Assembly (NCBI RefSeq): GCF_000758165.1 | Contig: NZ_JNUP01000003.1 | Span: forward strand, 248,001 to 312,000 | Origin: Spirochaeta lutea | GTDB taxonomy: Bacteria > Spirochaetota > Spirochaetia > DSM-27196 > Salinispiraceae | Reading direction: 5' to 3' | Length of the DNA: 64,000 bases | Part shown: in pieces, positions 1 through 64,000 of the stretch | Numbering within the stretch: the first letter of the stretch is position 1 | Layout: every line of letters begins with the position of its first letter | Notes under the pieces: model-generated | The model's database searches: none | Seen by the model: only the letters and a program-made list of their open reading frames with translations | What the model was told of the DNA's origin: nothing | Translations under genes and position numbers: made by a program

Positions 1-414
1 CACCGACTCCAGTTCTATAAAATGCCCAAGCCCCTCCACCTCGGATAATTCCAAAAGCACCCTGCCGTAGGCAAAGGCCTCACCGCGCTTACGCTTGCGA
101 ATCCGGAGCCTAGCCCCCATGCGCTGGATGAACTCCCGAAACACCCCCGGATCATCAACCCGGAATTCCCCTTCACGGTTCATCTCCAGGCCATCCCGAA
201 TGGATTTGTCCTTAAAGGTTACCGTTGCCCTGGAGCCATCCACCCGGAGTCGAAATTCTCTACCTTCATCCCGAGCCTTCCCGGAAGGGCTGATCCTGTA
301 GTATTCGTCCTGTTTATCGTAGCGGCCCGTACTACGGGCACCGAGCCGCTCTATCTGCTTCCTCAAAGCCCCCGGATCATCCACCCAGGCCTTTATCTCA
401 ATCTCCCAGTTCAT
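1..414 (-). CDS. CYTH domain protein (class IV adenylate cyclase / triphosphatase family), partial
   Basis: An open frame starts at ATG 414 and runs off the left edge (138 codons seen). The N-terminus has the EIEIK-type motif of the CYTH fold, followed by alternating charged strands (FRLRVDG, TVTFKDK, RIRKRKR) and LLELSEVEGLG, which match the acidic and basic residues lining the CYTH tunnel. CYTH enzymes hydrolyse triphosphates (thiamine triphosphate, tripolyphosphate) or make cAMP with divalent metals; which applies here cannot be told. It lies 31 bases ahead of purU on the same strand. The C-terminus is outside the window. Confidence 0.8.
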   Translation of the reverse strand, partial: MNWEIEIKAWVDDPGALRKQIERLGARSTGRYDKQDEYYRISPSGKARDEGREFRLRVDGSRATVTFKDKSIRDGLEMNREGEFRVDDPGVFREFIQRMGARLRIRKRKRGEAFAYGRVLLELSEVEGLGHFIELESV

Positions 415-445
415 GGCTCACCACCTCGTCCGATCCGGAACGCTC

Positions 446-1327
446 TCAATCAAAGACCACGGTTTTGTTGCCGTAGGCCAGAACACGGTGCTCAAGATGC
501 AGTTTAACAGCCCGGCTCAACACCAGCTTCTCTAGGTTCCGCCCCTTCATAATCAGGTTATGCACCGAATCTTTATGACTAATCCGGGTAACATCCTGTT
601 CGATAATCGGCCCCTGGTCCAAATCGGCAGTGACATAATGGCTTGTCGCCCCGATAATCTTGACACCCCGGGCAAAGGCCTGGTGGTAGGGTTTCGCCCC
701 GATAAACGCAGGCAGGAAGCTGTGGTGAATATTGATAATCCGGTTTGGAAACGTGGATACAAAATCGTCGCTGAGAATCTGCATATACCGGGCGAGCACC
801 ACCAGATCAATCTCATGCTCCCGTAACAGCTCAATCTGCCTAGCCTCAGCCTCCGCCTTATTCTTCTTTGCTACCGGCACATGGTAGAAGGGGATCTCAA
901 AGGCCTGGCAAATCTCTTCCATCTGGGGATGGTTACCGATGACCAACCGGATATCCGCATGGGTCTCTCCCTCCCTATTACGCAGGATCAAATCATACAA
1001 ACAATGATCGTACTGACTCACCATAATCGCCATCCGGGTTGCCCGACTCGAGAAATGAATCCGGAAATCCATATCAAACTTTAACGCAACCGGTTCAAAG
1101 GCTGTATGAATTTTTTCCATGGGGATTTTAAAGCCAGCCAGACTCCATTCCACCCGCATAAAAAAGGTCCCGGACTCTCCGTCGCTGTGCTGATGGCTAT
1201 CCAAAATATTACCGCCGTAGGTAAAGATAAAATGACTCACCTCAGCAACGATACCCTGGGTATCGGGGCAAGAAAGCAGCAAAATAGCCCGTTGGGGATC
1301 ATCACCCCCGGAATATGCAAACGCCAT
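446..1327 (-). CDS. purU: Formyltetrahydrofolate deformylase
   Basis: Hydrolyses 10-formyl-THF to formate and THF, balancing the one-carbon pool and supplying formate. The 293-residue product has an N-terminal ACT domain (ILLLSCPDTQGIVAEVS, about residues 16-90) and a C-terminal formyltransferase domain with the Asn-His-Asp catalytic set visible in NIHHSFLPAF and DLDQGP. The ACT domain is the family's amino-acid sensing part (Met/Gly in E. coli). I chose ATG 1327 because AGGGAGG precedes it by about 6 bases; a frame open 22 codons further upstream has no such site. Length and domain order are normal for PurU. Confidence 0.95.
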   Translation of the reverse strand: MAFAYSGGDDPQRAILLLSCPDTQGIVAEVSHFIFTYGGNILDSHQHSDGESGTFFMRVEWSLAGFKIPMEKIHTAFEPVALKFDMDFRIHFSSRATRMAIMVSQYDHCLYDLILRNREGETHADIRLVIGNHPQMEEICQAFEIPFYHVPVAKKNKAEAEARQIELLREHEIDLVVLARYMQILSDDFVSTFPNRIINIHHSFLPAFIGAKPYHQAFARGVKIIGATSHYVTADLDQGPIIEQDVTRISHKDSVHNLIMKGRNLEKLVLSRAVKLHLEHRVLAYGNKTVVFD

Positions 1328-1389
1328 ACAAACCTCCCTGTTGAATCCCCAGTATGGCAGAGAATCCCTGCCGAACTCAAGAACAGCCC

Positions 1390-2307
1390 TCACAATTCCA
1401 GGGCATTAACTTGGGTAAAAAACCCCAGGGTTTGTACCTCATCCTCGGTTAATCCCCTACCCAGTTTACCCGCGTACTCTTCCGCGCATCCCTCTGCATC
1501 ACCCCTGTCCCCCACGAACTCCGCCATCTCCGCCATGGGCAGAAGAAGCTCCTCCAACCCCTGACGGCTCAGGGGATCCATATGGCTAATCACGTACCAA
1601 TCCGTCCCGAAACCCAAGAGCCGGTGTACCATGGCAATAAATTGCTCCACTCTGTAGCCGTACACCCCCCGGTACCGCCGGCCGTAGATCGCATCGCCCA
1701 AAAAAGTAACCCCGTACTCGGGCACCACCACGGCGAGGCTGTCATCCGTATGGGGTGAATCCAGGGGCACCAGGCTAACCTCCAGCCCCCCAAGATCGAG
1801 ACTCCTTTCATCCCCTACCAGAATATCCAGACCACCGATCTTCCGCTGAGCAGCCTCGGGGATCTCTCGGCGGATGCAGTCCCGGCTGAAGGCCGGCAGA
1901 TCACCGGCGCGTACCATGGCATCCAGGCCCGAATCGCTCCAATCCTTGCCCCTCAAGCCCTCCAGTTCCCGGTCGGTTTCCCCTCTCCCGTAGGCCTTCA
2001 GCCCGCACCGAGATAAATCGTCCAGACCGAGAACGTGGTCCCAATGCCAGTGGGTCAGCACTACCCGATCCGGCGACGGTAGAACATGCTTCCGAATCCC
2101 TTCAAAAAAATCAGCCACATGCCCGGGGCCCATTCCGGCATCCACCATCAACGCCCCTTCGGTACCCCGGACATACCCCAAAACAGGCCGGTCCGTCCGT
2201 TCATCCTGGGGAAGGTACCACACTCCGCCGTTTAGACAGCGTAATCTTCGAGACTCATCGGTAATCATACGCCACTGTACCAACCGAGCCTTCCCGTCTG
2301 CAAGCAC
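1390..2307 (-). CDS. Metallo-beta-lactamase fold hydrolase
   Basis: The product has the metal-binding THWHWDH motif (HxHxDH) at about residues 84-90, then further MBL-fold signals (PHTDDSLAV near residue 190, FLGDAIYG and a late SHMDP). Such proteins are zinc or iron hydrolases or oxidoreductases of very varied substrates (thioesters, phosphodiesters, lactones), so no substrate is proposed. The start is uncertain: GTG 2307 follows GGTGGA by about 10 bases, while ATG 2268 (13 codons later) begins a sequence more typical of the family but lacks a clear ribosome site. It sits 62 bases ahead of purU on the same strand. Confidence 0.8.
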   Translation of the reverse strand: MLADGKARLVQWRMITDESRRLRCLNGGVWYLPQDERTDRPVLGYVRGTEGALMVDAGMGPGHVADFFEGIRKHVLPSPDRVVLTHWHWDHVLGLDDLSRCGLKAYGRGETDRELEGLRGKDWSDSGLDAMVRAGDLPAFSRDCIRREIPEAAQRKIGGLDILVGDERSLDLGGLEVSLVPLDSPHTDDSLAVVVPEYGVTFLGDAIYGRRYRGVYGYRVEQFIAMVHRLLGFGTDWYVISHMDPLSRQGLEELLLPMAEMAEFVGDRGDAEGCAEEYAGKLGRGLTEDEVQTLGFFTQVNALEL

Positions 2308-2346
2308 TTTTCTTGTTCCACCAAGTCTGGCATACTCCTAGGTACT

Positions 2347-2580
2347 ATGAAGGATGATTCGAATGCCACCCCAACCCAAATACAGGAACTGCAGCAGAAG
2401 GTAAGCTTTCTGGAAGCCCAACTCCAGGATATGTCCGATGTCGTCTACCAGCAGCAAAAAACCCTGGATCAGCACCGCCGCACCATCCAGGCCCTTACTG
2501 CGAGGTTCCAACAAGCCGCCGAGCTCCTGCCCGGCCTCGCATCCCAGGCCCCCCACGACGCCCCGCCCCCCCATTATTAG
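2347..2580 (+). CDS. slyX: SlyX-like small coiled-coil protein
   Basis: A 77-residue protein, mostly one heptad-rich helix (QIQELQQKVSFLEAQLQDMSDVV), ending in the tail PPPHY that is characteristic of SlyX proteins (PPHY). SlyX function is unknown; it is a widespread short coiled-coil protein in proteobacteria and some spirochaetes. It is divergent from the MBL gene and followed after 114 bases by a lipoprotein gene with its own promoter-like sequence. The ribosome site is weak. Identification rests on length, coiled coil and the C-terminal tail. Confidence 0.75.
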   Translation: MKDDSNATPTQIQELQQKVSFLEAQLQDMSDVVYQQQKTLDQHRRTIQALTARFQQAAELLPGLASQAPHDAPPPHY

Positions 2581-2629
2581 CTCCCCGCGCAACAACCCCT
2601 AGTTTTTTCCGGGTAACACCCCAAGTTTC

Positions 2630-2664
2630 TTGAATTGTTACACCCAGGGAGTATACTGTACAAT
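2630..2664 (+). promoter_or_regulatory. Putative sigma-70 promoter for the lipoprotein gene
   Basis: TTGAAT (2630-2635) and TATACT (2652-2657) are 16 bases apart. An overlapping alternative is TTGTTA (2635-2640) with TACAAT (2659-2664), 18 apart. Either would start transcription about 30 bases ahead of the ATG at 2695. Confidence 0.45.
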
Positions 2665-2694
2665 ACAGACCAACTTTTCCTGGAGGAAAACCCT

Positions 2695-3831
2695 ATGCGA
2701 CTAAAACCAACCAACCTGGCGATCCTCGCCATAAGCCTTCTGGCCCTCTTCGGCCTCACCAGCTGTGAGTGGTTCGAAGTAGAGGTACTCTTATATCCCG
2801 ACGGTTACGTAATCGACGTAAAAACCGGCTCGCCCCTTGCGGGTGTAGAAGTAACCCTGACCAGCACCGACGGTAAGTTCACCAAGACCTCATCGGAAAC
2901 CGGTACAAACGGGTATTATGAGTTTACCGGTATTCCCAATGGAAACTACAATGTCACCGCCTCTAAATCCGGGTACACCTTCACCAAGGAGCGGACCCAG
3001 ATCAGCAGCCTCTTTACCCGGCTGCCCCAGCTCGGGGGCTTCGTAACCGATAATGCCGCGGTGCTCACCTTCGTAACCTTCTGGGACGAGGATTATAAGG
3101 ACGTGGATACCTACTTCAACTATCCCACCGCAGTCGGCGGGGGCCTGTATGATCCATCAGGTGCTTTTAATATGTTTACTGATGCATCCGAGTACAACAA
3201 GTTTTATGTTCCTTCATCAATCGGTGGTGCTCCCGACTATGCTCACCCCGAGTTCAGTTCAGATAACCGCACAGACGTCTACTACAACAATCCCATCGTA
3301 AAAGACGGAACCGAGACCCTGGTAGAACTGGATGTAGACAACCGGGGCGACTCGGATGACCAGCCCGGGGGACCGGAAACCATATCCCTGTATTGGGCCC
3401 CCTTCATGCAGCATAATTATGGTGCTCTGAGCGGCGGAACGGAGTACGTTGTAACCAGCGCAGATGATCCTTCCAAACTCCCCCCGGGAACCTATAAGTG
3501 GGTCGCCTCCTTCGATTACAAGGTAAACGCCTTCAATGCGACGAGCTCCACTGGTGGCGATAGCGACAATAGCCTTCTCAGCACGGCAGACGGCACCGGC
3601 GGGGCCAACCCGGTATCCTACGTCTTCTCCGGTTCAACCCTCCTGGGCAAGTTCACCCTGCCGGAGAACATCGACATAAAACACGCCAACATGGTGCGTA
3701 TAAACTACTTTATGAACTCCGATAGCAAGGAGTATTTCCAGATCCTCCCCAACATCGAGGCCCTGGCACCCCGTAGCGCGGACGATCAAACCGTCAACCA
3801 GATCGTTGTTGCCCCGGGGCATCAGCGCTAA
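2695..3831 (+). CDS. Exported lipoprotein with carboxypeptidase-regulatory-like domain
   Basis: A 378-residue product starting at ATG 2695 (TGGAGGAAAA ribosome site). Residues 1-23 form a lipoprotein signal with lipobox LTSC, Cys24 being the lipidated residue. Residues about 38-90 form a beta-sandwich domain of the carboxypeptidase-regulatory/CnaB-like type (SGV..VTLTSTDGK, NGYYEFTGIPNGNYNVTASKSGY). The remainder is acidic, aromatic and glycine-rich and is not recognised. It should sit on the envelope, perhaps as a binding or structural protein. The PEGA-repeat gene follows 65 bases later on the same strand, so the two may be expressed together. Confidence 0.75.
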   Translation: MRLKPTNLAILAISLLALFGLTSCEWFEVEVLLYPDGYVIDVKTGSPLAGVEVTLTSTDGKFTKTSSETGTNGYYEFTGIPNGNYNVTASKSGYTFTKERTQISSLFTRLPQLGGFVTDNAAVLTFVTFWDEDYKDVDTYFNYPTAVGGGLYDPSGAFNMFTDASEYNKFYVPSSIGGAPDYAHPEFSSDNRTDVYYNNPIVKDGTETLVELDVDNRGDSDDQPGGPETISLYWAPFMQHNYGALSGGTEYVVTSADDPSKLPPGTYKWVASFDYKVNAFNATSSTGGDSDNSLLSTADGTGGANPVSYVFSGSTLLGKFTLPENIDIKHANMVRINYFMNSDSKEYFQILPNIEALAPRSADDQTVNQIVVAPGHQR

Positions 3832-3896
3832 CAACCAGTATCTGCGGGCTCCGGAGACCCTTCCGGAGCCCGGACTTATGATGAGGAAACCAAACT

Positions 3897-4859
3897 ATGA
3901 AGCGAAACAGTGTACATACCAGCAGAATCGGCACCCTGATTCTGGCAGCCCTGCTCATGATCCTTGCCGCCTCAGGGCTCTTTGCCCAGGCATCTGCCGG
4001 GGGCCGGTCCCGGGGCGGGGTATCCACGGTAACCCTGCAGATTGATTCCAACATTCGCGGAGCGAATGTTTACATCAACAACGACCTCCAAAACCGCGGT
4101 GCCCCCCTGACTCTGGAGCTGCGGCCCGGAACCTACAGCATCCGGGTAACCGCCAAGGGCTACCAGGACTTCGAAACCACCGTCAACCTGACGGGTAATC
4201 AGACCATCCGAGCCGATCTCCAGCCCCCGCAGTTCAGTTTGTCCGTGAATACCAACGTATCCAACGCCCAGGTCTTTGTGAACGGCAACCGAATCGGCAC
4301 CGGCAACAGCTCTGCCAGCCTGAACCCCGGCACCTACACCATCCGGGTAACCGCCGACGGATTCCAGGAGTACTCCGGCCGGGTTACCCTGAACGGGAAC
4401 CAGACCGTTAGCGCCATCCTCCAGCCCGTCCGGCACACCCTCACGGTTAATTCCAACGTAAAAGAAGCATCGGTCTACATCAACGGTGACCGCCTGGGAG
4501 ATAGCGGAGTCTCTACCAGCCTGCCCCGGGGCACCTACACCATCCGGGTTACAGCGCCGGGCTACCAGGAATTCACCACCAACCTGACCCTAACGGGCAA
4601 TCAGACCCTCCAGGCGGCGCTCCAACCCCTAAACGGCCGTCTGAGCCTGGCCTTCCCCAACAATACCGCCAATGTGTTCTACTTCGTCAACGGCACCCGC
4701 TACCAGGTTAACTCCCGAAGCGGCCGCAGCGACCTTGATCTGCCTCCGGGTAACTACCGCATCAAGTTTACTGCCGGTGGTATCGAAAGCCCCGAGGTCC
4801 TGGTTACCATCCAGGCGGGTCAAACCACCGCCCTTACCCCCGTTCTGGGGTTCGAATAG
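3897..4859 (+). CDS. Exported PEGA-repeat protein
   Basis: A 320-residue product with an N-terminal signal peptide (hydrophobic core ILAALLMILAASGLFAQA, residues 14-33). It then carries four beta-strand-rich repeats of about 66 residues, starting near residues 44, 110, 177 and 243. Repeats 1-3 share the PEGA signature (V.INN/NG...G.....L.PGTY.IRVTA.GY..F) and end in LTGNQT...LQP; the fourth is degenerate. PEGA domains are common in spirochaetes and probably bind surface components or proteins. There is no catalytic motif. The gene ends at an intrinsic terminator, closing the 2.7-4.9 kb plus-strand unit. Confidence 0.85.
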   Translation: MKRNSVHTSRIGTLILAALLMILAASGLFAQASAGGRSRGGVSTVTLQIDSNIRGANVYINNDLQNRGAPLTLELRPGTYSIRVTAKGYQDFETTVNLTGNQTIRADLQPPQFSLSVNTNVSNAQVFVNGNRIGTGNSSASLNPGTYTIRVTADGFQEYSGRVTLNGNQTVSAILQPVRHTLTVNSNVKEASVYINGDRLGDSGVSTSLPRGTYTIRVTAPGYQEFTTNLTLTGNQTLQAALQPLNGRLSLAFPNNTANVFYFVNGTRYQVNSRSGRSDLDLPPGNYRIKFTAGGIESPEVLVTIQAGQTTALTPVLGFE

Positions 4860-4872
4860 ATCCCTAGGATAC

Positions 4873-4906
4873 AAAAAAAGGCTGCTCACCCGAGCAGCCT
4901 TTTTTT
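4873..4906 (+). terminator. Intrinsic terminator after the PEGA gene
   Basis: Perfect 8-bp stem GGCTGCTC/GAGCAGCC (4880-4887 with 4892-4899), four-base loop, seven As before and seven Ts after. It can act on both strands and may also stop the converging GH16 transcript. Confidence 0.9.
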
Positions 4907-5042
4907 ATTAGTCTTTTATAATGCGTTACAGCTTCTAACTTTGCCCATCCGTGAGCTCCCCCTGGAGCCGCGACACGGGAAGTCACGGTATATCCGGTGT
5001 GGCTTACAGGCTTTTGCGCGCTAGTAGCTCATCTCATCCGAA

Positions 5043-6005
5043 TTAGCTTCGGGGCTTGTAGTACCGGATCCAATCGATGTACATGTATTTCGGAAACCCT
5101 GTAGTGGCGTCGGGATCGTAGGTGTAGGTTCCCCCGACGGCGATATTGAAAATCACATAAAAGGGCTGATGAAACTCACTCAGGTGGTCCTTGTTTATAA
5201 ATTCCCGGTGCACTTCCCTGCCGTCGATGGTCCAGAGGATTTTCTGGGAATCCCACTCGATCCCGTACACATGGTAATCATCACCCCAAAGCCCGTCGGG
5301 ATGCCCTTGGGAACCGTGACGGTACTCCCAATTATCCGTTTCGTTGGAATAATGGATCGCCTGGCCCACCGTGGCATGTCCGTAGTAACTATCCACGTTT
5401 TTTGCTCCTGTTTCCAGGATATCTATCTCCCCTGAAGCCGGCCAATCGGTATCCCCCCCCGTTTCTCCGATGGAATCACCCAGGAGCCAGAAGGCTGGCC
5501 AGATCCCCTTCCCCGTGGGTAGCTTAATCCGGGCCTCCAGACGTCCGTAGAGGAAGGTTTTGCCCGGAATATCCGAGGTTCCGTCATTGCCCCCGGGATT
5601 CGAGATAACCCTGGCGGAGGTATAGTTGCCCGCCTTGTGAAGCCCACCGTTGTGGCTGGCTTTGATGACCAAATTACCGTTCTGGGTATAGGCAGTGGAT
5701 TCCTCGGCGGTGTACCGTTGCCATTCACCGTTATAGGGGTTCAACAACTTCTGGCGGGTCCAGGTGTTTGTATCTAGGGTTTCCTGGTTGAACTCATCGT
5801 ACCAGGTTAGCTTCCAATACGGGTCTTCGTCAGGGGGTGCATCTCCGTCCTGGCCTTCCTGGGTTGAATCTTCATCCTGGGAATCGGGTTCCTGGGTTTC
5901 CGAGGGATCCTGTTCCGAACTGAGAACCCACTCGCATCCCAGGGCGGTGAGGGTTAACCCGAGCCCAAGGAACAGTATCAATACTCGTCGAACCATGGTT
6001 CGCAT
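5043..6005 (-). CDS. Glycoside hydrolase family 16 lipoprotein (beta-1,3/1,4-glucanase-like)
   Basis: A 320-residue product. The lipoprotein signal ends in LTALGC (Cys24), followed by an acidic Ser/Asp/Glu/Gln linker (residues 29-62) and a GH16 domain from about residue 65 to the end. The retaining catalytic motif ExDxxE is present as GEIDILE (nucleophile Glu193, acid/base Glu198), as are aromatic substrate residues (GIWPAFWLL) and the typical C-terminal DWIRYYK. Such enzymes cut laminarin, lichenan or related glucans outside the cell. ATG 6005 is preceded by AGGAG at 6 bases. The lipid anchor suggests surface-bound polysaccharide degradation. Confidence 0.9.
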   Translation of the reverse strand: MRTMVRRVLILFLGLGLTLTALGCEWVLSSEQDPSETQEPDSQDEDSTQEGQDGDAPPDEDPYWKLTWYDEFNQETLDTNTWTRQKLLNPYNGEWQRYTAEESTAYTQNGNLVIKASHNGGLHKAGNYTSARVISNPGGNDGTSDIPGKTFLYGRLEARIKLPTGKGIWPAFWLLGDSIGETGGDTDWPASGEIDILETGAKNVDSYYGHATVGQAIHYSNETDNWEYRHGSQGHPDGLWGDDYHVYGIEWDSQKILWTIDGREVHREFINKDHLSEFHQPFYVIFNIAVGGTYTYDPDATTGFPKYMYIDWIRYYKPRS

Positions 6006-6102
6006 GTAATCTCCTATGTTTGTTTGTTTCTTATTAAAACTTATGATACCAGCGAATACCCCAACTGTCCAGAATTTACCTAGAGTGAACGGATTCCCGC
6101 GT

Positions 6103-6360
6103 CTACTCTACGGTAACCTTGTCGATGTCGCTGGTATAAATGGGAAGGGAAAAGAGTTCAAACTCACCGAGGTAGTCCGGGACAGCTGCCCGGGATTCGC
6201 CCAGGAACCAGCGGTACCACTGAAGCTGCCGGAACTGTGAGCCGGGCATGAGAACCCGGGTGGGTTCAGTGCCAGATTCCCGGAGAGCAAGTATCTGCCG
6301 GTACACCTCGGCGATGAGCTCCCGGGGATCATCGGGCGTACGGCCGTTACTGGGGTTCAT
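6103..6360 (-). CDS. Small protein of unknown function
   Basis: An 85-residue frame with ATG 6360 preceded by AAGAGG at about 5 bases. The first half is helical (ELIAEVYRQILALRESG); the second half is aromatic-rich (LQWYRWFLG) and ends in FELFSLPIYTSDIDKVTVE. No signal peptide, membrane segment or metal motif is seen. It lies between hppA and the GH16 gene, with a hairpin between it and hppA. The composition is protein-like and the start is plausible, but I recognise no family. Confidence 0.55.
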   Translation of the reverse strand: MNPSNGRTPDDPRELIAEVYRQILALRESGTEPTRVLMPGSQFRQLQWYRWFLGESRAAVPDYLGEFELFSLPIYTSDIDKVTVE

Positions 6361-6393
6361 GCGAACCTCTTGGGTTGTAGAAGGGGGAGCAAG

Positions 6394-6445
6394 AAAAAGG
6401 ACCCCGGCGGCCTGACGCGTTGCGGCGGATCGGCACCCGGAGTCC
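6394..6445 (-). terminator. Terminator-like hairpin after hppA
   Basis: Read on the minus strand: GGACTCCGG pairs with CCGGGGTCC (one wobble) around a GC-rich loop, then TTTTT. It lies 27 bases past the hppA stop. Confidence 0.7.
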
Positions 6446-6471
6446 TGGCATTACAATCACCTTTTAAAAAC

Positions 6472-8640
6472 CTACTTGAATAGATCGAAGAGATTGTATT
6501 TCTGGTAGATGGAAACCATGATGATGGAAACCACCGACATGATCTTGATCAGAATATCCAAAGAAGGACCGACGGTATCCTTGAGAGGATCGCCCACGGT
6601 ATCCCCGATAACTGCTGCGCTATGAGCCTCGGAGCCCTTACCGCCATGATGCCCCTGCTCGATGTATTTCTTGGCATTGTCCCAGGAACCGCCGGCATTG
6701 GCTGTGTAGAGGGCGAGGAGAATCGCAGACAGGGTCGTACCGATCAGAAGCCCGCCTACAAAGGTCGGCCCGAAGAGGAAGCCCGAAAGGATCGGGGTCA
6801 GTACCGAAATAACCGCAGGCAGCTTCATTTCCCGGAGGGCACCGGCAGAGGAAATTTCGATACACAGCCGGTAATCGGGTTTGCTTTCACCGGTAAGAAT
6901 CTTCGGATCCGCCTTGAACTGGCGCCGAACCTCCTGAACCATCTTCCTGGCTGCGTTCGCCACTGCCTCGATGAGAATTCCCGAGAACAAATAGGGAAGC
7001 GCTGCACCCACCAGGGCTCCGGCGAGGATCAGCGGATCAATCATATTGAGCATAAGGGTGAATCCGTCGAATTCTTCGGGGGTTACCTGGGAATAGAGAA
7101 AGCTTGCGAAGAGCGAAAGGGCTGCCAAGGATGCCGAACCGATGGCAAACCCTTTTCCGATGGCAGCGGTTGTATTGCCAACGGAGTCCAGTTCATCGGT
7201 GATTTCCCGGACCTTAGGGGCAAGTTTGGACATCTCGCTGATTCCTCCGGCATTATCCGCAATGGGGCCGTAGGTATCTACCGATACCGTGGCAACCACA
7301 AAACTGAGCATTCCGATGGCTGCCATGGCGACGCCGTACAATCCGGCAACCAAGTAGCTTCCGATAACGGCGGCAGCCAGAACGATTACCGGAAAGAAGG
7401 TGGATTTCATTCCGGTGGCCATTCCCTCGGTTATATTGAGGGCAGTTCCTTCTTTGCTCGCTGCCGACACATTCTGGGTCGGTTTAAAATCGTAGCTGGT
7501 GTAGCGTTCGGCTAATTGCCCTACCAGGATTCCGCTGGCGATACCGAGAAGCGCCGCGATCCAGGGGCTCATGAATCCGAGGTTAAAGCCCATGGCCAGA
7601 ACCTCCTGGGCAGTAAAATCACCCAAATACAGATAGGTAAATACCCCCGTTCCGATTACCGTCAATCCGGCGGCGGCAAACACCGATAGATTGAGCTCCC
7701 GGTGGGGATGGTCACTGACCTTCTTGGTTATGAGGAAGAGAATTCCGAGGATTGATGCAATCACACCGATGGCGGCAAACACCAAGGGAAACATGATAAG
7801 CGCTGAGATAAACTCGTCGCTGACAACCCGCTTAGCGGAAGGCAGTGTGTAAAACATGTAGGCGGCCAATACGACGCTGGAGATCAGCGATCCTACATAA
7901 CTCTCCAATAAATCGGCACCCAATCCTGCGACATCACCCACATTATCACCAACATTGTCGGCGATGGTAGCAGGGTTCCGCGGATCGTCCTCGGGGATAT
8001 GGGCTTCGGTTTTTCCAACCAGGTCGGCTCCCATATCAGCGGCCTTGGTGTAGATTCCGCCCCCTACCCGGTCGAACATGGCAATAATGGAACAACCCAG
8101 GGCGTAGCCGGAAACGGTCATGGTAAAGGGAATAAAGTTGATACCAATCCAGTTTGCTTCAACCTGCAGGGCTGCGGGTTTCATCTGGCCCATGAGCTCG
8201 CCGAATACCAGATACACGCCTGCCAAGCCGAGAAGGGAAAATCCGCCGACACTTAGCCCCATTACCGAACCGCCCCGGAAGGCAACCTTCAGGGTCTGGC
8301 CGAGACTTGAGGTCTCCCGGGCCTTGTTCGCAACCCGGACATTCGCGATGGTGGCTATTTTCATACCGACCCATCCGGCGGAGGCGCTCATGGCTGCTCC
8401 CAGAATAAAGGCTACACCGGTGTACCAGCTAACCAGAATGCCGAGAACCACCGCGATGACTACCGCAATGGAAAAAATCACCTTGTATTCGTGGCGAATA
8501 AAGGCATCGGCACCCTCTTGAATGGCTGAGGCAATTTCCTTCATTGTGTCCGTTCCGGCATCCATGCGCTTAACACCGTAGAAGTTGATTGCTGCAAAAC
8601 TAAGAGCACCGACAATGGCAACAATTAGGATTCCAATCAT
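6472..8640 (-). CDS. hppA: Membrane-bound ion-translocating pyrophosphatase, K+-dependent class
   Basis: Couples hydrolysis of pyrophosphate to H+ or Na+ export across the inner membrane. The 722-residue product has about 16 membrane helices and the conserved pyrophosphate-binding segments [20 protein letters not shown] and [10 protein letters not shown]. The subclass-defining segment reads [10 protein letters not shown], with Ala and Gly where K+-independent enzymes have Lys and Thr, so it belongs to the K+-dependent class. Whether the pumped ion is H+ or Na+ cannot be decided here. A promoter lies about 75 bases upstream and a hairpin follows the stop, so it is probably monocistronic. Confidence 0.95.
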
Positions 8641-8711
8641 ACCGTTTCATCCTTTCCGATCCCAGGGGATCTGTTGGGGGTTTCTGGTGGTTCTGCCAAG
8701 TTTCTGGTAGA

Positions 8712-8740
8712 ATGATAGCATTGAAGGATTGTTCCCGCAA
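8712..8740 (-). promoter_or_regulatory. Putative hppA promoter
   Basis: On the minus strand TTGCGG (8735-8740) and TATCAT (8712-8717) are separated by 17 bases. The start would lie about 65 bases ahead of the hppA ATG. Confidence 0.5.
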
Positions 8741-8799
8741 TGAAAATTCTCGGTTCTTGGGGCATTATTTTTAGTTAATTAAAATTAAAAGGGATTTTT

Positions 8800-9366
8800 A
8801 TGTCAGATTTTTCACCACCTTCGGGGCATCATGACCTCGGATCTTGGCACCAATGGACTCCCCAGGAGCGGGCTGTACTAATGTTTATTCAGAGCGGCGA
8901 CGAGGTACTGTTAATCCATAAAAAACGCGGACTTGGCAAGGGAAAGATCAACGCCCCGGGAGGGAAGCTAGAGGAAGGAGAGAGCTTCCGGGAGGCGGCC
9001 ATCCGGGAATGCCAGGAAGAAGTCGGACTGACGCCCCTAAATCCACACAAGGTCGGGGAGTTACGGTTCCGTTTTATGGATGGGTACAGCCTGTACGGAG
9101 AGGTCTTCTGGGCCTACGATTACCGGGGTATTGCCCGGGAAACCGATGAGGCTGACCCCTTTTGGTGCCCATTGCATTCCATCCCCTACCAGTCCATGTG
9201 GCGGGACGATCCCCTCTGGCTGCCTCTGGTGATTCAGGGGTTTCATATCGCCGGGTGGTTCGACTTTGACGGAGACACCATGCTCTCCGGCCGGGTTGAT
9301 TTTTTACCGCTTAAATCCCCTAGGCCCCTTCCTCTGGATTATTCTGCTCAAGCCACCGGGCCATAA
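8800..9366 (+). CDS. Nudix hydrolase (8-oxo-dGTPase / MutT-like)
   Basis: A 188-residue product with a complete Nudix box at about residues 48-70: Gly, then Glu after five residues, then REC and QEE-V-GL, matching GX5EX7REUXEEXGU. Segments such as VLMFIQSGDEVLLIHKKRGLGKGK and APGGKLEEGE resemble MutT/MTH1-type oxidised nucleotide pyrophosphatases, and the SMWRDD..WLPL tail is as in MTH1-like members. Likely role: cleansing 8-oxo-dGTP or a related nucleoside diphosphate derivative. The ribosome site AAAGGGA precedes ATG 8800. The last 47 bases overlap the converging adenosyltransferase gene. Confidence 0.88.
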   Translation: MSDFSPPSGHHDLGSWHQWTPQERAVLMFIQSGDEVLLIHKKRGLGKGKINAPGGKLEEGESFREAAIRECQEEVGLTPLNPHKVGELRFRFMDGYSLYGEVFWAYDYRGIARETDEADPFWCPLHSIPYQSMWRDDPLWLPLVIQGFHIAGWFDFDGDTMLSGRVDFLPLKSPRPLPLDYSAQATGP

Positions 9367-9958
9367 TGAAAAGCCAATCGCTCAACCTATTTATAAACTG
9401 CTGGGGTACCTTTAGGTAGCCCAGGTTCAACCACCCCAGATACCCGACCAGATCGCGCTCTAGGCGCCGGCACACCGCCCTGGATACATCCAGGTGAGCC
9501 CCCGTCAGGGTATCACCGGGCAGAATGAACCCGCGAAGATGTATTTCGCCGATATCCTGGGTCTGCCACTCCTCAATAACTGCAACCTGCTTCCTCCAAA
9601 AATCTTCACCATACCCGCTCCCAAGGTACTCCGGGCCAAGGGTATCCGCCTTATGGATGGGCAGGGCCAACAGTCCTCCAATTTTTTGCAGTAGATCTTG
9701 GACGGTATGAATTCGGGTTCGGTAATCTTCCAGGTGATTAAGGTACTCCATGGCGGTGTTTTGGGCTCTTCCCCCGGCATGGTACTCCTGGATGTACTGG
9801 CTCATGGACGCCCGGGCCAGACCCAGAACGCTGGTGAGCTCATCGACATCCCCTAAAATGACAAAAACCTCATCGGATTTGAACCGTCGTTCACCTCCGA
9901 TGAGGCTGCTCTTACCCTCATCACCACCCCGGGTGGTTATGGTAGAAAAATCAGTCAC
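9320..9958 (-). CDS. cobO/pduO-like: ATP:cob(I)alamin adenosyltransferase, PduO type
   Basis: Transfers the adenosyl group of ATP to cob(I)alamin, giving coenzyme B12. The 212-residue product begins with the family's ATP-binding motif TTRGGDEGKSSL and has GDVDELTSVLG and a C-terminal SRAVCRRLERDL helix with the conserved arginines. No B12-dependent enzyme or other cobalamin gene is in the window. Its 3' end overlaps the Nudix gene tail to tail by 47 bases. Confidence 0.9.
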   Translation of the reverse strand: MTDFSTITTRGGDEGKSSLIGGERRFKSDEVFVILGDVDELTSVLGLARASMSQYIQEYHAGGRAQNTAMEYLNHLEDYRTRIHTVQDLLQKIGGLLALPIHKADTLGPEYLGSGYGEDFWRKQVAVIEEWQTQDIGEIHLRGFILPGDTLTGAHLDVSRAVCRRLERDLVGYLGWLNLGYLKVPQQFINRLSDWLFIMARWLEQNNPEEGA

Positions 9959-10018
9959 TCTTGTCTCCGTCTGTTACCGCATTAGCCCCGGGTCATCTCG
10001 ACCGTATAGGAGGCTGAC

Positions 10019-11014
10019 CTACACGGTGTAGTTTTGATATTCCTTAATTTTGCTCATCCCACGCAGCTTCTTCATGGCCTTTTCTTGGATCTGCCGTACC
10101 CGCTCCCGGGTAATGCCGAGGTATTTACCCGTTTCCTCCAGGGTGAATGGCCCCTCGCCCGCCAGACCGAACCGAAGCTGTATGATTTTCATCTCGCGAT
10201 CGGAGAGCTGACGCAGAACCTCGTCCAGGGTGTCCTGGAGGGTCAGCTGGAAGACCATCTCGAAGGGTTCCTCGGTATTAGAATCCATAATAAGGTCGGC
10301 GAGACAGGTCATGTTCTCATCATCCACCGTTGTGTCTAAACTGGCGGTCTCCTGGCTCAATTTCATGATGTCCTTAATCTTGTCCGGCGGCATATCCAGG
10401 TAGGAGGAGAGCTCATGGACATCCGGATCGCGGCCCAATTCTTGGGTTAAATGTTTGGCAACAAAGTAGCATTTTTTTATGGTATTGAGCATATGAATGG
10501 GGATGCGTATGACCCGGCCCTTATCAGCAAGGCTCTTAATAATCGCCTGGCGTATCCACCAGGTGCCATAGGTACTGAACCGGCAGCCCTTGGTATAATC
10601 GAAACGCTCAACAGCTTCGATAAGGCCGATGTTCCCCTCATCAATCAAATCAAGAAGCGAAAGACCGCGGTGTTGGAATTTCTTCGCAATACTGACAACC
10701 AACCGCAGATTTGCGTTGATCATCTTATTCTTCTCTTCCCGGAGGGCGAATTCCAATGTATTTACCGCATCCTGGGACTCCCGGGTCTGAGAATCCTCAT
10801 ACTCCTTCCGGCTTTGGTTATACGCCTGGCGGAGATTCTGAATTCGCTGGCCGATTTCCCGCTCCTGGTCTACCGTTAGCAGAGGATAGTGGGCGATCTG
10901 CTTCAAATAGAGGGCAAGAAGATCTGTATCATAACCTGCTGGTTGGGAGGGATTGTCCTCAAGCATCTGAGGACCGGCAAGGGCGGGGACCACTGACTGA
11001 TGTGCTTCTTTCAT
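10019..11014 (-). CDS. Sigma-70 family RNA polymerase sigma factor (RpoD/RpoS-like, no region 1.1)
   Basis: A 331-residue product. Region 1.2 starts near residue 30 ([17 protein letters not shown]), a helical insert follows (about residues 64-90), then region 2 ([43 protein letters not shown]), region 3 ([10 protein letters not shown]) and region 4 with a helix-turn-helix ([28 protein letters not shown]). The domain set fits the primary or stationary-phase sigma class, but region 1.1 is missing and the length is short for RpoD. ATG 11014 follows GGAAGG at about 8 bases. A good promoter lies just upstream. I cannot tell whether it is primary or alternative. Confidence 0.88.
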
Positions 11015-11033
11015 GTGCGTACCTTCCACGAAA

Positions 11034-11062
11034 ATGATAATTGAGGATCATTCCTAAGTCAA
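11034..11062 (-). promoter_or_regulatory. Promoter of the 331-residue sigma factor gene
   Basis: Minus strand TTGACT (11057-11062), 17-base spacer, TATCAT (11034-11039). The ATG is about 13 bases past the expected start, leaving room for the ribosome site only. Confidence 0.65.
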
Positions 11063-11122
11063 GTTAAAGTATTGTGAGGCAGGGTCCTTATGGATGGTTT
11101 CAGGGTGATTCGACGACCGTAT

Positions 11123-12067
11123 TTACCGTGGTGCTGATGCGGGGTCCACGTAACTGCCATCCTTCCAAACACTAAAATAGAGCTGCGGCTTTTGGATGAC
11201 AGGGGTGATGCCCAGGGTTCCTAATTGTTGTCCGGTCTTAACCTCATCGCCGGTGGAAACCAAAAGGGTTTCGTTACCCCCGTAGATATAGATATACCCC
11301 CTGGGATGCTGCACAAAGGTTACCTGCCCAAGGGTGGAATGCGGTCCAGAATAAATAACCCTGCCGCTGGTCACCGCCAAAACCGGAGCCCCCCGCTGCC
11401 CCATGATGGATATGCCCGGAAATTTTCCGGAAAAGGTAAAACGATCCCCTTCCACCGGCCAGGAGGTACCGGTCTCGTCCCTATAGACCTGGGACTCAAA
11501 CATTGTACCGCTTACCGAACTGGAGGTTGGAATGTTCGCCCGATTCTCCTGACTCCGATCAGCTCCGGCAGCCTGGGAATCCGGTTTATCTTGGCTTTTT
11601 CCGGGATTATCCGAAGGCGTCACGACCCTGGGGGCATTGGAATCACCCTGGCCTGAAGAATTCTGACCGCGGCTACCCGTTTCCCCGGAACGCTGGGCAG
11701 CCTTCGAGACGGTTAATACCGTACCAACCCGCAAGACGGAGTTTTGATCTACATTATTGAGTTCCAGAAGTTCATTGAGACCCATATTGTAGCGCCGGGC
11801 TATACTGTAGTAGGTATCCCCGGCTTGGACCTGGTGGGTGGAGGGAATTACCAGCCGCTGCCCCACAAAAAGCTTAGAAGGATCGCTGATATCGTTTTGG
11901 GTTTTGAGAAGTTCCACCTCGGTGCCGTACATCCGTGCGATGCTGTACAGGGTATCGCCGGGTTCAACCTGATGGTATACCTGCTCAGGCAAGACTGCAG
12001 GGACTAATAACACAAGCATCGCTATAACAGAAGAACCGATGATGAAGGCTCTTGAAAGTTGCCGCAT
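11123..12067 (-). CDS. LysM protein with degenerate M23 peptidase-like domain
   Basis: A 314-residue exported protein. The signal sequence or anchor (residues 7-27) is followed by two LysM peptidoglycan-binding repeats (about 32-75 and 78-120, both with GDT.YSIAR.Y), a Gly/Ser/Asn/Gln-rich linker (121-200) and an M23-type beta-sheet domain (205-312). The domain lacks the zinc ligands: where active enzymes have YAH and HLHFE, this has YGG and QLYFS. It is therefore probably a non-catalytic activator of cell-wall amidases in the style of EnvC/NlpD, or a wall-binding scaffold. ATG 12067 follows GGAG at about 9 bases. Confidence 0.85.
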   Translation of the reverse strand: MRQLSRAFIIGSSVIAMLVLLVPAVLPEQVYHQVEPGDTLYSIARMYGTEVELLKTQNDISDPSKLFVGQRLVIPSTHQVQAGDTYYSIARRYNMGLNELLELNNVDQNSVLRVGTVLTVSKAAQRSGETGSRGQNSSGQGDSNAPRVVTPSDNPGKSQDKPDSQAAGADRSQENRANIPTSSSVSGTMFESQVYRDETGTSWPVEGDRFTFSGKFPGISIMGQRGAPVLAVTSGRVIYSGPHSTLGQVTFVQHPRGYIYIYGGNETLLVSTGDEVKTGQQLGTLGITPVIQKPQLYFSVWKDGSYVDPASAPR

Positions 12068-12384
12068 ACTGTTTCACTCCAGGGGGTCCTTGTGGACATG
12101 GGTCTATTCATTAACATCGGCTGCCCCGGTCGACTCTTTAGGAAAAGGCATAAAAACAGCCCCCTTGGCGGCGCATGGGGGATACTGGGGTACACGCCCA
12201 TACCTTCTGTCCCAGATCCAACCTTGCGGTGCGTGGGGGATGCTGGGGGGGGCCAGGGATGGTTTTTTATAGCGGCGGAATGAATCGAGTTTCCTATCAT
12301 CTGGTCTTCAGATTATCTCTCAAATCATTCCATGGGGTAACATTAAAAACCCTGTCACTATTGCGTCACACTTTTTTTAACAAC
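12068..12384. other. Non-coding stretch with GC-rich repeat pair
   Basis: No convincing gene. It is the 5' region of the LysM gene (minus strand) and holds two imperfect 27-base repeats (12163-12190 and 12222-12248) rich in runs of G on the plus strand. On the minus strand the copy nearer the gene can form CCCCC/GGGGG (12177-12181 with 12160-12164) followed, after two bases (CTG minus one), by a run of five Ts (12152-12156). No clear promoter could be assigned. Confidence 0.4.
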
Positions 12385-12407
12385 AAAAAAGCCGCCTTTC
12401 GGCGGCT
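12385..12407 (-). terminator. Terminator of tRNA-Pro
   Basis: Minus strand GCCGCC GAAA GGCGGC followed by six Ts, 32 bases past the tRNA 3' end. Perfect 6-bp stem, extended by one A-T pair, with a GAAA tetraloop. Confidence 0.9.
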
Positions 12408-12438
12408 CTCTAATTCTTTATCTCGTAACGCTTTATAG

Positions 12439-12511
12439 TCGGGATGGCGGGACTCGAACCCGCGGCCTCCTCGTCCCGAACGAGGCGCGCTAGCCACTGC
12501 GCTACATCCCG
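12439..12511 (-). tRNA. tRNA-Pro (anticodon CGG)
   Basis: A 73-base cloverleaf: acceptor CGGGATG/CATCCCG with discriminator A, D arm GCGC..GCGC, anticodon stem CCTCG/CGAGG with loop TTCGGGA (anticodon CGG, G37) and T arm GCGGG-TTCGAGT-CCCGC. The 3' CCA is not encoded (CTA follows the discriminator). It reads CCG codons. Confidence 0.95.
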
Positions 12512-12533
12512 AAAATGTATAAGATCGGAGTAC

Positions 12534-12562
12534 AACCTACCGGAATATGGGAATACTGTCAA
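12534..12562 (-). promoter_or_regulatory. tRNA-Pro promoter
   Basis: Minus strand TTGACA (12557-12562), 17-base spacer, TAGGTT (12534-12539), 22 bases before the tRNA. The -35 is perfect; the -10 is weak. Confidence 0.55.
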
Positions 12563-12763
12563 TCCGCACGTGTCGCGAACTACTGATGTCCGGACAGAGA
12601 ATCCCAAAATCCTGGAATTCGGTCGGATTTTACTTGCCCGGCGCTTGTAATTCCTGGAGGCAATTTGTGGAACGATCCGATAATTCCTTCCTCCCCATGG
12701 TTCGGAGCTTACCCTCCCCTGGATCCTGCTTCTGACTCTACCCCTCCGACAGGTTCGGATTGA

Positions 12764-12792
12764 TTGACAGCCCATGGTGACCATGGTATTGT
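12764..12792 (+). promoter_or_regulatory. Promoter of the PpiD-like gene with palindromic spacer
   Basis: TTGACA (12764-12769), 17-base spacer, TATTGT (12787-12792). The spacer contains the palindrome CCATGGT-G-ACCATGG at 12772-12786, ending exactly at the -10. The ATG is 48 bases downstream of the -10. The rest of the gap between tRNA-Pro and this gene (12563-12763) shows no gene. Confidence 0.7.
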
Positions 12793-12840
12793 TTTCACCA
12801 ATTTACCATCCCATGATTTAAATCAATAAAGGATTATTCT

Positions 12841-14367
12841 ATGGCTGAAGAGCAGCAAAAAAAGCAAAAATTCCCGGGGGAAAATTCTGATGCTAAGAGG
12901 AGCCCGAAGGGCCGCCTGCAACACCCCGTGGTATACATCATCTCCATTATTGTCCTCCTGATAATTGCCGTAACCTTCGTGGCAGGGCCGAGTTTAAACA
13001 TATTTTCACCCCAAGCCGAAAATGTTTCCTTTGGCTCCATTTACGGAAATTCCATTGAATATACCCCCGGAAGCTATTTTGCCCAGCAGCAACAGGCCTT
13101 GGCCCAGGAGTTCGCTCAGAGCGGCCAGGATGCTTCTATTCAGACCATCTATCAAATATGGCGTATCGCCTTCCAACGAACCCTGCTGCATTACGCATTT
13201 CTGGAGGAGGCCAAGAATTCTGGGTTTCGGGTCACCCAGGAGGCTGTGGATAAGGCTATGGCACAGAACCCACGATTCTTTGAAAACGGTGAGTTTAGCC
13301 CTGAACGCTACCGTTCGGTTTCCAATGTAGAGCGACTTCAACTTCGGGAGACCACCCATGCCGGTCTGATACACCAAGAAGTCATCAATAGCATTTTACA
13401 AGCTGCCCAGCCTTCGGATCCTGAAAGTGATTTTATCGCCCGGATGGGAGCGGACCGGCGCAGCTTTACCCTGGCTCGTTTTCCCTTCGCTGAGTATCCC
13501 GCTGAGGAGATTATCGCTTTCGCCCAGGAGAGCCCGGATACATTTCGGGTTAGGGAGATTTCCAGCATTACCCTGAATTCACGAGAAGAAGCCCAGGTAC
13601 TTCTAGAGAGAATAAAGGCTGAGGAATTAAATTTCCAGGAAGCCGCCCGAGAGTACTCTACCGATGGCTTCGCTGCTCAGGGTGGATCCCGGGGAGCGGT
13701 CATTTTCTACGACTTTCAGGCAGAATTCTCCGATGAAGAATCAGCAGAATCAATCTTCTCGGCAGACAGGGGTTCCCTGACAGACATAGTTGAAACTAGA
13801 AACGGTAGATTTGGTTTCTACCGGCTGGACTCAGAGATACGATCCCTGGATCCTGAAAGCGACAGGGAAATGCAGCGGGTTCGTGGATACATCTCCCGGT
13901 TCGATTCCCAGCGTATTGAGGACTATTTCCGCTCCGAGGCAGATTCCTTTCTCCTTGCAGCCCAGAACCGTGGATTTGTAGCAGCCGCTCAGGAAGGTGG
14001 CATCTCGACTGTCAAAACCAACGAGTTCCCTATCAACTACGGTTCCGTAGCCCTCTTTCCCACTGTACAGGACGCAGAGGGCAACCAAATTGCTGGAACC
14101 GGAAACAACGAAGAGTTTTTCCTGGAACTGTTTTCACTGGAGGATCAGCAAATTTCAAAACCGATCGCTCTCGGCGGTGAGATCATAGTAGCCCAACTTA
14201 ATTCAACCCGGACTGTTGAAGAGGAGGAACTCAACTACCTTAAAACCTTCGCTGGATACATTATTCAGGATTGGTTGGGTGCTGAGCTCGAGCGGGTATA
14301 TCTTGATCCTGAGGTATACACCGACCGGTTTGATCAGGCATTTCAGCAGCTTGTGATGGGCAATTAA
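12841..14367 (+). CDS. PpiD/SurA-like membrane-anchored peptidyl-prolyl isomerase
   Basis: A 508-residue periplasmic foldase. A short basic cytoplasmic tail is followed by one membrane segment (VVYIISIIVLLIIAVTFVAG, about residues 30-49), a SurA_N/PpiD-type helical chaperone region (about 60-215), a parvulin-like region (about 230-325, with EEAQVLLERIKA..NFQEAAREYS and GSLTDIVETRNGRFGFY) and a C-terminal helical part. The parvulin part looks divergent, so chaperone action may outweigh isomerase action. Likely role: folding of exported and outer-membrane proteins. The ribosome site AAAGGA is weak; an isolated promoter and a downstream hairpin suggest a single-gene unit. Confidence 0.85.
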   Translation: MAEEQQKKQKFPGENSDAKRSPKGRLQHPVVYIISIIVLLIIAVTFVAGPSLNIFSPQAENVSFGSIYGNSIEYTPGSYFAQQQQALAQEFAQSGQDASIQTIYQIWRIAFQRTLLHYAFLEEAKNSGFRVTQEAVDKAMAQNPRFFENGEFSPERYRSVSNVERLQLRETTHAGLIHQEVINSILQAAQPSDPESDFIARMGADRRSFTLARFPFAEYPAEEIIAFAQESPDTFRVREISSITLNSREEAQVLLERIKAEELNFQEAAREYSTDGFAAQGGSRGAVIFYDFQAEFSDEESAESIFSADRGSLTDIVETRNGRFGFYRLDSEIRSLDPESDREMQRVRGYISRFDSQRIEDYFRSEADSFLLAAQNRGFVAAAQEGGISTVKTNEFPINYGSVALFPTVQDAEGNQIAGTGNNEEFFLELFSLEDQQISKPIALGGEIIVAQLNSTRTVEEEELNYLKTFAGYIIQDWLGAELERVYLDPEVYTDRFDQAFQQLVMGN

Positions 14368-14410
14368 TCCAGTTTAGTCCCATAACACTGCTGATGTTTC
14401 CTGATAGACT

Positions 14411-14443
14411 AGGGCCGCTGATATTTAGCGGCCCTATTATTTA
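14411..14443 (+). terminator. Probable terminator after the PpiD-like gene
   Basis: Perfect 9-bp stem AGGGCCGCT/AGCGGCCCT (14411-14419 with 14427-14435), seven-base loop, then ATTATTTAT rather than a pure T run. Confidence 0.7.
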
Positions 14444-14485
14444 TCCGTACCAATCGTCCGGAGATCTAACAGTTGGAGCGTATGC

Positions 14486-15970
14486 ATGAAGGCCATGGCA
14501 AGCCACACCGAGCCCCAATGTGCGATTCTTGTATTTGGAAGCCCGTGTCTCGTGCAGATTCAAGAATTTCTTATCACGGTTCACCCCACCTCACGTGTTT
14601 TTTTTGTAGGAAATCCTGAACAATTACCCGCCATACCCGGTTTAGAATACCTAGGTGCGGATCTAAAAACGATTCAAGAAAAGATTATAGGAATCAACTT
14701 CCGTGGTCTTCGGAGGGTCTGTGTAGAATCCCTAGGCCGCTTGGGCAGCCTACGTAGACACCTTAGCCAAATTCAACAGCTCTTCTATCAGGCCTTCGAA
14801 CAATACTGGGCCAATGCGCCGAGCGTAATGGTGCTGGGGGACCGATGGATCGGCAATATCCTTCGGAACCTGTCATACCTTGGAGAATGGGGAAACTCCC
14901 CGATACCTCAGCAGCAAACCGCATTGCCGGTTCTTCTATGTGGCGCCGGTCCGTCTCTTGCGCGGAGTATCCCATTGATCCATGAATATAGAGCAAGCCT
15001 ATTTATTCTCGCCGTAGATACGGCCCTACCAATCTTGCTTCAACAAGGAATCATTCCCGATGCCCTGATTGTACTTGAGGGACAGATGTGGAATATCTAT
15101 GATTTCCTTCCCCTCTCTGATCGGGAGCGGAAGTCCCTCTCGTCCATGGTAATTTTCGCGGACATTTCAAGTTTTCCCAGCGCAGCAAGAATTCTCCCCC
15201 GGGAAAATGTCCACTGGTTTCTTAGTAGATTCTGCAACAGCCCTATCCTGGATACCCTGTATGCCGCGTTCCCCTGGATATCTGAGGTGCCTGCTCTCGG
15301 CAACGTAAGTACCCTGGGGTACTACATCGCCCACCATTTCATCGCCAGGAATGATGATAATCCCATCCTACTGGCAGGAGTCGATTTTGTTCCTTCCTAT
15401 CCTGTCGCCCCGAGTCGTGGCAGCCTCCACCATCGCTACAGGGAATACCACCAAAGCCGGTTGCACCCGTTAGAGCCGCCCCCGGCCAAGGATTCTTCAA
15501 GCCGAGTTCAAGACAGGGACTTCAACCTATTTACTTCCCTCGCCGAGAGGTGTAACAGACCGGTATTTGTGCTAACCAGCCTCCGTACCTGGCCTTTCCC
15601 CCACCTTGATTCCATAGATTTTTTCAAACTATCCACAGCGGATGTAAACACCCCGGCGAGCGCTGTTAATTCCGGGGACCAAGGAATAGACCAGGAAACA
15701 CCAGGTACCAAAACAGAGGCTGACCCGCTATCTGATTTTTTTTCAACATTATTAGAGCAGCTTGCTGAATTGCAGGCTCTTCTGCGTACAGCCTCAGATA
15801 ATACAGAACAACGCACCCTTGCCCTTCTCCAAGAACTTGATTGGTTATTCTATCCCCTGCCGCCGAGCTGGTCGTTCGCAGAAATTTTCACCCATAGATC
15901 ATGGACCCTCGGCCGAATTGCACGGACCCAAGACATCTTGGGAGCATTCCGGAGAACGCGATCAACCTAA
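14486..15970 (+). CDS. DUF115 / MptE-like motility accessory protein
   Basis: A 494-residue cytoplasmic protein. The DUF115 core is at about residues 145-350, with the motifs VLLCGAGPSLARSI, FILAVDTALPILLQQGIIPDALIVLEGQ and ILLAGVDF. This Rossmann-like family includes archaeal 6-hydroxymethylpterin pyrophosphokinase MptE and the bacterial Maf proteins that act in flagellin glycosylation; spirochaete members are usually of the second kind, but no flagellar or sugar gene is nearby. ATG 14486 follows GGAG at about 8 bases. The C-terminal 120 residues are less conserved. Confidence 0.75.
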   Translation: MKAMASHTEPQCAILVFGSPCLVQIQEFLITVHPTSRVFFVGNPEQLPAIPGLEYLGADLKTIQEKIIGINFRGLRRVCVESLGRLGSLRRHLSQIQQLFYQAFEQYWANAPSVMVLGDRWIGNILRNLSYLGEWGNSPIPQQQTALPVLLCGAGPSLARSIPLIHEYRASLFILAVDTALPILLQQGIIPDALIVLEGQMWNIYDFLPLSDRERKSLSSMVIFADISSFPSAARILPRENVHWFLSRFCNSPILDTLYAAFPWISEVPALGNVSTLGYYIAHHFIARNDDNPILLAGVDFVPSYPVAPSRGSLHHRYREYHQSRLHPLEPPPAKDSSSRVQDRDFNLFTSLAERCNRPVFVLTSLRTWPFPHLDSIDFFKLSTADVNTPASAVNSGDQGIDQETPGTKTEADPLSDFFSTLLEQLAELQALLRTASDNTEQRTLALLQELDWLFYPLPPSWSFAEIFTHRSWTLGRIARTQDILGAFRRTRST

Positions 15971-16176
15971 CCTACCCTGGGTTCACATCAAAAAGACCCA
16001 GCCCACTTCTGGTACGGGTGACCAATGCCAAGTGTCCAAACGTTAGAAAAGAGCACTCGATCCAATTGCCCCGTCCAATGACCACGTCACAGATCTGACC
16101 AGGAGCGCCGAAGGCTACAACCCCTTGCGCCTCAAAGACCCGAGAGAAGTAGCCGATGGATTACCCGGATTCGGGT

Positions 16177-17982
16177 TTATTCTTCGCTAGTTTTCAGGAC
16201 TGATAAGAAGGCGCTCTGGGGTAGTTCGACGTTCCCCACCATTTTCATCCTCTTCTTACCTTCTTTCTGCTTCTCCAGGAGTTTGCGTTTCCGTGAGATA
16301 TCTCCGCCATAACACTTCGCGGTCACATCCTTGCGTAGCGCAGTAATGGTCTCGCGGGCGATTATGGTTGAGCCGATGGCTCCCTGGATCGGAATTTTGA
16401 ACTGATGTTTGGGAATTTCGTCCCTCAGTTTTTTACAGATGGCCCGGGCTCGCGGGGCCGCGCTGTGCCGGAATACGAGCTGAGATAGGGCATCAACTAT
16501 TTTCCCGTTGAGCAGGATATCAAGTTTCACCAGCTCCGTAGCTCGGTAATCCAACATTTCATAATCAAAGGACGCATACCCGCGGCTCAACGACTTTAGT
16601 CGGTCATAAAAATCAAACATCACCTCCGCTAAGGGCATTTCATAGGTGATCTCTACCCGAACCTCTGTTAAGTAGACCAGTTCTGTCTGGATTCCTCTCT
16701 TCTCAACACAGAGATTCATGAGGTTTCCAAGGTAATCTGTGGGGGTGATAATAACCGCTTTGATATACGGCTCGTAGCTAGTCTCAATTGTCCCGGGTTC
16801 GGGCATCTCTTGGGGACTCTCCACAAATAACGTCTCATCATTTTTGGTAATAACCCGGTACCGCACCGATGGGGCCGTCAGTACAATAGATAGGCCGAAC
16901 TCCCGTTCCAGACGCTCCTGCACCACCTCAAGATGGAGCATCCCCAGGAAACCGCATTTGAAGCCGAACCCTAGAGCTACCGAAGCATCCTTCTCATAGA
17001 TCAACGATGCATCGTTTAGCTTCAATTTTTCCAGAGATTTTGTTAACTCTTCGTAATCATTGGAATCTACCGGGTATATGGATGAATACACCACCGGTTT
17101 TACCTCCCGGAATCCCGGCAGGGGGGCATCACAGCGGTGCTTACTTCCGGTTACCGTATCTCCCACACGTATGTCTGATATATTTTTTATTCCGGCAAGG
17201 AAGTACCCAACCTCACCGGCTTCGAGGACTCCAGTTCTTTCAAACCCTACCCTAAACCTTCCTGCTTCCTCTACATCGTATTCAGCATCGCTAAAATAGA
17301 AACTTACCGTCTGACCTTCCTTCAGCTGGCCTTCAAAAACACGAATATGTACAATTACGCCCCGGAACGGATCATAGTGGGAGTCAAATACCAGAGCCTT
17401 CAAGGGTTGTCCGGAATCACCTTGGGGGGCGGGAATCTTCTGGACAATGGCCTCCAGAAGATCTTCTATGCCAATTCCCATTTTTGCAGAAACCTGCACG
17501 GCATCCTCGGGATCCAGACCAAGATCCTTTTCTATCTGCTTGAGTGTTCCAGGTATATCAGCCCCGGGCAAATCTATTTTATTGATAACCGGAATGATCT
17601 CGAGCCCATGATCAAAGGCAAGATACAGATTTGATAAGGTCTGGGCCTCCACTCCCTGGGTAGCGTCCACCAGCAATAGTGCGCCCTCACAGGATGAGAT
17701 GGCCCGAGACACCTCATAGGTAAAATCCACATGGCCGGGAGTATCGACCAAGTTGAGTTCGTACATACTTCCGTCTTCACTCTCGAAGGGAAGCGTCACT
17801 GCCTGGGATTTTATTGTGATGCCGCGCTCGCGCTCAATATCCATGGAATCCAGCATTTGATCCTTAAAATCGCGATCAGCAACTATCTTTGCCTTTTGTA
17901 TAAACCGGTCAGCAAGGGTTGATTTTCCATGGTCAATATGGGCAATAATGCAAAAATTTCGTATTTTATCTCGGGTAATCAT
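16177..17982 (-). CDS. lepA: Elongation factor 4 (LepA GTPase)
   Basis: Ribosome-bound translational GTPase that back-translocates or helps initiation and assembly. The 601-residue protein has the normal order: G domain with G1 AHIDHGKST, G2 RERGITI, G3 DTPGH and G4 NKID, then beta-barrel domain 2, two EF-G-like alpha/beta domains and the LepA-specific C-terminal domain ending in RKRKLLEKQKEGKKRMK. It lies 47 bases behind the receiver-protein gene, so it may be read with the chemosensory operon. Confidence 0.97.
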   Translation of the reverse strand: MITRDKIRNFCIIAHIDHGKSTLADRFIQKAKIVADRDFKDQMLDSMDIERERGITIKSQAVTLPFESEDGSMYELNLVDTPGHVDFTYEVSRAISSCEGALLLVDATQGVEAQTLSNLYLAFDHGLEIIPVINKIDLPGADIPGTLKQIEKDLGLDPEDAVQVSAKMGIGIEDLLEAIVQKIPAPQGDSGQPLKALVFDSHYDPFRGVIVHIRVFEGQLKEGQTVSFYFSDAEYDVEEAGRFRVGFERTGVLEAGEVGYFLAGIKNISDIRVGDTVTGSKHRCDAPLPGFREVKPVVYSSIYPVDSNDYEELTKSLEKLKLNDASLIYEKDASVALGFGFKCGFLGMLHLEVVQERLEREFGLSIVLTAPSVRYRVITKNDETLFVESPQEMPEPGTIETSYEPYIKAVIITPTDYLGNLMNLCVEKRGIQTELVYLTEVRVEITYEMPLAEVMFDFYDRLKSLSRGYASFDYEMLDYRATELVKLDILLNGKIVDALSQLVFRHSAAPRARAICKKLRDEIPKHQFKIPIQGAIGSTIIARETITALRKDVTAKCYGGDISRKRKLLEKQKEGKKRMKMVGNVELPQSAFLSVLKTSEE

Positions 17983-18029
17983 CTAAGGGGACTATACCGC
18001 ATTCACCCTGGCAAGTGCAACTGGATTAC

Positions 18030-18434
18030 CTATATATCAAATCCGGCCTTTCGGATTTCCTCGAATAGACTATCCCGCTGAATGGGCTTTATTAGGTACC
18101 CGGTTGCCCCCCCCTTGTTAAACGCTTGAATAACATTACTTGGATCCTCAAGGGCTGTTACCATAATCGCCCTAACCTCGTCCTTCTGCCGAAGACCCAT
18201 GGTTTTTTCAACATCGCGAATCTGAACCAATGCCTCTTGACCGTCCAGCCCAGGCATCATAATGTCCATGAGAATCAAATTATACGGTTTTTTTTCCTGC
18301 CAAGCTAATTTGAATGCCTCCAAAGCCTCGTTACCGTCTACTACAAGATCCAATACAACACCGGGAATCTCTCGTAACAACGTACTGATAACCTTCCGAG
18401 AACCAAAATCATCTTCCGCCACCAACACTTTCAT
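18030..18434 (-). CDS. CheY-like single-domain response regulator
   Basis: A 134-residue receiver domain: acidic pocket Glu7-Asp8-Asp9, phosphoacceptor Asp57 in LILMDIMMPGLDG, the switch Thr in IMVTAL and Lys in YLIKPIQ. There is no output domain. ATG 18434 is preceded by AGGAG at 8 bases; the frame is open 14 codons further up but without a site. It is the last gene of the chemosensory operon, 22 bases after the hybrid kinase, and is the likely phosphorylation target of that kinase or of CheA. Confidence 0.92.
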   Translation of the reverse strand: MKVLVAEDDFGSRKVISTLLREIPGVVLDLVVDGNEALEAFKLAWQEKKPYNLILMDIMMPGLDGQEALVQIRDVEKTMGLRQKDEVRAIMVTALEDPSNVIQAFNKGGATGYLIKPIQRDSLFEEIRKAGFDI

Positions 18435-18456
18435 TGCTGTACTCCTTTTACCTTCA

Positions 18457-20655
18457 CTATTCGGCACCTTGATCAAACTGCACCAGAGGCTCCATCTGGG
18501 TAATTATATCCGTGACGCCGGCGATATCATCCCGACGTACCGCTAACAGAAGCTTAAACAGCAGGCGTCTAACCTCCCCCTCCTCATCCCCGGAAACCTG
18601 CCGCTTTAACACTGCAATGGACTTTTCCACTAATTCCGTTTTACCCTGACGCACCAGGGCGACTGCTCTGGAGCAAAGCCCTGAAAGATCCAGTTGATCA
18701 TCAGGTTTTTGAAAATCCAGAAGGATTTGACTTATACTGCTTTCTAAAGCCGCTCCCCGTACCGGTTTAACCAGAATGGCGTTAATCCCATTTAAATACA
18801 TTTTCCTAGCATCATCGTGGGAGGAGTAGGCGGTAACAGCGATAATAGGCAACTGCCGTGCAACCCCGGCAATTTCGCCATCCCGAATTCGCCTGGCAAT
18901 CTCAAATCCGCTTACCCGAGGGAGCCCGATATCCAAGCAACAGATATCCACTGTTTCACTCTGAAGAATAGCGATAGCCTCTTCAGCATTTCCTGCTTCC
19001 CAGACCAAGGCTCCCATCTTTTCTAGGTGCTTCGTGAATACCAGCCTATTTATCCCATCATCCTCCACAACCAGAACTCGCACTCCGTCCAATTGGCCGG
19101 AGAACTTCTTTGCATCCAAAGCGTCCTCTGAAACCGGGATATCCCGTGCCTGATGTATGGTTGTTGTAAAATCCTCCACCGATGCAGATATCGGTAAAAA
19201 CAAGCCATGGGGATTAACTCTCCGCCATTGCAATTCCCGGGATCCCAGACCCGTTGAACCAAAAACGATTGGTCGAGCGGTATAATGTATCAGGGATCTA
19301 AGCCTCGGTGAATCCAGCTCAAGCTCACTACTCAGGAATAGTAAATCAGGGGACTCCCTCCCTTCCATGGTTGATTCCTCTGGTGTAAATACAATCTCCA
19401 CCCCCTCAAAGGCTTCCTTGAGCCATGCAATGAGCCCCGAGGGCTGTTTGTTGTTATCGCAGATCACCCCAACCGTACATGATCCGATATCCTCGAGGCG
19501 CTTCCGGATTTCATCACCAATGGTATGAGAGGCAGATTCTCTGTGAACCGGGAGTTGAAACATAAAAGAGGTTTCCAGGGGTGTGGAATATTCTAAGGAG
19601 AGTTTCCCACGGAGGTACTGTGCGATAAGGGTGGAAATTGTAAGGCCTATGCCCGTCCCTCCGAAACCACGATTCCTCCCCCCCTCAGCCTGATAAAAAG
19701 GCTCGAATATTTTCTTACGTCGGTTCTCAGGGATTTCTCTTCCCGTATTTCGGACAATAAAGACAAGCTCGGAAGCCCCTCGGGTTACGTGTAGGGAAAC
19801 GGACCCAGCTTCCGTAAATTTAACAGCGTTACTGATAAGGTTATTCAGGGCCTGGTGTACTCGTTCCTCATCGCTCAGTATTTGTGATGGTATTTTAGGG
19901 TCGATATGTAGGGAAAATTGAAGCCCCTTTTTCTTGCATTCATAGATCCAAGGGATTACGAGGGTCTTTAGGGAATTGGTAATCTCAAAAGGCGCTGGTT
20001 TTACAGATACCCCTTGCTCGCTCATTCTGGAATAATCAATGATGTCGTTTATTAATACCAGCAGCCGAGAAACAGCATCTTTGGAAACACCGAGAAAATC
20101 ACGAACCTCCGGATCTTGTACCTTCTCAAGAGATAAATCAGTCATTCCTTGTATGGAATTCAGGGGTGTGCGGAGTTCATGGGTGAAGGCAGCCAATAAG
20201 CGTCTACGGTACTCTATATCATCCCTATCGGTCTGGTGGGAGGAAAACACCGGCATGGTTAGCCGGCACTCACCCTTGAGGATCTCATCCTCAGAAAACG
20301 TCTCCCAGGAGATACTTCGGATATACCTACGGATGGATTGGGATTCTAAAGACTGGTCTTCCTCACCGTTCAGGAGAATACTCACTAATCCCATTGCTTC
20401 CGCCCGAATACAGCATTCCTGACTCGGTAGTTCAGTAATATCCAGAGAACTCGGTACTACCCATATTTCCGGTGTTAGTGTCTGAGAATGCAGATTATAG
20501 GGACGCAGGGCATCACCCTTCCAATCCGCGCTATATTCTATAGTTTCCCCGGGCAGCAATAATTTCACGAGTGAATCAATACGTTTCTTTAGGTTTTCAG
20601 AAATTTCATTCGGGTGATGAGTCCCCACAACGAACACCACCAGGGGTTGATTCAT
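18457..20655 (-). CDS. Soluble hybrid histidine kinase with receiver domain
   Basis: A 732-residue protein without membrane segments. Residues 1-145 are an unrecognised N-terminal region, then HisKA (phospho-His159 in THELRTPLNS), HATPase (about 265-380, NNLISNAVKF, GFGGTGIGL), an unusual region (about 385-520) that resembles a decayed receiver, a true receiver (about 525-645, VLVVEDDGINR, CLDIGLPRVSG, VKPVRG) and a C-terminal helical region of about 80 residues in the usual Hpt position but with no evident phospho-His. The start ATG 20655 directly follows cheW. Its place between cheW and a receiver gene suggests it joins CheA signalling. Confidence 0.9.
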   Translation of the reverse strand: MNQPLVVFVVGTHHPNEISENLKKRIDSLVKLLLPGETIEYSADWKGDALRPYNLHSQTLTPEIWVVPSSLDITELPSQECCIRAEAMGLVSILLNGEEDQSLESQSIRRYIRSISWETFSEDEILKGECRLTMPVFSSHQTDRDDIEYRRRLLAAFTHELRTPLNSIQGMTDLSLEKVQDPEVRDFLGVSKDAVSRLLVLINDIIDYSRMSEQGVSVKPAPFEITNSLKTLVIPWIYECKKKGLQFSLHIDPKIPSQILSDEERVHQALNNLISNAVKFTEAGSVSLHVTRGASELVFIVRNTGREIPENRRKKIFEPFYQAEGGRNRGFGGTGIGLTISTLIAQYLRGKLSLEYSTPLETSFMFQLPVHRESASHTIGDEIRKRLEDIGSCTVGVICDNNKQPSGLIAWLKEAFEGVEIVFTPEESTMEGRESPDLLFLSSELELDSPRLRSLIHYTARPIVFGSTGLGSRELQWRRVNPHGLFLPISASVEDFTTTIHQARDIPVSEDALDAKKFSGQLDGVRVLVVEDDGINRLVFTKHLEKMGALVWEAGNAEEAIAILQSETVDICCLDIGLPRVSGFEIARRIRDGEIAGVARQLPIIAVTAYSSHDDARKMYLNGINAILVKPVRGAALESSISQILLDFQKPDDQLDLSGLCSRAVALVRQGKTELVEKSIAVLKRQVSGDEEGEVRRLLFKLLLAVRRDDIAGVTDIITQMEPLVQFDQGAE

Positions 20656-20656
20656 C

Positions 20657-21142
20657 CTATCCTTCTTGCCTTTCGATTATTGAATCAATCTCATCGGCAG
20701 AGAAAATTTTATCGATGTCCAGAATAATAATAAACTGCTCATCTCGTTTTCCAACCCCTTGGAGAACCTCATTCTTCAATCGAGTTCCAATACGCGGTGC
20801 GGGGTCAATTTGATTTTCTGGAATCTCTATAACCTCATTTACCTTATCGGCCAGAGCGCCAAGCACCACTTCCTCACCATTAACCCCAACCTCAAGCACA
20901 ACTATCCGGGTATCGAGGGTTTTCTCTGCCTGCTCAAGGCCGAACTTCAACCTCAAATCCAATACCGGTACTACGGATCCCCGAAGATTAATTACACCCC
21001 GCATATACTCAGGCATCTTTGGGATCCTGGTGAGGTCGTTGAGCTCAAGCACCTCTCTTACTCGCATAACCTCGATCGCATAGGTCTCTCTACCTAATTC
21101 AAAGGTTAGGTACTGATTTTTTTGTACAATATTATCCGCCAT
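20657..21142 (-). CDS. cheW: Chemotaxis coupling protein CheW
   Basis: Scaffold linking receptors to CheA. The 161-residue protein is a single CheW domain (YLTFELGRETYAIEV, MRGVINLRGSVVPVLDLR), of normal length. It ends one base before the hybrid kinase start and begins 17 bases after cheB, in the middle of the operon. Confidence 0.95.
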   Translation of the reverse strand: MADNIVQKNQYLTFELGRETYAIEVMRVREVLELNDLTRIPKMPEYMRGVINLRGSVVPVLDLRLKFGLEQAEKTLDTRIVVLEVGVNGEEVVLGALADKVNEVIEIPENQIDPAPRIGTRLKNEVLQGVGKRDEQFIIILDIDKIFSADEIDSIIERQEG

Positions 21143-21159
21143 AGGTATCCTCCCGCTTA

Positions 21160-22242
21160 TTATGAGATGGTATGTACTGCCTCTAAAACGCCCTGGGGAA
21201 TTTTGTCCAGAGGCAGAATCCGGTCAATTACTCCCCGTTTTATCGCCTCCTTCGGCATACCGAACACAACGCTTGACTCCTCATCCTGGGCAATGGTAAA
21301 CGCACCCGCTGATTTTAACTCTTCCATTCCCCGCGCCCCGTCATCACCCATTCCTGTCATTATTACACCTATACAGTTTTTCCCTGCATAATTCGCTGCA
21401 GATCTAAATAATACATCCACCGAGGGGCGGTGCCTGCTTACCAGGGGGCCGTCCTTGATCTCCACAAAATATCGGGCGCCTTGGCGCCTTAATAAACAAT
21501 GCCGGTTGCCCGGCGCGATTAACGCCGTACCCCGCAAGACAGGGTCATTTGTTTTGGCTTCTTGCACGGTAATCGTACAGAGGGAATTTAGCCGCTGCGC
21601 AAAGGCTGCAGTGAATTTTTCCGGCATGTGCTGCACGATCACAATACCCGGGCAGTCCAAGGGCATCGCCTCCAGAAACTCTCGTAATGCCTCGGTCCCC
21701 CCCGTTGACGCACCAACAACACAGAGCTTTTCCGTTGTCTCGATAGCTTGGCTCCGCCTTCCCCGCTCCAATACAGCATCAGCAGTGAGCTTCGGCTTAA
21801 CCTCCATCCGCGGCAGCGACGCCACAGGCTTACCGGTAATTGCCGTCTTTGCCTTGGCTGCTGCCCGGATTGTATCGGCAATCCTTGTTCTGGCTTCCTC
21901 TAAGAATATTTTGGTCCCGACCTTCGGCTTTTCTATGATGTCAACCGCCCCTAATTCGAGGGCTCGTAAGGCATTATTGCTTCCACCCTCCGCTTTCGAT
22001 GAACAGATAACAACCGGAAGGGGATGTTGACTCATCAACGCCTTCAGAAAGGTGATACCATCCAACCGTGGCATCTCTATATCCAAGGTGATTACATCGG
22101 GAATGATTGACTCCAGCTTTTTAGCTGCAACCACCGGATCGGCTGCCGTCGCAACCACCTCGATATCGGGTTCCGCATCTAGGAGTTCACGTAGGGTCTC
22201 ACGTACCACCGCTGAATCATCGACAATTAACACTCGGATCAT
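21160..22242 (-). CDS. cheB: Chemotaxis protein-glutamate methylesterase CheB
   Basis: Removes methyl groups from (or deamidates) receptors to reset adaptation. The 360-residue protein has an N-terminal receiver (Asp8-Asp9, phosphoacceptor Asp54 in [14 protein letters not shown] lysine), a linker and the C-terminal esterase domain with the Ser-His-Asp triad ([30 protein letters not shown]). Normal length and order. No cheR is in the window; its partner must be elsewhere. It lies between cheA and cheW with short gaps. Confidence 0.96.
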
Positions 22243-22259
22243 GGAATCTCCATCGCTCC

Positions 22260-24410
22260 TTATCTGCTCTCTGCTTCAATCTGCCCAGCCAACCGGACCA
22301 GACGCTTTACATCAAGGATTAAAGCCACCGATCCGTCCCCCAGAATCGTAGCTCCCGATACCCCCTCAGCATCCCGGTAGAGCCTGCCGAGGTTCTTCAC
22401 CACCGTCTGATGATCTCCGATGACAGTATCCACAATGACACCGACCTTTTGATCTCCAGAATGCACGACCACAACCTGTTGGAGTACCGGACTATCTCCA
22501 GGCACCTCCAGTACATCCCGAAGATCTAGGATGGGGAGGGCCTCATCACGGTGCCGCATAATGCCTTTACCGCTCTGCCGCTGTTGAACCGAGTATTCCA
22601 GGCATTCTTCAACCAAAGATAGGGGAAACACGTAGTGTTCGCCGCCGGTATGAACCAAAAGGCCTTCGATAATAGCCAGAGTAAGGGGAATTTCCAAGAT
22701 CATTCGGGTATATTGACCTATCCTGCTCTCAATTCTGAGGTTTCCACCCAGGGATTCAATCTCCTGTCGAACCACATCCATACCCACACCACGGCCGGAA
22801 ACCTGGGTAACCTGCTCTGCCGTGGAAAAACCGGGTTCCATAATCAGCTGAAATAGTTCCGTCTCGGGTAAATCAGCGTTACTGGGTAGAAGGCCTTGCT
22901 CAATCGCCTTCTTCTTGATCCGTTCGGCATCTAACCCTCTTCCATCATCCTCTATAGTGATTACAACACTTGCCCCTGAATGTTCAGCCCGGAGAGTCAG
23001 GGTGCCCTGGGCCGGTTTTCCCGTGGATGAACGGATATTTGGCAGCTCAATACCATGATCAATGCTATTTCGGATGAGGTGTACCAACGGCTCATTGAGG
23101 CGTTCAATTACCGTTTTATCTAATTCGGTCTCACCCCCCACGGTATGAAAATCTATATCCTTGCCAAGATCCGCTGACAGATCACGTACAAGTCGCTTAA
23201 ACCGGGTAAAGGTAGTGCCAATGGGGAGCATCCGGATACTCATGGTGCTGTCTCGCAGTTCCGCAGTGAGCCGTTCCAACCCTTCGGCGATGAGTTTCAG
23301 TCCTGGGTTGTCCCCCTCTCCTGCTGTTTGACTGAGCCGAGCCTGCAGGGTAACCAACTCTCCAACCAGATCCACGAGACTGTCCAGTTTTTCACTGCTC
23401 ACCCGGACTGAATTGGCAGCACTTTCCTGCTGCAGTTTTTGCCTTGTTCGACGGATGTGTTCCTGTTCTTCCAGAGCGGCCTGAACATCCCGGGATGACA
23501 GACCCTGCTCGATGAGTACCTCACCGATCCGTTTCTGAAGCTTAATGGCCTCCTTGAGCCTGGTATCGTCAATAACCCCACGCTCTACCAAAATTTGTCC
23601 AAGACGAAAATCCGTTGCATCCTGGTTATCCTGGGGATGATCGATTATCCGAATCTCTACATCCGCAGTATCCTGAACGAAAAGAAAAATATCCTGAATC
23701 TCAGGTATTCCAGCATGGGTGGTTATAATAACATCCCAGGAAAAGTAACAAACCTCAGGATCAACCTTTTGTAAGCTGGGCAGGCTATGTACGTAGGGTA
23801 CAATGGTGCTTTCACCCAAGGCGCGCAATTCTGCAAGCAGGTTTAATGGTCTGGTGCCGTTCTGGAAAATCTCCGGCTTCGGTTTGAATTGCACCCGGTA
23901 TGTGGTCAGGGATGAACTCTCCCTGGAGTCCTCTCTTCCACCCGGATGGTCGTGCCGCCCTTCCCCCTCCTGTAACGGGGCGGCCACCACAGCTGTCTCA
24001 TCTTCCTCATCATGGGAAGCTACGCCGCATAAATCACGTACCTTTGTAATAATTTGCTCTGAAACACCGTCAAGCTCCGGATCCGGTTGGCCGTCAAGTT
24101 CCAATAATTCACGAATATGATCCCTGGCGTCGAGCATGACGGTAACTAAATCGGAAGTAACCGCGATTACCCCTTTTCGGACCTGATCAAACATCGTTTC
24201 CAATTCGTGGGTGAATTGCGAAATGTGCTCAAAGCCAAACATGGCTGCGGAGCCCTTGATCGTATGCATCGCTCGGAAGACGGCACCGATTTCTTCGGTA
24301 TTACCGGGATTTTCCTCTAACGAAAGCAGCGATTGCTCTAATCCGAACAAGAGTTCCCGGGCTTCTTCTCGAAAGGTTTCTTTAAACTTATCCATCCCGG
24401 TTTTACTCAT
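22260..24410 (-). CDS. cheA: Chemotaxis histidine kinase CheA with extra middle domains
   Basis: A 716-residue kinase that phosphorylates receiver proteins on receptor signals. The P1/Hpt domain (His49 in MHTIKGSA) is followed by an acidic linker, a domain of about 90 residues ([21 protein letters not shown]...) in place of a classic P2, and a tandem helical motif like that of type II secretion ATPase N-termini ([21 protein letters not shown]). Then come P3 dimerisation, the P4 ATPase ([26 protein letters not shown]) and P5/CheW-like. ATG 24410 overlaps the STAS stop by four bases (ATGA) behind AGAGGAGGG, so the two are translationally coupled. Confidence 0.94.
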
Positions 24411-24742
24411 ACCATACCCTCCTCTACCCATTGATCAAAGATCTTTCCGAGTTCCTGGGGGGTTAAGTGTTCCTGTTGGATAATACCTGCATCGGTGAGG
24501 GCTTTTACAAAACTCGTCGACAACGGTTCGGTAAACGCCAGTTCTAGGGACCGTGTAGCCTGGGTTTTCTTGAGTGCAAGAAGTATCTGTATTCCCGATA
24601 AATCCATGGATTCAACGTCCCCGGTCTGTACCATGATCGGACTTTTTTTCTGAATCAGGGCCTTACAGGTTTTTAAAAGCTCGGGAATATGGGCTATGGT
24701 GCAATCCCGAGGCAAGGGCAGAACAGATAATTCTCGCTTCAT
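24407..24742 (-). CDS. STAS-domain protein (anti-sigma antagonist-like)
   Basis: A 111-residue STAS domain with the motif MDLSGIQILLALKK, whose Ser is the usual phosphorylation site of SpoIIAA-type proteins. It is the first gene of the chemosensory operon and is coupled to cheA by an ATGA overlap; STAS proteins occur in this place in non-enteric chemosensory operons, role unknown. ATG 24742 follows GAGGAG at 6 bases; the GTG one codon earlier is too close to the site. TATACT lies about 40 bases upstream but its -35 is poor. Confidence 0.88.
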   Translation of the reverse strand: MKRELSVLPLPRDCTIAHIPELLKTCKALIQKKSPIMVQTGDVESMDLSGIQILLALKKTQATRSLELAFTEPLSTSFVKALTDAGIIQQEHLTPQELGKIFDQWVEEGMV

Positions 24743-24787
24743 CACAAACTCCTCTACACACGATGCTTCACGCCCTTTTAGTATAAT

Positions 24788-26623
24788 CTAAAAAAAGCTG
24801 TTTATGGATATATATGTAGCCAATTGAAGGAGCTCATCCATATACGCCTTTTCTCTACGGTTTACCTTTATTTGGATGGCAGCTACCTCGTCCTCCTCCA
24901 TGTATATCCAGTTATTCAATTCAAAGGTATCGTACTCACTCAATCCGGCAGACTCCGCAAGTCCATCGGGGAATACCTCAGTAATAGAAAATTTCGGGTT
25001 CCATCCGCCGAGGTTCTGAACTTCCATGCCGAATAAGGGAGGAAACCAGCTTTGCAGGAATCGTTTTGTAGAAAGCACCTTGGCAAAGGGCATAGCCGGT
25101 CGCTGTTCTAAAAACACAGGTATTTGGAGGTCTTCACCATTCTTGCTCTGAATACCGAGTACAACTATATCACCAATATCCCTGGTGATGATTTCATACT
25201 GCAGATCCGGCAGGCTCGTTATACTTAGACCGTTAATCGAGGTGATTCGATCGCCGGGCCTAAGGGGAATATCTGCCCCTGGACCAGTAGGATGTATATA
25301 CGTAATGACAAGTTCATTTCCCTTTCCCTGGGCAGCAACACCTGCCCAAGGATACATCACCGGTCCTTGGGTAAACAGATCACCGAAGATAGGAAAAATC
25401 CACTGAGCTGGAATGGCAAAGTTCACCCCCTCAAACTGCTCAATCCCCGCGAACACGACCCCAGCTACTCGACCAGATGGTTCAAAAATCGGTCCGCCGC
25501 TATTGCCGGGATTTATCGGCATGTCTATTTGGGTAACCTCTCCGATTTGTAAAAACCGGCGTCCGAGTGCCGAGACGATTCCCAGGGTAAGGGTGTTCTC
25601 CAGTCCACCCGGCGAGCCTGCGGCAAACATGGATTCACCTGGCTCAAAACGGGTAGAGAAATCAAGGGACACCACCCCGGGAGGATCAAGTTCAACCTTC
25701 AGTAGCGCCAGATCCAGTACCTCATCATACCCCACCACCCTAGCCGGCACCCGATATTGGGAATTGGATGATTCGGAAAACGGCTTAATGAACAGTCGAG
25801 AAACCCCCTTATAGGCAGGATCCACCTGGGAAGCAATGACATGGTAGTTGGTTACAATATACCCTTGGGGATCGACAAAAAATCCGCTGCCGAGAACCTG
25901 ATCAGGTATCCCCATACCTGATTCGATTCTCATTCCTTGATCTACCCACACAGTAACGGCTGCCCGAAGTACAGCGGTTGTCCTCCGGTTTGCGGTAAGG
26001 CTGACAGGTTGATTTTCTTGAACATCCATACCCAGGATTTCCAGGAGTTCGAAGTCATTCAAAACCCGAGCCAACCCAACCAGGACCTCTTTTTCTTCAG
26101 ATGGTAACTGTTCAATTCTCTCGATAAGGGAGCGATGCTCTCGAATCAGCCACTTAAACTGGTAGGCTAACATGGCCGGAGGATCGTCGTTGGCCATAAC
26201 GCGATTTACCAGAGCCCTCCACGCCTCTTCTACCTCTTCCTCAGCATCCCCATCCCGGGTTAACGGAGCAGATTGAACAGTATCCGGAAAAAACCGGGCA
26301 AGCAGAGCCAGGTTCCTTCGGGCTTGCTGGTCATCTGAGCCTGGGCTATGGGTGGACGGCTTTGTACTGCGTAGTTCAGCCTCGGATTTCTGTATTACCT
26401 CATGAAGATATTGTTCCTGATCCGGGAAGCTTTGGGTCTCTAACAACGCTATAGCCTTGGCTATGCGCTCTAGGGGCATAGATATTTGATCAAAAATGAT
26501 AGAAATATCCGGCTGCGATTTCCAGCTACCACCGTCAGTACCCGGTTCAATCACAAAGGTTCTACAGGCGGAGATGCTGAGAGCTACAAGTCCCAGCACG
26601 ACCATGTGCTTAATTCTCGTCAC
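24788..26623 (-). CDS. Trypsin-like serine protease lipoprotein with PDZ domain
   Basis: A 611-residue exported protein. The lipoprotein signal ends in ISAC (Cys20). A helical N-terminal region (about 35-230) has no clear match. A DegP/S1C-type protease domain follows (about 240-400) with catalytic triad His261 (TNYHVI), Asp304 (DLALLK) and Ser375 (GNSGGP), then one PDZ-like domain (about 415-500, LRPGDRITSINGLSI) and a second PDZ-like part near 540-600. The start is GTG 26623 behind GAGGAG. The helical N-terminal half is unusual for HtrA proteins. It overlaps the upstream gene by 14 bases, so the pair is probably co-expressed. Confidence 0.88.
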   Translation of the reverse strand: MTRIKHMVVLGLVALSISACRTFVIEPGTDGGSWKSQPDISIIFDQISMPLERIAKAIALLETQSFPDQEQYLHEVIQKSEAELRSTKPSTHSPGSDDQQARRNLALLARFFPDTVQSAPLTRDGDAEEEVEEAWRALVNRVMANDDPPAMLAYQFKWLIREHRSLIERIEQLPSEEKEVLVGLARVLNDFELLEILGMDVQENQPVSLTANRRTTAVLRAAVTVWVDQGMRIESGMGIPDQVLGSGFFVDPQGYIVTNYHVIASQVDPAYKGVSRLFIKPFSESSNSQYRVPARVVGYDEVLDLALLKVELDPPGVVSLDFSTRFEPGESMFAAGSPGGLENTLTLGIVSALGRRFLQIGEVTQIDMPINPGNSGGPIFEPSGRVAGVVFAGIEQFEGVNFAIPAQWIFPIFGDLFTQGPVMYPWAGVAAQGKGNELVITYIHPTGPGADIPLRPGDRITSINGLSITSLPDLQYEIITRDIGDIVVLGIQSKNGEDLQIPVFLEQRPAMPFAKVLSTKRFLQSWFPPLFGMEVQNLGGWNPKFSITEVFPDGLAESAGLSEYDTFELNNWIYMEEDEVAAIQIKVNRREKAYMDELLQLATYISINSFF

Positions 26624-28397
26624 GGGAGCTCCTCAATGCTGCTTGTATTTGGTAGTAATGAAACTCTGAGGTTTTTATCGACTCAAGTATCATCGGATAT
26701 CTCTGCAATGGGGGTGATGGTCCAGCGGGAATAAAAACCTCTAACTCACCCCTGGGCTCTGGCTGGTAGATTTCGAGGCCTCCAGGTTCTAACCGCATGA
26801 TTTCAAATCTCCCGTCCTCCTCAGTGTCAATCATGATGACCTGATCTATCCCGGATAGTCCTTGGGGCTTATCAAAACGCTGTATCTCAAAATAACCATT
26901 TCGATGGTGATCCTCCGCAACCCCAGTGATTTCACCTTCAGACAAGAACTCTATCCTGAGGAAATCGGCAGATCGTTGGACCCGTTGGTAGGCGAGATTC
27001 TCCGCAACCGGTACAATCGACTCAGCCGAAGTATCACCCATAACGAGGGTGTGCATATAGCTTCCTGGAAACCCCTGAAACCGGGTTAGGTCTAGGGACG
27101 AATCCACGGCTCTCCAGGGAAGAGTCAGGCCCGGCAGAATCCAGGTCTCCTCCCTAGATGCACCGCTCCGAAAGTGAACCCTATCCAAATAGGGATACCC
27201 GGAAAAAATAAACTCATGGTGAGCTCCAGGATGATTCACCCGGACCAGTACGGGAAGCCGAGAATCAAATTGAATAACCCTATCCATGTATCCGTCCTGA
27301 TCCTCATCGTATTCCCATCTCTTGAGCGCTTCCTGATCATACCAATAGTACTGGTCATACTGGTTGTCCCCATCGCTGTCATAGACCATGGGGCGTGTCC
27401 CATTGCCAAACATTTCCAGAAGGTAGGCTCTAAGCCGATTAAGAACCTGCTCATCACTGACTGTATCAAGTACTGTGGTTATAACCTCCCTATCTATGAT
27501 TTCCTGGGAGAAAAAATGTTCCTCTAAGGCAGCCAAGATGCGTGGATTATTCCCTCGAACGTCCTGCAGGTAGAGTGCAACCAGACCGCCGTTGTCACGC
27601 CCGCCGGATTGCCAGTAAAACCTGATCCATTCCTCCCTGGTTTGTCCCGCATCAAGTCTTTCGATGAATCTACGAAGATACCACAGGTAGTCCTTTTGTT
27701 CAGTTGAAGTCAAGGATAGGAACTGCTCCTCCTTCAATCGAGGCGGAATATGATCCGGGAATAACAATCCCCTGATTTTAAGTGAGTTCGGATACCGCCC
27801 TTGGGCCTGCCGGATAAAGGATTGAAAATCCGCCCTTCTACCAGCCTTAAGGATGAGTTCTAAAGCAGTGGCAGTACTCTCTGAAGACTCCAGGATCTCC
27901 TGCTGAGTTAAGGCCTCCAGGTGATAAAATGCCCGGTCGAAGTTTTTTGTTGTGGCATACAAACCTATCAACTCTTCACGGCTTTCCCGGGGCAGAACGT
28001 GATGATAGCGGGAATATATAATCGCATCTTCAAATAGTTCGATACGATCCTTCACCGGCTGATGGGAGGTTACCCCGAGGACATGCAGCAAATCACTGTT
28101 AGTACCATCAAATTCCACACCTGCCTCGGCAAGAGTCCTACTTGATTCAATGTCGTTCCGTCGTAACAACTCGACCGCTTGTTCAGCGTAGTAGTTGGCC
28201 AAGGTTCGGTTGATAGCCTTGACGGAGCCTTCATCAGAAACCTCTTGACCGGTGAGGCCCCAGCTTACTGCGATAAGATAAAAACACAAAAAGCACCACC
28301 CTTTGGGCAGTGCTTTTCTTGAAGTGGGAATAGATGGTGATAGCTGATTATTTCTGTGTTTTTTCTTCAAGACCGACAACTTCACGCACCTCCACAT
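26610..28397 (-). CDS. Exported protein of unknown function with EF-hand-like loops
   Basis: Up to 595 residues. A signal segment (CFLCFYLIAVSWGLTG, near residues 34-49) is followed by a helical TPR-like half (about 55-280) and a beta-rich half. The second half includes two acidic EF-hand-like loops (DSDGDNQYDQ, DEDQDGYMDR) in a stretch rich in Tyr and Trp. The start is unclear: ATG 28397 lies 50 bases inside ftsH with no site, while TTG 28379 has GGAGG 9 bases before it. The signal-peptide codons coincide with the ftsH terminator. It overlaps the protease gene downstream. No family recognised; probably periplasmic or surface-exposed. Confidence 0.75.
   Translation of the reverse strand: MWRCVKLSVLKKKHRNNQLSPSIPTSRKALPKGWCFLCFYLIAVSWGLTGQEVSDEGSVKAINRTLANYYAEQAVELLRRNDIESSRTLAEAGVEFDGTNSDLLHVLGVTSHQPVKDRIELFEDAIIYSRYHHVLPRESREELIGLYATTKNFDRAFYHLEALTQQEILESSESTATALELILKAGRRADFQSFIRQAQGRYPNSLKIRGLLFPDHIPPRLKEEQFLSLTSTEQKDYLWYLRRFIERLDAGQTREEWIRFYWQSGGRDNGGLVALYLQDVRGNNPRILAALEEHFFSQEIIDREVITTVLDTVSDEQVLNRLRAYLLEMFGNGTRPMVYDSDGDNQYDQYYWYDQEALKRWEYDEDQDGYMDRVIQFDSRLPVLVRVNHPGAHHEFIFSGYPYLDRVHFRSGASREETWILPGLTLPWRAVDSSLDLTRFQGFPGSYMHTLVMGDTSAESIVPVAENLAYQRVQRSADFLRIEFLSEGEITGVAEDHHRNGYFEIQRFDKPQGLSGIDQVIMIDTEEDGRFEIMRLEPGGLEIYQPEPRGELEVFIPAGPSPPLQRYPMILESIKTSEFHYYQIQAALRSSRDEN
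28279..28317 (-). terminator. ftsH terminator located inside the next gene
   Basis: Minus strand: AAAGCACTGCCC, loop AAA, GGGTGGTGCTTT (12-bp stem with two wobbles), then TTTTTGTGTTTTT. It lies 31 bases past the ftsH stop and within the signal-peptide codons of the following gene. Confidence 0.8.
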
Positions 28398-30222
28398 CAG
28401 TAAGCGTCTCTCGGCTCATGAGAGCACGAGCCAGGGATTCCAATTTATCTTTATTGTCGACAATAATCTTCCTAGCTTTTGCTAATCCGTCATTGAGGAT
28501 TTTTGAAATCTGCTGATCAATACGCTGTGCAGTCTCTTCGGAATAATCCTTATGGGTTGCGATTTCTTTTCCGAGGAAAATGGGTTCGTCCTCCTGACCG
28601 AAGGAAACCGGACCAAGATCGCTCATTCCCCATTCACAGACCATCCGTCTTGCCAGATCAGTAGCCTGTTTTAAATCATTCTGTGTCCCAGTGGTGGTTT
28701 CTCCGTACATCAGATCCTCGGCGACATACCCCCCGTAGGCAATTACAATCCTATCCTGCAGCCAGCCCTTGTTACGGCTGTACTTATCCTCATCGGGCAG
28801 ACTGATAGCAACACCCAGAGCCCTGCCTCGGGGTACTATGCTCACCTTATGCAAGGGATCCGCATTGTCAAGGTAATAATGGAGCAGGGCATGACCTGCC
28901 TCATGATACGCCGTCGCCAGCTTGTCTTTTTCACTGATAACCTTTGACTTACGGGCAACTCCCATGAGCATCTTATCTCGCGCCTCTTCGAAGTCCTCCA
29001 TCTCAACATACTCCCGGTTTTTCCGAGCAGCATAGAGGGCCGATTCGTTCACGAGGTTTGCAATATCCGCTCCAGATGCTCCGGGGGTAGCTTTCGCAAT
29101 TGTAGTCAAATCAACCGATTTGCCAAGGGGGATTTTTGAGGCATGAATTTTTAAAATCGCCTCCCGCTCCTGCATATCCGGCATATCTACGACAACTTGC
29201 CTATCAAACCGGCCCGGGCGTAGCAGCGCCGGATCCAAGACATCAGGCCGGTTGGTGGCGGCGATCATAATGACCCCGTCTTTTGTATCAAACCCGTCCA
29301 TCTCTACCAGCATCTGGTTCAGGGTCTGCTCCCGTTCATCGTGTCCGCCGCCATACCCAGCACCCCGGGTTCTGCCCACAGCATCAAGTTCGTCGATAAA
29401 AAGAATACAGGGGGCATTTTTCCGGCCCTGATCAAACAGATCCCTCACACGGCTCGCACCCACACCTACAAACATTTCCACGAAATCCGAACCGCTCATA
29501 TGGAAAAACGGTACGCCTGCCTCCCCGGCGGTAGCCTTGGCTAACAAGGTTTTACCGGTTCCGGGCATACCGACCAATAATACCCCTTTGGGTATCTTCG
29601 CGCCCATTCGGGTAAACCGTCCGGGATTTTTCAGGAACTCCACCACCTCCTGGAGTTCGTACTTCGCTTCGGTTTGGCCGGCAACATCGGCGAAGCTGAT
29701 CCGCTTATCATTATTTACATCCACATACCGCTTGGCCTTGCTTTTTCCAAAGGTAAAGGCCTTATTTCCCCCACCCTGAACCTGGCGAAACAAAAGCCAT
29801 ATAAATACAATTCCAATGAGTATGGGTAGGAACTGAATTATCACCGCGAAGGGACTGATGGGGCTTTCTTCACCGCTAAACCGTACGCCCTGTTCTTTGA
29901 GAAGAGGAATGAGGGTCTGATCTGTGTAGGGAATCCGACTGATGAACCGGCCGTATTCTCCCTCCTGGGATGCTAATTGCCCCTCGATCTTTCGGTAATC
30001 AATGATTTTTACCGATGCTATCTCGCCTTGCTCAAGATAGGCCAGGAACTGGGAATAGGGTATTTCTCTACCCATACCACCCGTACCGGGAAGAAACATG
30101 AGAATAAACAGTCCAAACAACCCTATAACCAGAAACAATGCAAATCTATTGTTCTTAAAATTAAAATTAGGTTGTCGCGGTTCCTGATTACCGTTGTTTT
30201 TATTCTGATTGTTGTCACTCAC
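28348..30222 (-). CDS. ftsH: ATP-dependent zinc metalloprotease FtsH
   Basis: Membrane AAA+ protease that extracts and degrades membrane and short-lived cytosolic proteins. The 624-residue protein has two membrane segments (about 28-46 and 125-145), the AAA module with Walker A GMPGTGKT, Walker [11 protein letters not shown] and second region of homology, and the M41 protease motif HEAGH. Length and order are normal. The start is GTG 30222 overlapping the tilS stop (GTGA), so it is coupled to tilS. Confidence 0.97.
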
Positions 30223-31742
30223 TGTGTAACTCCATACCGCGGCTCTATGTGAAAAACCAAATCAGGTTCAGATGCCGCTGAATTTCTTTTTTTTAGCGGA
30301 ATAACCATGGGGGATTCCTCTTGCTGAAACACAAGAATTGCAGTCTTCTCCCCTGCCTGCTCCAATATAATACAGAAACCCCGTAAACGCATAGGAACAT
30401 GATACTCATGCCATAGTTTGGAGATTGGTTTTTTAATACCATTCTGTAACAAGAAGTACTCACCCAACCGCGGAGAACGCAGTAGTATATCTCCTGGGGG
30501 AAGCCCACCGCTTTGGCGCACCACTAACTCATGGGTTTTTACGGGCAAAGGCAGTCTTCGTTCAAAGCTACCACCCTTCTTCAGTACACAAAGATACCCT
30601 CTTTTGCTTTTCAGGGCAAGCTCAGGATTAATCACCACCTCCCGGTTATCACGGTAGATGACAATCCCGTAACCCGAGGTTAGGGCTCCATCCTTGAGAT
30701 TTTGGACCGCAGAGGAGATAAATCCTCCGGAGAACCGTAACCCCCGGGGGCCACCATATCCGTATAACGCGTCTTTTCGATTCCCGGGGTGACGGGTATG
30801 CAGCAGGGCAATTCCCCTCTTAATCCATTCCCCAAGAACCTCGGCCTCGCCTGTTTCTAATGCAGAGACTGAGCCCAGGCAAGAACTAGTCGAGGCGTGA
30901 TATTCCCAGGGGAAACGCTGGAAGAATGCCGATTCCAGGATCTTTAAGGTTTGATAATCTTGCTTAGAACCTTCGAATCCCCGTAGAAGATTCTTATCCA
31001 GGCCGGGGTACAGACTTCGAAGCAGGGGCAGGGCCTCGTGTCTCAACCGATTCCGCAGATACTCCGACGAAGCATTGCTGCTGTCCTCATGCCAAATCCG
31101 GTGGTGCGCTCCAAATACCTGATCGAGGTAGGCCAGAAGCTGGTTCTGGGGTATTTGAAGCAAGGGGCGAAAAACCGGAGGGGCTGACTCAGGCATTCCC
31201 TCGATACGATGGAATGACCGACCGGAACAGATTTGATGCAGGATGGTCTCAAGCTGATCATCACGGTGGTGCCCCAGGAGGACGGCTTCGGCGTTGAGTT
31301 CCTTCTGCAGCCGTCTGAGATGGAAAAGCCGGAACCGGCGGGCCCGTTCTTCGGTACTATACCCCTTCTCTACCAGAGATGTTCCTGGATTGAGGAGATT
31401 TCCATGGACACGAATCAGGGGGACTCCCAGGGAAATACAAACGCGCGAAGCCAGGGCGAATTCGTGAGCCATTTCATCCTCTTCACGTAAATGGTGGTGG
31501 ATGTTGACGGCAATCAACTTAATACGTGGAGAACCAGAGGTGGAATGGGGGCCCCTTGGGCGGGATTCCCCATTGCCGCCCCATCCCCCTGGAAGGGTCA
31601 ATCTGGCAAGCAATGCCAATAAGGCGGTGCTATCTTTACCCCCAGAGAACCCCAGCAAAAGGGTGGCTCCGGGACTGATTCCAAACTCATCCAGCTTCCT
31701 ATTCAGGAAGCTCGGTAGGTCGGTTAATATAGTGGAGGCCAT
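30219..31742 (-). CDS. tilS: tRNA(Ile)-lysidine synthase
   Basis: Makes lysidine at C34 of tRNA-Ile(CAU), changing it from Met to Ile decoding. The 507-residue protein has the N-type PP-loop ATP pyrophosphatase motif SGGKDS near residue 33, the family's GHHRDDQLETIL and a C-terminal TilS domain. ATG 31742 follows AAGGAG and lies 44 bases inside pth. The order pth-tilS-ftsH is an old conserved cluster. It is essential in nearly all bacteria. Confidence 0.95.
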   Translation of the reverse strand: MASTILTDLPSFLNRKLDEFGISPGATLLLGFSGGKDSTALLALLARLTLPGGWGGNGESRPRGPHSTSGSPRIKLIAVNIHHHLREEDEMAHEFALASRVCISLGVPLIRVHGNLLNPGTSLVEKGYSTEERARRFRLFHLRRLQKELNAEAVLLGHHRDDQLETILHQICSGRSFHRIEGMPESAPPVFRPLLQIPQNQLLAYLDQVFGAHHRIWHEDSSNASSEYLRNRLRHEALPLLRSLYPGLDKNLLRGFEGSKQDYQTLKILESAFFQRFPWEYHASTSSCLGSVSALETGEAEVLGEWIKRGIALLHTRHPGNRKDALYGYGGPRGLRFSGGFISSAVQNLKDGALTSGYGIVIYRDNREVVINPELALKSKRGYLCVLKKGGSFERRLPLPVKTHELVVRQSGGLPPGDILLRSPRLGEYFLLQNGIKKPISKLWHEYHVPMRLRGFCIILEQAGEKTAILVFQQEESPMVIPLKKRNSAASEPDLVFHIEPRYGVTQ

Positions 31743-32358
31743 ATTCAGGCTCCTTAATGAAACGCTTGATTCCTTCTACAGCATGGATTATTGCTTGCCC
31801 ATACCGGAACATCTCCGGCTCATCGGGCTGCCCCAGGACATAATCGATAACCGTTTCTCCGGGACCGGGTCTGCCAATACCAACGTATAGAGGAATAAAA
31901 TTCTTCCCTAAAAATGATGATACAGATTTTAATCCATTGTGGCCTGCAGTGCCGCCCTTACTTTTCATACGGATTCTGCCCGGTGCTAAATCCATATTAT
32001 CCACCACCACCAGAAAAATGGTGTCCTGTTGGGCAATATTGGGCGGCTCGTGATCCTGGGGCTGATCCGTTCTCAAGAAGGATTGTACCCACGGAATGAC
32101 ATCACCGCTGCGGTTCATATAGGTTTGGGGCTTAACGATAAGAATTCTGGCAAACCGGGCCCCTTCATCGGGATATGAAAGACCTATAGATAGGGGTTTA
32201 CACGGTACCCGGCGCAGTTTGCAGGAAAGCGTCTCTGCCAAGGCATCAATAATCCAAAACCCGGCATTATGCCGGGTTTTGTCATAGCGGGATCCCGGAT
32301 TACCGAGTCCTAAGATTACCAGTGTTTTACCGGGGGAAGGGCTATTCTTCTTCAGCAA
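31699..32358 (-). CDS. pth: Peptidyl-tRNA hydrolase
   Basis: Releases tRNA from prematurely dropped peptidyl-tRNA. The 219-residue protein has LGLGNPG, catalytic His30 in KTRHNAGF, KPQTYMN and GGTAGHNGLKS. It appears to start with TTG 32358 behind GGAG (7 bases), overlapping rplY by 17 bases; no ATG or GTG fits before the conserved LGLGNPG. An insert of about 12 residues (RTDQPQDHEPPNIAQQD) makes it slightly longer than usual. Confidence 0.94.
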   Translation of the reverse strand: MLKKNSPSPGKTLVILGLGNPGSRYDKTRHNAGFWIIDALAETLSCKLRRVPCKPLSIGLSYPDEGARFARILIVKPQTYMNRSGDVIPWVQSFLRTDQPQDHEPPNIAQQDTIFLVVVDNMDLAPGRIRMKSKGGTAGHNGLKSVSSFLGKNFIPLYVGIGRPGPGETVIDYVLGQPDEPEMFRYGQAIIHAVEGIKRFIKEPEYGLHYINRPTELPE

Positions 32359-32950
32359 CAGCTTCTCCGGCTGCCTGTTCCTCGGTCTCTTCAGTGATCA
32401 CGGCCTTAGCATGACCGATGGATGCAATAACCTGCTCGGGTGCATTCAGAATCCGGATGTCATTTCCTAGTTTAACATCACCGACGTGTACGGCGTGTCC
32501 CGCATCGAGGGTGGTTATATCGATTTCAACTACCTCGGGCAGGTCCTTGGGAAGACACTCAACCTCGAGCTCATGAATGGTGTTCTCCAGGATTCCGCCC
32601 TCGCGAACCCCCTTAGCGGTTCCGTTAAGTTTGATGGGCACATGAGTTCTGAGGGTTTTCCCCGTTTCAATTTCATAAAAATCCAGGTGAACCATTTTGT
32701 TTTTAAGAATGTCCGCCTGGTAATCACGAATCAAGACGCTGTGTTTCTTCTTTCCGATGGTCAATTCAATGATTTCGTTTTCAGAAATGTGCTTAAATGC
32801 TCGTTCAAATTCCTGGGCATCTATGGTTACACTTTTTGGTTTTTCGTGGCCGTACACAACAGCGGGAATAAGGCCTGCAGCACGCAGACGCCGGGCTTCG
32901 CCGGTACCATTCTTATCCCGGAGCTGTGCGTTCAGGGTTTTAACTGCCAT
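32342..32950 (-). CDS. rplY: 50S ribosomal protein L25 (Ctc/TL5 type)
   Basis: Binds 5S rRNA. The 202-residue protein has the L25 domain (about 1-90) plus the C-terminal TL5/CTC beta domain and an acidic Glu/Ala tail, as in the long form. It starts 24 bases after the tRNA-Gln 3' end, so the tRNA and this gene are very likely on one transcript leading into pth-tilS-ftsH. Confidence 0.96.
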   Translation of the reverse strand: MAVKTLNAQLRDKNGTGEARRLRAAGLIPAVVYGHEKPKSVTIDAQEFERAFKHISENEIIELTIGKKKHSVLIRDYQADILKNKMVHLDFYEIETGKTLRTHVPIKLNGTAKGVREGGILENTIHELEVECLPKDLPEVVEIDITTLDAGHAVHVGDVKLGNDIRILNAPEQVIASIGHAKAVITEETEEQAAGEAVAEEE

Positions 32951-32974
32951 GTAATATCCTCCATAAAATAGTAG

Positions 32975-33046
32975 CTGGGACGGCAGGATTCGAACCTGCG
33001 CATGCCGGGACCAAAACCCGGTGCCTTACCGCTTGGCGACGTCCCA
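32975..33046 (-). tRNA. tRNA-Gln (anticodon TTG)
   Basis: A 72-base cloverleaf: acceptor TGGGACG/CGTCCCA with discriminator G, anticodon stem CCGGG/CCCGG with loop TTTTGGT (anticodon TTG), T arm GCAGG-TTCGAAT-CCTGC. The 3' CCA is not encoded. The tRNA leads a protein operon starting with rplY. Confidence 0.95.
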
Positions 33047-33065
33047 ATATGCTTGGTGGTGCTAA

Positions 33066-33094
33066 ACCATAGCCAAAATCGTGAGCATTGTCAA
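33066..33094 (-). promoter_or_regulatory. Promoter of the tRNA-Gln-rplY operon
   Basis: Minus strand TTGACA (33089-33094), 17-base spacer, TATGGT (33066-33071), 19 bases before the tRNA. Confidence 0.65.
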
Positions 33095-33147
33095 ATGGAA
33101 ATAGTAAAAAAAACTGGGAAATAAGCCGGATTCAGACCCTCGGTATG

Positions 33148-33447
33148 CTAACTGAAATCGTGAAAATCATCACCCTCTATCGTCTCGCTATCCTCGGGCA
33201 AATCTTGATATGCCTTCAGAATAGTATCTTGTAAAGAGGTCCTGAAATCGGAATTTATCGGGTGGGCTATATCTTTATAGTCACCGTTCTTCGTTTTTCG
33301 GGAGGGCATGGCGATGAATACCCCGTTTTTCCCTTCGATAATTTTTACATTGTGTACCACAAAGCAATCATCAAGGGTAACAGTTACATACGCCTTGAGC
33401 TTACCGTCGGAATTCACTCGCCGAATCCGGATATCTGTGATCTGCAT
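33148..33447 (-). CDS. spoVG: SpoVG family nucleic-acid binding regulator
   Basis: A 99-residue protein matching SpoVG throughout ([53 protein letters not shown]). In Borrelia and Firmicutes SpoVG binds DNA and RNA and tunes gene expression; no sporulation role is expected here. ATG 33447 follows AAGGAG at 7 bases; the open frame nine codons upstream has no site. A strong promoter precedes it, with a leader of about 80 bases. Confidence 0.95.
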
Positions 33448-33533
33448 ATCATGCTCCTTGCATACTCGGTGCACCGAATTTCAGCCTCTGCTGCGGCACT
33501 TGCGTGACCACCTCTGACAGGCGTTATAGTAAA

Positions 33534-33561
33534 AGTATATGCCGTTTTACACGTCTGTCAA
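33534..33561 (-). promoter_or_regulatory. spoVG promoter
   Basis: Minus strand TTGACA (33556-33561), 16-base spacer, TATACT (33534-33539): nearly consensus, giving a 5' leader of about 80 bases. The remainder of 33475-33736 shows no gene. Confidence 0.7.
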
Positions 33562-33736
33562 ATAAACTATGGATTAACAAAGAGAAAGTTATAGTAAATG
33601 AGGTACCGTTAAAACTCCGTTTTGAAAGACCCCTCCGTTGGAGTACCAGAAATAAATCATTCTTTTATCATGAGTTACTTTTATTCCACCAGAGTACAGG
33701 CGAATGCCTGATGCAATGTGCCCGATAAGGATTATT

Positions 33737-35317
33737 TTAATGCATTGAATCCGTTCGGTAGTGACAGCCCAAGGATCGGTGGTTCCCGGCTGCTGCCTTA
33801 GTGATGAGCGTACCGACCAGTACGGCATTTCTAAGCGCCAAGATAGATTCCCCAGCCCTGGCTTCCTGATAAAACTTTTCAATTCTATGGGTAAAGTAGT
33901 TAAGATCGGCTAAGGCCCTGTCTAAACGACGTTTACTCCGCACTATTCCCACATAGTTCCACATCGTGGATTGCAGGGTGAACATATCATGTTGGATGAG
34001 GAGGGGATCAAAATCAATGGGCTGTTTCGGATACACCCAATCGGGGATGGATGCTATAAGGTTATCCCGTAGGGGTTTTTGCTGGATTGCAGCATGATGT
34101 CCTGCCCTGATTCCGAATACCAGGGCTTCTAGTAAACTGACCGATGCGAGACGGTTAGCCCCATGCACACCGGTGCAGCTGCTCTCCCCAACCACATACA
34201 GCCCGTCGATCTCGGTTTTACTGTGTTCATCCACCTTTATGCCCCCGCAGAAATAATGGGCAGCCGGCACTACGGGGATGGGTTGATTTACGATATCAAT
34301 ATCCAGGGCCTTACACTGCTCGTATATGCCAGGAAAACGATCGGCGATGTTTACATGGGTGATATCCCGGGCATCCAGGTACACATATCCGGTTGATCCG
34401 TCCATCTCTCGGTAGATAGCTCGTGCTACCTCGTCCCGGGGAGCAAGGTCACGCAGCCGGGGATGGTACCGCTCCATGAAATACTCGCCTTTAGTGTTGA
34501 GCAGCCGCGCCCCTTCCCCGCGTAGAGCTTCAGTAATGAGAAACCGTTTCACATCCCGGTGGAAGAGCACCGTGGGATGGAACTGGACATACTCAGCATT
34601 AATTATGGAACAGCCAGCACGGTAGGCCATGGCGATGCCGTCTCCGGTAGCGGATTCAGGGTTGGAGGTATGGAGGTAGAGATTGCCTATTCCTCCGGTG
34701 GCTATGACTGTTGATTCTGCGTAGAAAGGCCGTATTTCACCGGTCTGTTGATTCAAAACGTATGCACCCAGGGCGCGGTGTCGTTTGTACCGTTGTTGAT
34801 AATCCGTACTATGGTGGGTATTGGTAATTATATCCACCGCGATATGCCCGGAGAGCAGGGTTATTCCCGGGCAGGACCTGGCATACCCAAGCATCTGCTC
34901 CTGGATTGCTCTTCCCGTCTGATCATTAACATGGAGGATTCGCCGAACCGTGTGGGCTCCCTCCCGGGTACGATCAAACTCACCTTCCTCTCCGCGCTCG
35001 AAGGGTACCTCAGCCTTGCGTACCAGATAATCTGCGACGAGTTCAGGACCGGACTCAGCCAGAATCCGCACCGACCTAGAGTTGTTCAGACCTGACCCGG
35101 CGTCGATGATATCGCGAATGAGGAGGTCGGGGCTATCGCCGATCCCGGTTTCTACAATACCTCCCTGGGCGTAGAGGGTATTTGACTCGGTAAGATTTTC
35201 GGATTTAGAGAGTACGGTCACAGTGAGTCCCTGCTCTGCCGCAGCCACCGCTGCCGAAAGCCCGGCGAGGCCCGATCCAATAACTAACAGATTGCTTCGT
35301 CTTGTCGTATCTTCCAT
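33737..35317 (-). CDS. nadB: L-aspartate oxidase
   Basis: FAD enzyme making iminoaspartate, the first step of NAD synthesis. The protein, 526 residues from ATG 35317, has the N-terminal dinucleotide motif GSGLAGLSAA, the substrate-binding fumarate-reductase fold (HPTVL, LRGEGARL, ARAIYREM, GGIKVDEHSKT) and a C-terminal helical domain. The site GAGG precedes the ATG by about 8 bases; an in-frame GTG ten codons up lacks one. It is last in the run led by obg. nadA is not in the window. Confidence 0.95.
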   Translation of the reverse strand: MEDTTRRSNLLVIGSGLAGLSAAVAAAEQGLTVTVLSKSENLTESNTLYAQGGIVETGIGDSPDLLIRDIIDAGSGLNNSRSVRILAESGPELVADYLVRKAEVPFERGEEGEFDRTREGAHTVRRILHVNDQTGRAIQEQMLGYARSCPGITLLSGHIAVDIITNTHHSTDYQQRYKRHRALGAYVLNQQTGEIRPFYAESTVIATGGIGNLYLHTSNPESATGDGIAMAYRAGCSIINAEYVQFHPTVLFHRDVKRFLITEALRGEGARLLNTKGEYFMERYHPRLRDLAPRDEVARAIYREMDGSTGYVYLDARDITHVNIADRFPGIYEQCKALDIDIVNQPIPVVPAAHYFCGGIKVDEHSKTEIDGLYVVGESSCTGVHGANRLASVSLLEALVFGIRAGHHAAIQQKPLRDNLIASIPDWVYPKQPIDFDPLLIQHDMFTLQSTMWNYVGIVRSKRRLDRALADLNYFTHRIEKFYQEARAGESILALRNAVLVGTLITKAAAGNHRSLGCHYRTDSMH

Positions 35318-35354
35318 TTTTTCATCCTCACCGGTTTTACCCGGCACACCCCCC

Positions 35355-36221
35355 TCAGTCTAGTGCACCGGTAAATTGCAGAGAAAAATTCATGGTTTGT
35401 ACCGAGTGAGTCAGTTTTCCTGCAGAAATATAATCCAGTCCAAGGCTGCCAAATACCCGGAGTTTTTCCTCATCCATATCACCCGAGGCTTCAAAGGGTA
35501 CAACCCTTCCTCGGTCCTGACGAAGGGACAGCGCCATCTCACAATCCCGGGGGCTCATATTATCCAGCATAATCCAGTCTGCCCCCGCATCAAGGGCTTG
35601 CTGTACATCCTCCAAAGATCGGCATTCAACCTCTATGAGAAATTTTGTTCCGTACACCTGCCTCACAGCATCCACCGCCCTCCGAATACCACCGGCGGCA
35701 TCAATGTGGTTGTCTTTCAGCATGACCATATCATACAGTCCCATGCGATGATTCCTCCCGCCGCCGTCTCGAACAGCCTGTTTCGAAAGCCTCCGAAGGC
35801 CCGGAATGGTTTTCCGAGTGTCAAGTATTTGGGTATCGCCCACGGCAGATAAAATCTCTTGATAGTGCCGGGTTTTTGTTGCGACACCGCTAAGGTAGCC
35901 TAAAAAATTCAACGCGAGGCGCTCAGCGGTCAGGATTGAGGAGATTTTTCCAATCACCTCAATTATGCAGTCTCCCCCTTCAACCGCTTCTGAATCATTC
36001 CGTAGAATTCGGAGAGTAAGTCCGGGATCGACCGTATGAAACACCTCTTGTACAACCCGGGTACCGGAAAGCACGCCCCTCTCCCGGGCCACGATTTTTG
36101 CCCCGCCGGTCTGCTGGGAAAAAACCGCCTGGGTTGTGATGTCCCCGGCAGAATCGAGATCTTCTTCCAGGGATAGTTCCAGAAGCCGCTGTAGAAACGA
36201 GGGATCGTCTGGCATACTCAT
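35355..36221 (-). CDS. nadC: Nicotinate-nucleotide pyrophosphorylase (carboxylating)
   Basis: Quinolinate phosphoribosyltransferase of NAD synthesis: quinolinate plus PRPP gives nicotinate mononucleotide. The 288-residue protein has the family segments LNFLGYLSGVAT, DTRKTIPGLR, NHRMGLYDMVMLKDNHI and the ECRSLEDVQQAL/DNMSP barrel motifs. Its ATG overlaps the rsfS stop (ATGA), and nadB follows closely. Confidence 0.96.
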   Translation of the reverse strand: MSMPDDPSFLQRLLELSLEEDLDSAGDITTQAVFSQQTGGAKIVARERGVLSGTRVVQEVFHTVDPGLTLRILRNDSEAVEGGDCIIEVIGKISSILTAERLALNFLGYLSGVATKTRHYQEILSAVGDTQILDTRKTIPGLRRLSKQAVRDGGGRNHRMGLYDMVMLKDNHIDAAGGIRRAVDAVRQVYGTKFLIEVECRSLEDVQQALDAGADWIMLDNMSPRDCEMALSLRQDRGRVVPFEASGDMDEEKLRVFGSLGLDYISAGKLTHSVQTMNFSLQFTGALD

Positions 36222-36607
36222 TGGTCCTGCTTTGTATCCTGGGGATCAATATCGATGGATTGTCCCTCGAACCATAATCGCTCCAGGGCATAAAAATCCC
36301 GGGCCTCCTTCGTCATGAGGTGCACCAGGAAGTGACCACAATCAATGAGGGTCCAAATATCTTCACGCAGATGTTTTGTGCTGCCCCTGGTGTATACGTC
36401 CTGCTCTGAGAAAAATTCTTGTAAATTCCGTACAAGTCCCTTGAGCATTGCAAAACTTGATACCGTACCGATTACGAAGTAATCTGCGATACTGCTTCGG
36501 CCGGTTAAGTCGATAAGACTCACATCGCCGGCATTGCTTTCTTTTAGGAACTGGGCCGTCATTTGTGCCTGCTCCAATTTAGTTTTCTGGTCTAACATAC
36601 CAACCAT
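36218..36607 (-). CDS. rsfS: Ribosomal silencing factor RsfS
   Basis: Binds L14 and blocks subunit joining under starvation. The 129-residue protein has the DUF143 core (DVSLIDLTGRSSIADYFVIGT, GHFLVHLMTKEARDFYALERLW). ATG 36607 follows AGGAAAGGA and lies inside the last 30 bases of the LytR-like gene. It is coupled by ATGA to nadC. Confidence 0.94.
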   Translation of the reverse strand: MVGMLDQKTKLEQAQMTAQFLKESNAGDVSLIDLTGRSSIADYFVIGTVSSFAMLKGLVRNLQEFFSEQDVYTRGSTKHLREDIWTLIDCGHFLVHLMTKEARDFYALERLWFEGQSIDIDPQDTKQDQ

Positions 36608-37775
36608 CAAAATCCTTTCCTAATATCACCGTTACATCAACGGCGTTTTCGTTTTCTCCGCTACCGGGAATTATATTTTCGCCCCGGATCATAGCCCCCA
36701 CACGCTGGGCAGCCTCCTCTATAGTATGGTAAATGATTTGCGTCTCCTCTACATCCTGTTGATCCGCATTAGCAACCTCGACGACCTCTATCCCCTGGTT
36801 TTGGAGCATCTCACTGGTACGCCTTGCCAGACCGTTAATCCTGGTACCGTTTAGTACCTCAACCCGGAGGGTTCCCTGAGCAGCAAAGAGTTCATCGGGG
36901 GTTTCAAGATTCTTTTTTATTTGATTTACCGAATCTCGAACTAACTTGCCTTCAAAATGGGGAAACAGCAGTGATAGCTGTCCCTCCCCGGTCTGTACCA
37001 GCCGCTCTGTTCCTAGGATTCGCTGGGTTATCGGGGTTTCGTAATCTACTTCCGCTAAGAACTCCGAGAGTTTTTCAATGGAAGAGAGCTCAAGATCGGA
37101 CTCGATGAGAGAGCCCATAATTTCCTGGAACACGCCCTGAGAAAAATACTCATGGCTCGTACCCAGCCGCTGGAAAAACCCTTGGGTAAGGGTGAACTGG
37201 CGGTTTGTGCGTTCCGCTGGCTGCTCCTCGCTCTGAACGAACCCCAGAAGATCAAGCACCTTATCACCGTCCAGCACCACGTTTCCATTGGGAATCCGGT
37301 TGATGTCATCCGCATCCTCTCCCCAGGTATCTATACTGTGTTCCAGGAACACCGGAAGCCCGCCTACCAGATCGGTGAACCGGGAGAGCCCCGATTCTTC
37401 AATGATGAGATAATGGTGGATTGGTGTTCCGAGAAACTTGGTGAGAAGCTCCCGGTAGGCTTGAATGCCCTGTTCTTCGTAAAGCACACCTACACGGTCA
37501 ACTCGGTTTAGTTGGTTGATTATCTGGCCTAAATTATTGGGGATGGAAATTTGAGCCATCTTTCCGCTGGATTTGTTGAAGATTAACACTTGGGTAAGTT
37601 CGATATTATTCTCATCGGTGATGGCGAATAATACCGTTACGTTCTCGGTGCTCTCCAAGGTCCTTGAAAAGGGATCCTGTTGGAGCTTTACCCCGAGAAA
37701 GATTCCAAACATAATCACTGAGAGTACAATCAACCCAATAAAGATATAGATTGGATCAAATAGCCTGGGTTTCAT
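36579..37775 (-). CDS. LytR-CpsA-Psr-like protein with LytR_C domain
   Basis: A 398-residue membrane-anchored protein: membrane segment at residues 7-30, a divergent LCP domain (about 40-270) and a C-terminal LytR_C domain (about 305-395, LRVEVLNGTRINGLARRTSEMLQNQGIEVVEV). LCP enzymes transfer undecaprenyl-linked polymers to the wall. Here the usual Arg-rich ALxYVRxR region reads VLDLLGFVQ, so the phosphate-binding arginines may be absent. It lies between yqeK and rsfS, a place where spirochaetes and Firmicutes often carry a LytR-like gene. Start: ATG 37775 behind AGGTG. Confidence 0.8.
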   Translation of the reverse strand: MKPRLFDPIYIFIGLIVLSVIMFGIFLGVKLQQDPFSRTLESTENVTVLFAITDENNIELTQVLIFNKSSGKMAQISIPNNLGQIINQLNRVDRVGVLYEEQGIQAYRELLTKFLGTPIHHYLIIEESGLSRFTDLVGGLPVFLEHSIDTWGEDADDINRIPNGNVVLDGDKVLDLLGFVQSEEQPAERTNRQFTLTQGFFQRLGTSHEYFSQGVFQEIMGSLIESDLELSSIEKLSEFLAEVDYETPITQRILGTERLVQTGEGQLSLLFPHFEGKLVRDSVNQIKKNLETPDELFAAQGTLRVEVLNGTRINGLARRTSEMLQNQGIEVVEVANADQQDVEETQIIYHTIEEAAQRVGAMIRGENIIPGSGENENAVDVTVILGKDFDGWYVRPEN

Positions 37776-38356
37776 AGGACACCTGCGTTTTTGTTGAATC
37801 GGTATATGCGTTCCGGGCCTCTTGTTCCATATCAAGAGCCTGACCACTCACTGTTTTACCCCGGGACCGAGCATGTTCGATCACCCCTAGTACCATCCCG
37901 TGGATGGAGGATTCAGCCAGGATCTGTTGGTAGAAGCCCTGGTCTATGTATTTTCTCCCCGGTTCCACGTAATCCGCCACATAGAGAATTCGACCTACCA
38001 GCCCCATACCGGGTTTTCCGAGGGTGTGATGCTGTACGGCCTCTAATATATCTTCATCGTGGATTCTATACTCCTCTTTTAAGATCTGTGCTGCCACCGG
38101 CCCGTGGAGTAAAATCGGGCGTTCACGGAACTCGTACCGTATCGAAAACCCTCGGGCTTCCAGGTATTGAATATATTTAGATCCGTCCCACTGCCTTGCC
38201 AGGTCATGCCCGAGAGCGGCGAGTCGCACCTTTTCCAAGGAGCATCCCAGGTTTTTTGCAATTTCTTGGGCTGTACCGCTGACCCGAAGAATATGCTCGA
38301 AGCGTCTGGGGCTCACATGCCCGGGTAAACGTTGGAGTAGGAGGCGAGATACCTTC

Positions 38357-40122
<1,766 letters not shown>

Positions 40123-40140
40123 CTACACGGGTATAACAGC

Positions 40141-40187
40141 AAAAAAAACGCCACAAACCCTGAGTACTCAAGGATCCGCGGCGTTTT
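40141..40187 (-). terminator. Terminator between rpmA and obg
   Basis: Minus strand AAAACGCC/GGCGTTTT (40180-40187 with 40145-40152) enclosing a TGAGTACTCA palindrome, followed by eight Ts. It would partly or fully stop the rplU-prp-rpmA transcript before obg. Confidence 0.75.
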
Positions 40188-40231
40188 GTCCTAGGGGCTG
40201 ATCAACCCAGCCCGGTATTGTCTAGTACCCG

Positions 40232-40492
40232 CTATTGGGCTGCAACAGGGGAGATGTTGATGAGCTTTTTGCCCCTTCGGGTTTTAAACTCAACCGCACC
40301 GGCAGTGGTGGCAAACAGGGTATCATCCTTCCCTATGCCAACATTCTCGCCGGGGTGGAATTTTGTTCCCCGCTGCCGGACAAGAATCTCACCAGCCTTC
40401 ACCAGCTGTCCGCCAAATCGCTTTACGCCTAACCGTTTACTTTCTGAATCGCGGCCGTTTTTGGAACTACCGCCACCTTTTTTATGTGCCAT
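40232..40492 (-). CDS. rpmA: 50S ribosomal protein L27
   Basis: An 86-residue protein starting [22 protein letters not shown], the form without the Firmicute N-terminal extension. An in-frame TAA ten codons before the ATG, with no start codon between, rules out a longer pre-protein. Near the peptidyl-transferase centre it helps place tRNA. AGGAG precedes the ATG. Confidence 0.97.
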
Positions 40493-40519
40493 GGTTCTTC
40501 TCCTACCACAATAGTACTG

Positions 40520-40846
40520 TTACCGGTGTATCTCATCCAAGTGAACCTCTTGGGGAAATTCACTCGATGCGCCGATTAATAGGCTGTAGAGTACATCCAC
40601 AGCCCCCTGGAACCACTCCTCTGATGAAGGAGCAACCCCTCGTATTTCAATTTCAAGATGGCCGGGTCCCCTGCTCGTTCCATGCAATTCCACTCCGGAC
40701 CTGGCGCTCACCGCCATCCCGAAGTGTTTTAGTGCTGCAGAAACAATAGCGCAGGGAATACTCACGCCATTATAGGGTTGGGCATGACCGGATGAACTAA
40801 TGCATTGAAGCTTTCCATGGGAAAACTCAAGTTCCAGGTTAATCAT
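40520..40846 (-). CDS. prp: Ribosomal-processing cysteine protease Prp-like
   Basis: A 108-residue protein between rplU and rpmA, the usual place of ysxB/prp. The catalytic pair is visible as His21 (SSGHA) and Cys32 (SIPCAIVSA), one residue closer than in Staphylococcus, and the usual Asp before the Cys is Ser. In Firmicutes Prp cuts the L27 extension; here L27 has none. Confidence 0.85.
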   Translation of the reverse strand: MINLELEFSHGKLQCISSSGHAQPYNGVSIPCAIVSAALKHFGMAVSARSGVELHGTSRGPGHLEIEIRGVAPSSEEWFQGAVDVLYSLLIGASSEFPQEVHLDEIHR

Positions 40847-40859
40847 GCCCCGTACGCCT

Positions 40860-41174
40860 CTAGGCCAGGCTTACTTCCTTTATTCGGATAAAGGAGTAGT
40901 TCTGGCGATGTCCCTGCTTCCGCTGGTAATCTTTCCGGCGCTTGTACTTGTAGACGATAACCTTGTCGCCCTTGGCATGCTTTTCCAGTACTGCAGTCAC
41001 CTTCGCACCCTCTACATAGGGCGCACCGACCTTGATTGAATCATCTCCGCGGAAAAGGAGAACCGTATCAAAGTCCAGATCCTTTCCCTCTTCGGCTTCA
41101 ATCTTATCTACCTTCAGCAAGCCACCCTTTTCAGCTTTATACTGCTTGCCTAAAATCTCTACCATTGCGTACAT
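40860..41174 (-). CDS. rplU: 50S ribosomal protein L21
   Basis: A 104-residue protein (MYAMVEILGKQYKAEKGG, VYKYKRRKDYQRKQGHRQNYS), binding 23S rRNA with L20. It is first in the rplU-prp-rpmA unit. The leader of about 95 bases can fold. Confidence 0.97.
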   Translation of the reverse strand: MYAMVEILGKQYKAEKGGLLKVDKIEAEEGKDLDFDTVLLFRGDDSIKVGAPYVEGAKVTAVLEKHAKGDKVIVYKYKRRKDYQRKQGHRQNYSFIRIKEVSLA

Positions 41175-41189
41175 AATCGTTCCTATTCA

Positions 41190-41262
41190 TCCTTTTGAGA
41201 TGCAAAATATTTTGAGGTAAACAAATACCATCTTTTCCGGGAGAGGTCAAGCTCCCACCGAG
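41190..41262 (-). other. Foldable 5' leader of rplU
   Basis: Minus strand: CTTCC-TCGGT-GGGAG, eight-base loop, CTCCC-GGAA. The inner 5-bp stem is extended by TTCC/GGAA across a bulge. No T run follows, so it is a leader structure rather than a terminator. A candidate L21 binding or control element. Confidence 0.35.
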
Positions 41263-41275
41263 GAAGTGTCGTCTC

Positions 41276-41304
41276 ATTTATCATGAGGCAATAACCAATT
41301 ACAA
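41276..41304 (-). promoter_or_regulatory. Putative rplU promoter
   Basis: Minus strand TTGTAA (41299-41304), 17-base spacer, ATAAAT (41276-41281). The remainder of 41305-41497 shows no gene; just past the gltD stop a GC-rich inverted repeat (CCGGGG/CCCCGG) is seen without a T run. Confidence 0.45.
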
Positions 41305-41497
41305 ATGAATTTTGCACGTGGCATGCGCAAAAATGGGAAAAAATAAATCTTTTCACAGAAATGATTTATTTTCATCGGTCCCGCGCATGGTAGTTGCAAA
41401 ACACAGGTTTGCAAAAACCTCGCTCTACTATAAATTACTTGTAAAGAAGTGTCCAGTAATTTGGCACAGCCTCCCCCCGGGGCACTTCTACCCCGTC

Positions 41498-42964
41498 TTA
41501 CCCCGGAAGATTCGAACTACCCATGAGTGCGGTGTCGATTTCTTTTGCCGCACCCCGGCCTTCATTAATCGCCCAAACAACCAGGCTCTGGCCCCGACGG
41601 GCATCACCGGCAGCAAAAATCTTTTTGCGGCTGGTACGGTAGGATCCGTATTCAGCTTTCACATTGGATCGTTGATCCGCTTCCAATTCTAAGGCCTGAA
41701 GTAGTTCCTGTTCCGGACCAAGAAACCCCATGGCAAGAAAGACGAGATCAGCGTCCCAGACTTCCTCGGATCCGGGCACCTCTTGAAATGTGGGTCGCTC
41801 CCCAGGCTCCTTACTCCACTGGACGCGCACAGTTTTGATCCCCTTCAGTTCACCCCTTTCATTACCGATGAACTCCTTGGTTAAAATCGACCACTGTCGG
41901 GGATCCGCCCCATAGGCATTATGTGCCTCCTGGTGACCATAATCACTTTTAAGTAACCGGGGATAGGTCGGCCAGGGGAACTCGTCGGTTCGCTCCGATG
42001 CGGGTTGAGGCATGAGCTCAAAGTTGATTACCTGGGCCGCCCCGTGACGGACGCTGGTTCCGATACAGTCATTACCCGTATCTCCCCCGCCGATGACCAC
42101 CACACGCTTGCCAGCTGCAGAAATATAGGCTCCGTCCTGCAGGTTTGAATTAAGTAGACTCCGGGTGTTTTCGGTAAGGAATTCCATGGCAAAATGAACG
42201 CCCCGAAGCTCTCTTCCGGGAACGGGTAGATCCCGCGGCTTGGTGGCTCCGGTGGCAACAAGAATTGCATCGTAGGATTCTACCAAGTCACCGGTACTAA
42301 CAGTACGCCCGACCTCAGTTCCCGGGCAAAACTCCACCCCCTCCTGCTCCATGAGCTTGATACGTTTGGAAACCAATCCCTTGTCCAGTTTCATATTGGG
42401 TATACCGTACATGAGCAGGCCGCCGATCCGGTCCTCCCGTTCATACACGGTGACAGAATGCCCGGCTTGATTGAGCTCATCTGCGGCAGACAACCCAGCC
42501 GGCCCGGATCCGATGATGGCAACCCGTTTACCGGTCCGCTTTTTGGGCGGGCGGGGCACTACCAAACCGCTGGCGTAGGCCCGGTCGATAATGGCAGCCT
42601 CGTTATCCTTTATCGTTACTGCGGGTTCATTAATCCCCAGTACACAGGCCGACTCACAGGGAGCAGGACAAACCCGCCCGGTGAACTCGGGAAAGTTGTT
42701 CGTTTTCCGCAGGCGGTAATAGGCCTCTTCCCATTTTCCATGGTAAATGAGGTCGTTCCATTCTGGAATGAGATTATGAATAGGACACCCGTAACTGGAC
42801 TGGCAGAAGGGAACCCCACAATCCATACAGCGAGCTCCCTGGTCCTGGCGGGTCTTGTCATCGTATTCCTGTTGGAATTCCGAGAAATCTCCAGCCCTTT
42901 CGGCGGGTTCCCGCCACTGTACCTTCTTCCGTTCTATTTCCATAAAGCCGGTGGGTTTACCCAT
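41498..42964 (-). CDS. gltD: Glutamate synthase small subunit
   Basis: NADPH-oxidising FAD subunit of GOGAT, feeding electrons to GltB. The 488-residue protein has N-terminal iron-sulphur cysteines ([24 protein letters not shown]), an FAD motif [10 protein letters not shown] and an NADPH motif GGGDTGNDC, and a C-terminal [19 protein letters not shown] 42964 behind AAGGAGG overlaps the gltB stop by eight bases. Confidence 0.96.
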
Positions 42965-45900
42965 GGATGGCCTCCTTCTGTAATTTCTGTTGATCAAGAA
43001 CGTGCTGAAACGCGGGAGCGATTACCCGTACGAAACGGGGCAGTTCTTCTTTCCAATTATCGAGGATGTACTGTGCCCGGGTGGATCCCGTGAGGATTAG
43101 GTGTTCTCGGATCATAGCCTCCAGGTAGGCTTGTTCATCCTCCCCGGTAACTGGTCCCAGGGTAATCATTTCCGGGTTAACCAGATCCTTGAAATCACCC
43201 CTATAATCCCAGACATACCCAATCCCTCCGGACATCCCTGCCCCGAAGTTTCTTCCGGTTTGACCGAGAATAATAGCCCGACCACCGGTCATGTATTCAC
43301 ATCCGTGATCTCCGACCCCCTCGATAACCACCTCAGCTCCTGAGTTCCGAACACAAAACCGCTCCGCTGCAGTTCCGCGAATAAATGCCCGTCCGGTAAT
43401 GGCTCCGTAGAAGGCCACGTTTCCGATGATAATATTATCCTCCGGGGTAAACACCGACTCCTTGGGGGGGTACACGATGACCTCGCCGCCGGAAAGTCCC
43501 TTACCGAGGTAGTCGTTGGCATCCCCTTCCAGCTCAAACCGGACGCCCGAGGATAACCACCCGGCGAATGTCTGCCCGGCAGAACCGGTGAACTTCACAT
43601 GAAGGCAGTCCTGGGGGAGCCCCTCAAGGCCGTAGCGGGATGCAATTTCGTGGGAGAGCATGGTTCCCACTGCCCGGTCGGTGTTTTTCACCGGCAGCTC
43701 CAGGCGTGTCGGGGTTTTGGTATCCAGGGTGGATTTTGCTCTGCGGATGAGCTCCCGATCCAGTATTTCGGAGATTCCGTGGTCCTGGGGAACACAACAA
43801 ATGCTGCCCGAAGGGGCTAGGTCGTTCCGGGGCCGGGCAAGGATCCGAGACAGGTCTATACCCCGGCTCTTCCAGTGTAAAACGCTGTCATCGGGTTCAA
43901 GCATATCGGTACGTCCTACCATTTCTTCAATCGTCCGGAATCCGAGCTCAGCCATTAACTGCCGGGCTTCCTCTACCATGAACCGCACATAGTTGACCAC
44001 ATGTTCAGGCTTGCCGGTGAATTTCGCACGTAAGCGCTCATCCTGGGTGGCGACACCCACGGGGCAGGTATTTTTTTGACATTTCCGCATCATAATGCAT
44101 CCCACGGTTATCAAGGCCCCGGTGGCGAATCCGAATTCCTCCGCTCCTAACAATGCAGCAATAACCACATCCCTTCCGGTTTTAATCTGACCGTCGGTCT
44201 GGAGCACAACCCGGCTTCGAAGATCATTCATCACCAGGGTTTGATGGGTTTCGCTGATTCCCAACTCCCAGGGAAGTCCGGCGTGTTTAATACCGGTAAG
44301 GGGGCTGGCCCCGGTACCTCCGTCATGGCCGGAAACCAGGATGTGATCCGCATGGGCCTTCGCAACACCGGCCGCAATGGTACCAACCCCCACCTCGGAA
44401 ACCAGCTTCACACTGATCCGAGCCTTGGGATTCGCGTTTTTAAGATCGAAAATCAGCTGGGCCAGGTCTTCAATCGAATAAATGTCGTGGTGGGGAGGCG
44501 GACTGATGAGTCCTACTCCGGGAGTGGAGTGTCTGGTTTTGGCAATTACCTCAAATACCTTATGGCCGGGAAGCTCTCCCCCTTCCCCCGGCTTGGCTCC
44601 CTGAGCCATCTTTATCTGTATTTCATCAGCGTTTACCAGATAATCGATGGTAACCCCGAACCGGCCAGAGGCGACCTGTTTAATGGCAGATCGCTTGGAA
44701 TCTCCGTTCGGCAGAGGTTTAAAGCGTTCAGGCATCTCTCCACCCTCACCGGTATTGGATTTCCCGCCAATTCGGTTCATGGCGATAGCCAGGGTCTCAT
44801 GGGCCTCCTGACTAATGGAACCAAAACTCATGGCTCCGGTAGCAAAGCGTTTCATGATACTCTCGGCAGACTCAACCTCATCCAGGGGGATTGGGGTTCC
44901 CGGCTTAAAGCGCATCATACCCCGGAGGGTGGCCTGGTCGACGGATCTCTGGTTTTGATGCTGGGAGAAGATGTTATAATGATGCTGGCTCTCCTGGCGA
45001 ACCGCGATCTGAAGGTTCGCGATAGACTCAGGATCCCACATGTGCTTTTCCCCGCCATAGCGGTAGGAATAGTCCCCAGGATTCAGAAGCTCTGATCCAA
45101 TGGGCTCGTTGCCCTCCGGAAAGGCCAGGTGATGCCGCCGGGATGCTTCGAACTCTAATTCAGCAAAGCCGGCCCCCTCGATTCGGGAAGCGGTGCCGGC
45201 AAAACAGCGGGATACCACCTCAGATGCTAATCCCACTGCCTCAAATATCTGGGCACCCTTGTAACTTTCCAAGGTTGAAATCCCCATTTTTCCGAACACT
45301 TTCAACATCCCGTACTCGATGGCGGAGAGATAGTCCTCCTCGATCTTCTGCCGGCTGATCTCTCCCTCAATCTGTCCGTCCTGATCCATCATCCACATAG
45401 CCTCAAAGGCCAGGTATGGATTAACAGCATCAGCACCAAAACCGACCAGGGTACAAAAATGGTGAACCTCCTTGGGTTCCCCCGATTCAAGTACGATGCC
45501 GATCTGCGTACGGGTATGGTTTTTTACTAAGTGATGATGTACTGCACCAGTGGCCATCAGGGCACTCAGGGGAATCCGTTCGGCGCCTGCCGACCGGTCG
45601 GAAAGGACGATTACGCTAAACCCCTTGGCAATAGCATCGTCAGCCTCGCTGCAGATCCGGTCCAGGGCCTCTACCATGCCCTCCTCGGAGGACTGTACCA
45701 AATAGGTAATGTCAATGGTCTGGGCCTTCCAACCCCGGTGGTCCATGGTTTTTATCTGCGCGAGCTGGGTATTCGTGAGAACAGGATGCTCCAACATCAA
45801 CCGGTGGGCATGCTCCGGTTGAATATCCAGGAGGTTCCCCTCGGGCCCGATGTAGGTCTTGAGACTCATAATAACCGATTCACGGATGGAATCGATGGGA

Positions 45901-47495
45901 GGGTTGGTGACCTGGGCAAAGAGTTGTTTAAAATAATCATAGAGAAGTCTTGGTTTATCAGAGAGTACCGCCAGGGGCGTATCGTTGCCCATGGACCCCA
46001 GAGGCTCCTTACCCAATTCTGCCATGGGTTTTAACACCTCACGCAGGTGTTCAAGGGTAAATCCGAACATCTTCATCCGCTGGAGGATGGAGGTACGGTC
46101 AAGATCGGGAACCATGCCTGGAACCGCTAAATCCGCCAGGGTTATCCGCTGTTCTCCTAACCAGTCTTCATAGGGCCGAGCGGAGGAATAGGTCTCTTTG
46201 AGTTCCTCATCGCTGACGATTCGTCCCTGCTCAAAATTTACCAAAAACATCCGGCCCGGCTGAAGGCGTCCTTTTTTAACCACCCGTGCCGGATCAATAT
46301 CCAGAACCCCCACCTCGCTTGCCATGACAACATGGTCGTCATCTGTCACATAGTAGCGGCTGGGACGCAAACCATTCCTATCCAACACCGCGCCGATGTA
46401 CCGTCCATCGGAAAAAACCACCGATGCCGGACCATCCCACGGCTCCATGAGATTAGAGAAGTATTCATACATAGCCCGCTTTTTGGCCGGCATATGCTCA
46501 TGGCGCTGCCACGCTTCCGGAACCATCATCATTACGGCTTCCGGGAGCTCCCGACCCGACATAAGCAGCAACTCAAGGACGTTATCGAAGTTTCCAGAGT
46601 CCGAAAGATCAGGTTCGTTGATCGGGAGAATCCGGGTAATAGAATCACCAAAAACAGGGCTGGCCAGTTTGCCCTCACGTCCCCGCATTTTATTCACATT
46701 ACCACGAAGGGTATTAATCTCCCCGTTATGACTCATGAACCGCAGTGGCTGCGCCCTATCCCAACTCGGAAAGGTATTGGTAGAAAAGCGGCTATGCACC
46801 ATAGCGAGGTGACTCGTATAGTCCGGGTCTTGGAGATCAGAGTAATAGGCGAAGAGCTGCTCGGGTGTCAGCATGCCCTTATACACCATAACCCGGGTTG
46901 AGAGGCTGCAGATGTAGAAAAAATCCTCAGGATCATACTCCTTGGAGCCCCGCAGGGTGTTGGTGGTCTGCTTCCGGATTACATACAATGCCCGTTCAAA
47001 ATCCCCGGGTTCGATGTGCTGACCAGCCCCGATAAAAACCTGCTTCATCACAGGCTCAGCACTCAAGGCCGATGGTCCAATCATTGAATTATCCCGGGGC
47101 AGCTCCCTCCACCCGAGGAGCGTCAGACCCTCGTCCGAAATGGCTTTTTCCATCACCGCAATGCAGCCCCGGCGAAGATCATCATCCTGGGGAAAAAAGA
47201 CCACCCCTGCGGAATACTGTCCCCTTCCGGGAAGCTCAAGCCCCAGATCTTCTCTGGCAGCCTTTTCTAAAAACCGGTGCGGCAGGGTTGTTAAAATCCC
47301 AGCTCCATCACCGGTGTTTTTTTCTGCCCCAACGGCTCCTCGATGGGTCATCCGGACCAGGATTTCCCGGGCGTCATCCAGGATCTTTCGGCTTTGCACT
47401 CCCTTAATATGAGCGACAAACCCGACTCCGCAGTTTTCATGTTCATAATCCGGACTGTAGAGTCCATATTCTTTAGGACGTTGTCTTAGCGCCAT
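42957..47495 (-). CDS. gltB: Glutamate synthase large subunit
   Basis: Converts glutamine and 2-oxoglutarate to two glutamates. The 1512-residue protein has a 21-residue propeptide before the catalytic Cys22 (HENCGVGF) of the class II amidotransferase, a central domain, an FMN synthase domain with an iron-sulphur site (CIMMRKCQKNTCPVG) and a GXGXG beta-helix. ATG 47495 follows GAGGAG at 6 bases. The frame stays open to 47666, but that part overlaps the promoter, so this start is firm. A sigma-54 type promoter suggests nitrogen control. Confidence 0.97.
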   Translation of the reverse strand: MALRQRPKEYGLYSPDYEHENCGVGFVAHIKGVQSRKILDDAREILVRMTHRGAVGAEKNTGDGAGILTTLPHRFLEKAAREDLGLELPGRGQYSAGVVFFPQDDDLRRGCIAVMEKAISDEGLTLLGWRELPRDNSMIGPSALSAEPVMKQVFIGAGQHIEPGDFERALYVIRKQTTNTLRGSKEYDPEDFFYICSLSTRVMVYKGMLTPEQLFAYYSDLQDPDYTSHLAMVHSRFSTNTFPSWDRAQPLRFMSHNGEINTLRGNVNKMRGREGKLASPVFGDSITRILPINEPDLSDSGNFDNVLELLLMSGRELPEAVMMMVPEAWQRHEHMPAKKRAMYEYFSNLMEPWDGPASVVFSDGRYIGAVLDRNGLRPSRYYVTDDDHVVMASEVGVLDIDPARVVKKGRLQPGRMFLVNFEQGRIVSDEELKETYSSARPYEDWLGEQRITLADLAVPGMVPDLDRTSILQRMKMFGFTLEHLREVLKPMAELGKEPLGSMGNDTPLAVLSDKPRLLYDYFKQLFAQVTNPPIDSIRESVIMSLKTYIGPEGNLLDIQPEHAHRLMLEHPVLTNTQLAQIKTMDHRGWKAQTIDITYLVQSSEEGMVEALDRICSEADDAIAKGFSVIVLSDRSAGAERIPLSALMATGAVHHHLVKNHTRTQIGIVLESGEPKEVHHFCTLVGFGADAVNPYLAFEAMWMMDQDGQIEGEISRQKIEEDYLSAIEYGMLKVFGKMGISTLESYKGAQIFEAVGLASEVVSRCFAGTASRIEGAGFAELEFEASRRHHLAFPEGNEPIGSELLNPGDYSYRYGGEKHMWDPESIANLQIAVRQESQHHYNIFSQHQNQRSVDQATLRGMMRFKPGTPIPLDEVESAESIMKRFATGAMSFGSISQEAHETLAIAMNRIGGKSNTGEGGEMPERFKPLPNGDSKRSAIKQVASGRFGVTIDYLVNADEIQIKMAQGAKPGEGGELPGHKVFEVIAKTRHSTPGVGLISPPPHHDIYSIEDLAQLIFDLKNANPKARISVKLVSEVGVGTIAAGVAKAHADHILVSGHDGGTGASPLTGIKHAGLPWELGISETHQTLVMNDLRSRVVLQTDGQIKTGRDVVIAALLGAEEFGFATGALITVGCIMMRKCQKNTCPVGVATQDERLRAKFTGKPEHVVNYVRFMVEEARQLMAELGFRTIEEMVGRTDMLEPDDSVLHWKSRGIDLSRILARPRNDLAPSGSICCVPQDHGISEILDRELIRRAKSTLDTKTPTRLELPVKNTDRAVGTMLSHEIASRYGLEGLPQDCLHVKFTGSAGQTFAGWLSSGVRFELEGDANDYLGKGLSGGEVIVYPPKESVFTPEDNIIIGNVAFYGAITGRAFIRGTAAERFCVRNSGAEVVIEGVGDHGCEYMTGGRAIILGQTGRNFGAGMSGGIGYVWDYRGDFKDLVNPEMITLGPVTGEDEQAYLEAMIREHLILTGSTRAQYILDNWKEELPRFVRVIAPAFQHVLDQQKLQKEAIHG

Positions 47496-47505
47496 AGCTG
47501 CTCCT

Positions 47506-47577
47506 CTAGTTACAGTGATGTCCAGGATCTTCAAAGGCTTGGTATTCAGATACAGCGACTGGATCTCCGGTATCCAT
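47506..47577 (-). CDS. Short upstream ORF in the gltB leader
   Basis: A 23-codon frame from ATG 47577 to TAG 47508-47506, in a different frame from gltB. The stop abuts or overlaps the gltB ribosome site (TAGAGGAG). Its own ribosome site (AGAGG, about 14 bases upstream) lies in an AGAGG/CCTCT hairpin. It may be a control ORF or chance. Confidence 0.3.
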   Translation of the reverse strand: MDTGDPVAVSEYQAFEDPGHHCN

Positions 47578-47660
47578 GGAGGAGAGGTTCCTCTGCCCCC
47601 AAAACCGCCGTAGTAAGATGCTGGTCTTTCTCTTTGTTCGTATCCCCTGGATGGATAAAT

Positions 47661-47678
47661 ATGCAATTTTTATGCCAA
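47661..47678 (-). promoter_or_regulatory. Sigma-54 type promoter for gltBD
   Basis: Minus strand TTGGCAT-N4-ATTGCA: the GG (47676-47675) and GC (47664-47663) are ten bases apart, exactly as in the -24/-12 consensus TGGCAC-N5-TTGC. The expected start is about 155 bases ahead of gltB. Confidence 0.6.
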
Positions 47679-47830
47679 GACGACGCGAAACAAAAATAAT
47701 TCACCATCAGGGACCGTATTTGAAGCCGCCGCTCCCCAACTCTGGGGAATCGCGAGAGGAATCTTTGATAATCCCTTACCTTAAAAGGGGTTACAGAATC
47801 ACCCAAAACACGACAAAACCGGTAGTAAAA

Positions 47831-47881
47831 TAAAAAAATGGCTACCCACGATCAGAAATGAATCCTGAAGCATGGATAGCC
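47831..47881 (-). terminator. argS terminator
   Basis: Minus strand GGCTATCC/GGGTAGCC (8 bp, one wobble) with a 26-base loop, followed by A and seven Ts. A smaller stem ACCTAC/GTAGGT (47901-47918) lies between it and argS. The rest of 47679-47830 holds no gene but contains a CCCC/GGGG inverted repeat near 47733-47746. Confidence 0.65.
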
Positions 47882-47935
47882 TGCATGGGAGAACCAGAAA
47901 ACCTACATAATAGTAGGTAGGCATACATTTATGTA

Positions 47936-49765
47936 CTACATTGATGAAAGAAATGGCACATTAATAAGATTCATTCCTGATTTAAGCACCTGCAATACAG
48001 CCCCGGCTAAGGCAACCCGGGCCTGCACCAATTCCGGAACAGGGGCATTCAACATGGGATGATCGTGATAGAACCGACTAAAGGTCTTTGCCAGCTCGTA
48101 CAGATAGCCAGTCATTGACGCGGGGTTGTATTCCATACCCGCCTGGGACACAATGCCGGGGAAGGAGCCGATGAGCTTTACAAGCTCCCACTCCACCTCT
48201 TCAGTAAGAACTGCGGCTAGATCCTCCGTCATCGGGGGCAGATCCTTACCCCACTTTCTGAGCATGCTAGATATCCGGGCACCGGTGTACTGCAAATACG
48301 GTCCGGTGTTCCCGTTGAATGCCAGGGAATCCTTCGAATTAAAAATCATATCCTTGGTGGGGGTTGTCTGCAGCAGATAGTAATGCAGGGCCCCCAAGGC
48401 GATTTGGTGACTTGTGGCATTCAGGTCTTCTACCTGATCCTGGCGTTCCTTGGAGACTATTTCCTCCTTCGCCATGGCTGTTAGCTGGTCAAGCAAATCG
48501 TCGGCGTCCACCACCGTTCCCTCGCGGCTCTTCATTTTACCCTCGGGCAGATTCACCATACCGTAGGATAGGTGGTAAAGATTTGAAGCCCAGGGATACC
48601 CGAGCTGAGACAGCACATGGAACAACACCCGGAAGTGGTACTGCTGCTCCGAGGCCACCACATAGATAAGGCGATCAAAGGGCCAGTCCTTGTGACGGTT
48701 TATGGCCGTCCCGATATCCTGGGTGATGTAGAGGCTTGTGCCATCCTTGCGGAGCAGAACCTTTTTATCCAGACCGATGGGCTCCAGATCAATCCAAACC
48801 GTCCCCTCCTCGTCCTTGTAAAAAATATCATCCTCAAGCCCCTGGAGAATCTCGCTTCGGCCCAGAAGGTAGGTTTCGCTTTCGTAATACACCTGATCAA
48901 AACTGATTCCGGTCCTTTGGTAGGTTTCCTCGATCCCCTCTACGGCCCATTCATTCATCTGCTTCCAGAGCTTCATGGTTTCGGCCTCGCCCTGCTCCCA
49001 TTGGTGCAGCATTTCCTGAGCCATGGCCTCAGCCTGGGGATACTCCTTTACCCAGTTGGCATAGGCTACATAGTACTTTCCTACAAAATGGTCGGGCTTA
49101 ATTCCCGTGCTCTCCGGGGTCTCCCCCTCGCCAAAGCGCTGGTACGCCAGCATGGATTTACATATATGAACACCCCGGTTATTTATCAGATTCACCTTGC
49201 GAACCTGGGCGCCGTTAGCCTTCAAAATCCGAGCAATGCTTTCTCCGAGGGCATCGTTCCTCAGATGCCCCAGATGCAGGGGTTTATTGGTGTTCGGACA
49301 GGAAAACTCAACCATGATCTTTTGACCGGCCAGACTATCGGTAATCCCAAAGCGGTCCTGCTGGGTATGTACAGTTTTTAAGAGATCTAGAGTGATTCGA
49401 CGGCGGGGGAGTCGCACATTCACATAGGGCCCCATGGCCTCGGCGGTTCCAAGATTACCCCGGCGGAATTCCTCCGTCAGACCATCGCCGGTGACCTGTT
49501 CCCCACCCGGAGAGGTCAGCGTCTTCTCCCCGGCGATCAACGCCTCCAGCACACCAACCACGGAAGCACTGATCTGGGGCGGCCCCACCCGCAATACCTT
49601 GGCGAAGGCAAACATAGGAAAGGCCACATCCCCGAGCTCAGCCTTCGGGGGCGTTTCCACCTGAAAATCAGCCAGACTGCTGGTGAATTCGATATCCCGC
49701 TCCCTAGCGATCTCCGCCAAAACAGCAAATAAGAGTCTGCGCCACCGTTCTTTCATCTGTTCCAT
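47936..49765 (-). CDS. argS: Arginyl-tRNA synthetase
   Basis: Charges tRNA-Arg. The 609-residue class Ia enzyme has an N-terminal Add-1 domain, the HIGH-type motif HLGH in NKPLHLGHLRND, the MKSREG motif in place of KMSKS (usual in ArgRS) and a C-terminal DALR anticodon-binding domain. ATG 49765 follows GGAGGAG at 5 bases; the much longer open frame upstream is the shadow of pgeF. It starts one base after the pgeF stop. Confidence 0.96.
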   Translation of the reverse strand: MEQMKERWRRLLFAVLAEIARERDIEFTSSLADFQVETPPKAELGDVAFPMFAFAKVLRVGPPQISASVVGVLEALIAGEKTLTSPGGEQVTGDGLTEEFRRGNLGTAEAMGPYVNVRLPRRRITLDLLKTVHTQQDRFGITDSLAGQKIMVEFSCPNTNKPLHLGHLRNDALGESIARILKANGAQVRKVNLINNRGVHICKSMLAYQRFGEGETPESTGIKPDHFVGKYYVAYANWVKEYPQAEAMAQEMLHQWEQGEAETMKLWKQMNEWAVEGIEETYQRTGISFDQVYYESETYLLGRSEILQGLEDDIFYKDEEGTVWIDLEPIGLDKKVLLRKDGTSLYITQDIGTAINRHKDWPFDRLIYVVASEQQYHFRVLFHVLSQLGYPWASNLYHLSYGMVNLPEGKMKSREGTVVDADDLLDQLTAMAKEEIVSKERQDQVEDLNATSHQIALGALHYYLLQTTPTKDMIFNSKDSLAFNGNTGPYLQYTGARISSMLRKWGKDLPPMTEDLAAVLTEEVEWELVKLIGSFPGIVSQAGMEYNPASMTGYLYELAKTFSRFYHDHPMLNAPVPELVQARVALAGAVLQVLKSGMNLINVPFLSSM

Positions 49766-49766
49766 C

Positions 49767-50666
49767 TCAACTCCTCCACGATTCATAAAGCTCTGCTGTA
49801 GGCAGCCAGAACGCAAGCATCCGACCGGCCCCCCGCCGTTCCCGGCATCTATGGGACCATAGTACTTCCTGCTCAGCGGTACAGAGTCCGGTCCCCCCGA
49901 GCCACTGCATCCCCATATCCAGGGTAGCCAACCGGTTTGCTTCCTGAATATCAATACTCGGCATGAGCCTGCCGGAAAATTCACCCGTACCCTGTGCCCT
50001 TCCGACAGCCCCGGCGCCGAACCGGGATACAAACACCGCAGCCCTATCCTCGGTCACCGGATAGCAACGGCTGCAAATGCCTGGCCCACTATACACAGAG
50101 ATATCTGAAAAAGGAATCCCCCAGTATCTATTCATTGCCCGGCCGGCTACCATAGAAATCCCGCATCCCTGCCATCCGGAATGCAGAATTCCCCTCACCT
50201 CCCTACCTGGAAGTTCGCCCCAGATATAGAGGGGATGACAGTCCGCCACCAACACCCCGGGGACAACCTGTTCCAGGTCGGTAACAACGCCATCGGCATC
50301 CATGCTCCGTGCTAAGGCACCAAGCTCATCCTGATTTAAGACAGGCATGGTCCGGAAGGATACCGAAAGGGTATACCGATCCTCGGGTGAATCCGGCAGG
50401 TGGATCCACCGCCCCTCTGCTACTCCCAACCGACCGGTCCATCCCTTGCCAGTCCGGGTAAGCATCTCCGAGGAATAAATCACCACCCGAAGGCTGTGGA
50501 CCTGGGAATGCACCAACAGAGTTCCATTAGCAGAACCGCTTCCGGCAGCCCCGGTAAGAGCAGCATATATAGAATCAGGATCCGGCTGTCCGTCTCCAAT
50601 CCGGCGGGTGCTTATACCGGCGGTGAATCGGCCTCGGGACAAAAGGCTGAGAAAGTTCCTATCCAT
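49767..50666 (-). CDS. pgeF: Purine nucleoside phosphorylase / PgeF-like (YfiH, DUF152)
   Basis: A 299-residue member of the former laccase-domain family, now shown in other bacteria to remove wrong amino acids from peptidoglycan precursors or act as a purine nucleoside phosphorylase. The metal-type His/Cys set is seen in HSQVHS, VADCHPLYI, LHSGWQG, PGICSRCYPV and LWSHRCRER. It is directly upstream of argS and divergent from cimA. Confidence 0.88.
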   Translation of the reverse strand: MDRNFLSLLSRGRFTAGISTRRIGDGQPDPDSIYAALTGAAGSGSANGTLLVHSQVHSLRVVIYSSEMLTRTGKGWTGRLGVAEGRWIHLPDSPEDRYTLSVSFRTMPVLNQDELGALARSMDADGVVTDLEQVVPGVLVADCHPLYIWGELPGREVRGILHSGWQGCGISMVAGRAMNRYWGIPFSDISVYSGPGICSRCYPVTEDRAAVFVSRFGAGAVGRAQGTGEFSGRLMPSIDIQEANRLATLDMGMQWLGGTGLCTAEQEVLWSHRCRERRGAGRMLAFWLPTAELYESWRS

Positions 50667-50711
50667 GGTACTCTTATGTCAAAAAAGTTTTAGCAGGTCA
50701 ATTAATACGCC

Positions 50712-50717
50712 TTGACA
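50712..50717 (+). promoter_or_regulatory. Possible -35 of the cimA leader transcript
   Basis: A perfect TTGACA, 32 bases before the leader ATG. The best -10-like match (TAGTAT, 50740-50745) is 22 bases away, too far for a normal promoter, so the true -10 is not resolved. Confidence 0.3.
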
Positions 50718-50749
50718 ACAGAAAAAAAGTGGTTCACCTTAGTATTGTT

Positions 50750-50815
50750 ATGAACCATTACGATTCTGCCCAAAACTCCATCATCATTCTCATTATTATT
50801 GAGTCTCTGATGTAG
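50750..50815 (+). CDS. Isoleucine-rich leader peptide of cimA
   Basis: A 21-codon ORF ATG...TAG. Codons 11-17 read Ile-Ile-Ile-Leu-Ile-Ile-Ile (ATC ATC ATT CTC ATT ATT ATT), so six of 21 residues are Ile; one more Leu follows near the end. It ends 27 bases before an intrinsic terminator and 74 bases before cimA, an isoleucine-pathway gene. No good ribosome site precedes the ATG. The ORF is too short for the gene finder but its content fits an attenuator leader. Confidence 0.75.
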   Translation: MNHYDSAQNSIIILIIIESLM

Positions 50816-50841
50816 TGTTGGGAAGGAGCCTGTAGGGTAAC

Positions 50842-50872
50842 AGCCGTCTTCCTGGAAGACGGCTTTTTTTTT
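50842..50872 (+). terminator. Attenuator terminator ahead of cimA
   Basis: Perfect 9-bp stem AGCCGTCTT/AAGACGGCT (50842-50850 with 50856-50864), five-base loop CCTGG (which can close by two more C-G pairs) and a nine-T run (50864-50872). It sits between the leader ORF and the cimA ribosome site. The upstream GGAAGG (50821-50826) can pair with TCTTCC (50847-50852) of the 5' arm as an antiterminator. Confidence 0.9.
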
Positions 50873-50889
50873 AATCAAAGGAGTGTTCT

Positions 50890-52485
50890 ATGTCGGCACA
50901 TACAAAATCGGTAGCTATCTTCGATACCACCCTCCGCGATGGTATGCAGGGGTTGGAAATTAACTACTCCCTGGAGGATAAACTCTCTATAGCAAAAAAA
51001 TTGGACGAAATAGGCATTGATTATATCGAGGGAGGATTTCCCCTCTCCAACGATAAGGAGGCCGCCTTCTTTAATCACTGCAAGTCCATGAGCTTTTCCC
51101 ATGCCAAGATTGCCTCCTTCGGTAGCACCCGTAAACCTGGCGGAAAAGCTGAATCAGACGGCCATATCCGAGCGCTCCTGGAGGCCCAAACTCCAGTGGT
51201 GGTTATTGTCGGCAAAACCTGGATGGCCCATGTGGAAAAGGTATTAGGGACCACAGCGAAAGAGAACCTCGCCATGATTGCGGATTCCATCAGCTTCTTA
51301 AAAAGGGAGGGCCGTGAGGTTGTCTTTGATTTAGAACATTTTTTCGACGGATACAAGGATCACCGGGACTACGCCCTGGAGGTTCTTAAAACCGCCAGCC
51401 ATGCCGGAGCAGATGTTCTGGTACCCTGCGATACCAACGGCGGAACCCTGCCCCACGAGGTATCCGCTATCTACGAAGATCTAAAAAGCCAATCCTTGGC
51501 ACCCCTCGGCGGCCACTTCCACAACGACTGCGGTACTGCCGTAGCTAATTCCTTAGCAGCGGTCCAAGGTGGAGCGGTGCATATCCAAGGCACCATCAAT
51601 GGATGGGGGGAGCGCTGCGGCAATGCGAACCTCTGTGCGATTATGCCCAACCTTACCCTCAAAATGGGGTATCACGCCGCCTGCGCGGATCATATGGAAA
51701 AACTTACCAGTTTATCCCGGTTCGTTGCGGAAAAGGCGAATATCATTCCAGATAAGCGTCAGCCCTACGTCGGTATCGCTAGCTTTTCCCACAAGGCAGG
51801 TCAGCATGCCGATGTCATCCTCAAGGCCGCCCATCTCATGGAACATTTGGATGGCAGCCTGGTAGGGAATCATCGCCAAGTGCTGCTCAGCGAACTTGCC
51901 GGAAAATCCACCATCGTGGAAAAAATGAAGAAATACGGCAGCTTCGAAAAGAATCATCCTGCGGTTGAGACCCTCATCCGCACCCTCAAGGATAAGGAAA
52001 ACGACGGGTATGAATACGAAGCCGCAGAAGGAAGCTTCGACCTGCTCATGCGTCAGGCATTAGGGGAGTACAAACAGCTCATTGAACTCAAGAATTACCA
52101 TCTTGAATCCTATAAAACGGCGAATGCCCAGTCCAAGACTGTCGGCAGGATGTTTCTCAGCGATCAGGGACGGGAGGTCATGGGAGCTGCGGTTTGTATC
52201 GGCCCGGTTGAGACCCTGGATGGTTCGCTCCGGGATGCCCTCAGCCCCCACTACCCCTTCCTGGATGGTCTCCGGCTTACCGACTACCGGGTCAGGGTAC
52301 TCAACCCGGAGAGTGCCTCGGCAGCCAAGGTCAGAGTCTTTATAACCTCCACCAACGGAGATGAGGAATGGACAACGGTGGGTGTAAACGAAAACATCGT
52401 CGAGGCGTCATGGGAGGCATTGGTGGATAGTTACGAATACTATTACAACAACCACTATGAGGAACTACCGCCCGAGGCCCGTTGA
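50890..52485 (+). CDS. cimA: (R)-citramalate synthase
   Basis: Condenses pyruvate and acetyl-CoA to citramalate, the threonine-independent entry to isoleucine. The 531-residue protein has the DRE-TIM barrel (DTTLRDGMQ, metal ligands in [17 protein letters not shown]) and a C-terminal LeuA-type allosteric domain (about 385-525). The segment [17 protein letters not shown] and the length mark citramalate synthase rather than isopropylmalate synthase. AAAGGAG precedes ATG 50890. The C-terminal domain suggests feedback inhibition on top of leader attenuation. Confidence 0.94.
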
Positions 52486-52534
52486 TGCTATACTAAACCC
52501 ATGGGGTAGTGAAAAAGTACATGGGAGGCACCGT

Positions 52535-54454
52535 TTGAAAATTCAAGGCCGTATTTTTTCCGTTATTTTCTTGGTCCAGATTACCTTTCTTATCTCAATT
52601 GCGCTGTATTTTGTGGTTCTGCTGCAGCCTGTCGCACGGATCCAATCCGAACAGGTGGTGCTTCAGCAACTGGAGGGTTCAATCCACCGGGAGGTACTCA
52701 CCCTGCACAGAATCCTAACCGGGCAGTTTGATCTGGAGACTCAGAACTACCGGAGAAGCTCCCAACAGACCCTAGAAGCCTTTGAGAATGTTGCAAGCTT
52801 GGAGTTTATTCCGGGGATTTCCAACTCCGCTGCAGAAGCCATCAATTCCATAGGTCGGCTGAGCGGTTTGATTCAGAATAACCGGACCCGGTTTTTTGAG
52901 GCAGCTACAACCCTGGCCCAGGCTGCCGAAGCGCAATTTAGTTTCCTGCGGACCTTCCAAATTAAGCGGCTCATCGAAGAGGGCCAAGCGTACCCCGAGG
53001 TGCGCCAGGCTGCCGCCCTCACCCTCTCAAGTAAGGCGAATCTTATCGATAGTCTGGATTCGTCTCTGACCGTATTAGATACCCAGAAAGACAACCTCGC
53101 CGGCAGTATTCAACGCTTTGAAGCACGTTCGAACCGGATCGCTCTCATTCTGATCGCCGTATTCTTTCTCATCAACTCGGTCTTATCCATATTTATTTCA
53201 CGGTCTCTGATAACGGGCATCCGGGGTATAGAAACCCTTATCAGCGGATTGACCGAGGGAGACCTTCGGGCCAGAAGCGCCAGCACCAGAAAGGACGAGA
53301 TCGGTCGTCTGAGCAGAAACCTGGACAGCTTCACCCTCAGACTTCAACAAATTATCGGCCAAATCCAGCAGGAATCCCAATCGAACAGGGTGGTTCGGGA
53401 GAAGATCGTATTCTCTGTTGATGAAACCTCCGGAGCTGTTAACGAGATCCAGGGGAATATGCAGTCCATTCGCGGGGTGATGGAGCACCTGGATACCACC
53501 ATTGAGGGCATCGTATCGGCGAATAAGGAGCTGATTAACGGCCTCCAGGTTACCGATCAGATGGTCCAGGACGAGACCCAGATGGTTCAGCAGGTTAGCA
53601 CCGCGGCGCATACCCTCTCTCAGTCCTTAACCGGAACTCTAGAGATTACCAACAGCAGTAACGAGTCTACCAAGGAACTGGTTACCATTACCGAAAGTAG
53701 TAAAAAACAGTTCACGGAAACCGTCCGCGCCATATCCGAGGTAGATCAACGGGTAAGCGATATTACCCGGATGACCTCTCTCATTGAGGATATCGCAGCC
53801 CAAACCCAGCTCCTAGCCATGAACGCCGCCATTGAGGCCGCCCATGCGGGTGACCGTGGAGCGGGTTTTGCCGTGGTCGCCCATGAGATCCGGAAACTGG
53901 CTGAACAATCATCGGGGAACAGCAAAGAGATTTCTGATGCGGTTAAGCGGATTCTTGCGGTAATAGACAGTGCCGGCGAACAAAGCAAGGAGATGGAAGC
54001 CGCGTTTGATACCATGACCCAGGCAATTGACGAGGTTTCTTCGCGGTATGACCGGCTCTTTAAGGAAATAGCTTCCATGCAGGAGGTGGGAAATCAGATT
54101 CTCGGTTCAGTTTCAGGCCTCTTGGAGGTAGCGAAAAAGACCCAGGGGACATCCCAAGGCATGAAGGGGCAGGCGTCCGACGTACACAGCCATATGGATG
54201 AGGTACAGAACCTGTCCCACCAGGTCTATGCAGGCATGGAGGAAATAACCATTGGAATCACCCATATCAATCAGGAAATGCTTAGCCTGAGGGAACAGAC
54301 CGATTCAATGGTTAAGACCAGCGAAACCCTTGACCAAGAGCTGCAGTTCTTCAAGACCGCCCGGGAGCCTGAATCGACCCCCGGGGAAGCAGAACCCGAA
54401 ACTACCGAGTCTCCGGAACCTACAACCGCCCAGACGGAAGGGGACGGGGAATAA
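52535..54454 (+). CDS. Methyl-accepting chemotaxis protein
   Basis: A 639-residue receptor: membrane segments at about 6-28 and 198-224, a helical periplasmic sensor between, HAMP (about 225-280) and a cytoplasmic signalling domain whose tip ([33 protein letters not shown]) is near residue 420; the C-terminus is acidic, Pro/Glu/Thr-rich. The start is TTG 52535, GGGAGG 6 bases before; earlier in-frame codons lie in the cimA tail. It overlaps carB tail to tail by 35 bases. Ligand unknown; it may be read from the cimA transcript. Confidence 0.92.
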
Positions 54455-57400
54455 CCTCTCCGGTGAGCAGGTATTTGATTCCTTCCAAGGCGGCCTTGGC
54501 TGCTGAGGTCGTGGTGGTGTAAGGCACCTTGTTCTTCATAGCCTCAATACGCAGGTATCCGTCATCCTTCTGTGTATACCGTCCCAGGGGTGTGTTGATT
54601 ACCAGATCAATTTTACCAGCCTGAAGGTGATCCACGATATTCGGGTGGCCTTCATGGTATTTAAGAATGACCTCCGCGATTATGCCCTGGGAGAACAGGT
54701 ATTCCGCGGTGCCCCGGGTTGCCTTTATGGCGAAACCCATCTGCTCCAGCTCCCGAACAATGGGCACGATCTTCGGTTTGTCATAATCGTTGACAGCCAC
54801 AAAAACACTGCCCTTGGTGGGAAGGATGGTACCGGTTGCGGCTGTGGCCTTAGAGAAGGCCTCGCCGAAGCTTGCTCCCAGCCCGATCACCTCTCCGGTG
54901 GACTTCATCTCAGGACCGAGCATGGGATCGGTATCGCGGAAGCGGTCGAAGCTAAACATCGCCTCTTTTACCGCCCAGCCTGTTATGCAATCGCCGAGAC
55001 CCACTCCGGGAATTCCGGTGTGGTCGTCGTTTATAAGCCCTTGGGCGGCAAGATCCGTGCCCTCCCAGAGCTTAACCGCCGCATCTACCAGGTCCACTCC
55101 GCTGGCCTTGGAGATAAAGGGTACGGTTCTACTGGCCCGGGGATTTACCTCGAGAACGTAGAGAACTCCGTCCTTCACAGCAAACTGGATATTCAAAAAG
55201 CCCTGGACACCAACCTCCCGGGCTATCCGGGCAGTAGCATCAACCAACTGTGACCGAATATCCTGACTTGCCTCATAGGGCGGGAATACACAAGCACTGT
55301 CCCCGGAGTGAACTCCGGCTGCTTCGATATGCTGCATGAGCCCGGCAACGTAGACATGTGTCCCGTCCGCCAGAGCGTCCACATCGTATTCGTATGCATC
55401 CTCCAGGAATTGATCCACCAGGATGGGTTTTTCCTCCGAAACTTCCACATCGGTTCTGCCCAAATACTCGGCGAGTTCCTGTTCATTGAAGGCGACCATC
55501 ATACTCCGTCCACCAAGGACGTAGCTTGGCCTTAACAGTACCGGATACCCGATCTCCTGGGCATAGGCTCGAACCTGACTCATGGTTCCAGCGCTCCGGT
55601 TTTCCGGCTGCCGCAGGCCGGTCCGGGTTATCAATTCGGCGAAGAGCCGCCGATCTTCGGCGCCTTTGATGCTGCCAACTGGGGTTCCTACAACCCGGGC
55701 ACCCCATTGCTCCAGGGCTTCAGCCATGTTCAGGGGTGTTTGACCGCCCAGCTGGACCACCACATCCCTGATTCCCTCAGCACGCATAATCTCTTTTACG
55801 TCCTCAAGGGTAAGCGGTTCGATGTATAACCGGTCGCTCACATTGAAGTCCGTGGAGACCGTTTCCGGATTCGAGTTGATGATTACCGTTTTTACCCCCT
55901 GACGCCGGTACGCCAGAGATGAGAGGGTACAGCAGGTATCAAACTCCAACCCCTGACCGATCCTGTTCGGCCCTGATGCCAAGATTATCACCCCGCGATC
56001 TTGCATAGGGTGGCTCTCGTTTACTTCGCCGTAGGTGCTGTAAAAATACGGGGTTTGAGCCTCAAATTCTCCGGAGCAGGTATCCACAAAATGGTACCCC
56101 GCATGGATCCCCGCCTCTTCACGGCGGGCTTCGATCTCCCGAGGACTCAGATGGGAGGCGCGTTCACCGAAGGTTGCCTGGCCTACCAGCTTCGAGATCC
56201 TCTTATCGCTTAATCCGAGGCGTTTTGCCTCCAACAGGAGTTCATCGGTTAATTCCTGGCGCGCCAGCTTCTTTTCGAGCTCGGCCTGCTCATGCATCCC
56301 GTAGAGAAACCAGGGGTCGTAGCCGGTCAGATCGGCAACCTGCTGAATTGCAGGATACCCGCCCCTCTTAATGGCTGTGTATGCCGCGAAGATTCTCCGA
56401 GGATGCAGTTTTTTTAGCATGGATAGAATTTCTTCATCGTTTAGGTGGGCCAGGTCTTCCAAGCCCTCAAAGCCGAACTCTGCGGCACGGATGGCTTTAT
56501 TTAGTGCCTCCGAAACGGTCCGGCCCAGGGCAAGACTCTCCCCCACACTTTTCATCTGGGTACCCAGCTCAGCATAACCCCGGGGGAATTTTTCAAGCTC
56601 AAATCGGGGCACCTTTACGGCGGCATAATCCAGAGAGGGCTCAAAACATGAGACCGTCTTGCCGGTGATATCGTTCATGATCTCATCCAGGGTAAACCCG
56701 ACGGCTAACCTGGCAGAGCTCCGAGCAATGGGAAAGCCCGTGGCCTTACTAGCCAAAGCCGATGACCGGCTTACCCGGGGGTTCATCTCAATGACGATCA
56801 TCCGTCCGTCCTCGGGATTAAGGGCGAACTGAACATTCGATCCGCCGCAATCCACCCCTACCGCCCTGAGTATTTCTATGGAGGCTGTACGCATGCGCTG
56901 GTACTCCACATCCGAGAGGGTTTGTATTGGTGCCACGGTAATGCTATCCCCGGTATGAACGCCCATGGGATCTATGTTTTCAATACTGCAGATGATAACG
57001 GCATTGTCCGCCTGATCCCGCATGACCTCCATTTCGAATTCTTTCCACCCCACAAGGCTTTCTTCAATAAGGATTTGATGGACGGGGCTCTCAGCCAAGG
57101 CCCTCTTAATGAAGGGCCCAACATCTTCCCAATTGTTGGCGATACTGCCTCCCCGGCCGCCCAGGGTATAGCTGGGCCGGATAATGAGGGGCACACCCTG
57201 CTGCTCAGCGAAGGCCATGGCCTCATCGTAGTTGTGAGCCAGGGTTGATCGGGGACTGTCCAGGCCGATTTTGGTCATGAGGTCCTTAAACTTGCCCCGG
57301 TCTTCGGCGAGCTCGATACTTTCGATGCTTGCCCCCAGAAGCTCTACATTGTACCGCTCGAAGACTCCGGCACGCCCGAGGTCGAGGGTGACATTGAGGG

Positions 57401-57683
57401 CGGTCTGGCCGCCCATGGTGGGCAGGACTGCATCCGGGCGTTCCTTGGCGATGATGGCTTCCAGGTAGGGTACTTCCAGGGGATCCATGTAGATGGTGTC
57501 AGCGGTACCCGGTGTGGTCATGATGGTTGCCGGGTTCGGGTTGACCAGTACTACCTCGTAGCCTTCTTCTTTTAGGGCTTTTACGGCTTGGTTACCCGAG
57601 TAGTCGAACTCACAGGCCTGACCGATTACAATTGGACCGGAACCGATGATGAGGATTTTCTTAATGTCTTTTCTTGCGGGCAT
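54420..57683 (-). CDS. carB: Carbamoyl-phosphate synthase large subunit
   Basis: Makes carbamoyl phosphate for pyrimidines and arginine. The 1087-residue protein has two homologous ATP-grasp halves ([17 protein letters not shown] and [14 protein letters not shown]-type segments, [20 protein letters not shown]) and a C-terminal MGS-like allosteric domain. Its start shares one base with the carA stop (TAATG). Confidence 0.97.
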
Positions 57684-58909
57684 TAGCGATTCTCCTTCGT
57701 TTTACTGGTACCGGCTGGTTTGCTGGGTGAGTAGCCCGGTATTCCCTGGAGGAATGCCTCGAAAATCCAGAGGCTATCGTAGGGGCCCGGTGCGGATTCA
57801 GGATGGAACTGGGCACTGTATATCCGAAGCTCATCGCTGTATATGCCCTCGTTACTATGGTCGTTGGCATTGCGGAACCAAACCTTTACGGTGTCGGGTA
57901 AGGATGCTTCATCCACAGCAAAGCCATGATTTTGACTGGTAACAAATACCTTCTTCGTTCGTTCATCCCGTACCGGGTGGTTGATGCCATGGTGCCCAAA
58001 CTTCATTTTGTAGGTCTTAGCACCCACCGCTTGGGCAATTAGTTGATGCCCCAGGCAGATACCGAAGACGGGCACCCTACCGATGAGTTTTTTAATGGTC
58101 TGTATCTGTTGATCAAGGGTCGCAGGATCCCCTGGACCATTGGAGATCATGACTCCCTGGGGCTTTTGGGAGAGGATTTCTTCCGCGCTTGCCGTAGCAG
58201 GATAGCTTACAACCCTGCACCCCAGCTTGTTGAACTCACGCACAATATTAGCCTTCACCCCGCAGTCCAACAAGGCGATGGTGGGCCCGCCTTGGGCGGG
58301 ATTTTCTACCACAGCCCGGGTACCTACCTCTGGAACCAGATTAAGACCTTCCATGGCGGGATAGGCCTTCAGATATTCCATCCCAGCCTGTTTCTCTTGA
58401 TCGGACAATTCTGATGCCTGGGGATCGCCGGAACGCAGGATAAGTCCCTTTTGGCTCCCCCCGTCCCGGAGTGCCAAGGTTAACTCCCGGGTATCGATTC
58501 CGCTAATGCCGGGGATTCCATGTTGATTAAGAAAGGCGTCCAGAGTGATGCGCCCCTTGGGGACCGGTCCCCGATACAGACTTCGGACGATAAACCCAGC
58601 AGCCTTTACCGGCCGGGTATCGCAGCTGGCACCCCGGTCATCTATAGCGCGGCTGCTCTCGTTCCAATCACCCTGGGCACCGTAATTCCCGATATGCGGG
58701 TAGGTCATGGTGATCAGCTGACCGGTGTAGGAGGGATCGGTGAGAACCTCATGGTACCCAGACATAGCAGTATTAAAAACTACCTCGCCCACTGCCGAGA
58801 ACCGCAGAATTCCCTTATCCAGGTCGCCAACCAAGGGGGCTGGATATCCAAATGCCTCCCCGGTATACACTGTCCCGTCCTCCAGGAGCAGATAGGTTCG
58901 CTCGTTCAT
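57683..58909 (-). CDS. carA: Carbamoyl-phosphate synthase small subunit
   Basis: Glutaminase subunit supplying ammonia to CarB. The 408-residue protein has the N-terminal CPSase domain and a class I amidotransferase with the catalytic Cys in FGICLGHQL and His in [13 protein letters not shown] 58909 follows AAAGGA at about 6 bases; two in-frame ATGs up to 58942 lack such a site. Confidence 0.96.
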
Positions 58910-59116
58910 AGGCCGTCCTTTTCCCATTGAGGTTTTACCCATCGTATGCTTGTAGCCGATAGCGTAACTAACCCTCGGCAGGCGCTCAAACCTTACCCAG
59001 TGCGCAAAGGGCTGTAGCTGTTCACCCCGGCGAGGCTACCTCGGATTTTATCCCGGACTGCTCCGCCCTATCTGGCATACTGTACATGGTTCTACGTACT
59101 ACATTCGCCTTAGGTT
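58910..59116. other. carA upstream region
   Basis: No gene. On the minus strand CGAGG-TAG-CCTCG (near 59030-59045) and GTAGC/GCTAC can pair, but no T run or clear -10 was found, so no control type is assigned. Confidence 0.3.
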
Positions 59117-59141
59117 AAAAAAAAACCGGCTATGGAGCCGG
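59117..59141 (-). terminator. Terminator of tRNA-Gln (CTG)
   Basis: Minus strand CCGGCT, loop CCAT, AGCCGG, then T and at least eight more Ts. It lies about 70 bases past the tRNA. Confidence 0.9.
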
Positions 59142-59212
59142 CATACGATCGTCACGGGTAGCGACAGCACATTCGTGCAGTATGCCTGGACGCTTCCACA
59201 GGCATCGGTTTA

Positions 59213-59283
59213 CTTCCCGGGGAGGATTTGAACCCCCACAAACAGAACCAGAATCTGTGGTGCTACCGTTACACTACCGGGAA
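59213..59283 (-). tRNA. tRNA-Gln (anticodon CTG)
   Basis: A 71-base cloverleaf: acceptor TTCCCGG/CCGGGAA with discriminator G, anticodon stem ACAGA/TCTGT with loop TTCTGGT (anticodon CTG), T arm with loop TTCAAAT. The CCA is not encoded. It complements the TTG isoacceptor at 33 kb. Confidence 0.94.
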
Positions 59284-59296
59284 TTGATTCGACGAA

Positions 59297-59325
59297 AAAT
59301 TATCAGGTTTACAGTACCCTGTCAA
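59297..59325 (-). promoter_or_regulatory. tRNA-Gln (CTG) promoter
   Basis: Minus strand TTGACA (59320-59325), 17-base spacer, TAATTT (59297-59302), 13 bases before the tRNA. It lies just past the apt stop. Confidence 0.65.
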
Positions 59326-59331
59326 GCAGAT

Positions 59332-59862
59332 TCATTCGCTTTCATAGGTAATGATGGTACGAACGGGAACCGGGTCTAAAAATTTTTCATAGCCTAAAAA
59401 CGGTAGACCGATTACTCCCAAGGCCCCCACAACCATTGCCCCAGCTTCCTGAAGCATTGCACCTCCAGCCTTTAGGGTACCCCCGGTGGCAATGAGGTCA
59501 TCAAGCAGCACTACCCTGGATCCCGGAGTAACATCCTCTTGGTGCACGAATATCTCATCCTCACCGTATTCCAAGGCATAGCGTTTGCTCAAGGTCTTCC
59601 CCGGCAGCTTTCCTTTTTTCCGGAGTAACAGCACCGGAAGCCCTAATGCCTGCGCAACCGGGGTGGCAAACAGAAATCCCCGAGCCTCAATTGCGCCAAT
59701 CACCTGGGCGTTCAAATCCTTGGTGATAGCCGCTAGTTGGTCCACACAATAGCGGAATGCTTCGGGGTTCATAAGGATGCTGGTAATGTCATAAAAACAA
59801 ATACCCGGTTTGGGAAAATCCGGCACCCGCCGGATGGCCTTATCCAGTTCTTGTACTGTCAT
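59332..59862 (-). CDS. apt: Adenine phosphoribosyltransferase
   Basis: Salvages adenine to AMP with PRPP. The 176-residue protein has the PRPP loop VVLLDDLIATGGTL and the family's EARGFLFATPVAQAL and LRKKGKLPG segments. Only eight bases separate a TATAGT -10 from the ATG, and those bases (CCCTACCT) hold no ribosome site, so the mRNA is probably leaderless. Confidence 0.96.
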   Translation of the reverse strand: MTVQELDKAIRRVPDFPKPGICFYDITSILMNPEAFRYCVDQLAAITKDLNAQVIGAIEARGFLFATPVAQALGLPVLLLRKKGKLPGKTLSKRYALEYGEDEIFVHQEDVTPGSRVVLLDDLIATGGTLKAGGAMLQEAGAMVVGALGVIGLPFLGYEKFLDPVPVRTIITYESE

Positions 59863-59870
59863 AGGTAGGG

Positions 59871-59898
59871 ACTATACCATGGGAGGCCGGCCTTGCAA
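59871..59898 (-). promoter_or_regulatory. apt promoter
   Basis: Minus strand TTGCAA (59893-59898, palindromic), 16-base spacer, TATAGT (59871-59876). The -35 sits inside an 11-base direct repeat GCCTTGCAAAG (59890-59900), also found at 59959-59969. Confidence 0.5.
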
Positions 59899-59961
59899 AG
59901 AAGCAAGAAACCCGTAATTACCTGGATTCCGCCGCCTGATCCCAGTTCCAAAAAAACCGCC

Positions 59962-59990
59962 TTGCAAAGTCTCTATGCTGCCCTCATACT
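59962..59990 (+). promoter_or_regulatory. Promoter of the MinD-like gene
   Basis: TTGCAA (59962-59967), 17-base spacer, CATACT (59985-59990). The ATG is at 59997, so transcription would begin at or next to the start codon. The -35 lies in the second GCCTTGCAAAG repeat. Confidence 0.5.
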
Positions 59991-59996
59991 TTAGCC

Positions 59997-60956
59997 ATGC
60001 CGGTAATTGTTCCTATAGCCAGTGGAAAGGGCGGTGTTGGAAAGACTATCACCGCCCTGCACCTCGCTCTCGGTCTTGCCTCCCATGGAAAGGCAGTGGT
60101 TTTGGTAGACGGGGATTCAGGTAGTTCTAACCTGCACACCCTGTTGGGTGTGCCGAAGGAACAACCGGGTATCGGGAGCATCATCCAACGGCAAGAGCGC
60201 CACATCTCCGATCTAATTCTCGCCACGTCAGCCGATCATCTGTTTTTTATCCCGGGCGACGGCTGGAATACCGGCACCTCCAACCCTCCCTATTGGGTAA
60301 AACGTCGTCTCGGGAAGGAGCTCCAGGAACTGGTGGCCGATTTTGTGATTCTCGATCTGAGTCCGGGCACCGGATTGTTCACCCTGGATATGTTTCTTCT
60401 TTCAAATTTTGGGCTGGTGGTAACCACTCCGGAAATTCCATCCCTTTTGAACAGTTACTCCTTCATAAAACATGCGGCTCTGCGGAGCATGCAACAACTT
60501 ACTCCGCGGAACACCCCGGAAGGCGCATTTTTTGAGAACCTACACCGTCGCAACATCGGCAGCAAAGGCACAACACTCCCTCACCTCATCGAGGAATTGC
60601 ATTCCCAAAACCCTGAATTAGCTGAGCGTTGTAGCGAACAGCTAACCCTGCTTAGACCCCAATTGGTTTTGACTCTGGGGACCAATCCCAAGGATTTAGA
60701 TTTCGGATCAACCCTCCGGGACGTAACCATGGCGCATCTGGGTGTAAAGAGTGATTTTATTGGTTTTGTCCCCTGGTACGCCCAGATGCGGAGTCTGGTC
60801 AACGGTAAGAACAACCTGTTTTCTCAGGCACCCGATAGTTCCACCGCTAAGTCATACCGCCACCTAGCACAACGGGTCCTGAGTTTTGAAAACAGCGTCA
60901 CCAACCGGTACATTCCCCCTGATCTTGAGGAACTCGGGAAAGAAAGTCAGTTTTAA
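59997..60956 (+). CDS. MinD/ParA-family ATPase
   Basis: A 319-residue P-loop ATPase with the deviant Walker A GKGGVGKT (signature Lys11, Lys16), DGDSGSSNLH as switch I and VILDLSPGT as switch II/Walker B. It is closest in style to FlhG/MinD proteins but has an unusual middle insert (about 165-240) and no amphipathic C-terminal membrane helix of MinD type is evident. Target unknown: neither flagellar, division nor partition genes are next to it. No ribosome site precedes the ATG. Confidence 0.88.
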   Translation: MPVIVPIASGKGGVGKTITALHLALGLASHGKAVVLVDGDSGSSNLHTLLGVPKEQPGIGSIIQRQERHISDLILATSADHLFFIPGDGWNTGTSNPPYWVKRRLGKELQELVADFVILDLSPGTGLFTLDMFLLSNFGLVVTTPEIPSLLNSYSFIKHAALRSMQQLTPRNTPEGAFFENLHRRNIGSKGTTLPHLIEELHSQNPELAERCSEQLTLLRPQLVLTLGTNPKDLDFGSTLRDVTMAHLGVKSDFIGFVPWYAQMRSLVNGKNNLFSQAPDSSTAKSYRHLAQRVLSFENSVTNRYIPPDLEELGKESQF

Positions 60957-60974
60957 TCTCATGAACGCATGGGC

Positions 60975-61988
60975 TTATGAGGTAATCCGTCTGAATCCTG
61001 GAACCTTGGCATACACGGTCTCATCCAGTCCAGATCGCAGACCGGCGGTAAGATAATGGAAGGCAAGCCCAGCAATCATGGCTCCGTTGTCCGTACAGAG
61101 GTCCAAAGGCGGGTAGTATGCCCGGATATCCTGCATACCCTGCAACCGGTCGCGTAGGTAGCTGTTTGCAGCCACTCCACCCCCCGCAACAACCCGGTTG
61201 ATTCCTGTATCCCTGCACGCTGCCTGAAGCTTTTTCAATAGGGTGTCTACAGCTACCCGTTCAAAGGAAGCACATATATTCTCGATACTCCGGGGCGATT
61301 CCCCATCCCAAAAAAGGTCCTGCTGATTGATGACCGCGTTTTTAAGGCCTGAGTAACTCACATCGTAGGCATGACCGGATTTATACAGATTGGCAAAGGG
61401 GAACTGGAAGGCCTTGGCATTACCCTTCCGGGCGAGATCATCGATAACCTTTCCGCCGGGGTACCCCAACCCTAGATGCTTGGCGACCTTGTCAAAGGCC
61501 TCCCCGATGGCATCATCTATACTGGCGCCCAGCACCTCCACCGTTAGTGGCCCGGATACCCGGGCTATGATGCTGTGGCCGCCGGATACCAGAAGCCCGA
61601 TAAAGGGATAGTCGATTTCTGCAGAGAGTTGGGGCGCATATAGATGAGCTAAGACATGATCCACCCCTACGAAGGGAACCTTCCAGGACAGGGACAGGGC
61701 TTTTGCGAAGGTTAGTCCGACAATCAATGATCCCGAAAGTCCCGGGCGATTTGTTACCCCTATACCCTGAATATCTCCCGGTGATAGCCCCCCCTGCTCC
61801 AGAGCCTGATGAAACACCGGCAGAATCCATTCTACATGTTTTCTGCTGGCAATTTCCGGTACGACACCGGCGAAGGGTTTGTGAAATTCTATTTGAGTGG
61901 CGACTACGTGACTGAGTATGGTTTTTCCATCCTCCACCACCGCGATAGAACATTCATCGCAGGAGCTTTCTATCCCTAGGATCTTCAC
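60975..61988 (-). CDS. tsaD: tRNA threonylcarbamoyladenosine transferase TsaD
   Basis: Transfers threonylcarbamoyl to A37 of ANN-reading tRNAs with TsaB and TsaE. The 337-residue ASKHA-fold protein has metal ligands His111 and His115 (GVDHVLAHLYA), GLLVSGGHS, YPGGKVID and AGGGVAANSYLR. The start is GTG 61988, overlapping the upstream stop by GTGA. Confidence 0.96.
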   Translation of the reverse strand: MKILGIESSCDECSIAVVEDGKTILSHVVATQIEFHKPFAGVVPEIASRKHVEWILPVFHQALEQGGLSPGDIQGIGVTNRPGLSGSLIVGLTFAKALSLSWKVPFVGVDHVLAHLYAPQLSAEIDYPFIGLLVSGGHSIIARVSGPLTVEVLGASIDDAIGEAFDKVAKHLGLGYPGGKVIDDLARKGNAKAFQFPFANLYKSGHAYDVSYSGLKNAVINQQDLFWDGESPRSIENICASFERVAVDTLLKKLQAACRDTGINRVVAGGGVAANSYLRDRLQGMQDIRAYYPPLDLCTDNGAMIAGLAFHYLTAGLRSGLDETVYAKVPGFRRITS

Positions 61989-63091
61989 GGCTCACCCCTC
62001 ATAATAATACTTGAGAGGTTATTAAACTCGTACCCGGATTCTAATATTGCCGGATACATATCGATGAGGACCTCCGCAAGAGTCTCGGTCCAGATATGAC
62101 CTATCATCACGGCGTATCCCCGCTTATTAGCTGTTTCCAAACCCTGTAGTACAGCTTGACGGATGGATTCCCGATCATTCTGATTGTCTAAAAAAATATC
62201 CCGTTCCACTATTGTCATTCCTATCTCAGCAGCCACCCGGGGGGCCACTGTTTCTGCGGTTGTTCGCGAATCCAGAAAAAACAGATTCTGTTTTTTCAAC
62301 TCATCCAGGATAATATTCATCAGCCGGGTATCCTGGGTGCCAGCCGATCCCATATGGTTATTTACCCCGACTAAACCCGGTACATCCTGAAGGTTGCGTC
62401 GTAGAAGGTCACGCACCTCTTGGTCCGGCATCTCATCCCGGATGGTTCCGGGACCCGGTTCTATTCCACCCTGGGATTCCAGGGGTAAATGAAGGATTAC
62501 TTCCTGTCCCGATGTGCGTATAATCTCGGCGGATATCACCGAGTCATTCAGGGCTGGAAGTACGGCAAAGGTCATTTTATCCGAAAAGGACAGGAAGGGA
62601 GTTAATAGCCCCGCATCGTATCCCACATCGTCAATGACCACCACCAGCTGGGGTGCTCTACCACCCATGGTTTGCGCCGGAGGAATTTCCGGAACAGGCT
62701 CCCGGGTACCAGGAGGGCTGGTTCGATCTTCCCCTCCCTCCCCCTTAGTTCCTGGATCTTCATCGTACTCACCCTGGGGTGTTGCATCCCCCTCGGGGTA
62801 GGTTTCCGGACCAATGGCCGGTTCCTGGGGTTCAGTGGGTTCTGGGATGATCTGGGTCCTGGAGTCCCAAGTATCAACCCCCTGATCCTGCTGGTCCGAG
62901 GAAGGTTCAGGGGTACCGGGGGCATGAGAATCACCAGGAGGATTTAAAAGCAAAACCAGGGCAAAAAGAAGCACAATGATCCCCACCAGCAATACCGTTA
63001 CCTGGCGGATAAACCTGTTTCGAGCCTGGCTGGGAGTAGGCTTTTTTTTATTGTTTCTGTTGGGTGCCCCATGGGTTGTTGATTGTGTCAT
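61985..63091 (-). CDS. Divergent polysaccharide deacetylase (YibQ, DUF610)
   Basis: A 368-residue membrane-anchored protein: a basic N-tail, one membrane segment (about 30-50), a Pro/Glu/Asp/Gly-rich linker (55-145) and a NodB-like domain (about 148-365) with VVVIDDVGYD, VILHLPLES and GVNNHMGS. The conserved Asp and His residues suggest a working metal site, but the substrate of the family is unknown; envelope glycans are likely. It is coupled to tsaD by a GTGA overlap. Confidence 0.85.
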   Translation of the reverse strand: MTQSTTHGAPNRNNKKKPTPSQARNRFIRQVTVLLVGIIVLLFALVLLLNPPGDSHAPGTPEPSSDQQDQGVDTWDSRTQIIPEPTEPQEPAIGPETYPEGDATPQGEYDEDPGTKGEGGEDRTSPPGTREPVPEIPPAQTMGGRAPQLVVVIDDVGYDAGLLTPFLSFSDKMTFAVLPALNDSVISAEIIRTSGQEVILHLPLESQGGIEPGPGTIRDEMPDQEVRDLLRRNLQDVPGLVGVNNHMGSAGTQDTRLMNIILDELKKQNLFFLDSRTTAETVAPRVAAEIGMTIVERDIFLDNQNDRESIRQAVLQGLETANKRGYAVMIGHIWTETLAEVLIDMYPAILESGYEFNNLSSIIMRGEP

Positions 63092-63195
63092 GCGTTAGAT
63101 ATGAAAAGGTACGATAGTTCGCGTGGTTGGTCAATCGAAGACTTTCGGAGATTTAACCCTCCGGCCGGCCCGGCAGCTGGAGCCACCGGGGATAT

Positions 63196-64000
63196 TCAGA
63201 GAAATACATCCTTAAGCTCTTCGGCCATGATCCGAAGTTTTCGTATGGACCGCATTTCAATTTGCCTCACTGTTTCCGGACTCACGTCGAAGACCTCTGC
63301 AATCTCTTTCAGGGTCCTTTTTGCTTCACCGTTCAGTCCGTATCGAGCACAAAGCACCCGCCGCTCCCGGGCCTCCAGACGATCCAGGAGATCTTCCATG
63401 GTATCATGAACCACCTTCTGCATAAGAAACCGGTCAGGAGAATAGGAATAATCTAGGCAAAGATCATAGAGGGTGCCGCCGTCGCTTTGAAGCTCACTAT
63501 CGAGACTTACTACTGTTTCTGATAGACTCATAATGGAAACCACCTCGTCCCGGGTTACCCCTAAAAAATCGGCGATTTCTTCTGCCCTGGGTTTACGCAT
63601 AAATCGCTGACTGAGGACGTTATAGGCAGCCTGAATTTTTTTCAGGGTATCCTCTTTCCGGTGGGGCAAGCGGATCTGACGCTTTTTATTCGCCAGGGCT
63701 CGGGTGATGCTCTGCTTGATCCACCAAGAAGCGTAGGTAGAAAACCGTACTTCCTTCCTGTAATCATACTTGGACGCGGCCTGCAGTAACCCAAGATTCC
63801 CTTCTTGCACAAGGTCGAGGAAGGTCACGCCGGGACAGATGTACTGCTTCGCGATTTTAATTACCAGGCGAAGGTTAGATTCGATAAGGCGTTGTTTGGC
63901 ATCAGGATCGCCGGCTTCGATTCTTCTGGACAATTCAAGCTCTTCATCGAAGGTCAGCAACGGATTTCGTTTGATGTCATCGAAGTAGGATTGAACACTG
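63196..64000 (-). CDS. Sigma-70 family sigma factor, partial
   Basis: The N-terminus is beyond the right edge; 268 residues are seen. The frame runs from the edge through YFDDIKRNPLLTFDEELELS (region 1.2), region 2 (NLRLVIKIAKQY, LVQEGNLGLLQAASKYDY, FSTYASWWIKQSI), region 3 (RQIRLPHRKEDTLKKI) and region 4 (TLKEIAEVFDVSPETVRQIEMRSIRKLR). It is a second sigma-70 type factor in this window, differing clearly from the one at 10 kb. The apparent start at 63960 is only a TTG inside region 1.2. Confidence 0.9.
   Translation of the reverse strand, partial: SVQSYFDDIKRNPLLTFDEELELSRRIEAGDPDAKQRLIESNLRLVIKIAKQYICPGVTFLDLVQEGNLGLLQAASKYDYRKEVRFSTYASWWIKQSITRALANKKRQIRLPHRKEDTLKKIQAAYNVLSQRFMRKPRAEEIADFLGVTRDEVVSIMSLSETVVSLDSELQSDGGTLYDLCLDYSYSPDRFLMQKVVHDTMEDLLDRLEARERRVLCARYGLNGEAKRTLKEIAEVFDVSPETVRQIEMRSIRKLRIMAEELKDVFL

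Follow-up and report, generated by a model that had tools for sequence, protein, structure and literature searches.

Why does a short reading frame crowded with isoleucine codons, followed by a terminator, stand ahead of a citramalate synthase gene in a spirochaete? (R)-citramalate synthase catalyzes the first step of the threonine-independent isoleucine pathway, and the gene in question, cimA (50890-52485), encodes a product that matches TIGR00977, the model for citramalate synthase, with 636.5 bits against a cut-off of 450. Positions are those of the window, the whole 64-kb stretch of Spirochaeta lutea DNA that was analyzed, and all features described lie on its forward strand. The answer put forward here is that cimA is very probably controlled by an isoleucine-responsive, ribosome-mediated transcription attenuator. 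The basis is computed, and consists of the parts of the leader, their conservation, the covariation of the antiterminator, the match between codons and pathway, and the position of the start codon; from these we infer leader translation, the site of transcription start, termination, and the response to isoleucine.

Parts of the cimA leader

The leader peptide ORF (50750-50815) has 21 codons and encodes MNHYDSAQNSIIILIIIESLM, ending with a stop codon at 50813-50815. A preliminary description of this DNA had placed an Ile-dense ORF of this length here, and both the ORF and the coordinates given are right. Its control codons (Ile-Ile-Ile-Leu-Ile-Ile-Ile, 50780-50800) place six Ile in seven codons ahead of cimA, a cluster specifying the product of the pathway, and the Ile run is kept in relatives. 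Across all six frames of the window this ORF is the sole instance of at least six Ile in seven codons, and no such run arose in 20 Markov resamplings of the window. As already noticed in the preliminary description, no Shine-Dalgarno sequence is present ahead of the leader ATG (50750); the sequence, the relatives and a test of start position indicate that the ORF is probably leaderless.

Four nucleotides after the stop codon begins GGGAAGG (segment 2, 50820-50826), the putative 5' side of an antiterminator, identified by the fold of the RNA preceding the terminator 3' arm and by covariation in relatives. An intrinsic terminator separates the leader ORF from cimA. Its 5' arm, AGCCGTCTTC (50842-50851), is defined by the hairpin and the fold, and its 3' arm, GAAGACGGCT, with the T tract that follows (together 50855-50872), by these and by the sequence. 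The nine Ts reported earlier are present (50864-50872), but the hairpin, described as a perfect one of 9 bp, has a 10-bp stem and a 3-nt loop (50842-50864). The candidate antiterminator partner, UCUUCCU (segment 3, 50847-50853), lies within the terminator 5' arm and loop. Beyond the terminator, an AAGGAG sequence (50878-50883) forms the cimA ribosome binding site, followed by the ATG at 50890, in the order originally proposed. The flanking gene upstream is divergent and the closest same-strand ORF ends 1157 nt upstream, so the terminator has no upstream gene to serve.

These parts suggest a sequence of events in which RNA polymerase would begin at, or a few bases from, the leader ATG, and a ribosome would load onto a leaderless or nearly leaderless 5' end. 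With ample charged tRNA-Ile, the ribosome would reach the stop codon at 50813-50815 and, since this codon lies four bases before GGGAAGG, would cover that segment (50820-50826); the terminator at 50842-50864 would then fold and transcription would end before cimA. The distance from the stop codon to segment 2 falls within about 13 nt, the assumed ribosome footprint. When tRNA-Ile is short, the ribosome would instead stall in the Ile run at 50780-50800, GGGAAGG would pair with the terminator's 5' side, and transcription would continue into cimA.

Occurrence in relatives

Scanning named genomes turned up 34 cimA loci, each of them in a spirochaete MAG, and whole-genome searches found a cimA match in 43 of 46 genomes of the order and in 254 of 395 sampled genomes of the class. 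Upstream DNA was assembled for 119 loci, and relatives were placed from kinship labels and, for named MAGs, from their titles. Of 39 loci examined within the window's order or close to it, 37 have an Ile-rich ORF and a terminator ahead of cimA, a tally that takes in two loci cut by a contig end, which were read by eye, and one leuA-cimA locus. Besides the window, about 50 Spirochaetia loci in all carry this layout ahead of cimA, leuA-cimA, or ilvBN-cimA; the element extends to several further families of the class, where it often precedes leuA-cimA, and in three loci ilvBN-cimA. A detector built for the layout picked out 55 of the 114 upstream regions scanned versus one of 114 reverse complements, and two of the 55 matches (L072 and L124) were judged false. 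Many more distant members of the class with leuA-cimA operons showed no such element within the fetched DNA. The preliminary description had proposed a comparison of cimA upstream regions in related spirochaetes, and had counted the lack of an Ile-rich ORF there as evidence against attenuation; nearly all relatives in the order whose upstream region could be read carry the ORF, together with the terminator and a covarying antiterminator.

The attenuator is absent from L003 (genome G044), which belongs to the same family and has the highest cimA identity, and from L099 (genome G009). At both loci cimA itself follows a TTGACA promoter without a ribosome site and seems leaderless (TTGACA, 17 nt, hexamer, 6 nt, ATG). 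Two more distant loci, L131 and L132, have upstream of cimA a terminator along with a leader that is less rich in Ile (for example MEILSRPVILIIDTHLRPR, followed by a stop codon), and could be weak or diverged versions of the element. In the ilvBN-cimA operons (L084, L085, and L089) the leaders are long and mix Ile and Leu (for example MLFNILSLIIILPIILIISPQSRGEYA), and the terminators lie about 2.3 kb ahead of cimA.

Antiterminator pairing

In the relatives, the terminator 5' arm and loop are complementary to a segment at the leader stop codon, as in CTTCCTGCGG and CCGCAGGAAGCGTAA, respectively. Each segment pairs better with its own partner than with permuted ones: among the 53 detected loci the duplex scores -17.5 versus -14.75±0.34 (0 of 5000 permutations), and among 29 loci below 75% identity -17.4 versus -14.97±0.46 (0 of 20000). 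Clustering at 65% identity left nine loci and still gave 12 of 10000; given this small number, sets at 75% and 85% identity were used in its place. The pairing extends beyond the conserved core, as pairs at the three flanking positions form in 52 of 69 cases versus 31.9±4.0 after permutation (0 of 20000), in a test anchored by the motif and made among loci whose cores pair. Four to five pair types occur at each flanking position, at one of them A-T, G-C, C-G, T-A, and G-T. Permutation reduces the effect of shared ancestry in these tests and does not remove it; varied pair types at a single position would nevertheless be hard to explain without selection on pairing. The primary sequence between the parts is too variable across loci for a covariance model. 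When the RNA up to the terminator loop was folded with a ribosome stalled in the codon run and taken to cover 13 nt beyond its A site, 48 of 51 loci formed at least five of the expected pairs between segments 2 and 3.

The copy in the window is among the family's weakest antiterminators, weaker than in most relatives. Its count of 2.1 expected pairs in the stalled-ribosome model was set aside as an artefact of the bounds chosen for segment 2, which in the window falls beyond the stop codon. As long as the 3' arm is missing, the window RNA folds into a 7-bp helix, GGGAAGG with UCUUCCU, enclosing a small inner stem, at -13.8 kcal/mol, a value equalled in 19 of 200 shuffles. This is the pairing foreseen in the preliminary description, which had named GGAAGG (50821-50826) as the antiterminator strand. 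The three bases beside the core still pair. With the 3' arm present the terminator wins over the antiterminator in the fold, and with GGGAAGG covered it forms unopposed. The full leader folds at -42.9 compared with -26.7±3.6 for shuffles (z -4.5), a strength that comes from the terminator and from a hairpin taking in the Ile codons. Counterpoints to attenuation at this locus are the shuffles that equal the fold, the poor -10 box of the promoter, and the duplex of the two segments (-10.5 kcal/mol), which a shuffled segment 2 matches in 49% of cases; the loss of the element from L003 and L099 also tells against it. Covariation argues that terminator and antiterminator are mutually exclusive in the family as a whole, and the window's own pairing, taken alone, appears weak but formable.

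Promoter and probable leaderless start

The leader promoter is presumed, and weakest in the window. A -35 box, TTGACA, lies at 50712-50717, and no good -10 box is found in the window at normal spacing from it; the candidates are TCACCT (50734-50739) at 16 nt and TAGTAT (50740-50745) at 22 nt, both weak. The leader start codon falls 9-10 nt past the former, which is a poor -10 box, or 4 nt past the latter, at its unusual spacing. As the -10 box is weak, the case for a leaderless start in the window is drawn mainly from relatives.

There, when the best promoter upstream of every leader is taken, its -35 box is exactly TTGACA in 44 of 51 cases. An in-frame ATG or GTG lies 4-12 nt past the -10 box in 44 of 51 leaders, compared with two and one for the other two frames, which predicts that transcription begins on the start codon or no more than about five bases from it and would therefore leave no room for a ribosome site. 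In a few leaders (L015, L020, L023, L067, and L075) the start is 15-19 nt away. The cimA-linked leaders of Spirochaetia accordingly look leaderless, and the suggestion that leader translation might be leaderless, made from the window alone, is well supported across the group. Whether the design is general for Spirochaetia attenuators, with Ile leaders at cimA, Leu leaders at leuA, leaders of both kinds at leuA-cimA, and probably Trp leaders at trpE, is an evenly balanced question. If the leaders are leaderless, the first ribosome would load directly where the nascent RNA begins and not at a Shine-Dalgarno site, giving a variant of attenuation in which the timing of initiation is set by emergence of the 5' end.

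Leader codons and the genes they precede

The codon content of the leaders follows the genes downstream. Over the last 24 residues, the mean content is 5.8 Ile and 1.6 Leu for leaders of cimA alone, and 5.0 Ile and 4.6 Leu for those of leuA-cimA operons (p=2e-7 for the difference in Leu). A separate leuA of the PRK03739 type is found in 26 of 46 genomes, including many members of the order that have cimA alone, and at most of the loci read in genomes of the order it is preceded by a Leu-rich leader with a terminator of its own. The genome of the window is among these: its leuA (L182, contig C44 of G000, just upstream of 19939) has the leader MNDYRSEHFNLHLLALLLFSGSAVAVRGSR, closed by a stop codon and containing the run LHLLALLL, with its own terminator and a duplex of segments 2 and 3 at -21.6 kcal/mol, and this leader is apparently leaderless. 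With Leu codons at leuA and Ile codons at cimA, the codons of each leader in this one genome agree with the product of the gene it controls. A Leu-only leader (ILGLLLSLLLLLGTRG and onward) also stands ahead of leuA at L165, in genome G052, where the cimA leader has the run IIILII.

Upstream of trpE, six genomes were read by eye; five, the window's included, have a terminator together with a short ORF containing Trp codons, and these are probable Trp attenuators. The leaders are L205 (window genome, contig C62 of G000, upstream of 179116), L202, L203, L204, and L207; that of L202 ends in SSWWWLG and that of L205 in NIWNWRPM. No leader was found upstream of ilvB and ilvD in six genomes, or upstream of hisG in the loci read.

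Alternative explanations

The modest quality of the window's copy could mean that an ancestral attenuator is decaying here, its terminator being nearly constitutive or its read-through responding only slightly. Decay would fit the weak pairing of segments 2 and 3, the weak -10 box, and the loss of the element from the same-family genome G044. However, the Ile run, the position of the stop codon, the terminator, and the antiterminator core with its three neighboring paired bases are all intact, and the fold before the 3' arm puts GGGAAGG in the antiterminator; decay is improbable. Leader action on cimA translation or mRNA stability, by translational coupling or reinitiation in place of termination, has a precedent in the proposal that, in many phyla and also in Spirochaetales, expression is raised when ribosomes reinitiate at leader genes (PMC4833913). 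Such a role would leave aside the strong terminator and T tract between leader and cimA and the covariation of the antiterminator with the terminator arm, and cimA has an AAGGAG site of its own; the likelihood of this explanation is very small.

The terminator might also be governed by a T-box, a riboswitch, or a protein-bound antiterminator, the Ile-rich ORF being incidental. Control of this kind is common for terminator-governed biosynthetic genes in other phyla, but neither the window nor any of 13 related loci had an Rfam match above the family threshold. A relaxed Rfam search of the window, up to E = 10, returned no T-box and only chance-level matches, and the 13 related loci held no T-box at gathering score. 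Among the Rfam Leu, His, Thr, and Trp leaders, only His_leader was listed for the window, at 16.2 bits against a threshold of 49, and none for the 13 relatives. Moreover, no feature is better conserved than the Ile or Leu codon run, which varies with the controlled gene; this explanation is highly unlikely. Ribosome-mediated attenuation, the ilv-type reading first offered for cimA, is favored by the relatives, the covariation, and the codon match.

Comparison with known attenuators

Ribosome-mediated attenuation controls ilvGMEDA, ilvB, and leu in enterobacteria. The cimA leader resembles these in its codons for the pathway product, in an antiterminator exclusive with an intrinsic terminator, and in its position before the first committed gene. 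It differs in the gene, citramalate synthase, in its occurrence in spirochaetes, in its unrelated sequence (no Rfam match), and in a leader ORF that lacks a ribosome site and would lie at or near the 5' end of the transcript. The comparisons support a mechanism of the textbook kind at a gene and in a lineage for which no earlier report was found: the literature covered, with subscription papers outside it, yielded none on attenuation of cimA or on amino acid attenuators in spirochaetes. A comparative study from 2010 (Lopatovskaya et al., cited in PMC4833913) also lies outside that literature. If the attenuation reading is true, classical attenuation would be a widespread control of branched-chain amino acid synthesis in environmental Spirochaetia, and citramalate synthase a target of attenuation without an earlier report found. 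The leader codon contents would directly predict the controlling amino acid of each operon, and the roughly 50 loci, with their Ile, Leu, and mixed leaders and covarying antiterminators, would form a natural series for the timing of leaderless translation in attenuation.

The LEU element of Actinobacteria likewise has a Leu-codon leader ORF ahead of leuA, but it is a pseudoknot without a terminator switch (PMC1262725), whereas terminators follow the leuA leaders described here. Leaders without a ribosome site are already known from Corynebacterium ilvBNC and Sinorhizobium trpL. The ilvBNC attenuator of Corynebacterium glutamicum works by terminator/antiterminator competition (PMC11857589), and its leader is cited as having no ribosome site (Morbach 2000, ref. 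42 in PMC4046766). The spirochaete leaders share both properties, again with branched-chain codons, and come from another phylum and precede another gene; Ile, Val, and Leu occur side by side in MTIIRLVVVTARRLP, the Corynebacterium leader, whereas leaders of cimA alone hold mainly Ile. The trpL of Sinorhizobium meliloti, the transcript of which begins at the ATG of the leader ORF, also acts by transcription attenuation (PMC7298713), in that case with Trp codons, ahead of trpE(G), and in an alphaproteobacterium. Set beside these systems, the most interesting feature of the spirochaete attenuators is a leaderless design that appears to extend across a clade.
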